From positions 1-51,085 of the forward strand of contig JAAXXR010000009.1 in assembly GCA_013334335.1 (NCBI GenBank): a stretch of DNA of 51,085 bases. The letters are read 5' to 3'. Below, piece by piece: positions 1 to 51,085 of this stretch. Both the position numbers and the translations under genes were made by a program. The stretch comes from Chlorobiaceae bacterium (lineage in GTDB: Bacteria; Bacteroidota; Chlorobiia; Chlorobiales; Chlorobiaceae). The notes beneath the pieces were generated by a model. That model searched no databases. It was given only the letters and a program-made list of their open reading frames with translations, and had not been told where the DNA came from. Positions within the stretch are counted from its first letter, which is position 1; each line of letters begins with the position of its first letter.

Positions 1-87
1 GTTGTAGCCGCAACCGCCGAGCATGACGAAGGCGATCAGGAACGGAACTATTCTTGAGATGTTGCGGATCATGCTTGTCTTCTTCAT
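1..87 (-). CDS. Lipoprotein, N-terminal fragment (cut by window start)
   Basis: The first 29 codons of a minus-strand gene are present; the rest lies outside the window. They encode a basic start (MKKTSMIRN), a hydrophobic stretch and a lipobox LGGC with the lipidated Cys at residue 26, so this is an exported lipoprotein. An AAGGA ribosome binding site lies 8 bases before the ATG at 87, and a promoter-like pair lies at 176-203. The lipobox region resembles that of the lipoprotein at 50145-50648 (both contain MLxGGC or LLGGC), but too little is visible to prove homology. Function unknown. Confidence 0.7.
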   Translation of the reverse strand, partial: MKKTSMIRNISRIVPFLIAFVMLGGCGYN

Positions 88-175
88 GGTTGGTTCCTTC
101 AGGGTTGGTTCACGGGATTCGGGCGACGATACCGGCATAAACCGGCCCGGCACCGATAACGTTCTGTAATGCAAA

Positions 176-203
176 AATATACTACTCGGGACACTCCGTC
201 CAA
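176..203 (-). promoter_or_regulatory. Candidate promoter of the lipoprotein at 1-87
   Basis: On the minus strand TTGGAC (198-203) is followed after 16 bases by TATATT (176-181), a near-consensus -10. This predicts a start near 169 and a leader of about 80 bases. A 6-bp inverted repeat, ACTCCG/CGGAGT (193-198 and 207-212), overlaps the -35 and could be an operator. Prediction from sequence only. Confidence 0.35.
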
Positions 204-295
204 AACCGGAGTTGCCTGCGGTTATTTCTGAAATCCCGTTTCGATTGCTAACTTGGAATGAAGCACCGGCACGGTAACCCCCAAACCCTGTCACC

Positions 296-1135
296 ATGCG
301 CAAAACACCGTTCATCCTCGCGCTGTGCGGGCTCCTGTACGCGGAGCCGCTGCACGCATCGTTCGACTTCCTTCCCGCCGATCCTCGAAGCCTTGGCATG
401 GCCGGAGCGATGACGGCCGTCGCCGGAGATGCCTTCGGTCTTCTGTACAATCCGGCATCGCCCTCGCTCGGCAACGCCAGTGCCGCCGGGGCGGCTGGCA
501 CCCTCCCCTACGGTGATGATGACCTCAGGACCCTCGCCGGAGGCCTGAACTGGCACGGGCCGCTCTTTGACCGCAAGGGCACCCTCTCGGTCGCCGTGAA
601 ACACTACGGTTCGGGAGCCTGGCGCGAAGAGACGCTTTCGGTGGGCTACTCCCGCATTATCCTGGAGAACCGCCTCGGCAAGTTCCATGCCGGCTTATCG
701 CTCTCGCGTCTTTCGTCCGGGGCGGACGAAGGAGAGGAGAGCACGGCGACCGGGGTGAACGCCGGGCTTCAGGCCGAACTCGGAAAGAACATCACGTTCG
801 GCATAAGTTCGTTCAACCTCAATGCGCCGTCGACCGGAACAGAGGACGACCACCTGCCGAGGCCAACCATCGCCGGGTTAGCCATACGACTCAACAACGG
901 CAACCTGCTCACGGCAGACCTGCTGACCGAACCGGGCCGTTCGGCACGCCTCCTTGCCGCGGGCGAGTTCCGGCTCTTCAGGAGTGTCATGATGATAACT
1001 GGCCTGGGCACCAACCCTTCGGTCATCGCGGCCGGGGCGGCGGTCACTGCGGGAAGTTTCAAGGCAACCGCGGCCATCAGCCGCAACATCGACCTCGGGA
1101 CGACCGCCTCGTTCGGGCTGGAGATGAAGCTGTAG
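296..1135 (+). CDS. PorV/PorQ-like outer-membrane beta-barrel protein
   Basis: A 279-residue exported protein. Residues 1-21 form a signal peptide ending at LHA. The mature N-terminus has the motif RSLGMAGAMTAVAGDAFGL followed by YNPA, which is typical of the UPF0164/PorV/PorQ group of FadL-like barrels (usual form GxGGAxxAxxDDxxALYYNPA). The remainder alternates short amphipathic beta-strands with glycine-rich turns, as expected of a barrel, but the last residue is Leu rather than the common Phe. PorV proteins take part in type IX secretion in Bacteroidetes, but no other secretion gene is visible here, so a specific role cannot be assigned. It is a single gene with the convergent rel gene 65 bp downstream. 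The ATG at 296 has no clear Shine-Dalgarno sequence. Confidence 0.7.
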   Translation: MRKTPFILALCGLLYAEPLHASFDFLPADPRSLGMAGAMTAVAGDAFGLLYNPASPSLGNASAAGAAGTLPYGDDDLRTLAGGLNWHGPLFDRKGTLSVAVKHYGSGAWREETLSVGYSRIILENRLGKFHAGLSLSRLSSGADEGEESTATGVNAGLQAELGKNITFGISSFNLNAPSTGTEDDHLPRPTIAGLAIRLNNGNLLTADLLTEPGRSARLLAAGEFRLFRSVMMITGLGTNPSVIAAGAAVTAGSFKATAAISRNIDLGTTASFGLEMKL

Positions 1136-1200
1136 CGGGATGGGCCCTGGGGGTTCAGCCCGGGGACCGAGAGCCGCGCGACAGATACCGACAGGCAGGA

Positions 1201-3393
1201 TCAGCTGGCGATACGCTCGACGGTGAACACCCCCTGCACCTTCCTGAGCTTGTCCATGAGCGTGTTGAGCTTGTCCGTGTTCCTGACGAAAATCATCAGG
1301 TTGCAGAAGAAGATCCCATCCTTGGCGTTCAGGGCGATGCTCCGGATGTTGGTGTCGAATTTCGAGATGACTCCGGTGATCTGGTTGGTCATGCCGATCT
1401 TGTCCTCCCCGACGATCCGGATTCCGGCAAGGAACTCCGTGTCGAGCTTGCGGTTCCAGGCGACCGACACGATCCGCTCGCTTTTGACCAGGTTTTCGTT
1501 GGTGACGTTGATGCAGTTCTTTCGATGGATCTTGACCGCGCCTTCGGTGGTGACGAATCCGATGATGTCGTCGCCCGGCACCGGGTTGCAGCACTTGGCG
1601 TAGGCGTAGGCGATGTTGTTCAGGCCCGAGATGACCACCTCGTCCTTCTGCTCGGAGGGACGCTCCTGCACCTTGCGCGCAATCTCCGCAAAATCCTGCG
1701 GCGCCTTGCCCTGCAGCGACTTCTCGACCGTCTCGGCGGATTTCTGCGGTTTGGTGACGCTTTCGATCACCTCTTCGCTGCTGATCTGCTGGTTGGCCAG
1801 GGCGCTGAACAGGTCGGCGGGAGTCCTGATGCCGTGACGCCTGATCGAGTGGATGGCATCGTTTTCGGTGAACAGCTTCTTGGTGCCCGAAAACATCTTC
1901 TCCCAGATGCCCCGCCCCTTTTCGATCTCCAGGCGGCGCTCTTCGTTGATGGCCGTCCTGATCTTGAGCTTGGCCCGGTGGGTCACGACCATCTTCAACC
2001 AGTCCACTTTCGGTTTCTGGCTTTTCGAAGTGATCACCTCGACGCGGTCGCCGGATTTGAGTTCGGCGTTCAGCCGCACGATCTTGCCGTTGACCTTGGC
2101 CCCGATGCACCCGTTGCCGATTTCGGTGTGGATCGCGTAAGCGAAATCAATCGGGGTGGCGCCGGCCGGAAGGATCTTCATGTGTCCCTTCGGGGTAAAC
2201 ACGTAGATCTCGTCGTGGTAGAGGTTGAGCTTGAACCCCTCCATGAAGGACGCGGCCGTATCGGCGTCCTTGATCAGTTCCCGCGCCCATTTCAGGAACG
2301 AGTCGACCGCCGCGTCGTCCTTCGAGATCTTCTCCTTGTAGCGCCAGTGGGCCGCAACGCCGAGTTCCGCGAATTCGTGCATCCTCCTGGTCCTGATCTG
2401 CAGTTCGATCACGTAGCCCTTCGGGCCGATGATGGCTGAATGCAGCGACTGGTAACCGTTGTGCTTCGGGATCGAGATGTAATCCTTGAAATGCCGGGGT
2501 ATCGGCGGATACTTCTGGGTGATGTAGCCATAGACGGCAAAACAGTCCGACATCTTGTCGGTGTCGATGATCACGCGGATGCCGTAGAGATCGTGGATAT
2601 CCTCAAACTCCTTGTTCTTCAGCCGCATCTTGTTGTAGATGGAGAAAAGATGCTTGGCTCTCCCTTGCACCTCCACCACGAAGCCCTGCTTTTCGAGATC
2701 GTTCTTGATGGGCACGATCATCTTGTTCAGATAGGCGATGCGCTCGTTCCTGCTGAGGCGCACCTTCTTGAGCAGGAAGTCGTACATCTCGGGATCGATG
2801 TACCTCAGCGCCAGGTTCTCCAGGTCGACCTTCATCTTGCCGAGACCAAAACGGTGTGCCAGGGGGGCGTAGATGTCACGCGTTTCGAGGGCCATCTTCA
2901 CCCGTCGGTGCTCAGGCAGCGAATCAAGGGTCCTCATGTTGTGCAGGCGGTCGCAGAACTTGATGAGGATCACCCTGATGTCCTTGACCATGGAGAGGAG
3001 CATCTTCCGGAAACCTTCGGCCTCGGTGGTCTCACGGTTGGTCATGATCTCGGAGATCTTCGTCAGCCCCTCGACAATGTCGGCAACCTCAGTCCCGAGT
3101 TCGGCGACGATATCCTCGTACGTATATCCACTGTCCTCGATCACATCGTGCAGGAGGGCGGCCGCGACCGACACGCCATCCAACGGCAGTTCCGTGACCA
3201 GCAGCTTGGCGACCTCGACCGGATGATAGAAGAATGGCTCTCCAGAGGCACGTTTTTCACCCTCATGCGCCCGGTAACACATGAAGAATGCGCGCTGGAT
3301 GAGCGACTCGTCGTAATTCTTGAGGTTCGCCCGGCACAGCCGGAGAATCTCATGAAGCTTCTGGTAATGTTCCTGTTCTATCTGGGCAAGCAT
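1201..3393 (-). CDS. relA/spoT: Bifunctional (p)ppGpp synthetase/hydrolase Rel
   Basis: A 730-residue long RelA/SpoT homolog that makes and degrades the stringent-response alarmone (p)ppGpp in the cytoplasm. The N-terminal HD hydrolase domain is intact: H43, H57, H82-D83 and E86-D87 in LLHDVIED. The synthetase domain follows (DLYGIRVIIDT, then KDYISIPKHNGYQSLHSAI). TGS (VFTPKGHMKILPAGATPIDF), a Cys-rich segment (AKCCNPVPGDDI to HRKNC) and a C-terminal ACT domain (IRIVGEDKIGMTNQITGV) complete the usual order. The synthetase charge motif reads HFKD where bifunctional enzymes usually have RxKD. The hydrolase motif and the KD pair suggest both activities remain. No second rel gene is visible. It lies upstream of uvrB on the opposite end of a 103-bp gap, with both genes on the minus strand. 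Confidence 0.95.
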   Translation of the reverse strand: MLAQIEQEHYQKLHEILRLCRANLKNYDESLIQRAFFMCYRAHEGEKRASGEPFFYHPVEVAKLLVTELPLDGVSVAAALLHDVIEDSGYTYEDIVAELGTEVADIVEGLTKISEIMTNRETTEAEGFRKMLLSMVKDIRVILIKFCDRLHNMRTLDSLPEHRRVKMALETRDIYAPLAHRFGLGKMKVDLENLALRYIDPEMYDFLLKKVRLSRNERIAYLNKMIVPIKNDLEKQGFVVEVQGRAKHLFSIYNKMRLKNKEFEDIHDLYGIRVIIDTDKMSDCFAVYGYITQKYPPIPRHFKDYISIPKHNGYQSLHSAIIGPKGYVIELQIRTRRMHEFAELGVAAHWRYKEKISKDDAAVDSFLKWARELIKDADTAASFMEGFKLNLYHDEIYVFTPKGHMKILPAGATPIDFAYAIHTEIGNGCIGAKVNGKIVRLNAELKSGDRVEVITSKSQKPKVDWLKMVVTHRAKLKIRTAINEERRLEIEKGRGIWEKMFSGTKKLFTENDAIHSIRRHGIRTPADLFSALANQQISSEEVIESVTKPQKSAETVEKSLQGKAPQDFAEIARKVQERPSEQKDEVVISGLNNIAYAYAKCCNPVPGDDIIGFVTTEGAVKIHRKNCINVTNENLVKSERIVSVAWNRKLDTEFLAGIRIVGEDKIGMTNQITGVISKFDTNIRSIALNAKDGIFFCNLMIFVRNTDKLNTLMDKLRKVQGVFTVERIAS

Positions 3394-3496
3394 ATATATC
3401 CGGTACTCCGCAGAAAAAATGTTGTCGAGGTCCCCGCAACCTCACGCAGACGGGTATAATGGTATATAGGAAATCGCCATCAATCGTCAATACCCG

Positions 3497-5548
3497 TCAA
3501 CCGGGATAGTGGGAGATCTTCTCCTGAAGCATGAAAATTTCGTCGCGAAGGTAGGCCGCCTTCTCGTAATCGGTCCCTTCGGCGGCCGACTGCATCTCCG
3601 AGCTCAGCTCGGCCATCATCTCCAGCATCTCCTCGCGGCTCATGCGGTTGAGCAGCCCCTGAAGCTCGAGCTCCGGCCGCTTCTGCAGGCCGAGACGCTT
3701 GCGACGGTAGCGCTCCTCGGCGTCAGCCACGCTGGTGGTGTTGAGCACCTGATCGACGGACTTGACGATCGAACGCGGTTCGATGCCGTGCTTCAGGTTG
3801 TACTCCTCCTGAACGCGCCGGCGCCGACCGCTCTCGTCGAGCACCCGCCGCATCGAATCGGTGATCCGGTCGGCATAGAACAGCACGGTGCCCTCGACGT
3901 TGCGCGCAGCACGTCCGGCGATCTGCATCAGCGATTTGCCGTCACGCAGGAATCCCTCCTTGTCGGCATCGAGAATGGCCACAAGCGCCACCTCCGGCAG
4001 GTCCAGCCCCTCACGCAGGAGGTTCACCCCGACAAGGACGTCGATCTCCCCGGTGCGCAACTCCCTGAGGATCTGCATGCGCTCGAGGCTCTTGATCTCG
4101 GAATGGAGGTACTGCGACCGGAGGCCCACCTTCCTGAAATAGGCGTGAAGATCTTCGGCCATGCGCTTGGTCAGGGTCATGACCAGCGATTTCTGTCCCT
4201 TGGCAATGCAGGCGCGGATACGGGCAAGCAGGTGGTCGATCTGCCCGGAGACCGGATGCAGTTCGATCATGGGGTCGAGCAGTCCGGTCGGCCGCACGAG
4301 CTGCTCGACGACCACACCGCCTGAGCGCATGAGTTCATGCTCGGAGGGTGTGGCGCTGACGCAGATCACCTGCGGCACCATCTCCTCGAACTCCTCGAAT
4401 CGCAGCGGCCGGTTGTCAAGCGCGGAGGGCAGCCGGAAGCCGTGCTCGACGAGCACGGTCTTCCTCGAACGGTCGCCGCCATACATGCCCCGGATCTGCG
4501 GCAGGGTCACATGGGACTCATCAACGATGACCAGGTAATCTTCCGGGAAGTAGTCCAGGAGGCACCACGGGCGCTCGCCCGCCTGACGACCAGCGATGTG
4601 CCTCGAGTAGTTTTCGATGCCCGAACAGTACCCCAGCTCCTTGATCATCTCGAGGTCGTACCGTGTCCGCTCTTCGAGCCGCTGCGCCTCGACCAGTCGC
4701 TCCTGGCCGCGAAGCTCGTTCAGGCGTGATGCCAGCTCGTTCTCGATGTCGTGCATGGCGCGCTCAAGCTTCTCGCTGTCAGCCACGAACTGCCGCGCCG
4801 GATAGATGAATGCATACTCCTCCTGGCCAATGATCTCGCCGCTCTTCGGATCGAAGGTCTGCAGGCTGTCGACCTCACTGCCGAAAAACTCGACCCGCAG
4901 GGCCAGCTCTTCATGACCGGGAATCAGGTCGATGACATCACCGCGAACGCGGAATCGGCCGGACGACAGGTCCACGTCGTCACGGAAGTAGTGCAACGAC
5001 ACGAGCTTCTGCAGGAATTCGTCACGGTCCAGCTCCATTCCACGGCGCAATTCGACGATCTGGGAGAGCCAATCCTCAGGAGAGCCCAGGCCGTAGATAC
5101 AGCTCACGGAACTGACCACGATCACATCTTTCCGCCCGCTCAAGAGCGCGCTGGTCGCCCTGAGCCTCAGGCGCTCGATCTCGTCGTTGATCTTGAGGTC
5201 TTTGGCGATGTACTTGTCAAGCGAGGGGATATAGGCCTCGGGCTGGTAAAAATCGTAGTAACTGATGAAGTATTCGACCGCGTTGTCAGGAAAGAACTGG
5301 CAGAGTTCGCCATAGAGCTGCGCGGCCAACGTCTTGTTGTGGCTGAGCACCAGCGTCGGCCGGTTGACGGCAGCGATCACGTTGGAGGCCGTGAAGGTCT
5401 TGCCGGATCCAGTGACCCCGAGCAGCGTCTGCCAGCGGTCTCCTGCCAGAACCCCGTCGATCAGCGCCTGTATCGCCCCCGGCTGATCGCCCGTCGGGCT
5501 GTATGGGCTCACCAGCCTGAACTCTCCGCCACCTCTGGATGCCTGCAT
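3497..5548 (-). CDS. uvrB: Excinuclease ABC subunit B
   Basis: UvrB, the damage-verifying helicase-like subunit of nucleotide excision repair, acting with UvrA and UvrC. With the start at the ATG at 5548 the protein has 683 residues, the usual length. It shows a Walker A motif GVTGSGKT (44-51), the beta-hairpin region [12 protein letters not shown] (about 98-109) used for strand separation, a DESH Walker B box in the middle, helicase motifs near the end ([22 protein letters not shown]) and a C-terminal UVR coiled-coil ([12 protein letters not shown]) that contacts UvrC. The reading frame stays open upstream to 5674, but the conserved UvrB N-terminus [17 protein letters not shown] fits the 5548 start. 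Confidence 0.97.
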
Positions 5549-5626
5549 ATTTTGAATAATTGGTGAAGAGTAACGAATGAAAAGTAACGGGTCACGGACC
5601 TGGGCTGCGATAGCCAAAAGCCGTAA

Positions 5627-5658
5627 CAAGAACGAATAACGGTCATTGTTAGTTCTTG
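5627..5658. promoter_or_regulatory. Inverted repeat in the uvrB / M16 divergent region
   Basis: CAAGAAC (5627-5633) and GTTCTTG (5652-5658) form a 7-bp inverted repeat with a further TAAC/GTTA pairing inside. It sits in the 245-bp gap between the divergent uvrB and M16 peptidase genes and could be an operator. No LexA-type box was recognised, so an SOS link for uvrB is not supported. Confidence 0.25.
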
Positions 5659-5793
5659 ACCCTGTCGCCATCATTTAAGGTTACCGGGCCACCGCTTTTT
5701 TCCTGCCGGTTTGCCGGAATTTTCGTAATGTACGATTTTGTATTCGCCCGAGAAGGTGACGATGAATACGATCATTGACCATGAACGCGAACC

Positions 5794-8739
5794 ATGACCG
5801 GACCACTGTTGAAGCCTGCGGGCAGAATGGGCGCCGCACTCGCCCTGGGCATTCTGCTCCTCCATATCATCTCCTGTAAATCCATGACGACAGAACCAGC
5901 ACGTTACCCATACACCACCGTCGCCGGGGACTCCCTGCATACGAGGATCTACAAGCTCAACAACGGCCTGACCGTGTACATGAGCCCCTACCACGACGAA
6001 CCGAGAATCTACACCTCCATCGCCGTCAGGGCCGGAAGCAAGAACGATCCCGCCGAAACCACCGGACTGGCCCACTATCTCGAGCACATGCTCTTCAAGG
6101 GCACCGATTCGATCGGATCGCTCGACTACAAGAAGGAGCATGCCGAACTCGAGAAGATCATCGAACTCTACGAGCAGTACCGCACGACGAACGATCCCGA
6201 GCGCCGGGCGGCCATCTACCGGGACATCGACAGCATCTCGAACGTCGCCGCGCAATACACCGTCCCCAACGAGTACGACAAGCTGCTCAACTCCATCGGC
6301 GCGCGAGGCACGAACGCCTACACCTGGGTCGAGCAGACCGTCTATATCAACGACATCCCCTCGAACGAGCTGGATCGATGGCTGACCATCGAGTCTGAAC
6401 GGTTCCGCAATCCGGTCATGCGCCTGTTCCACACCGAGCTGGAGACGGTCTACGAAGAGAAAAACATGACCATGGACAGCGACAGCCGCAAGCTCTGGGA
6501 AGAGCTGTTCGGCGGACTGTTCCGGAAACACACCTATGGCACGCAGACCACCATCGGCAAGGCGGAACACCTGAAAAAGCCGTCGATCCGCAACGTGATG
6601 AATTACTACCGCACCTGGTACGTGCCGAACAACATGGCTATCTGCATCGCAGGCGATTTCGATCCGGACGAGGCGATCAGCATGATCGACCGGAAGTTCT
6701 CGACACTTCCCGCCCGTGAGGTACCCGAGTTCCACCCCCCGGTTGAACCCCCCATCGTAAAACCGGTGGTCAAGACGGTCACCGGCCCGGAAGCGGAAGA
6801 GCTGGTGCTCGGCTTCAGGTTCGGAGGAGTCAACTCCCACGATGCCGACATGCTGACCATCATCGACAAGATCCTCTTCAACCAGACGGCAGGCCTGATC
6901 GACCTGAACCTGAACCAGCAGCAGAAGGTGCTCGACGCCGGTTCCATGCCGGTGATGATGAAGGATTACTCGACCCACATCCTGAGCGCCAAGCCGAGGG
7001 ACGGCCAGAGCCTCGATGAGGTCAGGAGGCTGCTCCTCGACCAGCTCGACCAGCTCAAGGAGGGAAGATTTCCCGACTGGCTGATCGGCGCCGTGATGAA
7101 CGACCTGAAGCTCGAAGAGCTCAAGCTCTATGAAACCAACCGGGGCCGGTCCGAAGCCTTTGTTGACGCCTTCGTCTGGGGCATGGAGTGGGAACGCCAT
7201 GTGCACCGCTTCGAGAGGCTCGAAAAGATCACCAAACAGGAGGTCATCGATTTCGCTCGCCAACACTACGGCGAGAACTACGTGGCGGTCTACAAGACCA
7301 ACGGCAAGCGCAAGAGCGAAGCCAAGATCCAGAAACCCCCGATCACGCCGATCAAGGTGAACCGCGACCGATCCTCGGCTTTCGCCGAAGAGCTGCTCGC
7401 CAGGAATACCCGCGACGTGAAGCCGTCGTTCATCGATTTCCAGAAGGATATCGCAGTTTTCGATGTCAAACCCGATATCCGCCTGCATTACGTACCGAAC
7501 CGGGAGAACGGCCTCTACAGCCTCTACTTCATCTTCGACACGGGACTGAACCAGAACCGGAAGATCGACACCGCGCTCGATTACCTCTCCTACCTCGGCA
7601 CCTCGAAACTGACGCCCGCCGAGTTCAGCCAGGAGCTCTACCGGCTCGGCGCCGGTTTCTCGGTCTTCACTTCCGAGGAGTATGTCTACCTGAAGCTCAG
7701 CGGCCTCAAGGAGAATTTCACGAAAGCGATCGCACTGCTCGACCAGCTGCTCCGCGATGCGAAACCCGATCCGGCCGCTCTCGAGAAGCTCAAGGACGGC
7801 ATCCGCAAGGAGCGGGCTGACGACAAGCTCTCAAAACGCAGGATCCTGTTCGAGGCCATGGTCAATTACGGCAAATACGGCCCGAAATCGCCGTTCACCA
7901 ACGTCCTGAGCGACAAGGAGATCGAACAGCTCTCCCCACAGGAGCTGCTGGACGAAATCGGAAACCTCATGGGCTATCGGCACCGGGTACTCTACTACGG
8001 TCCGGAGAAGCCGGAGGAGTTGCTCGCGAGCCTTCGAAGCATGAAGCACTTCGAGCGGGAGTTCAGGCCGGTCTCCCAGGCCGAGCTGTTCACCGAGCTC
8101 GAAACCGACCGGAACCAGGTGTTCGTGGTCGATTACGACATGACCCAGGCCGAGATCATCATGCTTTCGAGGGGGGAAGCGTATGAACCTTCCAGGGTAC
8201 CGCTCATCACGCTCTTCAACGAGTATTACGGCGGCGGCATGTCCTCGGTGGTCTTCCAGGAGATGCGCGAGGCCAAGGCGCTCGCCTATTCAGTCTTTTC
8301 GGTTTACCGGCTGCCGAAGGAGAAGCGCCGGCACAGCTACGTCTTCAGCTACATCGGGACCCAGGCGGACAAGCTGCCCGAGGCGCTCGAAGGATTCGAA
8401 GGACTGATGCTGAAACTGCCGGAATCGCCTGAGCTGTTCGCATCGGCCAAGGCCGGCATCGAACAGAAAATCCGCACCGAGCGGCTGACGAAAAGCGAAA
8501 TCCTCTTCGCGTGGGAGGAGGCCCGGAAGCTCGGCCTCGACTACGATATCAGAAAAGATGTGTACCAGAAAACCCCTTCCATGACCTTCGGCGATATCCG
8601 TGAGTTCCATGCAAGCCGCATCAGCAACAAACCGCAGGTCATGCTTGTTCTCGGCAGGAAAAACGAGCTCAACCTCGATATCCTCAGAAAACATGGGGAG
8701 GTGACCTTCCTCACCCTCGAGCAGATCTTCGGATACTGA
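5794..8739 (+). CDS. M16 family zinc peptidase, lipoprotein
   Basis: A 981-residue insulinase/pitrilysin-like protease. The N-terminus has a hydrophobic segment and lipobox IISC (Cys28), so it is probably anchored in a membrane facing the periplasm. The inverted zinc motif HYLEH (His94, Glu97, His98) is intact, and a downstream ELETVYEEK segment (about 215-223) supplies the third ligand Glu. The second half repeats the M16 fold without the zinc motif, as in two-domain M16 enzymes. It probably degrades exported peptides. It leads a plus-strand run with the LptF/LptG permease and the SAM-cleaving enzyme, separated from the next gene by 100 bp that contains an inverted repeat. The ATG at 5794 has no strong ribosome binding site. 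Confidence 0.9.
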
Positions 8740-8784
8740 GCATGCTCAAGAAGGTATCGGCACAGGAACCGGCAGACCCCATCA

Positions 8785-8807
8785 GGAGACCCGGCATGCG
8801 GGTCTCC
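8785..8807 (+). terminator. Hairpin between M16 peptidase and LptF/LptG genes
   Basis: GGAGACCC (8785-8792) pairs perfectly with GGGTCTCC (8800-8807) around a 7-base loop. There is no T-run after it, so it may be a processing site or a partial terminator rather than a full intrinsic terminator. Confidence 0.45.
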
Positions 8808-8839
8808 ACTGAAGGGCCCGTGCGGGGAGCGCGGTGAAG

Positions 8840-9916
8840 ATGAAACTGATCGACCGCTATATCTCGCGGCAGTTCCTTGTCACCTTCCTTTTCTCATCGA
8901 CAAGCTTCGCCGCCCTGTTCGTTCTGATCAACCTGGTTGAGAATCTCGACGATTTCATCGACCACCAGATCTCGACCGGCAATATCGTCCTGTTCTATCT
9001 CAGCGGCCTTCCGGAGACCTTCCTCATGACCACCCCGCTCTCCGTGCTGCTGGCGGCCCTGTTCGTGACCGGAAAACTCTCCATGCAGAACGAGTTGCCC
9101 GCCCTGAAATCGGCCGGTGTGAGCCTGGCCAGGCTGCTGCGGCCGTTCCTGTTCGTCGCCTCCATGATCACGCTCTTCAACCTCGTCAACTCCTGCTGGA
9201 TCGTCCCCGCAACGTACGACTGGTCGAGAGGGTTCGAAAAGCGATACCTGAAAAGCAAGCAGCTTGACGGCGGCGGCACGGTGCACATCCGTGAGTCGAA
9301 AAACAGGATCCTGACCATCGGTCGTGTCGGCAGCGACCTGCTCAGCGGCTCGTCGGTCTCCCTGGAAGAGTTCAACGGATCGCATCTCGTCTCAAGAATC
9401 GACGCCGACTCGGTACGTATCGGCTCATCCTCCAAACAGTGGACGTTCTTCAACGCCAGGCACCGCAACTTCGTTGGCACCACAGAACGGTTCATGGGTA
9501 GGGTCGGCAAGGAGACCATACATCTCTCACTGTCGAAGAACACCTTCAGGATCATCAACGCCGATCCTGACCAGATGAACGTGGGGCAGCTCTTCAGCTT
9601 CATCCGGCAGCAGGAGAAATCCGGCATTTCCGGAACGGAACGGGCAAAGGTCAAACTCAACACCAAGATTGCGCTCCCCTTCGCCAGCGTGATCATCGTC
9701 ATGATCGGGGTCCCGCTCTCCACAAGGAAAAAACGGAGCGGCCTGGCGCTCGAGGCCAGCATAAGCCTGGTCGTGGGCTTTCTCTATCTCGGCATGCTCA
9801 AGGCCCTGAGCGGCATCGGGTACAACGGCCTGATGAATCCAGTGCTGGCGGCATGGCTGCCGAACCTCATCTTCATCGCGGCCGGCGCCGCCCTGTACAA
9901 ATCCGCAAACGATTAG
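8840..9916 (+). CDS. LptF/LptG (YjgP/YjgQ) family permease
   Basis: A 358-residue inner-membrane protein of the YjgP/YjgQ family, which with LptB forms the ABC transporter that extracts lipopolysaccharide from the inner membrane. Hydrophobic segments are at the N-terminus (FLVTFLFSSTSFAALFVLI), around residues 50-70 and 95-115, and three more in the last 90 residues. A soluble periplasmic domain lies between, the typical 3+3 layout. IALPFASVIIVMIGVPLS is a family signature. The preceding in-frame GTG at 8834 is an alternative start 2 codons earlier, and GGAG at 8826-8829 could serve either. Whether it is LptF or LptG cannot be settled from one copy. It lies 4 bp before the SAM hydroxide adenosyltransferase gene. 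Confidence 0.88.
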   Translation: MKLIDRYISRQFLVTFLFSSTSFAALFVLINLVENLDDFIDHQISTGNIVLFYLSGLPETFLMTTPLSVLLAALFVTGKLSMQNELPALKSAGVSLARLLRPFLFVASMITLFNLVNSCWIVPATYDWSRGFEKRYLKSKQLDGGGTVHIRESKNRILTIGRVGSDLLSGSSVSLEEFNGSHLVSRIDADSVRIGSSSKQWTFFNARHRNFVGTTERFMGRVGKETIHLSLSKNTFRIINADPDQMNVGQLFSFIRQQEKSGISGTERAKVKLNTKIALPFASVIIVMIGVPLSTRKKRSGLALEASISLVVGFLYLGMLKALSGIGYNGLMNPVLAAWLPNLIFIAAGAALYKSAND

Positions 9917-9920
9917 CCGC

Positions 9921-10718
9921 ATGCAGCCACGGCCACTGATCGCGCTCCTCACCGATTTCGGCACCGGGGACACCTTTGCCGGCGTCATGAAGGGGGTGAT
10001 CGCCTCGATCTGCAACGAGGCCAGGATCATCGACCTGACCCATGCCATCTCAGCGCAGAATGTCAGGGAGGGGGCATTCCATCTCGACCGCTCGATCCCC
10101 TATTTCCCGGAAGGCTCGATTTTCGTGTGCATCGTCGATCCCGGGGTCGGCACCTCGAGGAGGCCGATCGCCGTCCAGGCCGGACAGTTCCGTTTCGTCG
10201 CTCCCGACAACGGGCTGCTCACGCCCGTGCTCGATCGCCATCCGCGCCTCCGTTGCCGTCTGCTCTCCGACACTCGCTATCACCTCCCCACCCCGAGCTC
10301 CACCTTTCACGGCAGGGACATCTTCTGTCCGGTCGCCGCGCACCTTGCGGCAGGAGTCCCTTTTGAACGGATCGGACCGGAGGTCGATCCCGCAACCTGC
10401 ACCAGAGTCCGGATGTTCGGCAGCGAACCTCTCGAAAACGGAAACGGATGGAAAGGAGAGGTCGTCTCGATCGACCACTTCGGCAACGTGGTTACCTCAA
10501 TCGAGGCTTCGCTTCTCGTGCAGCATGCGGTCTGGTCGGTATCGGCGGGAACAGCCCGTGCACTCCGGGTCGTCGCCACCTATGGAGAGGTCGAACCGGG
10601 AGCGGCGCTCGCTTACGCTGGAAGCAGCGGCATGATCGAGATCGCCGTACGCAACGGCAACGCCGCCCGTGAACTGCTTATCGGAGCCGGGAGTCCGGTC
10701 TGCATCCGCAAAGCCTGA
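9921..10718 (+). CDS. SAM hydroxide adenosyltransferase (DUF62 family)
   Basis: A 265-residue protein of the DUF62 family, related to fluorinase and chlorinase. Characterised members hydrolyse S-adenosylmethionine to adenosine and methionine. Family motifs are LTDFGTGDTFAGVMKGVI at the N-terminus, IVDPGVGTSRRPI (about 71-83), VAPDNGLL, FHGRDIFCPVAAHLA, and a C-terminal beta-barrel half with IDHFGNVVTSI. The halide-loop insertion characteristic of fluorinases is not evident, so hydrolysis with water/hydroxide is expected. It starts 4 bp after the LptF/LptG stop and is probably cotranscribed. Its physiological purpose is poorly understood in the family as a whole. Confidence 0.88.
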   Translation: MQPRPLIALLTDFGTGDTFAGVMKGVIASICNEARIIDLTHAISAQNVREGAFHLDRSIPYFPEGSIFVCIVDPGVGTSRRPIAVQAGQFRFVAPDNGLLTPVLDRHPRLRCRLLSDTRYHLPTPSSTFHGRDIFCPVAAHLAAGVPFERIGPEVDPATCTRVRMFGSEPLENGNGWKGEVVSIDHFGNVVTSIEASLLVQHAVWSVSAGTARALRVVATYGEVEPGAALAYAGSSGMIEIAVRNGNAARELLIGAGSPVCIRKA

Positions 10719-10778
10719 CCCTCAGGGCATCGCCGGTCCGAGACAGGGTCGGCATCTTCACCCGCAGCAATGAAAATG

Positions 10779-10820
10779 CAGGGAGCGCCATCCCGTAGAG
10801 TTCCGGCATGGCGCTCCCTG
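10779..10820. terminator. Bidirectional terminator, SAM enzyme / rpoD
   Basis: A 13-bp perfect stem (10779-10791 with 10808-10820) around a 16-base loop lies between convergent genes. On the minus strand the stem is followed by CATTTTC, a short T-rich tract, so it probably ends rpoD transcripts and perhaps those from the left as well. Confidence 0.7.
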
Positions 10821-10898
10821 GGAAGATGTTGCCTCGTGGTTGCCTGCTGAGGCAGCCGCTGTTTGCTGAACAGGATCCTTGATCTTGAGCGGCAGATC

Positions 10899-11798
10899 TC
10901 AGCTGCCGATGTACTCCTTGAGCACCTTGTTGTACGCCGACTGGCGAAGGCGGCGAATGGCTTTCTCCTTGATCTGGCGTACGCGCTCGCGAGTGAGCTT
11001 GAACTTCTCGCCGATCTCTTCGAGGGTCAGCGGGTTGTCCATGCCGATACCGAAGTAGGAGCGGATGACGTCGGCTTCCCTCGGAGCAAGCACGGAAAGC
11101 GAACGCTCGACTTCGAGCGTGAGCGAGTCCCGGTTCAGGCCGTGGTCCGGCATGTGGCCGTCATTCTGAAGCACATCGAGCAGGCGGTTGTCGTCACCCT
11201 GCGCAAACGGAGCATCGACCGAAACGTGCCTGCCGGCGATCTTGAGGGTATCGGCGACATCCTGCGAATCCATGTCGAGCAGATTGGCCAGCTCCTTGGT
11301 GTTGGGATCCCGTTCGAACTCCTGTTCGAGCTGACTGTAGGCCTTGCTGATCTTGTTCAGGGTACCGACCCTGTTCAGCGGCAGCCGCACGATTCGGGAC
11401 TGCTCGGCCAGGGCCTGGAGAATGGACTGCCGGATCCACCAGACCGCATAGGAGATGAACTTGAACCCCCTGGTCTCGTCGAATCGCTTTGCGGCCTTGA
11501 TCAGGCCGAGATTGCCTTCGTTGATCAGGTCGCCCAGGGTAAGCCCCTGGTTCTGGTACTGCTTTGCCACCGATACCACGAACCGCAGGTTTCCCTTGAT
11601 CAGTTTGTCAAGGGCACGCTTTGCCCGCTTGTATTCCGGGGTGTCGACCGGCATGTCATAGCCTTCCTTGATCGCCTTGGTCAGTTTCACTTCGTCTTCA
11701 GCCGTCAGCAGTTCGTATTTGCCGATCTCCTGAAGGTAGCGATCGAGAGAAAGACTCTCCCTGTTGGTTATTTGCTTGCTGATTTTCAATTGCCTCAT
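10899..11798 (-). CDS. rpoD: Primary RNA polymerase sigma factor (RpoD/SigA)
   Basis: A 299-residue sigma-70 factor. Region 1.2 ([20 protein letters not shown]), region 2 ([43 protein letters not shown]), region 3 ([15 protein letters not shown]) and region 4 ([19 protein letters not shown]) are all present. The acidic region 1.1 of proteobacterial RpoD is absent, which is normal for the primary sigma of Bacteroidetes and Chlorobi. The ATG at 11798 gives the conserved MRQLKI start and has an AGAGGA ribosome binding site; 12 further codons upstream are open but do not match the family. It is monocistronic, with valS 154 bp upstream and a terminator at 10779-10820. Confidence 0.95.
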
Positions 11799-11952
11799 TG
11801 ATTGGTCCTCTTTCGAACTTCGCGATACTTGCAAGGATACAGCACTGCACAGTCCATTGTTCTACGTCAGTGGAGAAAACTTGCGGGTACACGGCTCCAA
11901 GCTGGGAATATCCGAAAAAAAACAGATTTTTCAGAGAGCTAAATAAAAAGTG

Positions 11953-14664
11953 TCATCTGGAAAGCACTCCCAGATTTTCATTGAGCTTGCCGAGCAGCAA
12001 TCGTGACTCCTCCAGCTTCTCCTGCTCTTTTGCCACGACATCTGCCGGGGCATTGGCCAGGAAAGCCTGGTTCGACAGCTTCTTCTCGAGTGAGTGTATG
12101 TATCCGGAGACTTTTGAAATCTCCTTCTGCAGGCGAAGTTTCTCCTTGTCGAATGATATCAACCCTTCGAGCTGAATAAAAAGTTCATTTCCATCCACCA
12201 CCGAACCTGCCGAATGTGCCGGCCGCTCGATCCCCCTGGCCAGGGCAACCTGGCATCTGGTCAAGGCCGGGAATATTCCCGAAGAGGCTGAAAGCGCCTT
12301 TTCCGCGGCGTCTGTTGCGACGCAGACGACCGCCTCGGCGCGAAGGTCATGCGGCACATTGAAGGCCGAGCGGAGGCTTCGGATCTCCGAGACCATGTTG
12401 CGCACCAGATCGAAAGGCGCGGCATCCCCGTCATCCCATGAGGCGTCGGGGTGCGGCATGGCCTCGAGGGCGATGCTCTTGTCAGCGCTGCGCGGCACCA
12501 CGGCATGCCAGATTTCGTCGGTGATGAACGGCATGACCGGATGGAGGGTCTTGAGCGTTCCCTCCAGCACAGCTACCGCAAGACAGACCGCGTTGCGGGC
12601 CTGTCCGGAGGTGATCGCTCCGGACAGCTCGCTCTTCAGCGCCTCGAGGTACCAGTCGCAGTAGTCGCCCCAGAAGAACTCATGGGTGATCTTGACCAGG
12701 TCGTTGACCCGGAACTGGGACATGGCGTGATGGTAACGCTCCAGCATCGAGCGGTAACGGACCATGAGCCATCGTCCGGAATCCGACAGCTCGCCTCGCT
12801 CCGGAACAAAGGCCGCATAGGCTTCAGCAAAGGCCTCGGGTGAGTCGAAATACCGGTCGCGCTGCATGAACACAAAGCGCGCTGCGTTCCATATCTTCGT
12901 GGCGAAGTTCCTGCCGAGCTCGCACTTCTCTTCGCCGAACAGCACATCCTGGCCAAGGGGCGCGATATAGACGATGGTGAACCGGAGCGCGTCGGTCCCG
13001 TAGGTATCGATCACCTTGAGCGGATCGGGGGAGTTGCCGAGGGACTTGGAGAGCTTGCGCCCCTTCATGTCCCTGATGATGCTGGTGAAATAGACGTTGC
13101 GGAACGGCACGTCGCCCCTGAAGTGCAGGCCGGCCATGATCATCCTGGCCACCCAGAAGAAGATGATGTCCGGACCGGTCACCAGGGTGTCGGTCGGATA
13201 GAAACTCCTGAGATCCTGATTGTCGCTGTGCGATCCGGTCCAGCCGAGCGTAGTCAGCGGCCAGAGCCAGGAAGAGAACCAGGTGTCGAGCACGTCCTCG
13301 TCCTGCACCAGCTTGTCGGTGCCGGCAAGATGGCACGCCTCTTCGAAGGAGGAAGCCACCCAGACATTGCCCTTTTCGTCATACCATGCAGGGATGCGAT
13401 GACCCCACCAGAGCTGGCGCGAAATGCACCAGTCCTGGATGTTCTCCATCCAGTGGCGGTAGGTGTTGATCCAGTGATCGGGATGGAAGCGGATCTGGCC
13501 GTCATTGACCGCCTTCAGGGCCGGCTCGGCCAACGGCTTCATCCTGACGAACCACTGCTCGGAGAGATAGGGCTCGACGACCACGTCCGCCCGCTCGGAA
13601 TAACCGACATTGTGCTCGTACTCCTCGACCCTGACCAGGTGGCCAAGCTCCTGGAGATCGGCGATGATCTTCTCTCTCGCCTCGAAACGGTCCATGCCGG
13701 CATAGCCGCACTGGTCGGTCATGCGGCCGTCCTTGCCGACAACCGAGAACGCCGGGAGGTTGTGGCGTTTGGCGACTTCGTAGTCGTTGGGGTCGTGTGC
13801 GGGAGTGATCTTCAGGGCGCCGGTGCCGAATTCGATGTCAACATAATCGTCGGCGATGACCGGCACGTGGCGACCGGCAACCGGTACGACGACCAGTTCG
13901 CCGACGAGGTCGAGGTAACGCGGATCATTCGGGTTGACCGCGATGGCCACGTCGGCCAGGATGGTCTCGGGGCGTACCGTGGCGATGGTGATCGAACGGG
14001 AGGGGTCCTTGGCCAGCGGGTAGCTGATGTAGACGAGCTGGTCGCGACGGCTCTTCATGATGACCTCCTCGTCGGAGAGCGCCGTCTGCGAAACCGGGCA
14101 CCAGTTGATGATGCGTGTACCCCTGTAGATGAGCCCATCGCGGTAAAGGGCGACGAACGTGTTGATGACCGCCTCGGAAGCGCGGTCGTCCATGGTGAAC
14201 AGGTTCCGGCGCCAGTCGCAGGAGATGCCGAGCTTGCGCAGCTGCTTGAGGATCAGGCCGCCGTATTCGTCGCGCCACTCCCAGACCTTGGCAAGGAAAT
14301 CCTTCCGCCCGAGATCGTACCTGGTTATCCCCTCGCCGCGGAGTTTTCGTTCGACGACGGTCTGGGTGGCGATCCCGGCGTGATCGGTGCCGGGGAGCCA
14401 GAGCGCCTCGTGACCGTTCATCCGTGCGTATCGGATGAAGATGTCCTGAAGGGTATGGTTGAGCACATGGCCGAGGGTCAGGCTGCCGGTCACGTTGGGC
14501 GGCGGCATCAGGACCGTGTAGGGCGTGAGCCCACCGCCGCTTACCCGGGAGCTTTCGGCATGAAAGACGCCGAGTGCCTCCCAGTGCGCGCTTCTCCAGC
14601 GATCTTCAACGTCATGGGGGGTATAGGTCTTCTCGAGATGCTGCGCGGTGGAATGGTCGCTCAT
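11953..14664 (-). CDS. valS: Valyl-tRNA synthetase
   Basis: A 903-residue class I aminoacyl-tRNA synthetase that charges tRNA-Val. The HIGH-type motif is in [16 protein letters not shown] (54-69), the KMSKS-type loop reads KLSKS in [15 protein letters not shown], and the large CP1 editing insertion that removes mischarged threonine lies between them. The C-terminal part has the anticodon-binding helical domain and the Val-specific coiled-coil ([20 protein letters not shown]) that binds tRNA. Length is normal. It lies downstream of clpP on the same strand but is separated from it by a 13-bp hairpin, so it probably has its own promoter. Confidence 0.97.
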
Positions 14665-14696
14665 TGGTCTGGTCTACTGCGTTGTATTAGTAACGG

Positions 14697-14732
14697 CAGC
14701 CTCCGGAACACCTGGCGCGGTTCCGGAGGCTG
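14697..14732 (-). terminator. Terminator hairpin after clpP
   Basis: A perfect 13-bp stem (14697-14709 with 14720-14732) and a 10-base loop lie between the clpP stop and the valS start. There is no T-run downstream on the minus strand, so termination efficiency is uncertain. Confidence 0.55.
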
Positions 14733-14765
14733 TCCTGGGTTTCTGTGCTCCTGGCCGGAACGCGG

Positions 14766-15443
14766 TCAGTCGACCTTGGCCGGAACCGGTCGCTTTTCGA
14801 AGATCTGGTCGATGATGCCGTACTCCTTCGCTTCCGCGGCGTTCATCCAGCGATCCCGTTCGGAATCCTCCCGCACCCGCTGCACATCCTGGCCGGTGTG
14901 CCTGGCGAGCAGCTCCTCAAGCAGTCGGCGGATCTTCTCGATCTCCCTGGCCTGGATGAGGATATCGGTTTCCTGACCCTGGGCGCCACCCGACGGCTGG
15001 TGGATCATGATGCGGGAGTGCGGCAGCGACGAGCGCTTGCCTGCCGTTCCGCTGGCGAGCAGGAACGCCCCCATGCTGGCGGCCATACCGACACAGACCG
15101 TGGAGATGTCAGGACGGATGTACTGCATCGTGTCGTAGATGCCCAGGCCTGCCGAGACACTGCCGCCCGGTGAGTTGATATAGATATAGATGTCCCGTTC
15201 GGGGTCCTCTGATTCAAGAAAGATCAGCTGGGCCATGATCAGGCCGGCAACATGTTCGTCGATGGCGGAACCAAGGAAGATGATTCGCTCGCGCAACAGG
15301 CGGGAAAAGATGTCGAATGCCCGTTCACCGCGGCCGGAGGTCTCGATGACCATCGGCACGAGCTGGCTCTGGATGCCCTGTTCGATTGCCCCGGAGTAGA
15401 GCTTTTTGGCCTGGTGGTCAAACCCGAAGTTGATATTTGCCAT
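14766..15443 (-). CDS. clpP: ATP-dependent Clp protease proteolytic subunit
   Basis: A 225-residue ClpP, the tetradecameric serine protease chamber that works with ClpX or ClpA/C. The catalytic Ser123 lies in [12 protein letters not shown] and His148 in [10 protein letters not shown]; the Asp of the triad lies further on. The N-terminus is about 20 residues longer than mature ClpP and probably includes the region removed by autoprocessing. clpX is not adjacent. The 90-base leader is highly structured (15470-15534) and begins just downstream of a promoter-like pair, which suggests control at the RNA level. Confidence 0.96.
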
Positions 15444-15469
15444 GTTCGAGGAATCTATTGATTGGTTAA

Positions 15470-15534
15470 GCTTTCCGGGCCGCCCCTGACAGGGGAAGCC
15501 GGAGGTGTGTCCCGGCTTCGGCGAACCGGAAAGC
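15470..15534 (-). ncRNA. Predicted three-way-junction leader RNA of clpP
   Basis: An outer 9-bp stem (15470-15478 with 15526-15534) encloses two hairpins: CCCCT/AGGGG (15483-15487 with 15491-15495) and an 8-bp stem GAAGCCGG/CCGGCTTC (15495-15502 with 15512-15519). All pairings are perfect; one G (15495) can belong to either hairpin. On the minus strand the outer stem starts where transcription is predicted to begin (near 15533) and ends 26 bases before the clpP ATG. I do not recognise a known riboswitch class. It could be a regulatory leader, an mRNA-stabilising 5' structure or a terminator used by upstream plus-strand transcripts. Confidence 0.45.
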
Positions 15535-15539
15535 CTGAA

Positions 15540-15568
15540 AAATTACCACGTAAAATACAGAGTGTGAA
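15540..15568 (-). promoter_or_regulatory. Candidate clpP promoter
   Basis: On the minus strand TTCACA (15563-15568), 5 of 6 matches to the -35 consensus, is followed after 17 bases by TAATTT (15540-15545), a weaker -10. The expected start is near 15533, the first bases of the structured leader. Confidence 0.4.
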
Positions 15569-15687
15569 CAAGAATTCCTGAAATCCGGTTCCTGTTTCCC
15601 TAAATAATTTACCCCCCGGCTTGCGCGGAGTGAAGAGGATGCCCATATTAGAAGGTTTCATCACCTCCAATCCCATCAACCGCCAGC

Positions 15688-16338
15688 ATGCAGGTACGAC
15701 TCATCTCCGTCACGAACCCGCTCATCGAAGTCGACAACCGCGCCCTCACTCCGGAGGGACTCATCGCCTACTGCGCAAGGGTTTCAAGCCCGCACCAGGA
15801 GACGCCAGACTACGAGAAGCTGCTCTCCTACTGCATCAGGAACCGCCACTGGAGCGTCTTCGAGATGGTCGACATGACCGTGGAGATCGTCACCTCGCGC
15901 GCCATTTCGCCTCAGATCCTCAGACATCGGAGCTTCTGCTTCCAGGAATATTCCATGAGATATGCGAAGGCACAGGAGGTAGAAAAGTACCAGCCCCGTC
16001 GGCAGGACGACAAAAACCGGCAGAATTCGCTGGACGACCTCACGCCGGAAACGGTCACGTGGTTCGAAGCGGCGCAGGAGAAGGTCGCGGCGACAGGAAT
16101 GGAGCTCTACGAGGCCGCGCTGGAAAAGGGTATTGCCAAGGAGTGCGCCCGGGTGCTGCTGCCGCTCGGCACACAGACCAGGCTGTACATGAAGGGATCG
16201 GTACGGAGCTGGATCCACTACCTCGAGGTGCGGACCGACCCGAGCACCCAGAAGGAGCACCGCGACATCGCCGACGCGGTCAGGAAGATCTTCGCAGAGC
16301 AGTTCCCCGTAACCAGCCGCGCGATGGGATGGGCATGA
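15688..16338 (+). CDS. thyX: FAD-dependent thymidylate synthase ThyX
   Basis: A 216-residue flavin-dependent thymidylate synthase that methylates dUMP to dTMP using methylene-tetrahydrofolate and NADPH. The defining ThyX motif RHRx7S is present at Arg79-His80-Arg81 to Ser89. Upstream HWSVFEM and downstream [16 protein letters not shown] are also family segments. It is a lone plus-strand gene, divergent from clpP across 244 bp and convergent with accD. A ThyX enzyme makes classical ThyA dispensable; no thyA is visible in the window. Confidence 0.96.
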
Positions 16339-16384
16339 AGAGATCGTGACGCGGAACACGTAACGCGCGACGGATAAAGAAAAA

Positions 16385-16427
16385 GGACTGCAAGGTCGAA
16401 GGCCATCCCGCTTCGCCCTTGCAGTCC
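16385..16427. terminator. Strong terminator between thyX and accD
   Basis: An 11-bp stem (16385-16395 with 16417-16427) continues after one mismatch into a 5-bp stem CGAAG/CTTCG (16397-16401 with 16411-16415). On the minus strand it is followed by TTTTTCTTT, so it is a good intrinsic terminator for accD and may also stop thyX transcripts. Confidence 0.8.
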
Positions 16428-16478
16428 CCTGTATTTCATGTTCTCCCTAAACGATTGGCTAACCCACACGTCACCTGC

Positions 16479-17318
16479 TTATCCAGCCATGTGTCCGAAC
16501 AGCCTGATCAGCTGCTCGCGCAGATCCTTGCGGTGCACGATCAGGTCGAGGAACCCGTGCTCCTGGAGAAACTCGGCCCGCTGGAACCCTTCGGGAAGAT
16601 CGCGCTTGATGGTGTCGCGGATGACCCTCGGGCCGGCAAAGCCGATCAGGGCCTTCGGCTCGCTGATGTTGATGTCTCCGAGCATGGCGAAAGAAGCCGT
16701 GATGCCGCCGGTGGTCGGGTTGGTCATCAGTGAAATATAGGGGATGCCCTTGTCGCCGAGCCGGGTGAGCCGTGCGGCGGTCTTGGCCATCTGCATGAGG
16801 CTGAAGGCTCCTTCCATCATGCGGGCACCGCCTGACTGGGCGATCACCACGAGCGGTGCGCCGAGCTCGAGGCTCCGGTCCGACGCCCTGGCGATCTTCT
16901 CGCCGACCACCGAACCCATCGACCCTCCGATAAAACCGAAATCCATCGCCGAGACCACCACCGGCCGGCCATCCATCTCACCCACGGCATTGCGGCACGC
17001 CTCGGTTTTTCCGGTTTTCGACATGGTTTCCCGTACACGATCGGGGTAGTTCTTCGTATCGACGAACCCGAGCGGATCGGCCGCGCGAAGCCCGGCATCG
17101 AACTCCTGGAAGACTCCACCGTCGAACAGGATGGAAAAATATTCGGCAGGCGAGATACGGAAATGGTATCCGCACTCGGGACAGGTGTACTGATGGTCTT
17201 CAAGCTGTTTTTTGTGGAGCGCGGCGCCACAATCATCGCACTTCGTCCAGAGCCCTTCAGGTGTATCGCGTTTATCCGTCGTGCGGATCGAGGGCTTCGC
17301 CCGTTTGAACCAGACCAT
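16479..17318 (-). CDS. accD: Acetyl-CoA carboxylase carboxyltransferase beta subunit
   Basis: A 279-residue AccD, which with AccA transfers the carboxyl group from biotin to acetyl-CoA to make malonyl-CoA for fatty acid synthesis. The N-terminal four-Cys zinc ribbon is present (Cys27, Cys30, Cys46, Cys49) and is followed by the carboxyltransferase crotonase-like core ([45 protein letters not shown]). Length and order are typical. accA is not adjacent. It is divergent from the patatin-like gene, with 40 bp between the chosen starts. Confidence 0.96.
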
Positions 17319-17358
17319 TTTTTATATTACGACTAAAGAGTTTACATTGCCCCAAGAT

Positions 17359-20199
17359 ATGAACTCAGCACGAGAACTCAAAAACAGGCTTCAGGTTAAG
17401 GTAACGACGAGCCTCAAAAACAAAAGACATCCATCGTTGTCAAGGCATGCCGCTGTCAAACTGCTTGCCGTGCTGGCCACGGTTGCGGGCCTTTTGCCGG
17501 GCTTCGCCAGAGAGGCCTGCGCCGCCACCGTGGTCTACCCCGACACGCTCAGTGTCCCGTTCCGCCGCTACGCTGTCGTGCCAGCCATGCGCCCCCTCAG
17601 AAAAACGGTCGGACTCGCCCTGTCAGGAGGCGGTGCCAACGGATTCAGCCAGATCGGCGTCCTGAAGGCGCTCGATGAGGAGAAAATCCCGGTCGACATC
17701 ATTGCCGGCACCAGCATCGGTGCGATTATCGGCGGCCTCTACAGTTCCGGGTACACCGCAGCCGACCTGGAATCGATCGCCATCTCGATCCCCCTGCAGA
17801 AACTCTTTTCCCTCGACAACGACACCCCGAGAACCAGCAGCTACCTCGAGCAGAAAAATATCCGGGACCGCGCCACGATCGCCATCCGCTTCGACCGCTT
17901 CAAGCTCGTGCTCCCGAAATCGCTCAGCTCAGCCCAGCCGCTGACCAGGACCATAGACCTGCTCATCCTGAACGCCCCCTACCACACCGCCCACGACTTT
18001 TCAGACCTTCCCGTCAGCTTCAGGGCCGTCACCACGGACCTGGTGACCGGCAGGCGGGTAACGCTGACCTCAGGGCCGCTTTCAGAAGCCATGCGGGCCA
18101 GCAGCACGATACCGATCCTGTACCAGCCGATTACCCGCAACGGCCTGAAACTTGCCGACGGTGGCCTGGTCGCGAACCTTCCCGTCGATGAACTTGACAC
18201 CGCCAATGCGGGTTACAAAATCGCCGTGGACTCGCATGGCGGCATGTATTCGGACAGCGATGAGATAGACATTCCCTGGAAAGCCGCCGACCAGGCCATG
18301 ACCATCCTGACGCAGGTACAGTATCCGGTGCAGCTCGACCGCGCCGACATCGTCATTTCACCGGAACTGGGCGACCACAAAGCGACCGATGTCTCCGACA
18401 TCCATAGCCTGATCGAAGCCGGCTACGCAAGGGGAAAGCTGCTCGCGCCGATCATCGGCCGGAACATCCAGACCGCGCCGTTGAACGACATCCCGATCCG
18501 GGGCCACAGGAGCATCAGGGGCCTCACGGATTCGCCGGGACAGCTCGAACTGACGAGCTCGGCAAGGGGGATCGTCCGGAACGCAACGCATGTCAAGGCG
18601 GCCCTTCGGGAGCTGCTGGCCACCGACATGTTCTCGCGGGTGCATGCCGAAATCGACGACAGGCAGCGCACGGTGACCTTCGTGCTCGCCCCTCTCCCGC
18701 GCATCAACCGCATCGAAGTGACCGGGGAATCAGCCGGATCGGTCCCGCAGAAGGAGATCGACGAGCTCTTCCGTCCGCTCACCGGTACGCTCTATACCAA
18801 CACCATGGCCACGACCACCCTCGAGAAGCTGGTCAGGCTCTACCGGAACCAGGGCTACAGCCTTGTGGGCGTTGAAAAAAGCACGGTCGATAACGGGATG
18901 CTCCGCGTCAGGCTCACATCGGGCACGGTTGACGAGATCACCATCAGCCAGGACAGGAACATCACGGCGGACACCCCGATCAAGCGTGAACTGGCAATCG
19001 ACACCACAAAAACCTTCCGACTGAAGAACGCTGAAAAGTCGATCGACAACCTCTACGGCACGGGAGTCTTCAACCGCGTATCACTGAGCACCGAGTCCCC
19101 TGATCCGGTGATGGCAAACCATCCGAACCTGCTCAACGTCAGACTCGACGAAAAACCTTCGACGGTCCTCCGGTTGGGCCTGAGGTACGATGAAACCTCA
19201 AACGCCCAGTTGCTCGTCGATTTCAGGAACGAAAACCTCGGTGGCACAACCAACTCCATCGGGGGGTGGGCAAAGCTGAGTGACAATAACAACCGCATCA
19301 ACCTCGAGTTCAGCATCCCGCGCATGGGGCACACACCGCTGACCATGTTCACCAAAGCCTTCTACGACCAGCGGGACCTCGAAACGCGGCAAAGGGACCT
19401 GCTCTCGGATTCCGAACCACACGAAGGCCCCGATTCCCACACGTTCGGTATTCAGCGTTACGGGGTCACGACGGCCTTCGGCGCCAGAATAGGAAAAAAC
19501 GCGAGGCTCGTCACGGACCTGACCATGCAGAACGCGCAATCCTACCCCAAAGACAGCAACCGCATCGACGCTGCCGTCACCGGCAACTTCAACCTGCTGT
19601 CTTTAGGTGCCCAGTTCACCCTCGATACGCGCAACAGCTCTTTCCTTCCTTCCGAAGGGCGGTACATCAACATCAGGTACTCCTCGACCCCTGGGGTGCT
19701 GAACGACAACCGCGATTTCTGGCAACTGGCGGGATCACAGGAAGAGAACTTCGACCTCGGGCACGGCGCCACCCTGCAGTTGTCCGTCATCGGAGGCCTC
19801 AGCAGCCCGTCGATACCGTTCAGCGAGAAGTTCTTCCTCGGAGGCACCGGAAACACCTACAGCTACCGTTTCATAGGCCTGAAGGAGAACGACCTGATCG
19901 GAAACAACATTGCTGTCGCCGGTGGCCTGCTTCGATACAAGACCCCGGTACAGCTCTTCTTCCCCACGTCGCTCATCGCGATCTACAACATCGGCAACGT
20001 CTGGCAGGAGCGTCAGGAGATGGCCATCTCCAGGCTGGTTCAGGGCATTGGCGCCGGAATGGTCTGGGAAACCCCCCTCGGCCCCGCACGGGTGACCGTC
20101 GCGAGGTCGTTCGCGTTCGAAAGCGAGGATGTACGGCACGATGCCAAGCTCGATTTTTCAAAGACAATTTTCTATTTCAGCCTTGGACACGATTTTTGA
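17359..20199 (+). CDS. Patatin-like phospholipase fused to POTRA/Omp85 barrel (PlpD-like)
   Basis: A 946-residue exported protein joining a patatin lipase to an outer-membrane barrel, the layout of Pseudomonas PlpD (type Vd autotransporter). A long signal peptide with a hydrophobic core lies at 31-50. The patatin domain shows the oxyanion segment ALSGGGANGFSQIGVL, the nucleophile Ser119 in GTSIG and the Asp267 dyad in DGG, so it should be active. A POTRA-like region follows (about 390-560) with a C-terminal Omp85-type barrel ending in HDF, the terminal Phe expected of an outer-membrane protein. The frame remains open upstream into accD, but the ATG at 17359 avoids overlap and gives a sensible signal. 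SurE and bshC follow at short spacing on the same strand. Confidence 0.9.
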   Translation: MNSARELKNRLQVKVTTSLKNKRHPSLSRHAAVKLLAVLATVAGLLPGFAREACAATVVYPDTLSVPFRRYAVVPAMRPLRKTVGLALSGGGANGFSQIGVLKALDEEKIPVDIIAGTSIGAIIGGLYSSGYTAADLESIAISIPLQKLFSLDNDTPRTSSYLEQKNIRDRATIAIRFDRFKLVLPKSLSSAQPLTRTIDLLILNAPYHTAHDFSDLPVSFRAVTTDLVTGRRVTLTSGPLSEAMRASSTIPILYQPITRNGLKLADGGLVANLPVDELDTANAGYKIAVDSHGGMYSDSDEIDIPWKAADQAMTILTQVQYPVQLDRADIVISPELGDHKATDVSDIHSLIEAGYARGKLLAPIIGRNIQTAPLNDIPIRGHRSIRGLTDSPGQLELTSSARGIVRNATHVKAALRELLATDMFSRVHAEIDDRQRTVTFVLAPLPRINRIEVTGESAGSVPQKEIDELFRPLTGTLYTNTMATTTLEKLVRLYRNQGYSLVGVEKSTVDNGMLRVRLTSGTVDEITISQDRNITADTPIKRELAIDTTKTFRLKNAEKSIDNLYGTGVFNRVSLSTESPDPVMANHPNLLNVRLDEKPSTVLRLGLRYDETSNAQLLVDFRNENLGGTTNSIGGWAKLSDNNNRINLEFSIPRMGHTPLTMFTKAFYDQRDLETRQRDLLSDSEPHEGPDSHTFGIQRYGVTTAFGARIGKNARLVTDLTMQNAQSYPKDSNRIDAAVTGNFNLLSLGAQFTLDTRNSSFLPSEGRYINIRYSSTPGVLNDNRDFWQLAGSQEENFDLGHGATLQLSVIGGLSSPSIPFSEKFFLGGTGNTYSYRFIGLKENDLIGNNIAVAGGLLRYKTPVQLFFPTSLIAIYNIGNVWQERQEMAISRLVQGIGAGMVWETPLGPARVTVARSFAFESEDVRHDAKLDFSKTIFYFSLGHDF

Positions 20200-20229
20200 G
20201 CAACAACGGAACCTTAGCACCCTCTCCTT

Positions 20230-21018
20230 TTGACTTCACGCTGTAAACCGCCCAGACCGAACATCCTGGTCTGCAACGACGACGGGATCGAAGGCCCTGG
20301 CCTGCACGCCCTTGCCGCCTCCATGAAAAAGATCGGGACGGTCACCGTGGTGGCTCCAGCCGAACCCCACAGCGGCATGAGCCATGCCATGACCCTCGGC
20401 GAACCCCTCCGCATCAGGGAGTATTCGAAAAACAACCGTTTTTTCGGCTATACCGTATCCGGGACACCGGTTGACTGCGTCAAGGTCGCCTTGAGCCACG
20501 TGCTCGACACCAAGCCGGACCTGATCGTTTCGGGCATCAACTACGGAAGCAACACCGCCATGAACACCCTCTATTCGGGCACGGTGGCCGCCGCCATGGA
20601 AGGCGTGCTGCAAGGCATCCCGTCGCTGGCGTTCTCGCTGACGACCTACGTGAACGCCGACTTCACCTACGCCGCCAGATTCGCCAGGACACTGTCCCGT
20701 GAAGTCCTGAAACGCGGCCTGCCTCCGGACACGATCCTGTCAGTCAACATCCCCAACGTACCCGAGGCGGAGATCCGCGGCGTGCTGGTCACCTCACAGG
20801 GCAGGTCGAGGTGGGAAGAGGCCGCCATTGAACGCAACGACATGTACGGCAACCCCTACTACTGGCTGAGCGGCACCCTGCAGCTGCACGATCACGATCC
20901 CGGCTGCGACGAATTCGCCGTCCGGCAGAACTACGTGGCCGTGACCCCGCTCTCCTGCGATTTCACGGCTCACGGGTTCCGCTCCGAACTCATGACCTGG
21001 GACCTAAACCGGAAGTAA
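20230..21018 (+). CDS. surE: 5'/3'-nucleotidase SurE
   Basis: A 262-residue SurE, a metal-dependent nucleoside-monophosphate phosphatase associated with stationary-phase survival. The N-terminal metal-binding motif [14 protein letters not shown] (Asp17, Asp18) and SGINYGSNT are conserved, with [10 protein letters not shown] following. The start is a TTG at 20230: no ATG or GTG lies between the upstream stop and the conserved motif, and the motif begins only about 10 residues later. It lies 30 bp after the patatin fusion gene and 4 bp before bshC, suggesting cotranscription. Confidence 0.93.
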
Positions 21019-21022
21019 CCAC

Positions 21023-22714
21023 GTGAACACATTCCTGATCGACTACCAGCGGGTTCAGACTCCGAAACGGGGATTTCCCCGACTGTTCAGCGATTACACA
21101 ACAGACGGCGACGCCAGGACCCGGCTCGTCACCAACTGCTTCCATCTGGATTATCGCAAGGATGCCGACTATTACCGGCACCTGGGGCTCCTTGCTTCGA
21201 GAAATTTCAGGCGGCGTGAGCTCACCACGCTGCTGGCGCGCCAGAACCGGATGTTCGGCTGCACGGAACGACACCTGCAGGAGATCGAGAAACTCAACTC
21301 CCCGCGATGCATGGCCATCGTCACCGGCCAGCAGACCGGACTCTTCACCGGGCCGCTTTACACGATCTACAAGGCCCTCACGGCGGTCGTCATCGCGGAA
21401 AAACAGAAAGAGCTCTTTCCCGAGTATGATTTCGTCCCGATCTTCTGGCTCGAAAGCGAGGACCACGATTTCGACGAAGCCTCTTCGGCGACCATCTTTG
21501 CCGGTGCAGGCCTTGAACGGGTGACCGCAGAGGCGGCACACCGCCTCGCCGACCAGATGGTCGGTCCGACGCCGCTCGGCGTCGGCATCACGGAAACCGT
21601 CCGGCGATTCCTCGACCTCCTCCCGGATTCGGATTTCAAGCCCGGAATCTCCGAAATCCTGCACGCCTGCTACGAACCCGACGCCACCTTCGAAAGCGCT
21701 TTCGGCCGCACCATGATGAAGCTCTTCATGGATCAGCCGCTCATCCTGCTCTCGACGCACGACCCCGAGTTCAAGCGCCTGGCCGGAGAGGTGTTCTGCA
21801 GGGAGATCGAAACCTGTCCGGCATCGTCCTACGATGTCGTCGCCCAGAGCTCCACCCTCGAATCGATGGGCTATCCGGCGCAATCGAAACCGCGCCCGGT
21901 CAACGCCTTCTACCTCAATCAGCAGGGGCAGCGCCAGAAAATCGAGCAACCGGTACCGGAAAGCTTCCTCGTGCTTCCCGACCGGCAGAAGTTCACCCGT
22001 CACCAACTCATCGAGATCTGCCAGGACCACCCCGAGCGGTTCAGCCCGAACGTCATCCTTCGGCCGATCGTACAGGACTCCGTCCTTCCGACGTTCGCCT
22101 ACATCGCCGGTCCCGGGGAGGTCAGCTACCTGGCCCAGTACCGCAAGGCCTACGAGCGCTTCGGGCTGGTCATGCCGTTCGTCATGCCGAGGGGAAGCTT
22201 CACCCTGGTGGAGTCCAAGGTGACCAGGACCATGGACAGGGTGCTCAAGGTGACCGGACGGCCGAGCTTTTCAAGGAAGCAGGTCTACGACGCCACCTTC
22301 GAAGACCTGCACCAGCTTCGCAAATCCATGGTTTCAGGAGCCGAAAACCACGACATCGACCTCCTGTTCGAGCAAACCGGAACGGAAGTCGCCAAAACCC
22401 TGTCGAAGCTCGAACCGATGCTTGTCAAAATGGACCCGACGCTCCAGCCAGTCCTTGCCGCCTCGACCGGACAGATAGCAAAAATCATTGATGGCATCAG
22501 GGAAAAAACCTACCGGGCAGGAAGGCGCAAACATGAAGAGTTGCTACAGCAGCTTGACAAGGCAGAGCTGAACCTCTTCCCGGAAAGCAAACCGCAGGAG
22601 CGGGTCATCAACATCTTCTACTACCTCAACAAATACGGGCCAGGGCTCATCGGCGACCTGAAAAAGGTGCTGCATGGGTACTCGACCGACGCACACCTGA
22701 TCGTGGAATTGTAA
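21023..22714 (+). CDS. bshC: Putative cysteine ligase BshC (bacillithiol synthesis)
   Basis: A 563-residue BshC, which adds cysteine to glucosaminyl-malate in the last step of bacillithiol synthesis. Recognisable segments are AIVTGQQTGLFTGPLYTIYKALTAV, read in two parts around residues 98-122, then FWLESEDHDFDE and the C-terminal coiled-coil with RVINIFYYLNKYGP. Length matches the family. The start is a GTG at 21023, 4 bp after the surE stop. Green sulfur bacteria are reported to make N-methyl-bacillithiol; the methyltransferase and BshA/BshB are not in this window. The gene ends 4 bp before a long palindrome. Confidence 0.93.
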   Translation: MNTFLIDYQRVQTPKRGFPRLFSDYTTDGDARTRLVTNCFHLDYRKDADYYRHLGLLASRNFRRRELTTLLARQNRMFGCTERHLQEIEKLNSPRCMAIVTGQQTGLFTGPLYTIYKALTAVVIAEKQKELFPEYDFVPIFWLESEDHDFDEASSATIFAGAGLERVTAEAAHRLADQMVGPTPLGVGITETVRRFLDLLPDSDFKPGISEILHACYEPDATFESAFGRTMMKLFMDQPLILLSTHDPEFKRLAGEVFCREIETCPASSYDVVAQSSTLESMGYPAQSKPRPVNAFYLNQQGQRQKIEQPVPESFLVLPDRQKFTRHQLIEICQDHPERFSPNVILRPIVQDSVLPTFAYIAGPGEVSYLAQYRKAYERFGLVMPFVMPRGSFTLVESKVTRTMDRVLKVTGRPSFSRKQVYDATFEDLHQLRKSMVSGAENHDIDLLFEQTGTEVAKTLSKLEPMLVKMDPTLQPVLAASTGQIAKIIDGIREKTYRAGRRKHEELLQQLDKAELNLFPESKPQERVINIFYYLNKYGPGLIGDLKKVLHGYSTDAHLIVEL

Positions 22715-22718
22715 AATC

Positions 22719-22780
22719 CTGGGGTCAGGCCTTGCAAAATTTGCATCTCAAAATGCAAATTTTGCAAGGCCTGACCCCAG
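22719..22780. repeat. REP-like 28-bp perfect palindrome
   Basis: Two perfect 28-base arms (22719-22746 and 22753-22780) flank a 6-base loop CTCAAA. The outer arms read CTGGGGTCAGGCCTTGC and its complement. From memory, related words (TGGGGTCAGG...TTGCA) recur in many bacterial genomes as REP-type palindromes tied to REP-associated tyrosine transposases (RAYTs); this link is recollection, not a search. No transposase is present here. It lies between the convergent bshC and ccsA genes and can serve as a bidirectional terminator. Confidence 0.75.
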
Positions 22781-22796
22781 AAGCGCACGGCTTTCT

Positions 22797-23594
22797 TCAT
22801 CCGGAGTAGGTGTGGACGCTGTTCTGCGCGGAGGGAAGGTAGTTGACGCCGAACCAGCAGACCAGCAGGACAAGGAATGCCAGACCGAGGTACCACTGCA
22901 GGGTGGTCACCCTGGTCTTTCTCGCCACAAGGTGCAGGTACCCGAGGTAAGCCAGCCAGGAGATGAAGGCCCAAGTCTCTTTGGGGTCCCAGGTCCAGTA
23001 GTGCCCCCAGGCCTCCTTGGCCCAGAGCGCACCGAAAACCAGGCCGAAGGTGAGGAGCACAAAGCCGAGCAGGGCCAGGTAATGCGACATCGACTCCGAG
23101 ACCTTCGAGCTTTTGTTGCGGTACTGCAGCCACAGGTTGTGGAATCCTGCTACCGAAGAGGCTGCAAGCAGCACATAGGCAACCAGGTAGACCACGACGT
23201 GCGGCACAAACCACACACTCTGCAGCGCGGGCATGAGCGCCTTCTGAAAGACGTCGGGATGCAGCAGGTTGATGCCGAGGAACAGGGTGGCAAGGCCAAT
23301 GCAGTAATATTTCAGCCACCGTATGCCCCAGCGGTACTCGACCAGGAAGCCGACAAGCGGGATCAGGGTCGCATACCAGAGACGGGTTTCGCCAAGCGTC
23401 CTCAGCGGAGGACGCTCCAGGGCGATCCAGTAGGAGACGAGAAACCAGACCAGCACCGCCGAACCGCCGACGAAGAGTGTCCAGGAGAAGACGGCAACAG
23501 GCTTCGACCGCCCTGCCGGAATCTGCAAGAGGCTGCCCAGTACCCAACAGGCGACGGCAGCCATGGCGATGGCCGGAAATTCAACCAGAGTCAT
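22797..23594 (-). CDS. ccsA: Cytochrome c biogenesis protein CcsA/ResC
   Basis: A 265-residue integral membrane heme-handling protein of System II cytochrome c maturation. It has about eight hydrophobic segments and the conserved tryptophan-rich WWD motif in WGHYWTWDPKETW near the C-terminus, which binds heme on the outer face. CcsA and ResB together export heme and ligate it to CXXCH apocytochromes. The ATG at 23594 overlaps the resB stop by 4 bp (ATGA), indicating translational coupling. The frame is open 43 codons further upstream, but that region lies inside resB and is not family-like. Confidence 0.94.
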   Translation of the reverse strand: MTLVEFPAIAMAAVACWVLGSLLQIPAGRSKPVAVFSWTLFVGGSAVLVWFLVSYWIALERPPLRTLGETRLWYATLIPLVGFLVEYRWGIRWLKYYCIGLATLFLGINLLHPDVFQKALMPALQSVWFVPHVVVYLVAYVLLAASSVAGFHNLWLQYRNKSSKVSESMSHYLALLGFVLLTFGLVFGALWAKEAWGHYWTWDPKETWAFISWLAYLGYLHLVARKTRVTTLQWYLGLAFLVLLVCWFGVNYLPSAQNSVHTYSG

Positions 23595-24841
23595 GCCGCC
23601 TCCATTTTTTTGATTCCTTTCCAGAAAAAGAGCAGGTTCCCGCCCATGATCATGAAAAATCCGAGATAGACGGCCGGGAGCCAGGGGTCGTTGACGGCCT
23701 CGACGAGGCTCATGGTCGACCATCGGCCGGCTTTTTCGTCGTACCCCATCTGATAGAGCTTCCAGCCCTGGAAATCGACCGGCTTGTTGACTTCGAGAGT
23801 TGCCACCCTCCGCTGGCCGTCATTCCCGCGGATCAGGACGCTCGACGAGAAGGCCTTCGGTTGGCCGGGTGCGATGACGATGAAATAGTTGCCGACCGGG
23901 AAAAACTGCGGATTGATCCCCGGGCCGCCGCCGTTGATCCACTGTTCGACGGCAGGCTGTCCTTCGAGCTCGACGCGAATCCGTGCGAACGGCACTCCCT
24001 TGTGCCCCTCAGCAGCAAGCACCGGGTTACCGTCCTTTCCGGGGACGGCATCGGGAAGAAAGTCCAAGACGGTTGCCGAAACGATGCCTGGCCAGACGGC
24101 ACGGGCACCCTTGCGCACCTCCGGGACCATTCTGGATTTTTCGTCGATAACCTGATCGGTCGACGGGTCGTAGAGGGCGAACTGGGGCACGTATTCAAGG
24201 ATCTCGAAGTCTTTCAGATAGATGGAATAGGGCAGCCGGAGCGGCTGTTCGCTGGGCATTTCATAGGCCACGCCGCTCTCCTGTCCCTCGTAGAGCGGTA
24301 TCACCAGGCGCTGCAGGTCGGAACTGCCAAGGAGACCGCAGGAGAGTGCGATCCAGAACCCGCCGTGAAACAGGATGAACTGGAGGTTGGCCGGCCGGAA
24401 CGGAATGGTTTTCCAGAGCAGCGAAAACCCCAGGTTACCAAGGAAAAGAAAAGCCACGAAGGCAAACGGCCAGCTCGAAAAGATGCTGTTCAGCCGCAAC
24501 CTGGCGACCATCGAGCCTGCAGGCGCGGGGTCCTGGGGCAGGAACCCACCAATGAACGACAAGAGGGCAAGGCCGACGATCAGGCTGAGTCCGACCGGAA
24601 TCCCCCCCATCCACGCGACCACGGGCCGATCCCGCATGCCGAGGCCAACGGCGACGATCCCGCTGGCGAAGGCCGCGAGAAACAGGAAATTCACCGGCCA
24701 GCGTGGAATGACAATGCCGCTTCCTGCGGTCAGCCATTCGACGGCAAACCCTGCAACAATGGCGAAAATGGTAAAGAGAGCCGCGCCCCCGAACCCCTCC
24801 ACGGCAGTTCCGGCGTCGGCAGTTGTTCTACTGCTTTGCAT
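23591..24841 (-). CDS. resB: Cytochrome c biogenesis protein ResB/Ccs1
   Basis: A 416-residue ResB-like membrane protein, the partner of CcsA in System II cytochrome c maturation. Several N-terminal hydrophobic segments (FTIFAIVAGFAVEWL, FLFLAAFASGIVAVGLG, GGIPVGLSLIVGLALLSFI, FAFVAFLFLGNLGFSLL) are followed by a large soluble domain (about 180-370) with the typical PVDFQGWKLYQMGYD segment, then a last transmembrane helix (AVYLGFFMIMGGNLLFFW). It starts 15 bp after the regulator gene and ends overlapping ccsA, so the three genes form one unit. Confidence 0.88.
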   Translation of the reverse strand: MQSSRTTADAGTAVEGFGGAALFTIFAIVAGFAVEWLTAGSGIVIPRWPVNFLFLAAFASGIVAVGLGMRDRPVVAWMGGIPVGLSLIVGLALLSFIGGFLPQDPAPAGSMVARLRLNSIFSSWPFAFVAFLFLGNLGFSLLWKTIPFRPANLQFILFHGGFWIALSCGLLGSSDLQRLVIPLYEGQESGVAYEMPSEQPLRLPYSIYLKDFEILEYVPQFALYDPSTDQVIDEKSRMVPEVRKGARAVWPGIVSATVLDFLPDAVPGKDGNPVLAAEGHKGVPFARIRVELEGQPAVEQWINGGGPGINPQFFPVGNYFIVIAPGQPKAFSSSVLIRGNDGQRRVATLEVNKPVDFQGWKLYQMGYDEKAGRWSTMSLVEAVNDPWLPAVYLGFFMIMGGNLLFFWKGIKKMEAA

Positions 24842-24856
24842 ATGCTAAGGATTTAC

Positions 24857-25183
24857 TTACTTGTCGTTGCAGGCACCGCTCACTTCGACGTCGTCCTTCT
24901 TCAGTATCTGGCAGCACCGGCAGACAATGCCATGCAGTTCGCTTTCGACCGCTCCTGCGCAGAGTTTTTCGACGGCATTTTTTATCTCGTGACGGTAATC
25001 GCGACTTTTGATGTTCTGTCCACCCCTCTTCTTGTGGAGATACTGGGAGACCGCCGCAGGTGTAACACCAAGAAGCTTGGCGGCCCTCGACTGGGTCATG
25101 CCGGTCTTGACCAGATCCTTGGCGAGATCGGCCCTGATCTGCGGCAGATAATACCAGACGGCTTTTTCACAGGGAAAAATCAT
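24857..25183 (-). CDS. HTH transcriptional regulator with C-terminal cysteines
   Basis: A 108-residue predicted DNA-binding protein. A helix-turn-helix is clear at about 28-53 (MTQSRAAKLLGVTPAAVSQY). The C-terminal third holds Cys75, Cys88, Cys90, Cys91 and Cys105, with a CRCC cluster that could bind an iron-sulfur cluster, zinc or heme. It resembles the COG2522-type predicted regulators. It is the first gene of an apparent operon with resB and ccsA (15-bp gap) and is divergent from a small c-type cytochrome, so control of heme/cytochrome genes is a reasonable inference. An in-frame GTG at 25192 is an alternative start. Confidence 0.8.
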   Translation of the reverse strand: MIFPCEKAVWYYLPQIRADLAKDLVKTGMTQSRAAKLLGVTPAAVSQYLHKKRGGQNIKSRDYRHEIKNAVEKLCAGAVESELHGIVCRCCQILKKDDVEVSGACNDK

Positions 25184-25269
25184 CGCTGACACTTAAGGTT
25201 TTGAACATATTTACGTATTTCTCTTCAGCCGGGAACAGCAGTGACCAGGCAGGGAAACAATTGTTAAAT

Positions 25270-25314
25270 AGTGAAATCAAGGATAACCACTGGGCGCTCC
25301 GCCATGATTTCACT
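25270..25314. promoter_or_regulatory. Inverted repeat, possible operator
   Basis: AGTGAAATCA (25270-25279) and TGATTTCACT (25305-25314) form a perfect 10-bp inverted repeat with 25 bases between. It lies in the AT-rich gap between the divergent HTH regulator and the small cytochrome gene, 54 bp before the latter. It could be a regulator binding site or an RNA hairpin. Confidence 0.45.
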
Positions 25315-25367
25315 TAATTATATCAATTTCCATAACAAACTCACCATAAAGGCCTGAACGAAAACGC

Positions 25368-25805
25368 ATGGACCAGAGAAGAAGCACCATTGCCGGATGG
25401 ATCATCATCGTGACGATGCTTTGCCAGTTCATCCCGCTCGACCGCATCAACCCGCCGGTCACCAGGCCAGTGCGCCTGCCGCCAGGGGTACGAAGCGTGA
25501 TGCAAAGCAAATGCGGTCAGTGCCATTCCGACCAGACACAATGGCCGATAACCGCTTACGTCGCACCGCTCTCCTGGTATGTCGTCCATGACGTGCACCG
25601 CGCAAGGATAGCCATGAACATCTCGGACACGTCAACGACGTCGGGCGCCGAAGAGGGCTCGCCGAAAAAAGCGATCCGGAATCTCCTGCTTTCGTCAAAC
25701 CTCTCCGGTCACGCGCCGATTCCGGGATTCCCGAGTCCGGCACTGACCAAGTCTGAACGGAAACTCCTGCTCGACTGGGCCCGGAGTCCGGATAATGAAC
25801 CGTGA
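25368..25805 (+). CDS. Monoheme c-type cytochrome, haem-binding domain protein
   Basis: A 145-residue exported protein with one N-terminal hydrophobic segment (IAGWIIIVTMLCQFIPL, an anchor or signal) and a single heme-attachment site CGQCH (Cys49, Cys52, His53). The following WP.....PLSWYVVHDVHRAR segment matches the small haem-binding family (Haem_bd type), whose physiological partner is generally unknown. It faces the periplasm and would depend on ResB/CcsA, whose operon is divergent from it across 184 bp. No Met ligand is obvious by eye near the C-terminus, so the second axial ligand is unclear. Confidence 0.82.
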   Translation: MDQRRSTIAGWIIIVTMLCQFIPLDRINPPVTRPVRLPPGVRSVMQSKCGQCHSDQTQWPITAYVAPLSWYVVHDVHRARIAMNISDTSTTSGAEEGSPKKAIRNLLLSSNLSGHAPIPGFPSPALTKSERKLLLDWARSPDNEP

Positions 25806-25817
25806 CCAAAGACAAAA

Positions 25818-25859
25818 AATTCAGCCCGAATCGTTGAGCCGGGATGGGGAGACTGAATT
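25818..25859 (-). terminator. Terminator of the LOG-family gene
   Basis: On the minus strand AATTCAG and CTGAATT (25853-25859 and 25818-25824) pair, supported by an inner CCCG/CGGG, and a run TTTTTTG follows. The stem is interrupted by a bulge and overlaps the stop codon, so the strength is uncertain. Confidence 0.45.
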
Positions 25860-26599
25860 CAGAAATTGATGCTGTAGCCGCCGGGGTAGAATCCCCTGAT
25901 GATGGATACGACCCGGTCGGGATCGTCCTCGAGAAAAATGAAATCGAGGTCAGCTTCGTCGACGAACCCCTTTTCGGCCAGCATGCTCCTGCGGATCCAT
26001 CCGTAAAATTCGCCCCAGTAGTCCGATCCCATCATGATCACCGGAAATTTCTGGCTTTTCCGGGTCTGGATGAGATTGACGGACTCGGCGAACTCATCGA
26101 GCGTACCCAACCCCCCCGGCAGAACGATAAAAGCCTGGGAGTATTTGAGAAACATGACTTTCCGGATAAAAAAATACTGGAACGTGACCATTTTGTCCGG
26201 GTCGATGTACCGGTTGGGCTTCTGCTGGTTGGGAAGCGTGATGTTGAACCCCACGGAAACGCCACCGGCTTGCTGGGCACCTTTGTTTGCCGCCTCCATC
26301 GCACCGGGACCGCCGCCGGTCACAACGGCGAAGCCGGCTTCGGCAAGAAGCCGTCCCATGGTCTCTGCGAGCCGGTATTCCGGATCGGAATCCTTGATGC
26401 GGGTCGACCCGAAGACCGAAACGGCCGGTCCGATGTTTGACATGGTCTCGAACCCGTTCACAAATTCGGCCATGATCTTGAACACTCGCCAGCCATCAGC
26501 CATGAACTCGCTGCCATCCTGGGACTTGTGCGTAAACTCACCGGCGATTCCCGGCAGACGCGCCTCCTCTCCCGGCGGCATGTGCTCTTGAGTTGTCAT
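25859..26599 (-). CDS. LOG family protein (TIGR00730-like nucleotide phosphoribohydrolase)
   Basis: A 246-residue Rossmann-fold protein. The family signatures GGGPGAMEAANKGA (95-108) and PGGLGTLDE (161-169, form PGGxGTxxE) are intact. Such proteins were long annotated as lysine decarboxylases, but characterised members hydrolyse nucleoside monophosphates to the base and ribose-5-phosphate, as in cytokinin activation. The first 45 residues are an extension before the Rossmann core. It is the last gene of a five-gene minus-strand run and begins 6 bp after the amidotransferase stop. Confidence 0.88.
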   Translation of the reverse strand: MTTQEHMPPGEEARLPGIAGEFTHKSQDGSEFMADGWRVFKIMAEFVNGFETMSNIGPAVSVFGSTRIKDSDPEYRLAETMGRLLAEAGFAVVTGGGPGAMEAANKGAQQAGGVSVGFNITLPNQQKPNRYIDPDKMVTFQYFFIRKVMFLKYSQAFIVLPGGLGTLDEFAESVNLIQTRKSQKFPVIMMGSDYWGEFYGWIRRSMLAEKGFVDEADLDFIFLEDDPDRVVSIIRGFYPGGYSINF

Positions 26600-26605
26600 G
26601 AGAGG

Positions 26606-27169
26606 TCAGATCTCCAGAAAATTCCTGATCAGCCGATGACCCTCCGTGGTCATGATCGACTCCGGATGGAACTGGACGCCGTAGAGCCCGAGCTCCGTCG
26701 AGTCCATGCCCATGATGATGCCGTCTTCGGTCCAAGCCCGCACCGTCAGGGCGGCAGGCAGGGTTTCACGCTCGACGATGAGCGAATGGTATCGGGTGGC
26801 CGGAAACGGGTTTTCGAGTCCGCGGAAAACACCCTGTCCATCGTGATAGACGAGCGAGATCTTGCCATGCATGATCCTGCCGGCGCGAATGACCCGCCCG
26901 CCAAGCGCCTCGCCGATCGCCTGGTGCCCGAGGCAGACACCGAACAGCGGGATGCGGCCGCACACGGCCTTGATGAGCGGCACCGAAATGCCGGCATCCT
27001 CCGGGGTGCCCGGTCCGGGCGAGATGACAATCTTTTCCGGTTCGAGTGCAAGCACCTCCTCGACGGTGAGTTCGTCGTTGCGGCAGACCGAAGTTTCGGC
27101 CCCAAGTTCCCCGATGTACTGTACAAGGTTGTAAGTGAACGAATCGTAATTGTCTATGACAAGAATCAT
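26606..27169 (-). CDS. trpG/pabA: Anthranilate/aminodeoxychorismate synthase glutamine amidotransferase
   Basis: A 187-residue class I glutamine amidotransferase that releases ammonia for anthranilate or aminodeoxychorismate synthesis. The N-terminus [20 protein letters not shown] is diagnostic for TrpG/PabA. The nucleophile is Cys79 in [15 protein letters not shown], and the His/Glu pair lies in FHPES near residue 167. TrpG and PabA cannot be told apart here, and one protein often serves both pathways; no trpE or pabB is adjacent. The ATG at 27169 is preferred over the open frame up to 27226 because of the conserved N-terminus. Gaps to neighbours are 20 and 6 bp. Confidence 0.93.
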
Positions 27170-27189
27170 GCGGATAAGCAGAGTAATGT

Positions 27190-28443
27190 TTACAATGATG
27201 CGCCCGGCAACGGTTCGTCCTCGCATGCCGCCCGGAACATCTCCTCATAGGCCCCGCTCATGACCATGCGCCGCCGCGCCATGACCCGCCGGGCAGTCTC
27301 CAGGGCATTGTCGACCCTGCAGGGCGAGAACGCCGGATGACCATTTCCCCAGGAGAACGACGGGACATACTTCGGCGGCATGCCGCTGCCGAATATGTTG
27401 GCTGAGGTACCCACGACCGTTCCGGTATTGAAGAGCGAGCCGATGGCGCATTTCGAGTGCTCGCCCATGAGCAGACCGAGAAACTGGAGCCCGGTCGGTA
27501 TCTGCTGCTCTCCGACCAGGAGACTGACCTTGCTGTAGTTGTTCTTCAGGTCGGACGTATTGGTCGCAGCGCCGAGGTTGCACCAGGAGGAAATATAGGA
27601 GTGTCCGAGAAATCCGTCATGCTGCTTGTTGGCGAAGGGCTCGATAAGCGAGTCCTCGATCTCTCCGCCAGCCTTCGAGTGGCTGCCGACATACACGTTG
27701 CTGTAGATTTTCGCGCCGATCTTCGCCCTCGATCCTGGGCCAAGCACGACGTTCTGCATCAGCACCGCCTGCGGTTCGACGACCGCGCCCTCGCCGATAT
27801 GGATGTACCCCTCCGAGCCATCCAGGACCGCTCCGGCCATGACCACGGCCCCACGGGCGACGGAGATGGCCGCGGGATTGACCAGGACAGCGGAGGGATG
27901 GACATCGCCATCGATCCGGCCGACAGGCAGCAATGCCCGGTCGAGCTGCAACAGCCGGGGATGGAGCGCAACCGGATCCCAGAGGTTCTCGAACAGGACA
28001 TATCCGGTACCCTCGACGCATGACAGCGAACGGGCGAGCGACATGCCGTCGATCACCTCGGGAAGCACCCCGTTCTCAGGAGCGAGTTCAGCGGTTCTGA
28101 TACGGCAGGCGACCAGACTACCCTCCTGAACAACCCCCTGACCCGGAAGCAATCCGGTACCGGACAGCAGCTCTATGACGCGATCATCGCACACGAGGCG
28201 GCCGTTGACCAGCAACAGCTCGTCTTCGACAGCGACATTCACCAGGGCACCCGGATTCATCTCCAGGAACCACGGGGCGATATGCCGGCGCAGATGCCAG
28301 CTCAGGCGCACCCGGCCTTCTGCTGCCGCCTCGAACCGTTCACGTAGTGACATGATGCCTGAAAAAAGGCCGTAGACCGGCTTCAGCCCGACAAGCGGGA
28401 GGAAGCGGGAAACCTTCTCATCTTCGAATACGATAACCTGCAT
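27190..28443 (-). CDS. GlmU-like sugar nucleotidyltransferase/acetyltransferase (alternative type)
   Basis: A 417-residue protein with an N-terminal nucleotidyltransferase-like half ([24 protein letters not shown], split here at residues 14-37) and a C-terminal left-handed beta-helix of hexapeptide repeats (about 175-370: [29 protein letters not shown]). The layout matches the alternative bacterial GlmU family of Bacteroidetes and Chlorobi, assigned to UDP-GlcNAc formation, but the activity of this family is mostly inferred. Whether a canonical GlmU exists elsewhere cannot be seen. It is the third gene of the minus-strand run, with 27 bp to the lipid-kinase-like gene and 20 bp to the amidotransferase gene. 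Confidence 0.85.
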
Positions 28444-28470
28444 ATGAACACAACGAATGATTGGCGGCTG

Positions 28471-29385
28471 TCAGGGATCACACAGCATTTCGACGGCCCG
28501 CGGCACGGCGGAGATAGAGATCGATCCCCCGACCTGTTCGAAAACCTCACCGTCCATGTGCATCGAATCGGCATCCGTCATGAACACCCTGATGGCCGAC
28601 GCCGTGCAGTACAGGACGTTCGGGTCGTCGACTTGCGTCCCTTTCATGTACTTCAGCACATAGCCCGGAAAGCGCCACTTCGGTATCGCCTTGAGGATAC
28701 AGACATCAAGCAGGCCGTCACCCGGGTCGGCGAAGGGGGCGATTCTGAACTTTCCTCCTTCGACCGCACCGTTGGAAACCGAAAAGGCGAACACCGGCTC
28801 CTGGATCTTGATAACGCCTCCCGGAGTATCGATTTCAATATGCATTTTTACCGGTGCATAACCTAAAAGCACGCTGACCAGGGCATAGGCGTACGACAGC
28901 TCTCCGCGCAACCAGGTCGCCGATTTGACCGTTCGCGCGATTCTTCCGGTCAGGCCGATGCCGATCGAATTGACGAAGTACCTGGAGCTGCCTTCGCCGA
29001 ACTCCACATGCCCGAGATCGATCCGGCGGCTGCCGGCGACCGCAAGCCCGCGAAGGGCGTTTTCAAGGCTTCTTTTCGAAGGACGCAGGGTTTTCAGAAA
29101 ATCGTTGGCCGACCCGACCGGAAAGATACCGATCCTGACCGGGGTGCCGACAACGGCATTGACCACCTCGTTGAGCGTCCCGTCGCCACCGCAGGCAATC
29201 AGCGTTGTACTGTTCCCCGCAGCCTCACGCGCCAGTTCGACCGCATGACCGGGAAAACGGGTAACGCAAAGCGATGCCCGCCCGAACGACTCGAGCGATT
29301 GCCTGAGCATCCCTGCCTTTCCGGCCGCGCGCCCCTTGTCGGCAGCCGGGTTGAAGATGAACGTGTAGCTATCTTCCGAAACCAT
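28471..29385 (-). CDS. Diacylglycerol kinase family lipid kinase
   Basis: A 304-residue protein of the DAG kinase catalytic family (YegS/DgkB/BmrU type). The ATP-binding signature CGGDGTLNEVVNAVVG (65-80) and the following GIFPVGSANDFLKTLR are conserved. The C-terminal half has the beta-sandwich with PFADPGDGLLDVCILK. Substrate could be diacylglycerol or another lipid. The ATG at 29385 is preferred because the conserved YTFIFNPAADKG follows directly; the frame is open to 29574 inside the phosphatase gene. It overlaps the phosphatase gene by 17 bp, implying coupled translation. Confidence 0.9.
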   Translation of the reverse strand: MVSEDSYTFIFNPAADKGRAAGKAGMLRQSLESFGRASLCVTRFPGHAVELAREAAGNSTTLIACGGDGTLNEVVNAVVGTPVRIGIFPVGSANDFLKTLRPSKRSLENALRGLAVAGSRRIDLGHVEFGEGSSRYFVNSIGIGLTGRIARTVKSATWLRGELSYAYALVSVLLGYAPVKMHIEIDTPGGVIKIQEPVFAFSVSNGAVEGGKFRIAPFADPGDGLLDVCILKAIPKWRFPGYVLKYMKGTQVDDPNVLYCTASAIRVFMTDADSMHMDGEVFEQVGGSISISAVPRAVEMLCDP

Positions 29386-29917
29386 GGCCGTAGGATTGAA
29401 TGGTTTCGTTGCGACAGCGCACTCCTGCAGCCGGCAGAACGATCCCGTACTCCTCCTGCAAACGCACAAGAATGCCTGCGGCGCACCCGGCCAGCCTTGC
29501 CAGGGTGCTGTCGAACCCCTCTTCGGAACCGTAATAGGGATCCTGAATTTCATGGCCGGCACCGTCGGCCGCAAACTCGGTCATCAGGTGGACGCCGGGT
29601 CCGTTGCGGCCGTCGAGCGTTTCGAGCACATCCCTGTGGTTTTCATGGTCCATGACGAACACCCGGTCGAATCCGTTCATGTCGAGGTCATGGATGCATT
29701 GCGCCCTCTTGTCCGAGATGTCGATCCCGTAACGGCCAGCCGCCCTGACCGCCCTCGGGTCCGGAAAGGAGCCCGTCTGGTAACAGACCGTTCCGGCGGA
29801 CGCCGTATCGAAACGATCCTCAACACCGTGCACAACGGTCAAATGCCGGAACATCCCTTCGGCCATTGGTGAGCGGCAGATGTTTTCATAACAGACGAAC
29901 AGAATCCTGACTGGCAT
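29369..29917 (-). CDS. Low-molecular-weight protein tyrosine phosphatase
   Basis: A 182-residue LMW-PTP. The catalytic loop CYENICRS (Cys9 to Arg15-Ser16) follows the form Cx5R(S/T), and the general acid Asp lies in DPYYGSEEGF near residue 125. The C-terminus is about 20 residues longer than usual, crossing into the next gene. These enzymes dephosphorylate tyrosine on proteins such as polysaccharide-export kinases, or act as arsenate reductases; nothing nearby decides between them. It leads a five-gene run reaching 25859. Confidence 0.92.
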   Translation of the reverse strand: MPVRILFVCYENICRSPMAEGMFRHLTVVHGVEDRFDTASAGTVCYQTGSFPDPRAVRAAGRYGIDISDKRAQCIHDLDMNGFDRVFVMDHENHRDVLETLDGRNGPGVHLMTEFAADGAGHEIQDPYYGSEEGFDSTLARLAGCAAGILVRLQEEYGIVLPAAGVRCRNETIQSYGHGFGR

Positions 29918-30333
29918 GGCGTATTCCGGAAAACTCGAACGGAGATAACTTGTTGGGGATGCGCCCCGAAGAACCGCACGACCGCCCCTGCCCCACCGGG
30001 AGGGGCCGCAGAGGAAAAATCATGAGGCACCGTAGGGGCCTCCGGTCATCCGTTGACCGGAGTCATCGCCGATGTGATCAATATCGGCAAGAGTGACAAT
30101 ACGAAAAAAATCACACTGATCGGAGAGAAGAGATCGAACATGCGCCTTAGGGCTCAGGATTCAGGACCGCCAGGTCAGAGCCGATTATACGACAGTCCCC
30201 GCGCACCTCAGTAATATCCTTGGAATAAACCACGTTAATGGTTATCATGATTTAACACCTGCATCATTACGTCTAATGACACTTCATGACAGGTGTATCA
30301 TATACAGTAAAAACAACGATATGGAACACCGCA
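29918..30333. other. Gene-free stretch with a chain of hairpins
   Basis: No convincing gene is visible in these 416 bases. There are four successive hairpins: GGGG/CCCC (29955-29958 with 29964-29967), GCCCCT/AGGGGC (29984-29989 with 30001-30006), a perfect 9-bp stem (30040-30048 with 30054-30062), and an 8-bp stem with one G-T pair (30068-30075 with 30081-30088). The part after 30120 is AT-rich and ends with nested dyads at 30255-30296. It must hold the promoters of the divergent phosphatase and regulator genes and could encode a small structured RNA. Confidence 0.5.
30255..30296 (+). promoter_or_regulatory. Nested inverted repeats before the HTH regulator
   Basis: ACACCTG (30255-30261) pairs with CAGGTGT (30290-30296), and inside it TCATTA (30264-30269) pairs with TAATGA (30274-30279) around CGTC. 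The structure lies 37 bp before the preferred start at 30334 and covers an alternative ATG at 30286. It could be an operator, for example for autoregulation, or an RNA hairpin that blocks initiation. Confidence 0.45.
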
Positions 30334-31554
30334 ATGAAAACCTGCCCATACTCCGGCCTGCCGATTACTGCTAAACCACACTGGAAAGAAGAACAGCCCG
30401 GCTACCTCAAGCGCATTGAACTTGTCGGCAATGACATCTTCCACGCCTTTATCGAGTCAAGGCATCCGGTGATGCTGCAGAACCTGAGCAACAATCTCGT
30501 AAAAACAGTACTCAGGGAAAGTAAAATTCCGGACCAGCCCCTGTACCTCGTCTGGGACATGAGCAACATCAACGACATCTCCTACGACTACAAGCAGGGG
30601 ATCAACGACCTCATCTACCATTGGGGCCCGTCATTTTCTGTGGTCGTGTTCTACAACATCGACCCTTCCTGCCAGATCCTGATCGAGTCGTTCGCCGCCA
30701 TAGCGCCAAACAGCATGACCGTGTTGCTGAGGACAAATTACCGGGATGCGATCGAGACGATCATGGCCTACCGCACGGGAAAGGCCCACACCGAGGAGCT
30801 GGAAGCTCCGCCGGACGACGAGGAAATCGTGCTCAAAAAAGAGTTCCTGGCCGCCGTGGCGAGAATCTCGTGGCTCAACATGCTCAACCACAAGGTGTTC
30901 CTTCCTCCGGCAGGCAACAGGTTCTATCCCTACTTCAAGGCCCTCGAACACATGCAGTGCGACTTGCAGTCGAGGGAAGAGCTTCACGAGAAAGAGATGC
31001 TCCGGCTCAAGAACGACTATGAGCAGCGGATCACCCAGAAAATCATTCTGCTCAACGCACAGATCGAGCTGAACAGGAAAGAGCTGTTGCAGCACGAACA
31101 GGAACGGGCATCCCTCAAATCCAGGATCTCTTCGCAGGAGATGGAACTCACGAGGATTTCAACCGCGATCGGCGAAAAAACAACCGCCCTGCACCAGCTC
31201 CATGAGCAGATCAGGTCCCTGGATATCGACCTGCCGGTCAAGCAGCGCATGATCGACCAGTGCCAGAACATGCTCGAAACGGAGTTGACCGAAAAGCGGC
31301 TCAAAACGGAGCTCACGGCCGGAGACTCCGAGTTCCTCTCGAAGTTGCAGAAAAAACACCCGAACCTCAATCAGCGGGAACTGCGGGTGGGCCTGATGGT
31401 CAAACTGAATTACGACACGAGGGAGGTCGCCCGATCGATCGGCATCTCGACGCGAGGCATGGAGAGTATCCGCTACCGGATGCACAAAAAGCTGAATCTC
31501 GACAAGCACAAGTCGATCAAGACCTACCTTTCCGAACTCGCCGCCGAGCAGTAA
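30334..31554 (+). CDS. Regulator: N-terminal alpha/beta domain, coiled coil, LuxR-like HTH
   Basis: A 406-residue protein that I do not recognise as a known named regulator. Residues about 20-150 form a predicted alpha/beta domain with LYLVWDMSNINDIS (70-83) and SFSVVVFYNIDPSCQILIES, which recalls a STAS/SpoIIAA-like fold, but this is a guess. Residues about 215-320 are a long charged coiled coil, suggesting a dimer. Residues about 330-400 are a LuxR/GerE-type helix-turn-helix of the Bacteroidetes/Chlorobi kind (LNQRELRVGLMVKLNYDTRE, then VARSIGISTRGMESIRYRM). There is no receiver or kinase domain. The start is set at MKTCPYSG, with GGAAC upstream; an ATG 16 codons earlier (30286) is possible but lies inside a dyad. 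It stands alone and is followed by a strong hairpin. Confidence 0.8.
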   Translation: MKTCPYSGLPITAKPHWKEEQPGYLKRIELVGNDIFHAFIESRHPVMLQNLSNNLVKTVLRESKIPDQPLYLVWDMSNINDISYDYKQGINDLIYHWGPSFSVVVFYNIDPSCQILIESFAAIAPNSMTVLLRTNYRDAIETIMAYRTGKAHTEELEAPPDDEEIVLKKEFLAAVARISWLNMLNHKVFLPPAGNRFYPYFKALEHMQCDLQSREELHEKEMLRLKNDYEQRITQKIILLNAQIELNRKELLQHEQERASLKSRISSQEMELTRISTAIGEKTTALHQLHEQIRSLDIDLPVKQRMIDQCQNMLETELTEKRLKTELTAGDSEFLSKLQKKHPNLNQRELRVGLMVKLNYDTREVARSIGISTRGMESIRYRMHKKLNLDKHKSIKTYLSELAAEQ

Positions 31555-31566
31555 CCCTCCTTGCAG

Positions 31567-31606
31567 GCAGATGTCGCCCCGGATTTCAATCCGAGGCGAC
31601 ATCTGC
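31567..31606 (+). terminator. Terminator hairpin after the HTH regulator
   Basis: A perfect 12-bp stem (31567-31578 with 31595-31606) contains an inner 5-bp stem CGGAT/ATCCG (31580-31584 with 31589-31593). It starts 12 bases after the stop codon and lies between convergent genes. No T-run follows on either strand. Confidence 0.65.
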
Positions 31607-31749
31607 ACCGGGAACGCCGTACGTTTCGGCTTGGCATGTTCCACTTCGTCAGCTTCCACGCTCCGGCATCACCACTCTCCGAAAGATCCTGTGCCGTTGT
31701 TTTCCCGGGACGCTCCCGGTAAAGCTCCCCCTCAATGATTCGGTTGCCG

Positions 31750-33123
31750 CTATGGCAGGACAAGCGTCTTGATGTTGACGAACTCGCGGATGCCGTGATG
31801 CGAAAGCTCCCTGCCATATCCTGAAAGCTTTACCCCGCCGAACGGCATGCGAGGGTCGGACTTGACCATCGAGTTGATGAAACAGTTGCCGGTCTCGAGC
31901 CGGTCGGCAATGTCCAGCGCACGCCCGATGTCGCTTGAAAAAACGGCTGAACCGAGACCGTAGTCACTGTCATTGGCAACCTCGACGGCTTCGTCGTCGT
32001 CGCGAACCTCGATGACGGTCGCCACAGGTCCGAAAATCTCCTCCTCCCATGCAGCCATCCCCTTTCGGACGCCGGCAAGCACCGTCGGGGGATAGAAAAA
32101 GCCGGCACCATCCGGAAGCGCCCCGCCACACAGCAGCTGCGCCCCGGCCTCGACGCTGCGTTCAACCTGCGAATGCACCAGGTCGCGCAGATCGGCGCGG
32201 GCTATAGGGCCGACCTCCACCCCGTCGTCGAGCGGGTCACCCATGACCGCCCGGCGCATTTTCTCCACCAGCATTCCGGTAAACTCAGCGATCACGCCGG
32301 ATTGCACCACGAAACGCTTGGCCGCGATGCAGCTCTGTCCGGCATTCAGCAACCGGCCCGCGACGCAGAAATCAACCGTCTGGACGAGATCGGCGTCATC
32401 CAGCACGATGTAGGGGTCGCTGCCTCCGAGTTCGAGCACGCTGCGCTTGATGGCCCGCCCTGCTTTCGAAGCGACCGCCCTTCCGGCACCCGTGCTTCCG
32501 GTCACCGACACCGCTCTGACGGCAGGATGGTCGATCATGAAGCCGGTCATCCGGTCAACCTCCTCGGGAGCGACATGAACCGCACCGTACAGATGCTCCG
32601 GAAATCCGGCATCACGAAACAGTGTTTCGATGGCGATGGCGCATCCGGTCACGTTCGGCGCATGCTTGACGACAACACCGTTTCCAGCCATCACGGCCGG
32701 CGCGGCAAAACGGATGACCTGCCAGAATGGGAAATTCCAGGGCATCACCCCGAGGATCACCCCGAGCGGCTCGAACTTCACCACCCCCCTGGCCCCGTCA
32801 AGGTCATGCTCCTCCGGACGGAGGAAGGCTTCCCCATGCTCAGCGAAGTAGTCGCACACCCACGCGCACTTGTTCACCTCTGCGGCAGCCTGCGCGAACG
32901 GCTTGCCCATTTCGAGGCTGACCAGGCGTGCGTACTCCGCCTGACGTTTCCGCAGAAGGGTTGCAAGCCGGTTCAGGAGCGTGCGGCGACGCTCCATGCC
33001 GGTCGATCGCCAACCCCGGAACACGAGGTCAGCCTGACGCAGCAGCCGGTCGATTTCGCCCGATCCCATGACGGGATATTCGGAAAGATGCTCCCCGGTC
33101 GCCGGATTGATGGTAACGATCAT
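31750..33123 (-). CDS. Aldehyde dehydrogenase, succinate-semialdehyde dehydrogenase type
   Basis: A 457-residue NAD(P)-dependent aldehyde dehydrogenase. The catalytic Cys265 lies in NAGQSCIAAKRFVV and the general base Glu231 in LELGGSDPY; the cofactor segment SVTGSTGAGRAVAS and the EEIFGPVATV segment are also present. The compact length and sequence match the succinate-semialdehyde dehydrogenases that oxidise succinate semialdehyde to succinate. The start is uncertain: ATGs at 33123 (MIVTINPATGE, best fit to the family), 33132 and 33186 are all in frame without a clear ribosome binding site. It lies downstream of rsgA on the same strand. Confidence 0.88.
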   Translation of the reverse strand: MIVTINPATGEHLSEYPVMGSGEIDRLLRQADLVFRGWRSTGMERRRTLLNRLATLLRKRQAEYARLVSLEMGKPFAQAAAEVNKCAWVCDYFAEHGEAFLRPEEHDLDGARGVVKFEPLGVILGVMPWNFPFWQVIRFAAPAVMAGNGVVVKHAPNVTGCAIAIETLFRDAGFPEHLYGAVHVAPEEVDRMTGFMIDHPAVRAVSVTGSTGAGRAVASKAGRAIKRSVLELGGSDPYIVLDDADLVQTVDFCVAGRLLNAGQSCIAAKRFVVQSGVIAEFTGMLVEKMRRAVMGDPLDDGVEVGPIARADLRDLVHSQVERSVEAGAQLLCGGALPDGAGFFYPPTVLAGVRKGMAAWEEEIFGPVATVIEVRDDDEAVEVANDSDYGLGSAVFSSDIGRALDIADRLETGNCFINSMVKSDPRMPFGGVKLSGYGRELSHHGIREFVNIKTLVLP

Positions 33124-33254
33124 ATCGAGCATGGATGATTGATGTGTCAGAAGTTGCCTGAAGTTGTCTTTTCCGTTTTTCAGCATCGGTTGAGCCGTGC
33201 GGATGCCAGGCTCATGCCGTCAGCGCCGTCCTGGGGGCCCGCAGTGCGAACCGG

Positions 33255-34190
33255 TCACTCGTCAAGCGTTTCGAGCAGGGCAAGGTAACTCTCGTACCGT
33301 TCCGGATCGATCTGGCCGTTGCCGGCTGCCTTCACCACCGCGCAGCCGGGTTCGACCGTGTGCGTACATGACGAAAAGTTGCAATCGGGCATATATCGCA
33401 AAAACTCGGTGAAATAGAACCGGAGGTTCTCCCGGGTGATCCCCGACAGGTTGAACTCGCGGATGCCCGGCGTGTCGATGACGTAACCGCCTTCCGGGAG
33501 CCGCAGCATGGTCGCACTGCTGGTCGTGTGAACGCCCTTGCCGGTCTTCCAGCTGATCCTCGCTGTTTTCAGCTCCCGCCTGCCGACCAGGAGGTTGATC
33601 AGGGTCGATTTGCCCACGCCGGAGTGCCCGCTGAATGCCGAAACCCTATCCCTGAGAAGCTCCCTGAGTTCATCGAGACCCGTTCTTCTGGCCGCGCTGA
33701 CGGAGCAGATCCTGCAGCCAAGCTTCCGATAGGTTTCGAGCTCCTTTTCGAGCAGCTCCGGTTCGGCAAGATCGGTCTTGTTGACGACAAGCAGCACCGG
33801 AAGATGCTCGGATTCGGCAAACGCAAGGTAGCGATCGACCAGGCGACGGTTCAGCGGCGGATCGAAGGCTGAGGAGACGACCACGAGCTGATCGATATTG
33901 CCCGCGATAACCTGCTCCTGCTCCTTGCTGCGGTTGCGGCGCAGGTCGCGCCGCCGGCAGAGGGCGCTCTTGCGGCGCTCAACATGGTCGATGACCCCTT
34001 CCGGCATCTCCGTAGCGGAACTCTTGGGCCTGAAGGTCACCCGGTCGCCTACGGCAACAAGACTGGTGCCCACGTTGTCACTTTCAGTTCCGGATACGGT
34101 CCTGCACCTGACCAGACGGCCATCCTCGCACTCGACGATGTACGATGCCCCGCCTGTGCGGACAACCACTCCCGAAAGCAGCTCCTTCAT
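33255..34190 (-). CDS. rsgA: Ribosome small subunit-dependent GTPase A
   Basis: A 311-residue circularly permuted GTPase that helps mature the 30S subunit. An N-terminal OB-fold is followed by the GTPase motifs in permuted order: G4 NKTD (137-140), then G1 GHSGVGKST (188-196) and G3 DTPGI. The C-terminal zinc knuckle MPDCNFSSCTHTVEPGC supplies Cys-Cys-His-Cys. Length is normal. recG lies 99 bp upstream on the same strand, with short TATCAAT repeats in the gap. Confidence 0.95.
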   Translation of the reverse strand: MKELLSGVVVRTGGASYIVECEDGRLVRCRTVSGTESDNVGTSLVAVGDRVTFRPKSSATEMPEGVIDHVERRKSALCRRRDLRRNRSKEQEQVIAGNIDQLVVVSSAFDPPLNRRLVDRYLAFAESEHLPVLLVVNKTDLAEPELLEKELETYRKLGCRICSVSAARRTGLDELRELLRDRVSAFSGHSGVGKSTLINLLVGRRELKTARISWKTGKGVHTTSSATMLRLPEGGYVIDTPGIREFNLSGITRENLRFYFTEFLRYMPDCNFSSCTHTVEPGCAVVKAAGNGQIDPERYESYLALLETLDE

Positions 34191-34262
34191 AAGCTCCGGC
34201 GGTCCTTTGCCGACAGCAGTCTCCCGGTTTCCACCATCACCCCTTCACGCTCCATTAACCAG

Positions 34263-34283
34263 TATCAATTATCAATTATCCAG
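34263..34283 (+). repeat. Short tandem repeat TATCAAT
   Basis: Two perfect copies of TATCAAT (34263-34269, 34270-34276) and a degenerate third, TATCCAG, lie between recG and rsgA. The local AT-richness contrasts with the coding sequence around it. Its role, if any, is unknown. Confidence 0.5.
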
Positions 34284-34289
34284 TTTCCA

Positions 34290-36398
34290 CTATCCCACGT
34301 CCGCCAGCTCCACCCGCTTCCTGAAACGCCCATGGTAGTAGGCCCTGATCGCGGCATGGGCCGGCTGTTCGAGCCGGTTGTCGCGACTGACGAGAGCGAA
34401 GGCGGCAACTCGGGCTGAGCGCAGGATCCCTGCATCGGCAAGAAGGTCGGCGATTCTCAGACCGCTCACCGCACCGGACTGCTCCCGGCCGAGCAGGTTC
34501 CCGGCGCCCCTGATCTGCAGGTCGATCTCCGACAGCCGGAATCCGTCGGTGGTCGACGCGACGGCCTGGAGTCGCTCTCGCGAGTCACCGGAAAGCTTTG
34601 AATATACGAGAAAACAGGAAGAGCTGTGCACCCCCCTGCCCACTCGCCCGCGCAACTGATGCAACTGCGATATGCCGAACCGTTCGGCATGTTCGATCAC
34701 CATGACCGTTGCGTTCGGGACGTCCACGCCGACCTCGATTACGGTCGTCCCCACCAGGAGGTCGATCTCTCCCAGCCGAAACCCCTCCATGACGCGCTCT
34801 TTTTCGGCCGGCGTCAACTGCCCGTGGATCAGCCCCAGCCGGAGATCGGCAAACACCTCCCCCCTGAGCTGTTCGTAGCTCTCGGTCGCCGCTTTCAGGT
34901 CCAGCTTCTCTGACTCCTCGACAAGAGGATACACGATGTAGGCCTGCCGCCCCTGCCGGATCTCCTCGCGCAGAAGACCGAACAGCTTCGGCTTCTCCTC
35001 CTCGCGGCACAGTCTGGTGCGGATCGGGCTGCGTCCGGCCGGCATTTCGAAGATCACCGAAACATCAAGGTCCCCGTAAACCCCCATGGTCAGGGTCCTC
35101 GGAATCGGCGTCGCGGTCATCAGGAGCACATGCGGGTTGCCGGCCTTGTCCTGCAGGGCCTTGCGCTGCATCACCCCGAAACGGTGCTGCTCATCGATGA
35201 TCGCGAGCCCCAGGCGGTGAAAACGCACCTCTCCCTCGATGATCGCATGGGTGCCGACCACGATATCGAACTCCCCGCTCCCGATGCCCGCGAGCAACGC
35301 CTGACGCTCCCGCTTGCCCTGCTTTCCGGTCAGGAGGCAGATCTTCAGGCCGAGCGGCTCGAGCGAGCGCTTCATCCCCATGTAGTGCTGAAAGGCAAGT
35401 ATTTCGGTCGGCGCCATGAAGGCCGCCTGCACCCCGTTATCCGATGCGAGGGTCATGGCGAACTGCGCGACCAGGGTCTTGCCGGAGCCGACATCCCCCT
35501 GCAGCAGCCGGTTCATCTGGCGACCGCTCCGAAGATCGCGGTAAATCTCCCTGACCGCCTGCTTCTGCGCGCCGGTCATCTCGAACGGCAGCTGCGCATG
35601 GAGGCCAGCGGTTGTCCTGCCGGAGTGGTCGAAACGAACAGCCGACGGACCGCGGCGTTCTTGGGCTCTGCGCAGGGCGAAAAAGAGCTGGTAGAAAAAG
35701 AGCTCGCTCCACTTCATCCGGTACCTTGCCCGCTCAAGCGCCACGGCGGATTCCGGCAGATGGATCTGGCGGTAGGCCTCGCCGATGGACATGAGCCCGT
35801 TAGCCTCGATCGTCTCCCGGTCAAGGTGCTCCTCGAACACCGGCGGAAGATCCCGGAAGGCGCGGTGCACAATCATACGAAGCATGGCTGAGTTGAGCCC
35901 CGCCTGCTTCATCGATTCGCTGGTCGGGTAGATCGGAATGATCGCCCCGGTCCTGAACAGCTCCACGTCCCCCGGCCCCTCGTCGCCGGGCCGCCCCAGG
36001 CGGTCGTAATCGGGATGCTGCATGCCGGGCCGCCGTCCGAAAAAGCTCACCTTGCCGTGCACAGCCACCATGTCCCCGGCCTCGATGCTCCTTGAAAAGA
36101 AGTGCACTCCGCGGAACCAGGTCAGCTCAAGCACGCCGGACCCGTCCGCCACCGTTGCCCTGAAGCGCGAACGCCCCCGGCCACCGTTTTCGAGACGGGT
36201 TTCGGAAACCGTTCCGACCACGGTCACGGTCTGGCCGTCGACGAGTTCTGCGATCTTTCGTATCCCGGACCGGTCGAGATAACGACGGGGAAAGCAGTCG
36301 TAGAGATCCTCGAGCGTCCGGATTCCGGCCTCGGCCAGAACCGCCGCCCGTTTCGGTCCAACCCCCTTGATGCCCTGTAGTGAAGAGATCGCCGCCAT
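34290..36398 (-). CDS. recG: ATP-dependent DNA helicase RecG
   Basis: A 702-residue RecG, the branch-migration helicase that remodels stalled forks and Holliday junctions. An N-terminal wedge/OB domain (VVGTVSETRLENGGRGR, WFRGVHFFSRSIEAGD) is followed by helicase motif I GDVGSGKTLVAQ, motif II DEQHRFGVMQRKAL, motif III TATPIPRT and motif VI LRGRVGRG. Length is typical. It is divergent from rpmE across 118 bp and lies upstream of rsgA on the same strand. Confidence 0.97.
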   Translation of the reverse strand: MAAISSLQGIKGVGPKRAAVLAEAGIRTLEDLYDCFPRRYLDRSGIRKIAELVDGQTVTVVGTVSETRLENGGRGRSRFRATVADGSGVLELTWFRGVHFFSRSIEAGDMVAVHGKVSFFGRRPGMQHPDYDRLGRPGDEGPGDVELFRTGAIIPIYPTSESMKQAGLNSAMLRMIVHRAFRDLPPVFEEHLDRETIEANGLMSIGEAYRQIHLPESAVALERARYRMKWSELFFYQLFFALRRAQERRGPSAVRFDHSGRTTAGLHAQLPFEMTGAQKQAVREIYRDLRSGRQMNRLLQGDVGSGKTLVAQFAMTLASDNGVQAAFMAPTEILAFQHYMGMKRSLEPLGLKICLLTGKQGKRERQALLAGIGSGEFDIVVGTHAIIEGEVRFHRLGLAIIDEQHRFGVMQRKALQDKAGNPHVLLMTATPIPRTLTMGVYGDLDVSVIFEMPAGRSPIRTRLCREEEKPKLFGLLREEIRQGRQAYIVYPLVEESEKLDLKAATESYEQLRGEVFADLRLGLIHGQLTPAEKERVMEGFRLGEIDLLVGTTVIEVGVDVPNATVMVIEHAERFGISQLHQLRGRVGRGVHSSSCFLVYSKLSGDSRERLQAVASTTDGFRLSEIDLQIRGAGNLLGREQSGAVSGLRIADLLADAGILRSARVAAFALVSRDNRLEQPAHAAIRAYYHGRFRKRVELADVG

Positions 36399-36516
36399 TG
36401 CGTACCGTCCGCAGATAATTACCGTTCGCCGAGCGCCCGCTTGTTAATTAAAAGAAAATTCAGTTTATTTCAGGTCAATTGTTTATTGTCAACCGGGCAA
36501 CGAAATTCCAAAGGTC

Positions 36517-36741
36517 ATGAAACCAGAGATTCATCCAAAGTATACGAAAGTTACGGTCAACTGCGCCAACTGCGGCACCAGCTTCGAAACCAGGTCCACC
36601 AGAAACACCATCAAGGTCGACATCTGCAGCAGCTGCCATCCCTACTACACCGGCAAGCAGATGCTCATCGATACCGCCGGCCGTGTCGAACGCTTCAACA
36701 AACGCTTCGCAAGGCCTGCAGCAAAAACGAACGCCCAGTAA
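36517..36741 (+). CDS. rpmE: 50S ribosomal protein L31 (zinc-binding type)
   Basis: A 74-residue L31 of the Cys-containing (C+) type. Cys16 and Cys19 (CANC) and Cys37 and Cys40 (CSSC) form the zinc site, followed by the family segment HPYYTGKQ and RVERFNKRF. An AAAGG ribosome binding site precedes the ATG at 36517. frr follows after 35 bp on the same strand, so both translation genes are probably cotranscribed. Confidence 0.96.
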
Positions 36742-36776
36742 ACGCACCTCCCGCGAATCAAACCAACTGAACGGTT

Positions 36777-37337
36777 ATGACAGGAAGAGACGTTATCCAG
36801 AAATTCGAGCCGCGAATGAAGAAAACCATCGAGGCCTTCCAGCATGAGATCGCCTCGATCAGGACCGGCAAAGCCACCACGACCCTGCTCGACCGGGTCA
36901 AGGTGGAGGCCTACGGGCAGCAGATGCCGCTCAAGCAGGTAGGCAACATCGGCGTGCTTGATGTCCATACCCTCAGCGTGCAGGTGTGGGACAAGTCGAT
37001 GGTCTCACCTGCCGAAAAGGCAATCCGGGACGCCAACCTCGGACTCAACCCCTCCGCCGATGGCCAGACCATCAGGGTCAGCATTCCGCCGCTCACCGAA
37101 GAGCGCCGCAAGGAGTATGTCAAGCTGACCAAAAAGTTCGGGGAAGATTCAAAAGTCGCCCTTCGCAATCTCCGCCGCGACCTCATCCATGAAGTCGAGA
37201 AACTCGAAAAGGACAAGCAGATCAACGAGGACGACAAGAACCGCGGCAAAAAAGAGGCCGACGACCTTCTGCATAAATACGAGAAGCAGATCAACGAGCT
37301 GATCACCCAGAAGGAAAAAGAGATCATGTCCGTCTGA
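36777..37337 (+). CDS. frr: Ribosome recycling factor
   Basis: A 186-residue ribosome recycling factor that splits post-termination ribosomes with EF-G. Signatures are IRTGKATTTLLDRVKVEAYG near the N-terminus, the conserved VSIPPLTEERRKEYVKL, and the three-helix bundle with RNLRRDLIHEVEKLEKDKQI. Length is typical. It lies 35 bp after rpmE and ends before a T-rich hairpin at 37369-37389, with bchY convergent. Confidence 0.97.
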   Translation: MTGRDVIQKFEPRMKKTIEAFQHEIASIRTGKATTTLLDRVKVEAYGQQMPLKQVGNIGVLDVHTLSVQVWDKSMVSPAEKAIRDANLGLNPSADGQTIRVSIPPLTEERRKEYVKLTKKFGEDSKVALRNLRRDLIHEVEKLEKDKQINEDDKNRGKKEADDLLHKYEKQINELITQKEKEIMSV

Positions 37338-37368
37338 GCGAAAGCCCCGATCCTTGAAATTCAGCCAG

Positions 37369-37389
37369 AAGCCGGGTATCCCCCGGCTT
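37369..37389 (+). terminator. Terminator of rpmE-frr
   Basis: AAGCCGGG (37369-37376) pairs with CCCGGCTT (37382-37389) around TATCC, followed by TTCTGGTTTCC. A further CCAG/CTGG pairing extends it with a bulge. It is a good intrinsic terminator for frr and lies about 50 bp before the bchY stop. Confidence 0.75.
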
Positions 37390-37436
37390 TTCTGGTTTCC
37401 ATCAGCTCGGTCGGGTTCGACTGAGTTGATCATTTT

Positions 37437-38687
37437 TCACCCTTCGAAGTACTCCTGCATCTTCCGGTAGACCTCCTTCTTCCCGATCAGGCCGGCGATC
37501 AGGCCGAGCACCGACGCCGCCCCCGAGGCGAAGAAGATGGGGCGCGACGAGATGTTGTTCGTGTAGTAGATCGCCGGGATGCCCCGCTCCTTGGCAAAGC
37601 TGTCCAGTGCCGTCGTGCCGATGACCAGATCGGGCGAGTAGTCCAGCACCGCCTGCTCGTCCTCCTCGAGATATTTCCGGTAACGGATCTCCGTGCCGAG
37701 CATGGCAAGCAACTCGTGATCCTCCTCCCCGAGCGGGGTGCGGGCAATCGAGGTGGAGGCGTAAGGAACATCAAGCCCCGCCTCGAGCAGGAGGCGCACC
37801 AGGGGCAGCTCGTTGCCCTCGTAACCGGCCACGATCACCGAGCCCTTCAGGTTGCTGAATCCCGCGAAGACCTCCCTGGCCTTCTGCCGCTCCTCCTCGG
37901 CAACCTGCCTGACCTTGACGGGATCGAGCCCGAGCGCTTCACCGATGCGCTCGATCCACTGCGCGGTGGCGTTGGCTCCGATCGGATTTCCCTTGACGAT
38001 CTTTACCCCTGCCGATGCGAACAGCGAAGCCGTGCGCTCGTAGAAAGGATGCAGGATCGCGCAGGCGGCTGCTTGACCGGCCTGTGCGTAATCGTCGAGG
38101 TCCGCACCGGGCAGGGTCACGACCGATTCGACCCCGATCTTCTGCAGGACTCCGCCGATCATCATGGCGTCGACCGGGAAGATCTCCCCGATCACCGCCA
38201 GCGACCGCTCCTTCCGGGGTTTTTCGAACGCGCCGAAGCGTTTGACCAGCGAAGAGACCGCCACATCCTTTGCCTCCGGATGGGTCCTGATCTGGAATGC
38301 GGGAAGCCTGACCAGCAGTACCTCCGCGTTGCCGACCCGTTTCGGAAGCAGCTCTTCGGCGATCCCCGCCGTTTCGGCCACACAGGTGCTGACCACCGGG
38401 ATGAAACGCACTGAAGGATCGGCGGCGATGGACTCGATCGTCCTGCGCAGGTCGTCGATCATGGTGCCGCCGGAGATCTGCACGTTCATGAGTTCCGGCG
38501 AAACGATCGAACGGCGGGCAACGTAGAAATGGGAAACGAAGGTCAATCCGTACAGGCAGCCCTGGTCGGCAGCCATGCAGACCTGGGTGCCGTCGATACG
38601 CATGAGTACGCGAAGCCCGCCGAACGCCGGGCACATCGACTGCGGATGCAGTTTACTACAGGCCTTTCTCTCCATAGATGACGACAT
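37437..38687 (-). CDS. bchY: Chlorophyllide a reductase subunit Y
   Basis: A 416-residue nitrogenase-component-1-like protein. BchY with BchZ forms the catalytic part of chlorophyllide a oxidoreductase, which with BchX reduces ring B on the path to bacteriochlorophyll a. The N-terminus matches BchY: SMCPAFGGLRVLMRIDG, QGCLYGLTFVSHFYVARRS. Candidate cluster ligands are Cys19, Cys44 and the Cys in VVSTCVAETAG. BchN is the main alternative, but the SMCPAFG and YGLTFVSHFY segments favour BchY. bchX and bchZ are not adjacent. The start is the ATG at 38687 (or 38675, four codons later), inside the end of the HU/SPOR gene by 32 bp, so the two are translationally linked. No Shine-Dalgarno sequence is evident. 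Confidence 0.88.
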   Translation of the reverse strand: MSSSMERKACSKLHPQSMCPAFGGLRVLMRIDGTQVCMAADQGCLYGLTFVSHFYVARRSIVSPELMNVQISGGTMIDDLRRTIESIAADPSVRFIPVVSTCVAETAGIAEELLPKRVGNAEVLLVRLPAFQIRTHPEAKDVAVSSLVKRFGAFEKPRKERSLAVIGEIFPVDAMMIGGVLQKIGVESVVTLPGADLDDYAQAGQAAACAILHPFYERTASLFASAGVKIVKGNPIGANATAQWIERIGEALGLDPVKVRQVAEEERQKAREVFAGFSNLKGSVIVAGYEGNELPLVRLLLEAGLDVPYASTSIARTPLGEEDHELLAMLGTEIRYRKYLEEDEQAVLDYSPDLVIGTTALDSFAKERGIPAIYYTNNISSRPIFFASGAASVLGLIAGLIGKKEVYRKMQEYFEG

Positions 38688-39657
38688 TTTTATACACTTG
38701 CTGAATATAGGCGTTATGTGGCAGGCTGCCGCGCATCGCCATGAGGCTGTCATGAGCCGACTGAAAATCCGCGAAATCACCGGTAACGAGCCTGAAGTAG
38801 CGTCGCCCACCACTGCGGAGCGGCCAGATCATGATCCGGTGACCGGATCCGGAAAAACGAACGGCCTCCTCTTTTGCCACCTTCATGGAACTGAAGGTGG
38901 CAGCGAGAACCGTGAAGTGCCCCTTGGCGAGGATGAGCGAATCCGGTGCCGCAGCGGGAGCGTTCGAGGGCGAAGCGGGCGTCGATTGCGGAGCGACGCT
39001 GGCGACCACTTCCGCCAGCTCCGGCCTGGAGTCCGTTCCGGCGCGACCGGAGTGCGGCGCGCGAAGCGCGAAATAGCCACCGAGGCACAAGAGCAGCAGA
39101 CCGGTGATCAACACGGCCGGTTTCAGGAAGTTCCTGCCATTGCCTGGGACGACCGCCGCTCCCCCAGGCATCACGATTGCCTTCAGGCCATCATAAGCCG
39201 TATTGAGCAGTTCGCCGAGAGCAGGTGTCGGAGTGAACCCCCATGAGCCGTCCGGTTGCGTCGAAAAGAGACCGAAGCCACGCAGATCAAGGCTGACTCC
39301 GAGCTGACGGCACTGCTTGAAGCAGGCGGAGAGAGCAAGCGCCAACTGCTTCGACTCATCGCCGGGGATGCCCATGCGACCTCGAACAATAGCTTCGGCA
39401 TCCCCGGCGACCGGTGCACGCAGATCGAAAGAGAGCCGGTTGCGAGGCGGCAGAAACCGTATACCATCCGGCGACTGTTCCCGGGAAGCCTGGTCGTGCA
39501 CGACGGCAAACGACCCGAGGCCCTCAACGCGGAGCGCACCCCTGTCGAGCAGCTCGGCTATGACACCGCCGGAAAACGCGTCCAGGCGATGCTGCGCCGC
39601 CGTACGGTCGTTGCCGGAAAGCACGGCAAGAATATCCGCAGCCGTTTGACTACCCAT
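38656..39657 (-). CDS. HU-like domain / transmembrane / SPOR protein (CCDC81-HU type)
   Basis: A 333-residue membrane protein. Residues about 8-82 look like an HU/IHF-type fold (FSGGVIAELLDRGALRVEGL, then GSFAVVHD and the NRLSFD arm end), and 98-152 like a second, more divergent copy (LGVSLDLRGFGLFSTQPDG). A transmembrane helix at 169-189 (AVLITGLLLLCLGGYFAL) is followed by a Pro/Ala/Ser linker and a C-terminal SPOR domain (245-325), which binds denuded peptidoglycan at division sites. The order matches the prokaryotic HU-CCDC81 proteins described from Bacteroidetes, so it may tie a cytoplasmic filament or DNA to the cell wall. The ATG at 39657 starts at the HU domain; the frame is open further up without family features. 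It overlaps bchY by 32 bp. Confidence 0.82.
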   Translation of the reverse strand: MGSQTAADILAVLSGNDRTAAQHRLDAFSGGVIAELLDRGALRVEGLGSFAVVHDQASREQSPDGIRFLPPRNRLSFDLRAPVAGDAEAIVRGRMGIPGDESKQLALALSACFKQCRQLGVSLDLRGFGLFSTQPDGSWGFTPTPALGELLNTAYDGLKAIVMPGGAAVVPGNGRNFLKPAVLITGLLLLCLGGYFALRAPHSGRAGTDSRPELAEVVASVAPQSTPASPSNAPAAAPDSLILAKGHFTVLAATFSSMKVAKEEAVRFSGSGHRIMIWPLRSGGRRYFRLVTGDFADFQSAHDSLMAMRGSLPHNAYIQQVYKNVVIYGEKGL

Positions 39658-39799
39658 AGGATTCAAGAGGGATTGTGCGTTGTGAAACCCATTCCGAATA
39701 TAACACTTGATGAGCGTCCGGAGATGAAGTGCGGCCTGAAAACCGTACTTTGCCATAAAGCAGCCGGTTACGGCATGAACCGCAAACCCCTTGGAGACC

Positions 39800-41011
39800 A
39801 TGAGCACCCCCGCCGCGCAAAGCGTCAGCGACCTGACCAGGGCCATCAAGAACGAGCTCGAGAGCCTCTTCCCCTGCGTCAGGGTCCGGGGAGAGATCTC
39901 CAATTGCAAGCAGCACAGCTCGGGCCACGTCTACCTGACCCTCAAGGACACCGAGGCGCAGTTGCCGGCCGTGATCTGGAAAAGCGTACGCAGCCGCTTC
40001 CCGCTCGAGCTCAAGGACGGCATCGAGGTGATCGCAGAAGGACGTCTCGAGGTGTACCCGCCTGCCGGACGCTACCAGCTCATCTGCACCTCAATCTCCG
40101 GCACCGGCCAGGGCGCACAGCAACAGGCCCTTGCCGAACTCATCGCACGGCTGGCCAAAGCCGGTTATTTCGATCCCGGGCGCAAGAAGCCCCTGCCACG
40201 GATTCCATCCAGGATCGGCCTGATCACTTCGCCCACCGGCGCGGTCATCAGGGACATGAGCGACGTCTTCGCACGGCGATTCCCGGCCGCATCGCTGCTG
40301 CTCTACCCGGTGCAGGTGCAGGGAGAGCGGGCGGTCGAGTCGGTCATCCGCGCGCTCGGCTTCTTCAACGACCCGCCCATTCCGGAGCACCGCCCCGACG
40401 TGATCATCCTGGCCAGGGGGGGCGGTTCAGCCGAAGACCTCCAGGCGTTCAACGACGAGGCCGTCGCCGAAGCCATTTTCCGGTCGCGGATCCCGGTCAT
40501 CAGCGCGATAGGTCATGAAACCGACCTCTCCGTGGCCGACATGGTCGCAGACCTTCGTGCGGGAACCCCCTCCATAGCCGCCGAAAGGGCCGTCCCCGAC
40601 CGCGATGAACTGCTTCGGCACATTGACAGCCTTGCGGGAAGGCAGGCGATCCTCATGGAGGGAAAGATCTCGGGCGCACAGCTGCAGGTGGACTCGATCT
40701 GCGGCAGCTACGCGTTCAACCGTCCGCTGCTCATGCTCGACCAGATGGAAGATCGGCTCGCGGCAACCGGAAAAGAGGCCGCAAGGGCCGCGTCGGACAA
40801 ACTCCGGCAGCGCGAGATGCTCTTCGACGCGGCCGCAGGCCGGCTTGCCATGCTCGACGTACGCAGGGTGCTGAAGCGCGGCTTCGCGCTCATATCGGAC
40901 AGGGATGGTTATGTGACCTCGGGACGATCGCTCGCAGCGGGCGACAGGATCGGCATCGAGTTCCAGGACGGCAGCCGCCGCGCTGAAATCACGGATGGAA
41001 ACGGTTCATGA
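39800..41011 (+). CDS. xseA: Exodeoxyribonuclease VII large subunit
   Basis: A 403-residue XseA, the catalytic subunit of exonuclease VII, which degrades single-stranded DNA with many XseB subunits. An N-terminal OB-fold ([20 protein letters not shown]) precedes the nuclease domain ([67 protein letters not shown]). The C-terminal coiled-coil is shorter than in E. coli. The ATG at 39800 is used; a TTG three codons earlier is possible. xseB is not adjacent. It overlaps the end of kdsB by 23 bp, tail to tail. Confidence 0.95.
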
Positions 41012-41735
41012 ACAACCGGCGGACCTCCTCAAGCTCCTCCTCCGTATTGACTCCCGGCGTATCCACGGCCGTTTCGATGCACCGGATTCGATAGCCGTTC
41101 TCAAGCAGGCGAAGCTGCTCGAGCGATTCGGTGCGTTCAAGCATGGAGGGCGGAAGGGAGACGAACGCCCGGAGGACGTCGGCGCGGAAGGCGTACAGCC
41201 CGATATGGCGATAGAATCTCGTCTCGTCGAGAAGCTCGCGACGGTATGGAATAGGACTGCGGGAGAAGTACATGGCCTCACCTTTCGCGTTCAGCACCGC
41301 CTTGACCACATGGGGATCGTCAATCAGGTGCCGCTCTTCCGGGCCGATTGAAAAAACCAGCGTCGTGCAGTCGGGTGGCGGCTCCTGCCGGAAAAAAGGC
41401 TCGATGGCCAGGTCGATCGTTCCCGGATCGATCAGGGGCTCGTCACCCTGCAGGTTCACGAACACATCCCCTCCCACGATGTCGGCGGCCTCGGCAATCC
41501 GGTCGGTGCCGCAGGCTGCATCGGGCGAGGTCATGACGAACTCCGCACCCGCATCGCGGAGCACGCCGGCGATCCTTTCGCTGTCGGTAGCCACGACCAC
41601 GCGGCTGGCAAGCCTGGATTTCATGGCCTGCTGCCAGGTGCGCACGATCAGTGGCGCGCCCTGCAGGTCAGCCAGCATTTTCTCCTTCAATCGGCTCGAA
41701 GAGAGCCTGGCGGGTATGACGATGACGGCGTTCAT
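40989..41735 (-). CDS. kdsB: CMP-KDO synthetase (3-deoxy-manno-octulosonate cytidylyltransferase)
   Basis: A 248-residue KdsB, which activates KDO with CTP for incorporation into lipopolysaccharide. The nucleotide-binding N-terminus [18 protein letters not shown], the [11 protein letters not shown] segment and the YFSRSPIPY segment are diagnostic. Length is normal. It is the last gene of a minus-strand run with gatC, DUF167 and dtd, 8 bp after dtd, and overlaps xseA tail to tail by 23 bp. Confidence 0.95.
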
Positions 41736-41743
41736 GAACTCCT

Positions 41744-42196
41744 TCAGCAGCGTTGGGGTGATTCGAGTATGATGGTCACCGGACCGTCATTCAGCAGCGA
41801 GACCTGCATGTCTGCGCCGAAGATGCCGGTTTCCACCTTGCAGCCCGACGATTCACGGAGAAGGTCAACCAAGCGGTCAAACAGAATCGTGGCGGTTTCG
41901 GGCGATGCCGCCTCCGAAAATCCGGGACGGTTCCCCCGGCTGACGTCCGCATAGAGCGTGAACTGGGAGACGGCGAGCATCGATCCGCCAACCTCCTTTA
42001 CCGACAGGTTCATTTTACCTGCCTGGTCCTCGAAAATACGCAGGTTGATAATTTTACGGGTCATCCAGGCAAGCTCTTGATCGGAGTCGTCGCGACCGAC
42101 GCCAACGAACAGCAGCAAACCTGCGCCGATCTCCGAATGCAGGGTTCCACCGATCGAAACACTCGCCTGACCGGCCCGCTGGACGACGACCCTCAT
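41744..42196 (-). CDS. dtd: D-aminoacyl-tRNA deacylase
   Basis: A 150-residue Dtd that hydrolyses D-amino acids wrongly attached to t[20 protein letters not shown] at the start, [21 protein letters not shown] with the catalytic Thr, and the NDGPVTI loop near the end are conserved. The ATG at 42196 overlaps the DUF167 stop by 4 bp (ATGA), so translation is coupled. The frame is open upstream, but only this start gives the family N-terminus. Confidence 0.95.
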
Positions 42197-42510
42197 GGTG
42201 AAGGCGGTACGAACGTTTCGAGATAAGGTGAGAGCGCCGCCTCGACGGCGGAAACGGCAAGCCCCTCGACTTTCATGATCTTGCTGCGGGAGCTTCTGCC
42301 CGAGACGACCGAGATGCTCGAGCGTGAGACGCCGAGCAGTTTGGCCAGCAGCGCACAGCACTCCTGGTTGGCGGCATCATCGACCGGTGCCGATTTCAGG
42401 CAGATCCTGACGCTTTCGCCATACAGGCCGGCAACACCGCTCCGTGACGAGCGGGGCTGGACCCTCACGGAGAGGCAGACGCCATCCCCTTTCTGGCTGA
42501 TGACCGCCAT
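42193..42510 (-). CDS. DUF167 (YggU/UPF0235) family protein
   Basis: A 105-residue protein of the DUF167 family, small alpha/beta proteins of unknown function. Signatures are [17 protein letters not shown] and [23 protein letters not shown], followed by [13 protein letters not shown]. The gene overlaps dtd by 4 bp and lies 7 bp after gatC, so it belongs to a translation-linked run. Proteins of this family often neighbour YggT or PyrC homologs, which are not seen here. Confidence 0.88.
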
Positions 42511-42517
42511 CGGCGTT

Positions 42518-42805
42518 TCAGCCGATGACTTTGGGAACCTTGAAGAACCGGTCCTGCCTGTCGGGAGCGTTCTTCAGCGCCTCGTCATTGGAAAGCGAAG
42601 GCAGTTCGACATCCGCACGCAACACGTTCGACTGGTCATGGATACTGCTGAGCGGCTCGACTCCCTCGGTGTCGACCTGGTTCAACTTCTCAACATAATG
42701 CAGGATCATGTTGAGCTCCCTGGTCATTTTTTCCTGCTCCGCCTCGGTGAAGCGCAGGCGTGCAAGCTCGGCGATATAGGCAACGTCTTCCTTGGTAACT
42801 GACAT
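42518..42805 (-). CDS. gatC: Aspartyl/glutamyl-tRNA amidotransferase subunit C
   Basis: A 95-residue GatC, the small stabilising subunit of the GatCAB complex that converts Glu-tRNA-Gln or Asp-tRNA-Asn to the amide forms. [17 protein letters not shown] at the N-terminus and [20 protein letters not shown] are typical, as is the VLRAD segment. gatA and gatB are not adjacent, which is common. It lies 76 bp after gltA with an intrinsic terminator between, so it probably starts its own operon of gatC, DUF167, dtd and kdsB. Confidence 0.95.
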
Positions 42806-42830
42806 GTTTGCAATCTGATAGATTCACCAT

Positions 42831-42870
42831 AAAAAAAACGCCATGCCGTGCCCGCCCTCGACGGGCACGG
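42831..42870 (-). terminator. Terminator of gltA
   Basis: On the minus strand a 9-bp stem CCGTGCCCG/CGGGCACGG (42846-42854 with 42862-42870) and a 7-base loop are followed by a run of eight T (complement of 42831-42838). It is a textbook intrinsic terminator. Confidence 0.85.
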
Positions 42871-42881
42871 ACGGCAACAAG

Positions 42882-44225
<1,344 letters not shown>

Positions 44226-44410
44226 AAGGGCTTAAATTTTTAGGGTTTACAAACGAATGCAAGTCCTTTTTCAGGAGACTCGCCACTTGTATTCGGCTGA
44301 AATTACAAAACTCCCGGCATTCTCACACCGTTCTTTCTGCGACCCTCCGTTATATAGTTATGTTTTCCACCTCGCCGGCCGGGCACCCGACAGAAAACAA
44401 AAAAATGTTT

Positions 44411-44439
44411 TTGGAAAAAAAAGCCCTATTCACTACCTT
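44411..44439 (+). promoter_or_regulatory. Candidate promoter of tRNA-Asp
   Basis: TTGGAA (44411-44416) is followed after 17 bases by TACCTT (44434-44439), which predicts a start near 44446, 12 bases before the mature tRNA. The match to consensus is partial (4 of 6 and 3 of 6). Confidence 0.4.
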
Positions 44440-44457
44440 AGTCATCCATTAAGGAAC

Positions 44458-44532
44458 GGAGCTGTAGCTCAGTTTGGTTAGAGCGCCTGCCTGTCACGTA
44501 GGAGGTCGCGGGTTCGAGCCCCGTCAGCTCCG
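44458..44532 (+). tRNA. tRNA-Asp (anticodon GTC)
   Basis: A 75-base cloverleaf. The 7-bp acceptor stem is 44458-44464 with 44525-44531 (GGAGCTG/CAGCTCC) and the discriminator is G44532. The D arm is GCTC/GAGC and the anticodon stem CCTGC/GTAGG has one G-T pair. The anticodon loop CTGTCAC has GTC, reading Asp codons, and the T arm is GCGGG-TTCGAGC-CCCGT. The 3' CCA is not encoded and must be added. A strong terminator follows at 44552-44584. Confidence 0.97.
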
Positions 44533-44551
44533 CACCGTTCGCACGGACAAA

Positions 44552-44584
44552 GAGAAAGCCCTTGCATCGCGCAAGGGCTTTCTC
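44552..44584. terminator. Terminator between tRNA-Asp and HMA gene
   Basis: A perfect 14-bp stem (44552-44565 with 44571-44584) around ATCGC lies 20 bases after the tRNA and 4 bases before the convergent HMA gene's stop. The stem itself carries T-rich (CTTTCTC) and A-rich ends, so it can act in both directions. Confidence 0.85.
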
Positions 44585-44588
44585 CATT

Positions 44589-44795
44589 TCAGGCGGACAC
44601 ACTGAACCCCTGGTCTTGAATGACGGCCCGTATGGCGGCAAGATCCACCCGTGCGTCATCATACTCGACCTGAATGACGCCGGTCTCATACGACGCACGC
44701 ACCTTCTCCACCCCCTCCATCTCCTCGAGCGCTTCCGTGACGAGCAGCTCACAGCCCGAACACCGCATGCCGGTGACGTGAATTTCCGTTTTCAT
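44589..44795 (-). CDS. Heavy-metal-associated (HMA) domain protein, CopZ/MerP-like
   Basis: A 68-residue single HMA domain, a ferredoxin-like fold that binds a soft metal ion. The metal site GMRCSGC (Cys12, Cys15) is intact, followed by a typical beta-alpha-beta order (VEKVRASYETGVIQVEYDD). Such proteins usually pass copper or mercury to a P-type ATPase or transcription factor, but no such partner is nearby. It is a single gene, convergent with tRNA-Asp. Confidence 0.92.
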   Translation of the reverse strand: MKTEIHVTGMRCSGCELLVTEALEEMEGVEKVRASYETGVIQVEYDDARVDLAAIRAVIQDQGFSVSA

Positions 44796-45060
44796 GATCC
44801 TGATTGTCGTTTAGGTTGGTCGGTTGCCCACTACCTGAAAGGTGAATAAAAAATACCTTCGAGCAAAGCGGCTACACACCGTTATCATGTTCTGCCAAGC
44901 AACGGGCGAACGCTTAAGCATCCGTATCGGTTGGCAGAAACATGAACCAGTCGCTATATTGGACTACATACCGGAAGCCGTATCTCCTGAACGCCGGCCC
45001 GGCCTTGAACAGACAGAACCGATTCAGGAAAATGATTTACCGGGAGCGCCCGCAGACCTT

Positions 45061-45690
45061 ATGATCCATCTCGCAACAACGCTGAACCGTCGTAACCCGG
45101 GAAATTTCCGGGCCCTCTTCCGGATGCTCCTGATCCTCTCCTGCATCACCGCCCTGTCGGCGTGCCAGAACAAGGAGGGTAAGATCCGCGACCTTCAGCA
45201 GACGGTCTGGAAAAATCCGGAAAACGCGCGGGCTTACCTGAATCTCGGCAAGGAGTATTCGCGCCAGCAGAAGTTCACTGAAGCCATCGACGCCTACCGC
45301 CGTGCCATCGCCATCGAACCGGGACTCGATGAAGCATATTCCGCCATGGGCGCCGCCTATTTCAACCTGAAGAACTACTCCGCCGCCCTTCCGTGGATGC
45401 AACGGCGGGTTCAGATGGCCCCGGACGACTCGTTGCGCCATTTCGACCTCGGCAACGTCTACTACCAGCTCAACCGTTACGACGATGCCATCGGCTCATA
45501 CCGTCAGGCCATCGACAACAGCTACTCCTTCGACGAAGCCTGGTATACCATGGCCATCTGCCAGATGAAGGCGGGAAGAATGGATGAAGCCAGGAAAATC
45601 CATACATGGCTTGAAAAGAAAAACAATTATCTTGCCGTCGCCCTCGAACGACACCTGCAATCCGGCCCCCGGCAAAACGAAAAAAAATGA
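45061..45690 (+). CDS. TPR-repeat lipoprotein
   Basis: A 209-residue exported protein with a signal sequence ending in lipobox LSAC (Cys35), then about four TPR repeats (NARAYLNLGKEYSRQQKFTE, AYSAMGAAYFNLKNYSAALP, RHFDLGNVYYQLNRYDDAIG, AWYTMAICQMKAGRMDEARK). TPR arrays bind other proteins; the partner is unknown. The start is uncertain: ATGs at 45061 and 45124 both precede the signal. The frame is open back to 44842, but that stretch is unlike a protein. menF follows after 81 bp on the same strand. Confidence 0.8.
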   Translation: MIHLATTLNRRNPGNFRALFRMLLILSCITALSACQNKEGKIRDLQQTVWKNPENARAYLNLGKEYSRQQKFTEAIDAYRRAIAIEPGLDEAYSAMGAAYFNLKNYSAALPWMQRRVQMAPDDSLRHFDLGNVYYQLNRYDDAIGSYRQAIDNSYSFDEAWYTMAICQMKAGRMDEARKIHTWLEKKNNYLAVALERHLQSGPRQNEKK

Positions 45691-45771
45691 GTACGGTCTG
45701 CATCGGGCACCGGGCTGAAACGGCTTCAGGCCGGACCGTTTCGGGAACAATGCCGTACCCTCCTGGAGTTC

Positions 45772-47220
45772 ATGAATTTTACGGGATTTATGACTGAATT
45801 GCATAACATCACCACAACGCCAACTGACGAAGGGACCTCAGGGTTGTCGTCGGCTTTCGGCATCCTCAAGCAAAAAATTGCGGCCGCGTTCCGTGAGCCC
45901 GAGCCGGAACCCTGGGAGCGCAGCGCTGTCCTCAGAAGCTTCAGCGTCGTCGTCGACATACCTGATGCCCTTTCATGGCTTTCCCGTCAGGCCCTTTTCC
46001 CGCGCCTCTTCTGGATGAACCGCGAAAAGAGCGAGTGGATCGCAGGCATCGGCGAAGCCGACCGCATCGAACTGACCGTCAGCGGTCCGAACGACCGGAG
46101 CTTCATCCTGCTGGAACAGGTCATGCAGGGGAAAAATCCCCACGCGCGTTATATCGGTGGCTTCTGCTTCAACAACCTCCAGCCCCAGAACCGCCTCTGG
46201 GAAGGATTCAGCCCGAGCCTGTTCATCCTCCCCTTGATCACGGTTTCCGGAACGCCATCGGAAACGACGCTTTCCTGCTCACTCTGGCTGACCCCCGGCG
46301 CTGACCGCGACGCCCTGTACCGCAGGCTCATCAATGCGATCGACTCGGCGGATCCGTCCTGCCTGCCGACAGACTCCGAACTGCCGGATCTGATCAGAAT
46401 ATCGTACAGCCCCGACCGTGAACAGTGGATCGATAACTGTCGGCAAGCGCTGAAAACCTTCGAATCCGGAGAGATGGAGAAGGTGATTCTCGCCCGTCAG
46501 ACCGAACTCGAGTTCTCGGCGACGGTACCGGCCATCCGGTTCCTGATGAACTACCCCTTCCCCGAGAGTTCCACCTACCGCTTCTATTTCGAACCGGTAG
46601 AGGGACGCGCATTCTTCAGCTTCACTCCGGAACGCCTCTACCGGCGGGACGGCGACCGTATCCTGACCGAAGCCCTTGCCGGCACCGTGACCAAGGAGGC
46701 TATCAAGGCCGATGACAGCGCAGCATCCGAACTGCTGCTCAACTCCGAGAAGGACGTGCGGGAGCACCGGTTCGTCAAGGATACGATTCTCCGTGAATTG
46801 CAACCGGTCTGCAGCGACATCCACATGGAGGAGACCGTGCAAGTGCTGCAGCTCAGCCATCTCGCCCACCTCTATACCCGTTGCATGGCAACGTTGAAAC
46901 CGGAATTCCGCAACGACAGCACCGTGCTTCGGCATCTGCACCCGACACCGGCGGTCGGTGGCGTGCCGCGGAAGGAGTCCATGCAACTGATCCTGTCACT
47001 CGAACCCTTCTGCCGGGGATGGTACGCCGCACCGGTGGGCTGGCTCAGCAGGGACGCTGCCGAGTTCGCCGTTGGCATCCGGTCGGCGCTCGCCAGCGAG
47101 AATCGCGTCTATATCTACTCAGGTGCAGGGCTGGTGCAGGGTTCAGACCCTGATTCCGAATGGGAAGAGGTAGACCAGAAGATCGGAGAGATCCTTGCCA
47201 TAACGAAGCAGGCCACATGA
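45772..47220 (+). CDS. menF: Isochorismate synthase
   Basis: A 482-residue chorismate-utilising enzyme of the MenF/EntC type that turns chorismate into isochorismate for menaquinone synthesis. The C-terminal core has EKVILARQTELEF, FYFEPVEGRAFFSFTPERL, TEALAGTVTKE, LNSEKDVREHRFVKDTI and GVPRKESM. The N-terminal part is variable as usual. A GGAG ribosome binding site precedes the ATG at 45772. Its stop overlaps the menD start by 4 bp (ATGA), fixing the pathway assignment to menaquinone rather than siderophore. Confidence 0.94.
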   Translation: MNFTGFMTELHNITTTPTDEGTSGLSSAFGILKQKIAAAFREPEPEPWERSAVLRSFSVVVDIPDALSWLSRQALFPRLFWMNREKSEWIAGIGEADRIELTVSGPNDRSFILLEQVMQGKNPHARYIGGFCFNNLQPQNRLWEGFSPSLFILPLITVSGTPSETTLSCSLWLTPGADRDALYRRLINAIDSADPSCLPTDSELPDLIRISYSPDREQWIDNCRQALKTFESGEMEKVILARQTELEFSATVPAIRFLMNYPFPESSTYRFYFEPVEGRAFFSFTPERLYRRDGDRILTEALAGTVTKEAIKADDSAASELLLNSEKDVREHRFVKDTILRELQPVCSDIHMEETVQVLQLSHLAHLYTRCMATLKPEFRNDSTVLRHLHPTPAVGGVPRKESMQLILSLEPFCRGWYAAPVGWLSRDAAEFAVGIRSALASENRVYIYSGAGLVQGSDPDSEWEEVDQKIGEILAITKQAT

Positions 47221-48962
47221 ACAACAGGCAGGTCACCACGCTCTGGAGCCAGCTTCTCGTCGAGGAGTTCATCCGGCAGGGGGCAGGTTTTTTCTGCATC
47301 TCCCCTGGTTCTCGATCGACGCCCCTGACCATCGCTATCGCACGCCATCCGGGCGCACGATTCAGGCTCTTCCCCGATGAGCGTTCTGCAGGCTTCTACG
47401 CGCTTGGCTACAGCCGCGCCACCGGCATGCCGGCCATCCTTGTCTGCACCTCGGGCACGGCCGTAGCCAACTACCTCCCGGCTGTGGTTGAGGCCTCGGC
47501 GGACGCGCGCCCCATGATCGTGCTGTCAGCCGATCGTCCGTTCGAGCTGCTCGAAGCAGGGGCAAACCAGACCATCCGCCAGCAGGAGATCTTCGGAAAC
47601 TTTACCCGATGGAGCTTCCAGCTCCCCGCGCCCGACACTTGCACGCCGCTCGCATCGCTGCTTTCGACCGCCGGGCATGCCGTCAGGAAGAGCCTTGGCT
47701 CGCCTGCCGGACCGGTCCACCTGAACGTACCGTTCCGCGAACCGCTTGTACCCGAAGCACCAGACCTCGGCCATCAGTGGGTAGACCCCGTCAGAGGGTG
47801 GCTCGAGTCCGGAGAGCCTTGGAACCGCTTCGAATTCCCGGTAAAAACGCCCTCTCCCGAAGGCATCGACACCCTCAGGGAGATCCTCGAATCCGCTGAA
47901 AATCCCCTGTTCGTCGCCGGCAGCATTGACCGTTCGACCGACGCCGACGCCGTCGAAGCGCTCGCCCTGTCGCTCGGCATCCCGCTGTTCGCCGACCTCA
48001 CTTCGGGAATCAGGATGTCGGGTGACTGCCGGCCCTGGCAACTCGCCTTCCAGTCGGAAGCCTTCACCGGGCGGTTCCGTCCCGACGCGGTGATTCATTT
48101 CGGCGGTCCATTGATCGGCAAGCAGCCCGGGCTGGCGATCCGCAACTGGAAACCCCGCCACTACGCCATCGTCCGGGAACACCCGGAACGATTCGGAGAG
48201 GATCACAACGTCACCCTGACGCTCGAAGCCTCACCGTCGATGGTGGCCGATGCGCTTGCAGGCAGCAGAAAAGCGAAAATCGGCATGGATCCCGACCCGT
48301 TCTTCGAGGCTGCTGCGCTCACGGTGGAACGCACCGCCTGCGCTCCGGAGATGCCGGTCAACGAAATCTCCGCTGCGCGGATCACTTCCCGGCTCATCGG
48401 AAAGGAGCACGGCCTGTTCGTGTCGAACAGCATGCCGGCCCGTGACATGGACACCTATGCGGCCCCGTCGTCAGGCACGACGGTGCCAATCGCGCTCAAC
48501 CGCGGTGTCAGCGGCATCGACGGCATCATCTCCACTGCCGCGGGATTCTCGGCAGGTCTCGAAAAACCGGTAGCCCTGCTCATTGGTGACCTTTCGTTCC
48601 TGCACGACCTGAACGCCCTCTCCCTGCTCAACCATGCCTGGAACCGCGTCGTCGTCATCGTACTGAACAACGGCGGCGGAGGTATCTTCTCCTTCCTTCC
48701 GGTCAGTACGGAGCAGGATGTCTTCGAAGCGTGCTTCGCCACCCCGCAGAGCTTCAGCGTCAGCTCCGCTGCCGAAACCTTCGGGCTCGGATACGCCAAC
48801 CCGCGCACCAACCGGGAGTTCGCCGAAACCCTCGCCTCGGCGATGGAGGCCGGAAGATCGACGATCATCGAGGTCACCAGTTCAAGGGAGGAAAACCTGA
48901 AACTTCACCAGAGCCTGAAAGCCGCAACCGTCGCTTCGGCCGGCCTGATCAAGTTCAACTGA
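47217..48962 (+). CDS. menD: SEPHCHC synthase MenD
   Basis: A 581-residue thiamine-diphosphate enzyme that adds a succinyl unit from 2-oxoglutarate to isochorismate, the committed step of menaquinone synthesis. The N-terminal segment ISPGSRSTPLTIA and the catalytic Glu55 in FPDERSAGFYALG are conserved. The ThDP/Mg site GDLSFLHDLNALSLL and VIVLNNGGGGIFSFLP lie in the C-terminal third. The ATG at 47217 overlaps the menF stop, so the genes are coupled. The later men genes (menH, menC, menE, menB) do not follow; the next gene is on the opposite strand. Product use in green sulfur bacteria includes chlorobiumquinone. Confidence 0.97.
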   Translation: MNNRQVTTLWSQLLVEEFIRQGAGFFCISPGSRSTPLTIAIARHPGARFRLFPDERSAGFYALGYSRATGMPAILVCTSGTAVANYLPAVVEASADARPMIVLSADRPFELLEAGANQTIRQQEIFGNFTRWSFQLPAPDTCTPLASLLSTAGHAVRKSLGSPAGPVHLNVPFREPLVPEAPDLGHQWVDPVRGWLESGEPWNRFEFPVKTPSPEGIDTLREILESAENPLFVAGSIDRSTDADAVEALALSLGIPLFADLTSGIRMSGDCRPWQLAFQSEAFTGRFRPDAVIHFGGPLIGKQPGLAIRNWKPRHYAIVREHPERFGEDHNVTLTLEASPSMVADALAGSRKAKIGMDPDPFFEAAALTVERTACAPEMPVNEISAARITSRLIGKEHGLFVSNSMPARDMDTYAAPSSGTTVPIALNRGVSGIDGIISTAAGFSAGLEKPVALLIGDLSFLHDLNALSLLNHAWNRVVVIVLNNGGGGIFSFLPVSTEQDVFEACFATPQSFSVSSAAETFGLGYANPRTNREFAETLASAMEAGRSTIIEVTSSREENLKLHQSLKAATVASAGLIKFN

Positions 48963-49035
48963 GCTGCCCTGGTCAGCGGCGGCGTGGCCACCTCAAGGAG
49001 AGTCGTCCCCCTGCCCCGGATCCACGCCACGGAAT

Positions 49036-49839
49036 TCAGGACGAACGTACAGCTCCCTGCTCCGGAGCTCCGGGCCGGAGAACCAGCCCGAACTTCTCCT
49101 CCAGCAAGGCGTGAATCTCTTCCGGCACGATCTTTCTTTCTGTCGTCCCCCCTTCCGAAACGGACTTGTAGGAATAGCTGGTGAGCACCTCTTTTCCCGT
49201 CCCCGTCTGCCGCACGACCATCAGGCTCCGCACAAAAATCGAATCCGGATGCCTTGAGTTCAGAAAGTTGGCCGGTTCGAAATCCACCCACTCCTGTGGA
49301 TGGAGAGCGAACTCGTAAAGGTTTTTCCAGGCGCCGTCTGTCGAGGACTGCAACAGGTACTCCTTCCGGGAGGTCATGGTCATCCTGAACAGTTCGTGAT
49401 CCTGCCTGATCTCCCGGTCGAGCCACTTCAGACTGATCGGCTCGCGGATACCGTAACTGCCGAATCCGAGATCGCACAGCCACTGCTGCCCGTCGGCTTC
49501 AGCCACGATCGCCATGTGCGTCTTCGGACGGCGCACGTTGTAGGTCATCGGCCGGGCGGCAACAAAGCGGTAGGGGATACCGATCTCGGCGAGAGCCATC
49601 GCGAAGAGCCCGTTCACTTCGTAGCAGTAACCGCCCCGGCCACGCTCGACGATCTTCGTGAACAGCTCCTCCGGAACGAGCGACACCACCATTCCTGCCT
49701 GCACATCGAGATTTTCGAACGGCACCGACCGGAGCTGGCACTGCATCATCCGCTTCAGCGTTGCAAAATCCGCCACGGCATCGCCGTCGAATCCGATTCG
49801 GGTGAAGTAGGCGTGAAGATCGAAATTGGCTGCTCTCAT
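49036..49839 (-). CDS. Arylamine N-acetyltransferase family protein
   Basis: A 267-residue NAT-family protein, cysteine-dependent acyl transferases that move acetyl or other acyl groups from CoA to amines. The catalytic triad is present: Cys72 in GRGGYCYEVN, His108 in KTHMAIV and Asp123 in CDLGFG. SVPFENLDVQ at the N-terminus is a family segment. The natural substrate is not evident. The ATG at 49839 is preferred; an in-frame TTG six codons earlier is possible. It is convergent with menD across 73 bp. Confidence 0.92.
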   Translation of the reverse strand: MRAANFDLHAYFTRIGFDGDAVADFATLKRMMQCQLRSVPFENLDVQAGMVVSLVPEELFTKIVERGRGGYCYEVNGLFAMALAEIGIPYRFVAARPMTYNVRRPKTHMAIVAEADGQQWLCDLGFGSYGIREPISLKWLDREIRQDHELFRMTMTSRKEYLLQSSTDGAWKNLYEFALHPQEWVDFEPANFLNSRHPDSIFVRSLMVVRQTGTGKEVLTSYSYKSVSEGGTTERKIVPEEIHALLEEKFGLVLRPGAPEQGAVRSS

Positions 49840-50144
49840 AGGAGAAATGAACGGCAAAAACAGCAGAGTTCCAACGACTGCCGGGATACGTCTACTCCGG
49901 CAACCTCAGCGACATGCGGACACCACAGCGTCCTGTGAGAGCAATTCATCGAGACCCGCTCCTTCCGGCATGCTGCCGATTTTGGCCGGATCCGAAAGAC
50001 AACCTGAACATTGCAGGTGCATGATTCCGGGTGCGGTAGCCGACCATGGATGGTGCACCGTCACCAGGCGGAGCTTCCTTCAGGTCAGGTGCCCTTCGGA
50101 ATCACGCTTCCCGGAAAGCAGTCGTTGCCGGTGCGACCGGCGTG
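49840..50144. other. Gene-free stretch between NAT and lipoprotein genes
   Basis: I see no supported gene in these 305 bases; the open frames here lack start signals and recognisable motifs. A small hairpin GCCGGT/ACCGGC (50127-50132 with 50136-50141) lies 3 bases after the lipoprotein stop and may be its terminator, although no T-run follows. The rest presumably holds the NAT promoter. Confidence 0.5.
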
Positions 50145-50648
50145 TCAGGGAAGCATATCGTATTTCGCCTTGACCTCCCGGATAACCTCGTCAATGACGA
50201 ATACGTCGAGATGACGGCCTTTGGGTACACCTTCGGAATACACCGCCCTGATTTCAACACCAGGCCGGTAGACCGTGTACGTGTTGTTCCTGGTCGTGCT
50301 CGTTTCACGATAGGTGGCGGAACTTCCGTGCTCCCTGACCCGCCCGGTCGTCGTCGTGGTGCTCCCTGCATCGACAATCTCGGTCCTGGAGGTGTCCAGC
50401 GTGCCCTCGACAATGAAATGGGTGTAACCAAGCTTTTCGCCGATTTCTGCGGCCCGGAGCCTTGCGAAATCGTTTGCTCGCTGGTTGTTCGTGAACCCGT
50501 TGCCGTTGAAGCCGATGATGTAGATGTTTTCGGCAACTTTCCGGTTGTAGAAGCCGCCGTCCTGGCTGATCGGCTGGTAGGCGGTTGCACATCCGCCAAG
50601 AAGCATGACGATCAACATTCCGACGAGCCATTCTTTAGGGCTCTTCAT
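50145..50648 (-). CDS. Lipoprotein of the CC0125/CC1285-like family
   Basis: A 167-residue lipoprotein. The signal ends in lipobox LGGC (Cys20) and the mature part begins ATAYQPIS. It contains YIIGFNGNGFTNNQRANDFA and LRAAEIGEKLGYTHFIVEG, which match the small family in which a gene product becomes an alpha/beta domain with a conserved GNGxT and LRAAE pattern; function is unknown. A Thr/Ser-rich segment (about 93-120) lies before a C-terminal part ending PKGRHLDVFVIDEVIREV. An AGGAG site lies 8 bases before the ATG at 50648. A second, related gene lies upstream at 51005-51085. Confidence 0.82.
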   Translation of the reverse strand: MKSPKEWLVGMLIVMLLGGCATAYQPISQDGGFYNRKVAENIYIIGFNGNGFTNNQRANDFARLRAAEIGEKLGYTHFIVEGTLDTSRTEIVDAGSTTTTTGRVREHGSSATYRETSTTRNNTYTVYRPGVEIRAVYSEGVPKGRHLDVFVIDEVIREVKAKYDMLP

Positions 50649-51004
50649 GCTGCAGACTCCTGAGATTGGTTGGCCGGCATCAACAAACCCTTGACGGAAC
50701 AGTCGCCACAGGCATCTCATCGCCTGGGATCCTGCTTATCCAGCCGCTCGTGTTTCATTGAAATCCGGGAAAAAAGCAGCTGCCGTGAAGACGACAGGCC
50801 TCTACACCTGAATGTACAAAACAGTTCAACGATAGCCAGACCTGCAGGGTGAGCGTGTTGGCCCGCGTGGAGCTCGCGGGTCCACGGGAATGGGCACCAA
50901 TTTCCGGCTCCACGCTTCAGGGTTGGCCCTGGTGCCGTGACGGATTCGGGGATGATGACGCTTAACCCCGCTTGACCCTGCTGCCACCGGGCAGAAGAGC
51001 AGGG
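50649..51004. other. Gene-free stretch between the two lipoprotein paralogs
   Basis: No supported gene in these 356 bases. On the minus strand TTGAAC (50824-50829) and TGTAGA (50801-50806), 17 bases apart, are a weak candidate promoter for the lipoprotein at 50145-50648. Two interleaved inverted repeats lie upstream: a 9-bp pair (50865-50873 with 50907-50915) and a 7-bp pair (50893-50899 with 50930-50936), and a 6-bp palindrome CCCGCG/CGCGGG (50862-50867 with 50875-50880) overlaps the first. Confidence 0.45.
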
Positions 51005-51007
51005 TCA
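50973..51007 (-). terminator. Hairpin at the end of the second lipoprotein gene
   Basis: TGACCCTGCT (50973-50982) pairs perfectly with AGCAGGGTCA (50998-51007) around a 15-base loop. The 3' arm includes the stop codon of the gene at 51005-51085, so it probably ends that transcript; no T-run follows. Confidence 0.55.
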
Positions 51008-51085
51008 GGAGTTGATGTTGTATTTCGACCTGAGGTAGCCGAGCAGCTCATTGATCACGTACACCGACCTCGACCGCCCTTTCGG
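51005..51085 (-). CDS. C-terminal fragment of a second related lipoprotein (cut by window end)
   Basis: The last 26 codons and stop of a minus-strand gene. The peptide begins PKGRSRSVYVINELL and ends KYNINS. It aligns without gaps to the last 26 residues of the lipoprotein at 50145-50648 (PKGRHLDVFVIDEV to KYDMLP), sharing PKGR, V-VI-E and K-KY positions. The two are therefore tandem paralogs in the same orientation. The remainder lies beyond the window. Confidence 0.75.
   Translation of the reverse strand, partial: PKGRSRSVYVINELLGYLRSKYNINS

Follow-up and report, generated by a model that had tools for sequence, protein, structure and literature searches.

STAS domains are known mostly as anti-sigma factor antagonists, parts of the stressosome and the tails of transporters. 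The nearest precedent for the regulator described here is CapS, a dimeric repressor described in 2026 in which a STAS domain is joined to a winged helix-turn-helix (HTH); in the literature searched, it was the only case of a STAS domain linked straight to a repressor that binds DNA. CapS is reported to recognise palindromic sites in the capK-capS region, with derepression of its own expression; once CapK has phosphorylated a conserved serine in the second helix, the dimer separates and leaves the DNA (PMC13373217). SpoIIAA and RsbS antagonists are small STAS proteins that act on kinases, and for the SpoIIAA-like DUF3478 structures (2q3l and an orthologue) the original description proposes the transport of small nonpolar molecules (PMC2954212).

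We examined a gene within a 51,085-nucleotide stretch of DNA (the window) from a member of the Chlorobiaceae. Sequence comparison and structural models show a protein with a predicted STAS-fold input, a long helix and a LuxR/NarL-type HTH. As in CapS, an N-terminal STAS fold precedes the DNA-binding domain; that the protein controls the region of its own promoter, as demonstrated for CapS, is proposed here. Whereas CapS has a MarR/ArsR-like winged HTH, an absolutely conserved serine phosphorylated by CapK and an adjacent kinase gene, the protein encoded in the window differs in having a LuxR/NarL-type HTH, a preceding helix of about 100 residues and no conserved phosphosite serine. The literature searched, which was chiefly open-access, contained neither a STAS-LuxR regulator nor a mention of this gene, a statement that concerns the literature searched rather than everything in print.

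The regulator gene and its predicted domain layout

The 406-aa ORF opens at an ATG at position 30334 and, judged by its conservation, is a real gene: it is 39-82% identical to its counterparts at six related loci (Chlorobiaceae/Chlorobium), and internal stops are absent from the best 30 matches of a phylum-wide search. It is single-copy in the window's genome. A longer ORF start at 30286 falls within a conserved dyad upstream of the gene, but relative to the main ATG its frame is 0 in 7/15 genomes, 1 in 4/15 and 2 in 4/15, and two of the seven orthologues that keep the frame contain an early stop. Since the frame from 30286 is not kept, 30334 is the better start, and the ATG inside the dyad was rejected both as the true start and as the start of a leader peptide. 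The features of the gene are as follows.

30334-31554 (stop included), + strand: regulator gene, 406 aa (ORF, related loci and start-frame comparison)
30397-30777, + strand: predicted N-terminal STAS-like domain, residues 22-148 (AlphaFold models; Foldseek and VIA-align matches to SpoIIAA-like proteins)
30583-30594, + strand: Tyr-Asp-Tyr-Lys (residues 84-87), where helix a2 begins and where canonical STAS domains have Ser-Ser-Gly-Leu (gapless register)
30778-30924, + strand: variable linker (residues 149-162), then a conserved short helix and loop (163-197) (model and family alignment)
30925-31218, + strand: one long predicted helix, residues 198-295, its second half coiled-coil-like (model and heptad analysis)
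31231-31311, + strand: second predicted helix, residues 300-326, after an SLDID break (AlphaFold model)
31324-31545, + strand: LuxR/NarL-type HTH, residues 331-404 (model, structure matches and relatives)

Two AlphaFold models, each built from a seven-row alignment, agree with one another (mean pLDDT 82.7 and 81.6; pTM 0.53 and 0.78). Over both, ten-residue pLDDT means in the N-domain are mostly 81-95, with dips to 75 and 67. The first predicts the order b-b-b-b-b-a-b-b-a-b-a-b-a over residues 10-147, with ten-residue means mostly of 84-94 and dips to 76 at residues 61-70 and 67 at 91-100, then a single helix at 198-295 and an HTH inside 329-404. The modelled helix of about 100 residues leading to the HTH had been described in the first-pass annotation as a coiled coil throughout; this now applies to its second half only, since family means give a heptad signal for residues 250-295 (p=0.02) but not for 205-250 (p=0.78) or for 205-295 together (p=0.10).

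The same annotation had spoken of a clear GerE-type HTH. The protein's own match to the GerE Pfam model (PF00196) reaches 13.9 bits, below the cut-off of 23.5, and the HTH and coiled-coil matches in NCBIfam are far under cut-off; the class assignment is nevertheless upheld by relatives that pass the GerE cut-off and by structure matches to the DosR, LiaR, VraR, DegU and NarL domains (VIA-align Z 8.2-9.5), on which the modelled C-terminal domain is a LuxR/NarL-type HTH. It is the most conserved of the five stretches measured, with a mean pairwise identity of 0.73. Scans with Pfam and NCBIfam detected no autoinducer-binding domain and, as already noted in the annotation, no receiver, kinase or known ligand domain.

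The two ends of the protein differ in their taxonomic spread. A 21-row profile of the N-domain matches strongly in 49/55 genomes of the window's own family, comprising 15/15 in the window's genus (g1) and 34/40 in a second genus (g2); in the six other g2 genomes, C-terminal forms are present and the N-domain is absent. Frames with a strong N-domain match are 391-574 aa in length, the exceptions being one of 194 aa (G244) and one copy that is broken (G056). In the remaining 192 phylum genomes there were just two weak matches (E 0.008 and E 0.04), each interrupted by stops. The proposal of similar N-termini on sensor kinases was not borne out in this phylum: across its 247 genomes, strong N-domain matches occur only within the window's family. 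An exact-pattern scan likewise matched in Chlorobiaceae only, the N-domain had no match in plasmids, and in phages the whole protein gave just two weak matches, confined to the HTH. By these searches, the regulator family, which is uncharacterised, is confined within the phylum to a single bacterial family.

A search with the whole protein reaches 156/247 phylum genomes because the output module is more widespread than the input. From outside the family we obtained 23 loci and scanned eight of the encoded proteins with Pfam: TPRs are present in five, Reg_prop is over cut-off in one and Y_Y_Y below cut-off in two, while the GerE cut-off is passed by six, with L065 below it and L068 without a GerE match. 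The TPR and propeller inputs on these relatives imply that other inputs on this output module are usual. The TPR/propeller-type coiled-coil-LuxR-type HTH regulators of the phylum thus share a homologous output module (20-33% identity) but have other input domains, and the window's protein combines a STAS-like input specific to its family with an output module found across the phylum.

Predicted fold of the input domain and the place of the classical phosphoserine

The N-terminal region, from which the words VWDMSNINDIS and VVVFYNIDP had been correctly quoted, had been called vaguely STAS-like, and the predicted fold agrees with this. When the N-domain model was searched with Foldseek, the top match was the SpoIIAA-like DUF3478 protein 2q3l (E 6.6e-4, prob 1.00), followed by anti-sigma antagonists, SpoIIAA, STAS and RsbS chains; with the full-length model 2q3l was again on top, at E 3e-3, and nothing reached E 0.001. 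VIA-align of the N-domain gave Z 10.8 with 2q3l (rmsd 3.0, 115 residues aligned) and Z 10.6 with the SpoIIAA structure 1tid (rmsd 2.7, 112 aligned), and these two are tied as best fold match since the Z difference is below 1. Non-STAS alpha/beta proteins such as the CtpA protease reach Z 8.8 in the same comparison. Taken together, the two models support a STAS/SpoIIAA fold for the N-domain. The SpoIIAA-like DUF3478 proteins (2q3l, 2ook) provide its closest solved fold, but their solved chains have 122-126 residues, are 10-15% identical to it and are without the helix and the HTH; SpoIIAA/RsbS antagonists and stressosome proteins share the fold and the order of its elements (Z 8.2-10.6).

Profile and sequence searches gave no such assignment. 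No Pfam STAS model matches the protein up to E 10 or any of 21 N-domains up to E 1, and no N-terminal Pfam family passes its cut-off in the protein. The PDB sequence search with the whole protein returned coiled-coil matches only, at E of at least 0.05, and the best matches of the N-domain profile in the PDB had E 1 and 1.5. Two candidate families were rejected. DUF7793, which is STAS-like, matched 1/21 N-domains at E 0.074, and hhalign against seven DUF7793 domains gave a probability of 0.2; an EH-domain match on the N-domain (E 0.0078, below cut-off; 3/21 members) has no structural counterpart and was attributed to chance. The remaining Pfam families on the N-domains, DUF4388 included, matched 1/21 members each.

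To place the classical phosphoserine, the N-domain was compared with STAS proteins of its own genome in a gapless register, without superposed coordinates. For two of the three STAS proteins the best register aligns their Asp-Ser-Ser-Gly on Ser83-Tyr84-Asp85-Tyr86, although in this expected register the comparison is not significant (p 0.21 and 0.16), and the third favours another register (p 0.007). The modelled succession of strands and helices fits the register that puts Asp85 at the canonical phosphoserine position. Among 51 full-length rows, a set that includes near-copies and paralogues, Ser or Thr occupies this position in 13/51, whereas Tyr86 is found in 51/51 and Lys87 in 48/51; we counted this contrast in favour of an input other than serine phosphate. 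The canonical STAS proteins of the genome keep Asp-Ser-Ser-Gly, but the conserved phosphoserine of SpoIIAA-type antagonists appears from the aligned residues not to be kept in the window's protein. A shifted phosphosite may exist, for example at the adjacent residue 83, which is Ser or Thr in 41/51 rows.

Such a site is central to an alternative explanation, a switch like that of CapS or SpoIIAA, in which a GHKL kinase would phosphorylate the STAS domain close to where helix a2 begins, at Ser83 or a different residue, with a PP2C phosphatase to reset it. The STAS fold, the frequency of Ser/Thr at residue 83 and the CapS precedent are consistent with this switch, and the genome encodes candidate components, namely one SpoIIE phosphatase (contig C107), two proteins with HATPase_c_2 over cut-off (C107 and C104) and four STAS matches (two on C107, one on C2 and one on C71), three of them with DSSG. 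However, none of these phosphatase, kinase and STAS genes is on the window's contig, C74, from which all seven HATPase_c_2 matches are absent, nor is there a kinase of this kind among the five neighbours scanned, and the canonical position itself is held by Asp85 with Ser/Thr in the minority of rows given above. We consider a partner switch unlikely for this protein. Contig C107 contains, at 3942-9267, a canonical partner-switch set of its own, with the SpoIIE phosphatase, two DSSG STAS proteins and a HATPase_c_2 kinase.

Neighbours, paralogues and free coiled-coil-HTH genes

Upstream of the regulator, on the opposite strand, are genes for a low-molecular-weight phosphatase (LMWPc), a diacylglycerol kinase and a sugar nucleotidyltransferase; downstream, convergent genes encode an aldehyde dehydrogenase (Aldedh) and RsgA. 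Neither a CapK-type kinase nor an immune operon was found among the five neighbouring genes scanned. The first-pass annotation had seen no obvious known partner for this design, and this stands as far as the five neighbours are concerned, but a STAS domain joined to an HTH does have a precedent in CapS. The same neighbours are found at many related loci (loci taken with 1.5-kb flanks can miss them), and since other copies of the family lie elsewhere, the gene order looks like inherited synteny.

The diacylglycerol kinase gene has a bearing on a narrower form of our preferred explanation, in which a small nonpolar molecule would be bound in a pocket of the STAS fold, in line with the proposal for DUF3478 proteins, perhaps at the membrane. 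A DAGK_cat/YegS_C protein is encoded nearby both here and at various related loci, which hints at lipids, and 2q3l is the best fold match, its authors proposing the transport of small nonpolar molecules for it and its orthologue (PMC2954212). Nevertheless, a common fold does not show a common ligand, SpoIIAA matches with a Z difference of less than 1, the neighbours in question are on the other strand and other family copies have different neighbourhoods, which leaves this pocket a doubtful, though not negligible, proposition.

In 13/15 g1 genomes a second copy, 37-45% identical, is located directly upstream of the gene; there is none in the window's genome or in G117. The window seems, by sequence comparison, to retain a leftover of this tandem upstream paralogue, with E 8e-5 in a three-sequence database and E 0.004-0.006 by tblastn:

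30095-30123, + strand: apparent short in-frame remnant of the tandem paralogue, 29 bp, 86% to L043 5367-5395

The second genus, g2, contains free coiled-coil-HTH genes (155-221 aa among those read), and in seven rows such a short gene adjoins the long one:

L006 2979-3494, L007 8645-9145, L037 6068-6583 and L038 7794-8297: short coiled-coil-HTH genes beside the long gene
L039 8614-9243, L040 6685-7188 and L041 5853-6353: short coiled-coil-HTH genes beside the long gene

In L006, a HepT-like/nucleotidyltransferase pair of toxin-antitoxin type (3629-4443) lies between the short regulator and aldehyde dehydrogenase genes, and in L038 a 2552-aa ORF with a Gly/Ser-rich start (51-7709) adjoins the short regulator gene.

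Within the seven rows, the C-terminal part of the long protein is 54-67% identical to L004 and the short protein 83-90%, as compared with 80-93% for the C-terminal part of the 16 long rows that have no short gene beside them. The N-domains, split in the same way, are 40-48% and 32-57% identical, with no pattern of drift. It could be argued from this that in some lineages the long forms have ceded the control of DNA to a separate short coiled-coil-HTH protein, on which they act. However, all seven of the drifted long rows fall into a single clade of the tree, as the seven adjacent short forms fall into another, so that the cases are not independent. Moreover, 15 of the 16 undrifted rows come from searched genomes, and 11 of these 15 have C-terminal-only copies elsewhere, hence the presence of a short copy alone does not track the drift. 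There is no short copy in the window's genome, and a division of labour of this kind, which we judge very improbable in any lineage, cannot be the mode of action here. We give somewhat more credence, while still holding it to be quite unlikely, to a two-piece regulator, in which the STAS long form and the free coiled-coil-HTH short form would pair through their common coiled coil for control in trans, a single long form would do both in the window's genus, and the invariant Tyr86, beside the place of the classical phosphoserine, would mark a STAS switch that does not use serine phosphate.

The leader dyad and a proposed mode of regulation

Two features upstream of the start codon are relevant to how the gene itself may be controlled:

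30220-30248, + strand: promoter-like hexamers TTGGAA-17-TATCAT (TATnAT invariant in 15/15 aligned genus-level orthologues)
30255-30296, + strand: dyad ACACCTG-n28-CAGGTGT, candidate operator or 5' leader hairpin (orthologue conservation)

A promoter scan found one such site with 1.0 expected by chance, so that conservation is the stronger argument for the hexamers. The dyad is situated between the -10 box and the start codon, directly after TATnAT, and is seen across orthologues as CACCTG-n28-30-CAGGTG, with conserved arms that extend further. Both arms match CACCYG/CRGGTG in 13/15 genus-level orthologues, one arm being changed in L013 and L016. The dyad was not found before the g2 orthologues, either in a scan allowing up to two mismatches or by eye, and is thus not a trait of the whole family. 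Within the window's own genome, the arm ACTTCATGACAGGTG is matched exactly just once, at this locus, and at two other sites with two mismatches. Elsewhere in five genomes the arm occurs at 14 sites besides the leaders (13 with two mismatches) versus eight for the reversed pattern; the one-mismatch site is in G063, whose own leader has an inserted base and was unmatched by the arm scan. Loose CACCYG/CRGGTG pairs occur eight more times in the window's genome versus once for the reversed pattern, and by eye the rest of the motif is absent from them.

The position of the dyad right after TATnAT in 13/15 orthologues and the uniqueness of the exact arm were counted in favour of autoregulation, with the dyad as a candidate operator. 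A leader hairpin is the alternative reading, and the dyad could also be a site for another protein. With respect to a hairpin, both arms are altered together in L009, while three single alignment cells break a pair of the outer stem; RNAalifold on the leader gave nine pairs with one both-sided change and a covariation term of -0.16, and the minimum-energy fold of the window's leader is without the outer stem, yet better than shuffles (z -2.6). A separate, strong hairpin of 17 pairs (DNA fold z -6.1) lies at 31567-31606, in the interval that separates the regulator from the convergent aldehyde dehydrogenase gene; it has no T run and is perhaps a two-way terminator. An Rfam search yielded just two far sub-threshold miRNA models, on this downstream hairpin.

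The explanation that we favour as a whole, and consider reasonably probable, is that the gene encodes a one-component regulator with a STAS input, probably dimeric, that represses its own promoter. The protein would work as a dimer held by the long helix and possibly also by the STAS domains. Binding of a small molecule or a protein partner by the STAS domain, independently of phosphorylation on the classical serine, would alter how the helix packs at its top, and the spacing or the grip of the two HTHs would change as a result. The dyad in its own leader would be one regulated site, at which the protein would exert self-repression.

With a single gene copy and one candidate operator, the function of the gene can be tested directly. 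If a STAS domain is indeed wired to a LuxR-type HTH via a long helix, and without the conserved phosphosite, in these phototrophic green sulfur bacteria, the implication would be that this fold can serve as a one-component input more generally.
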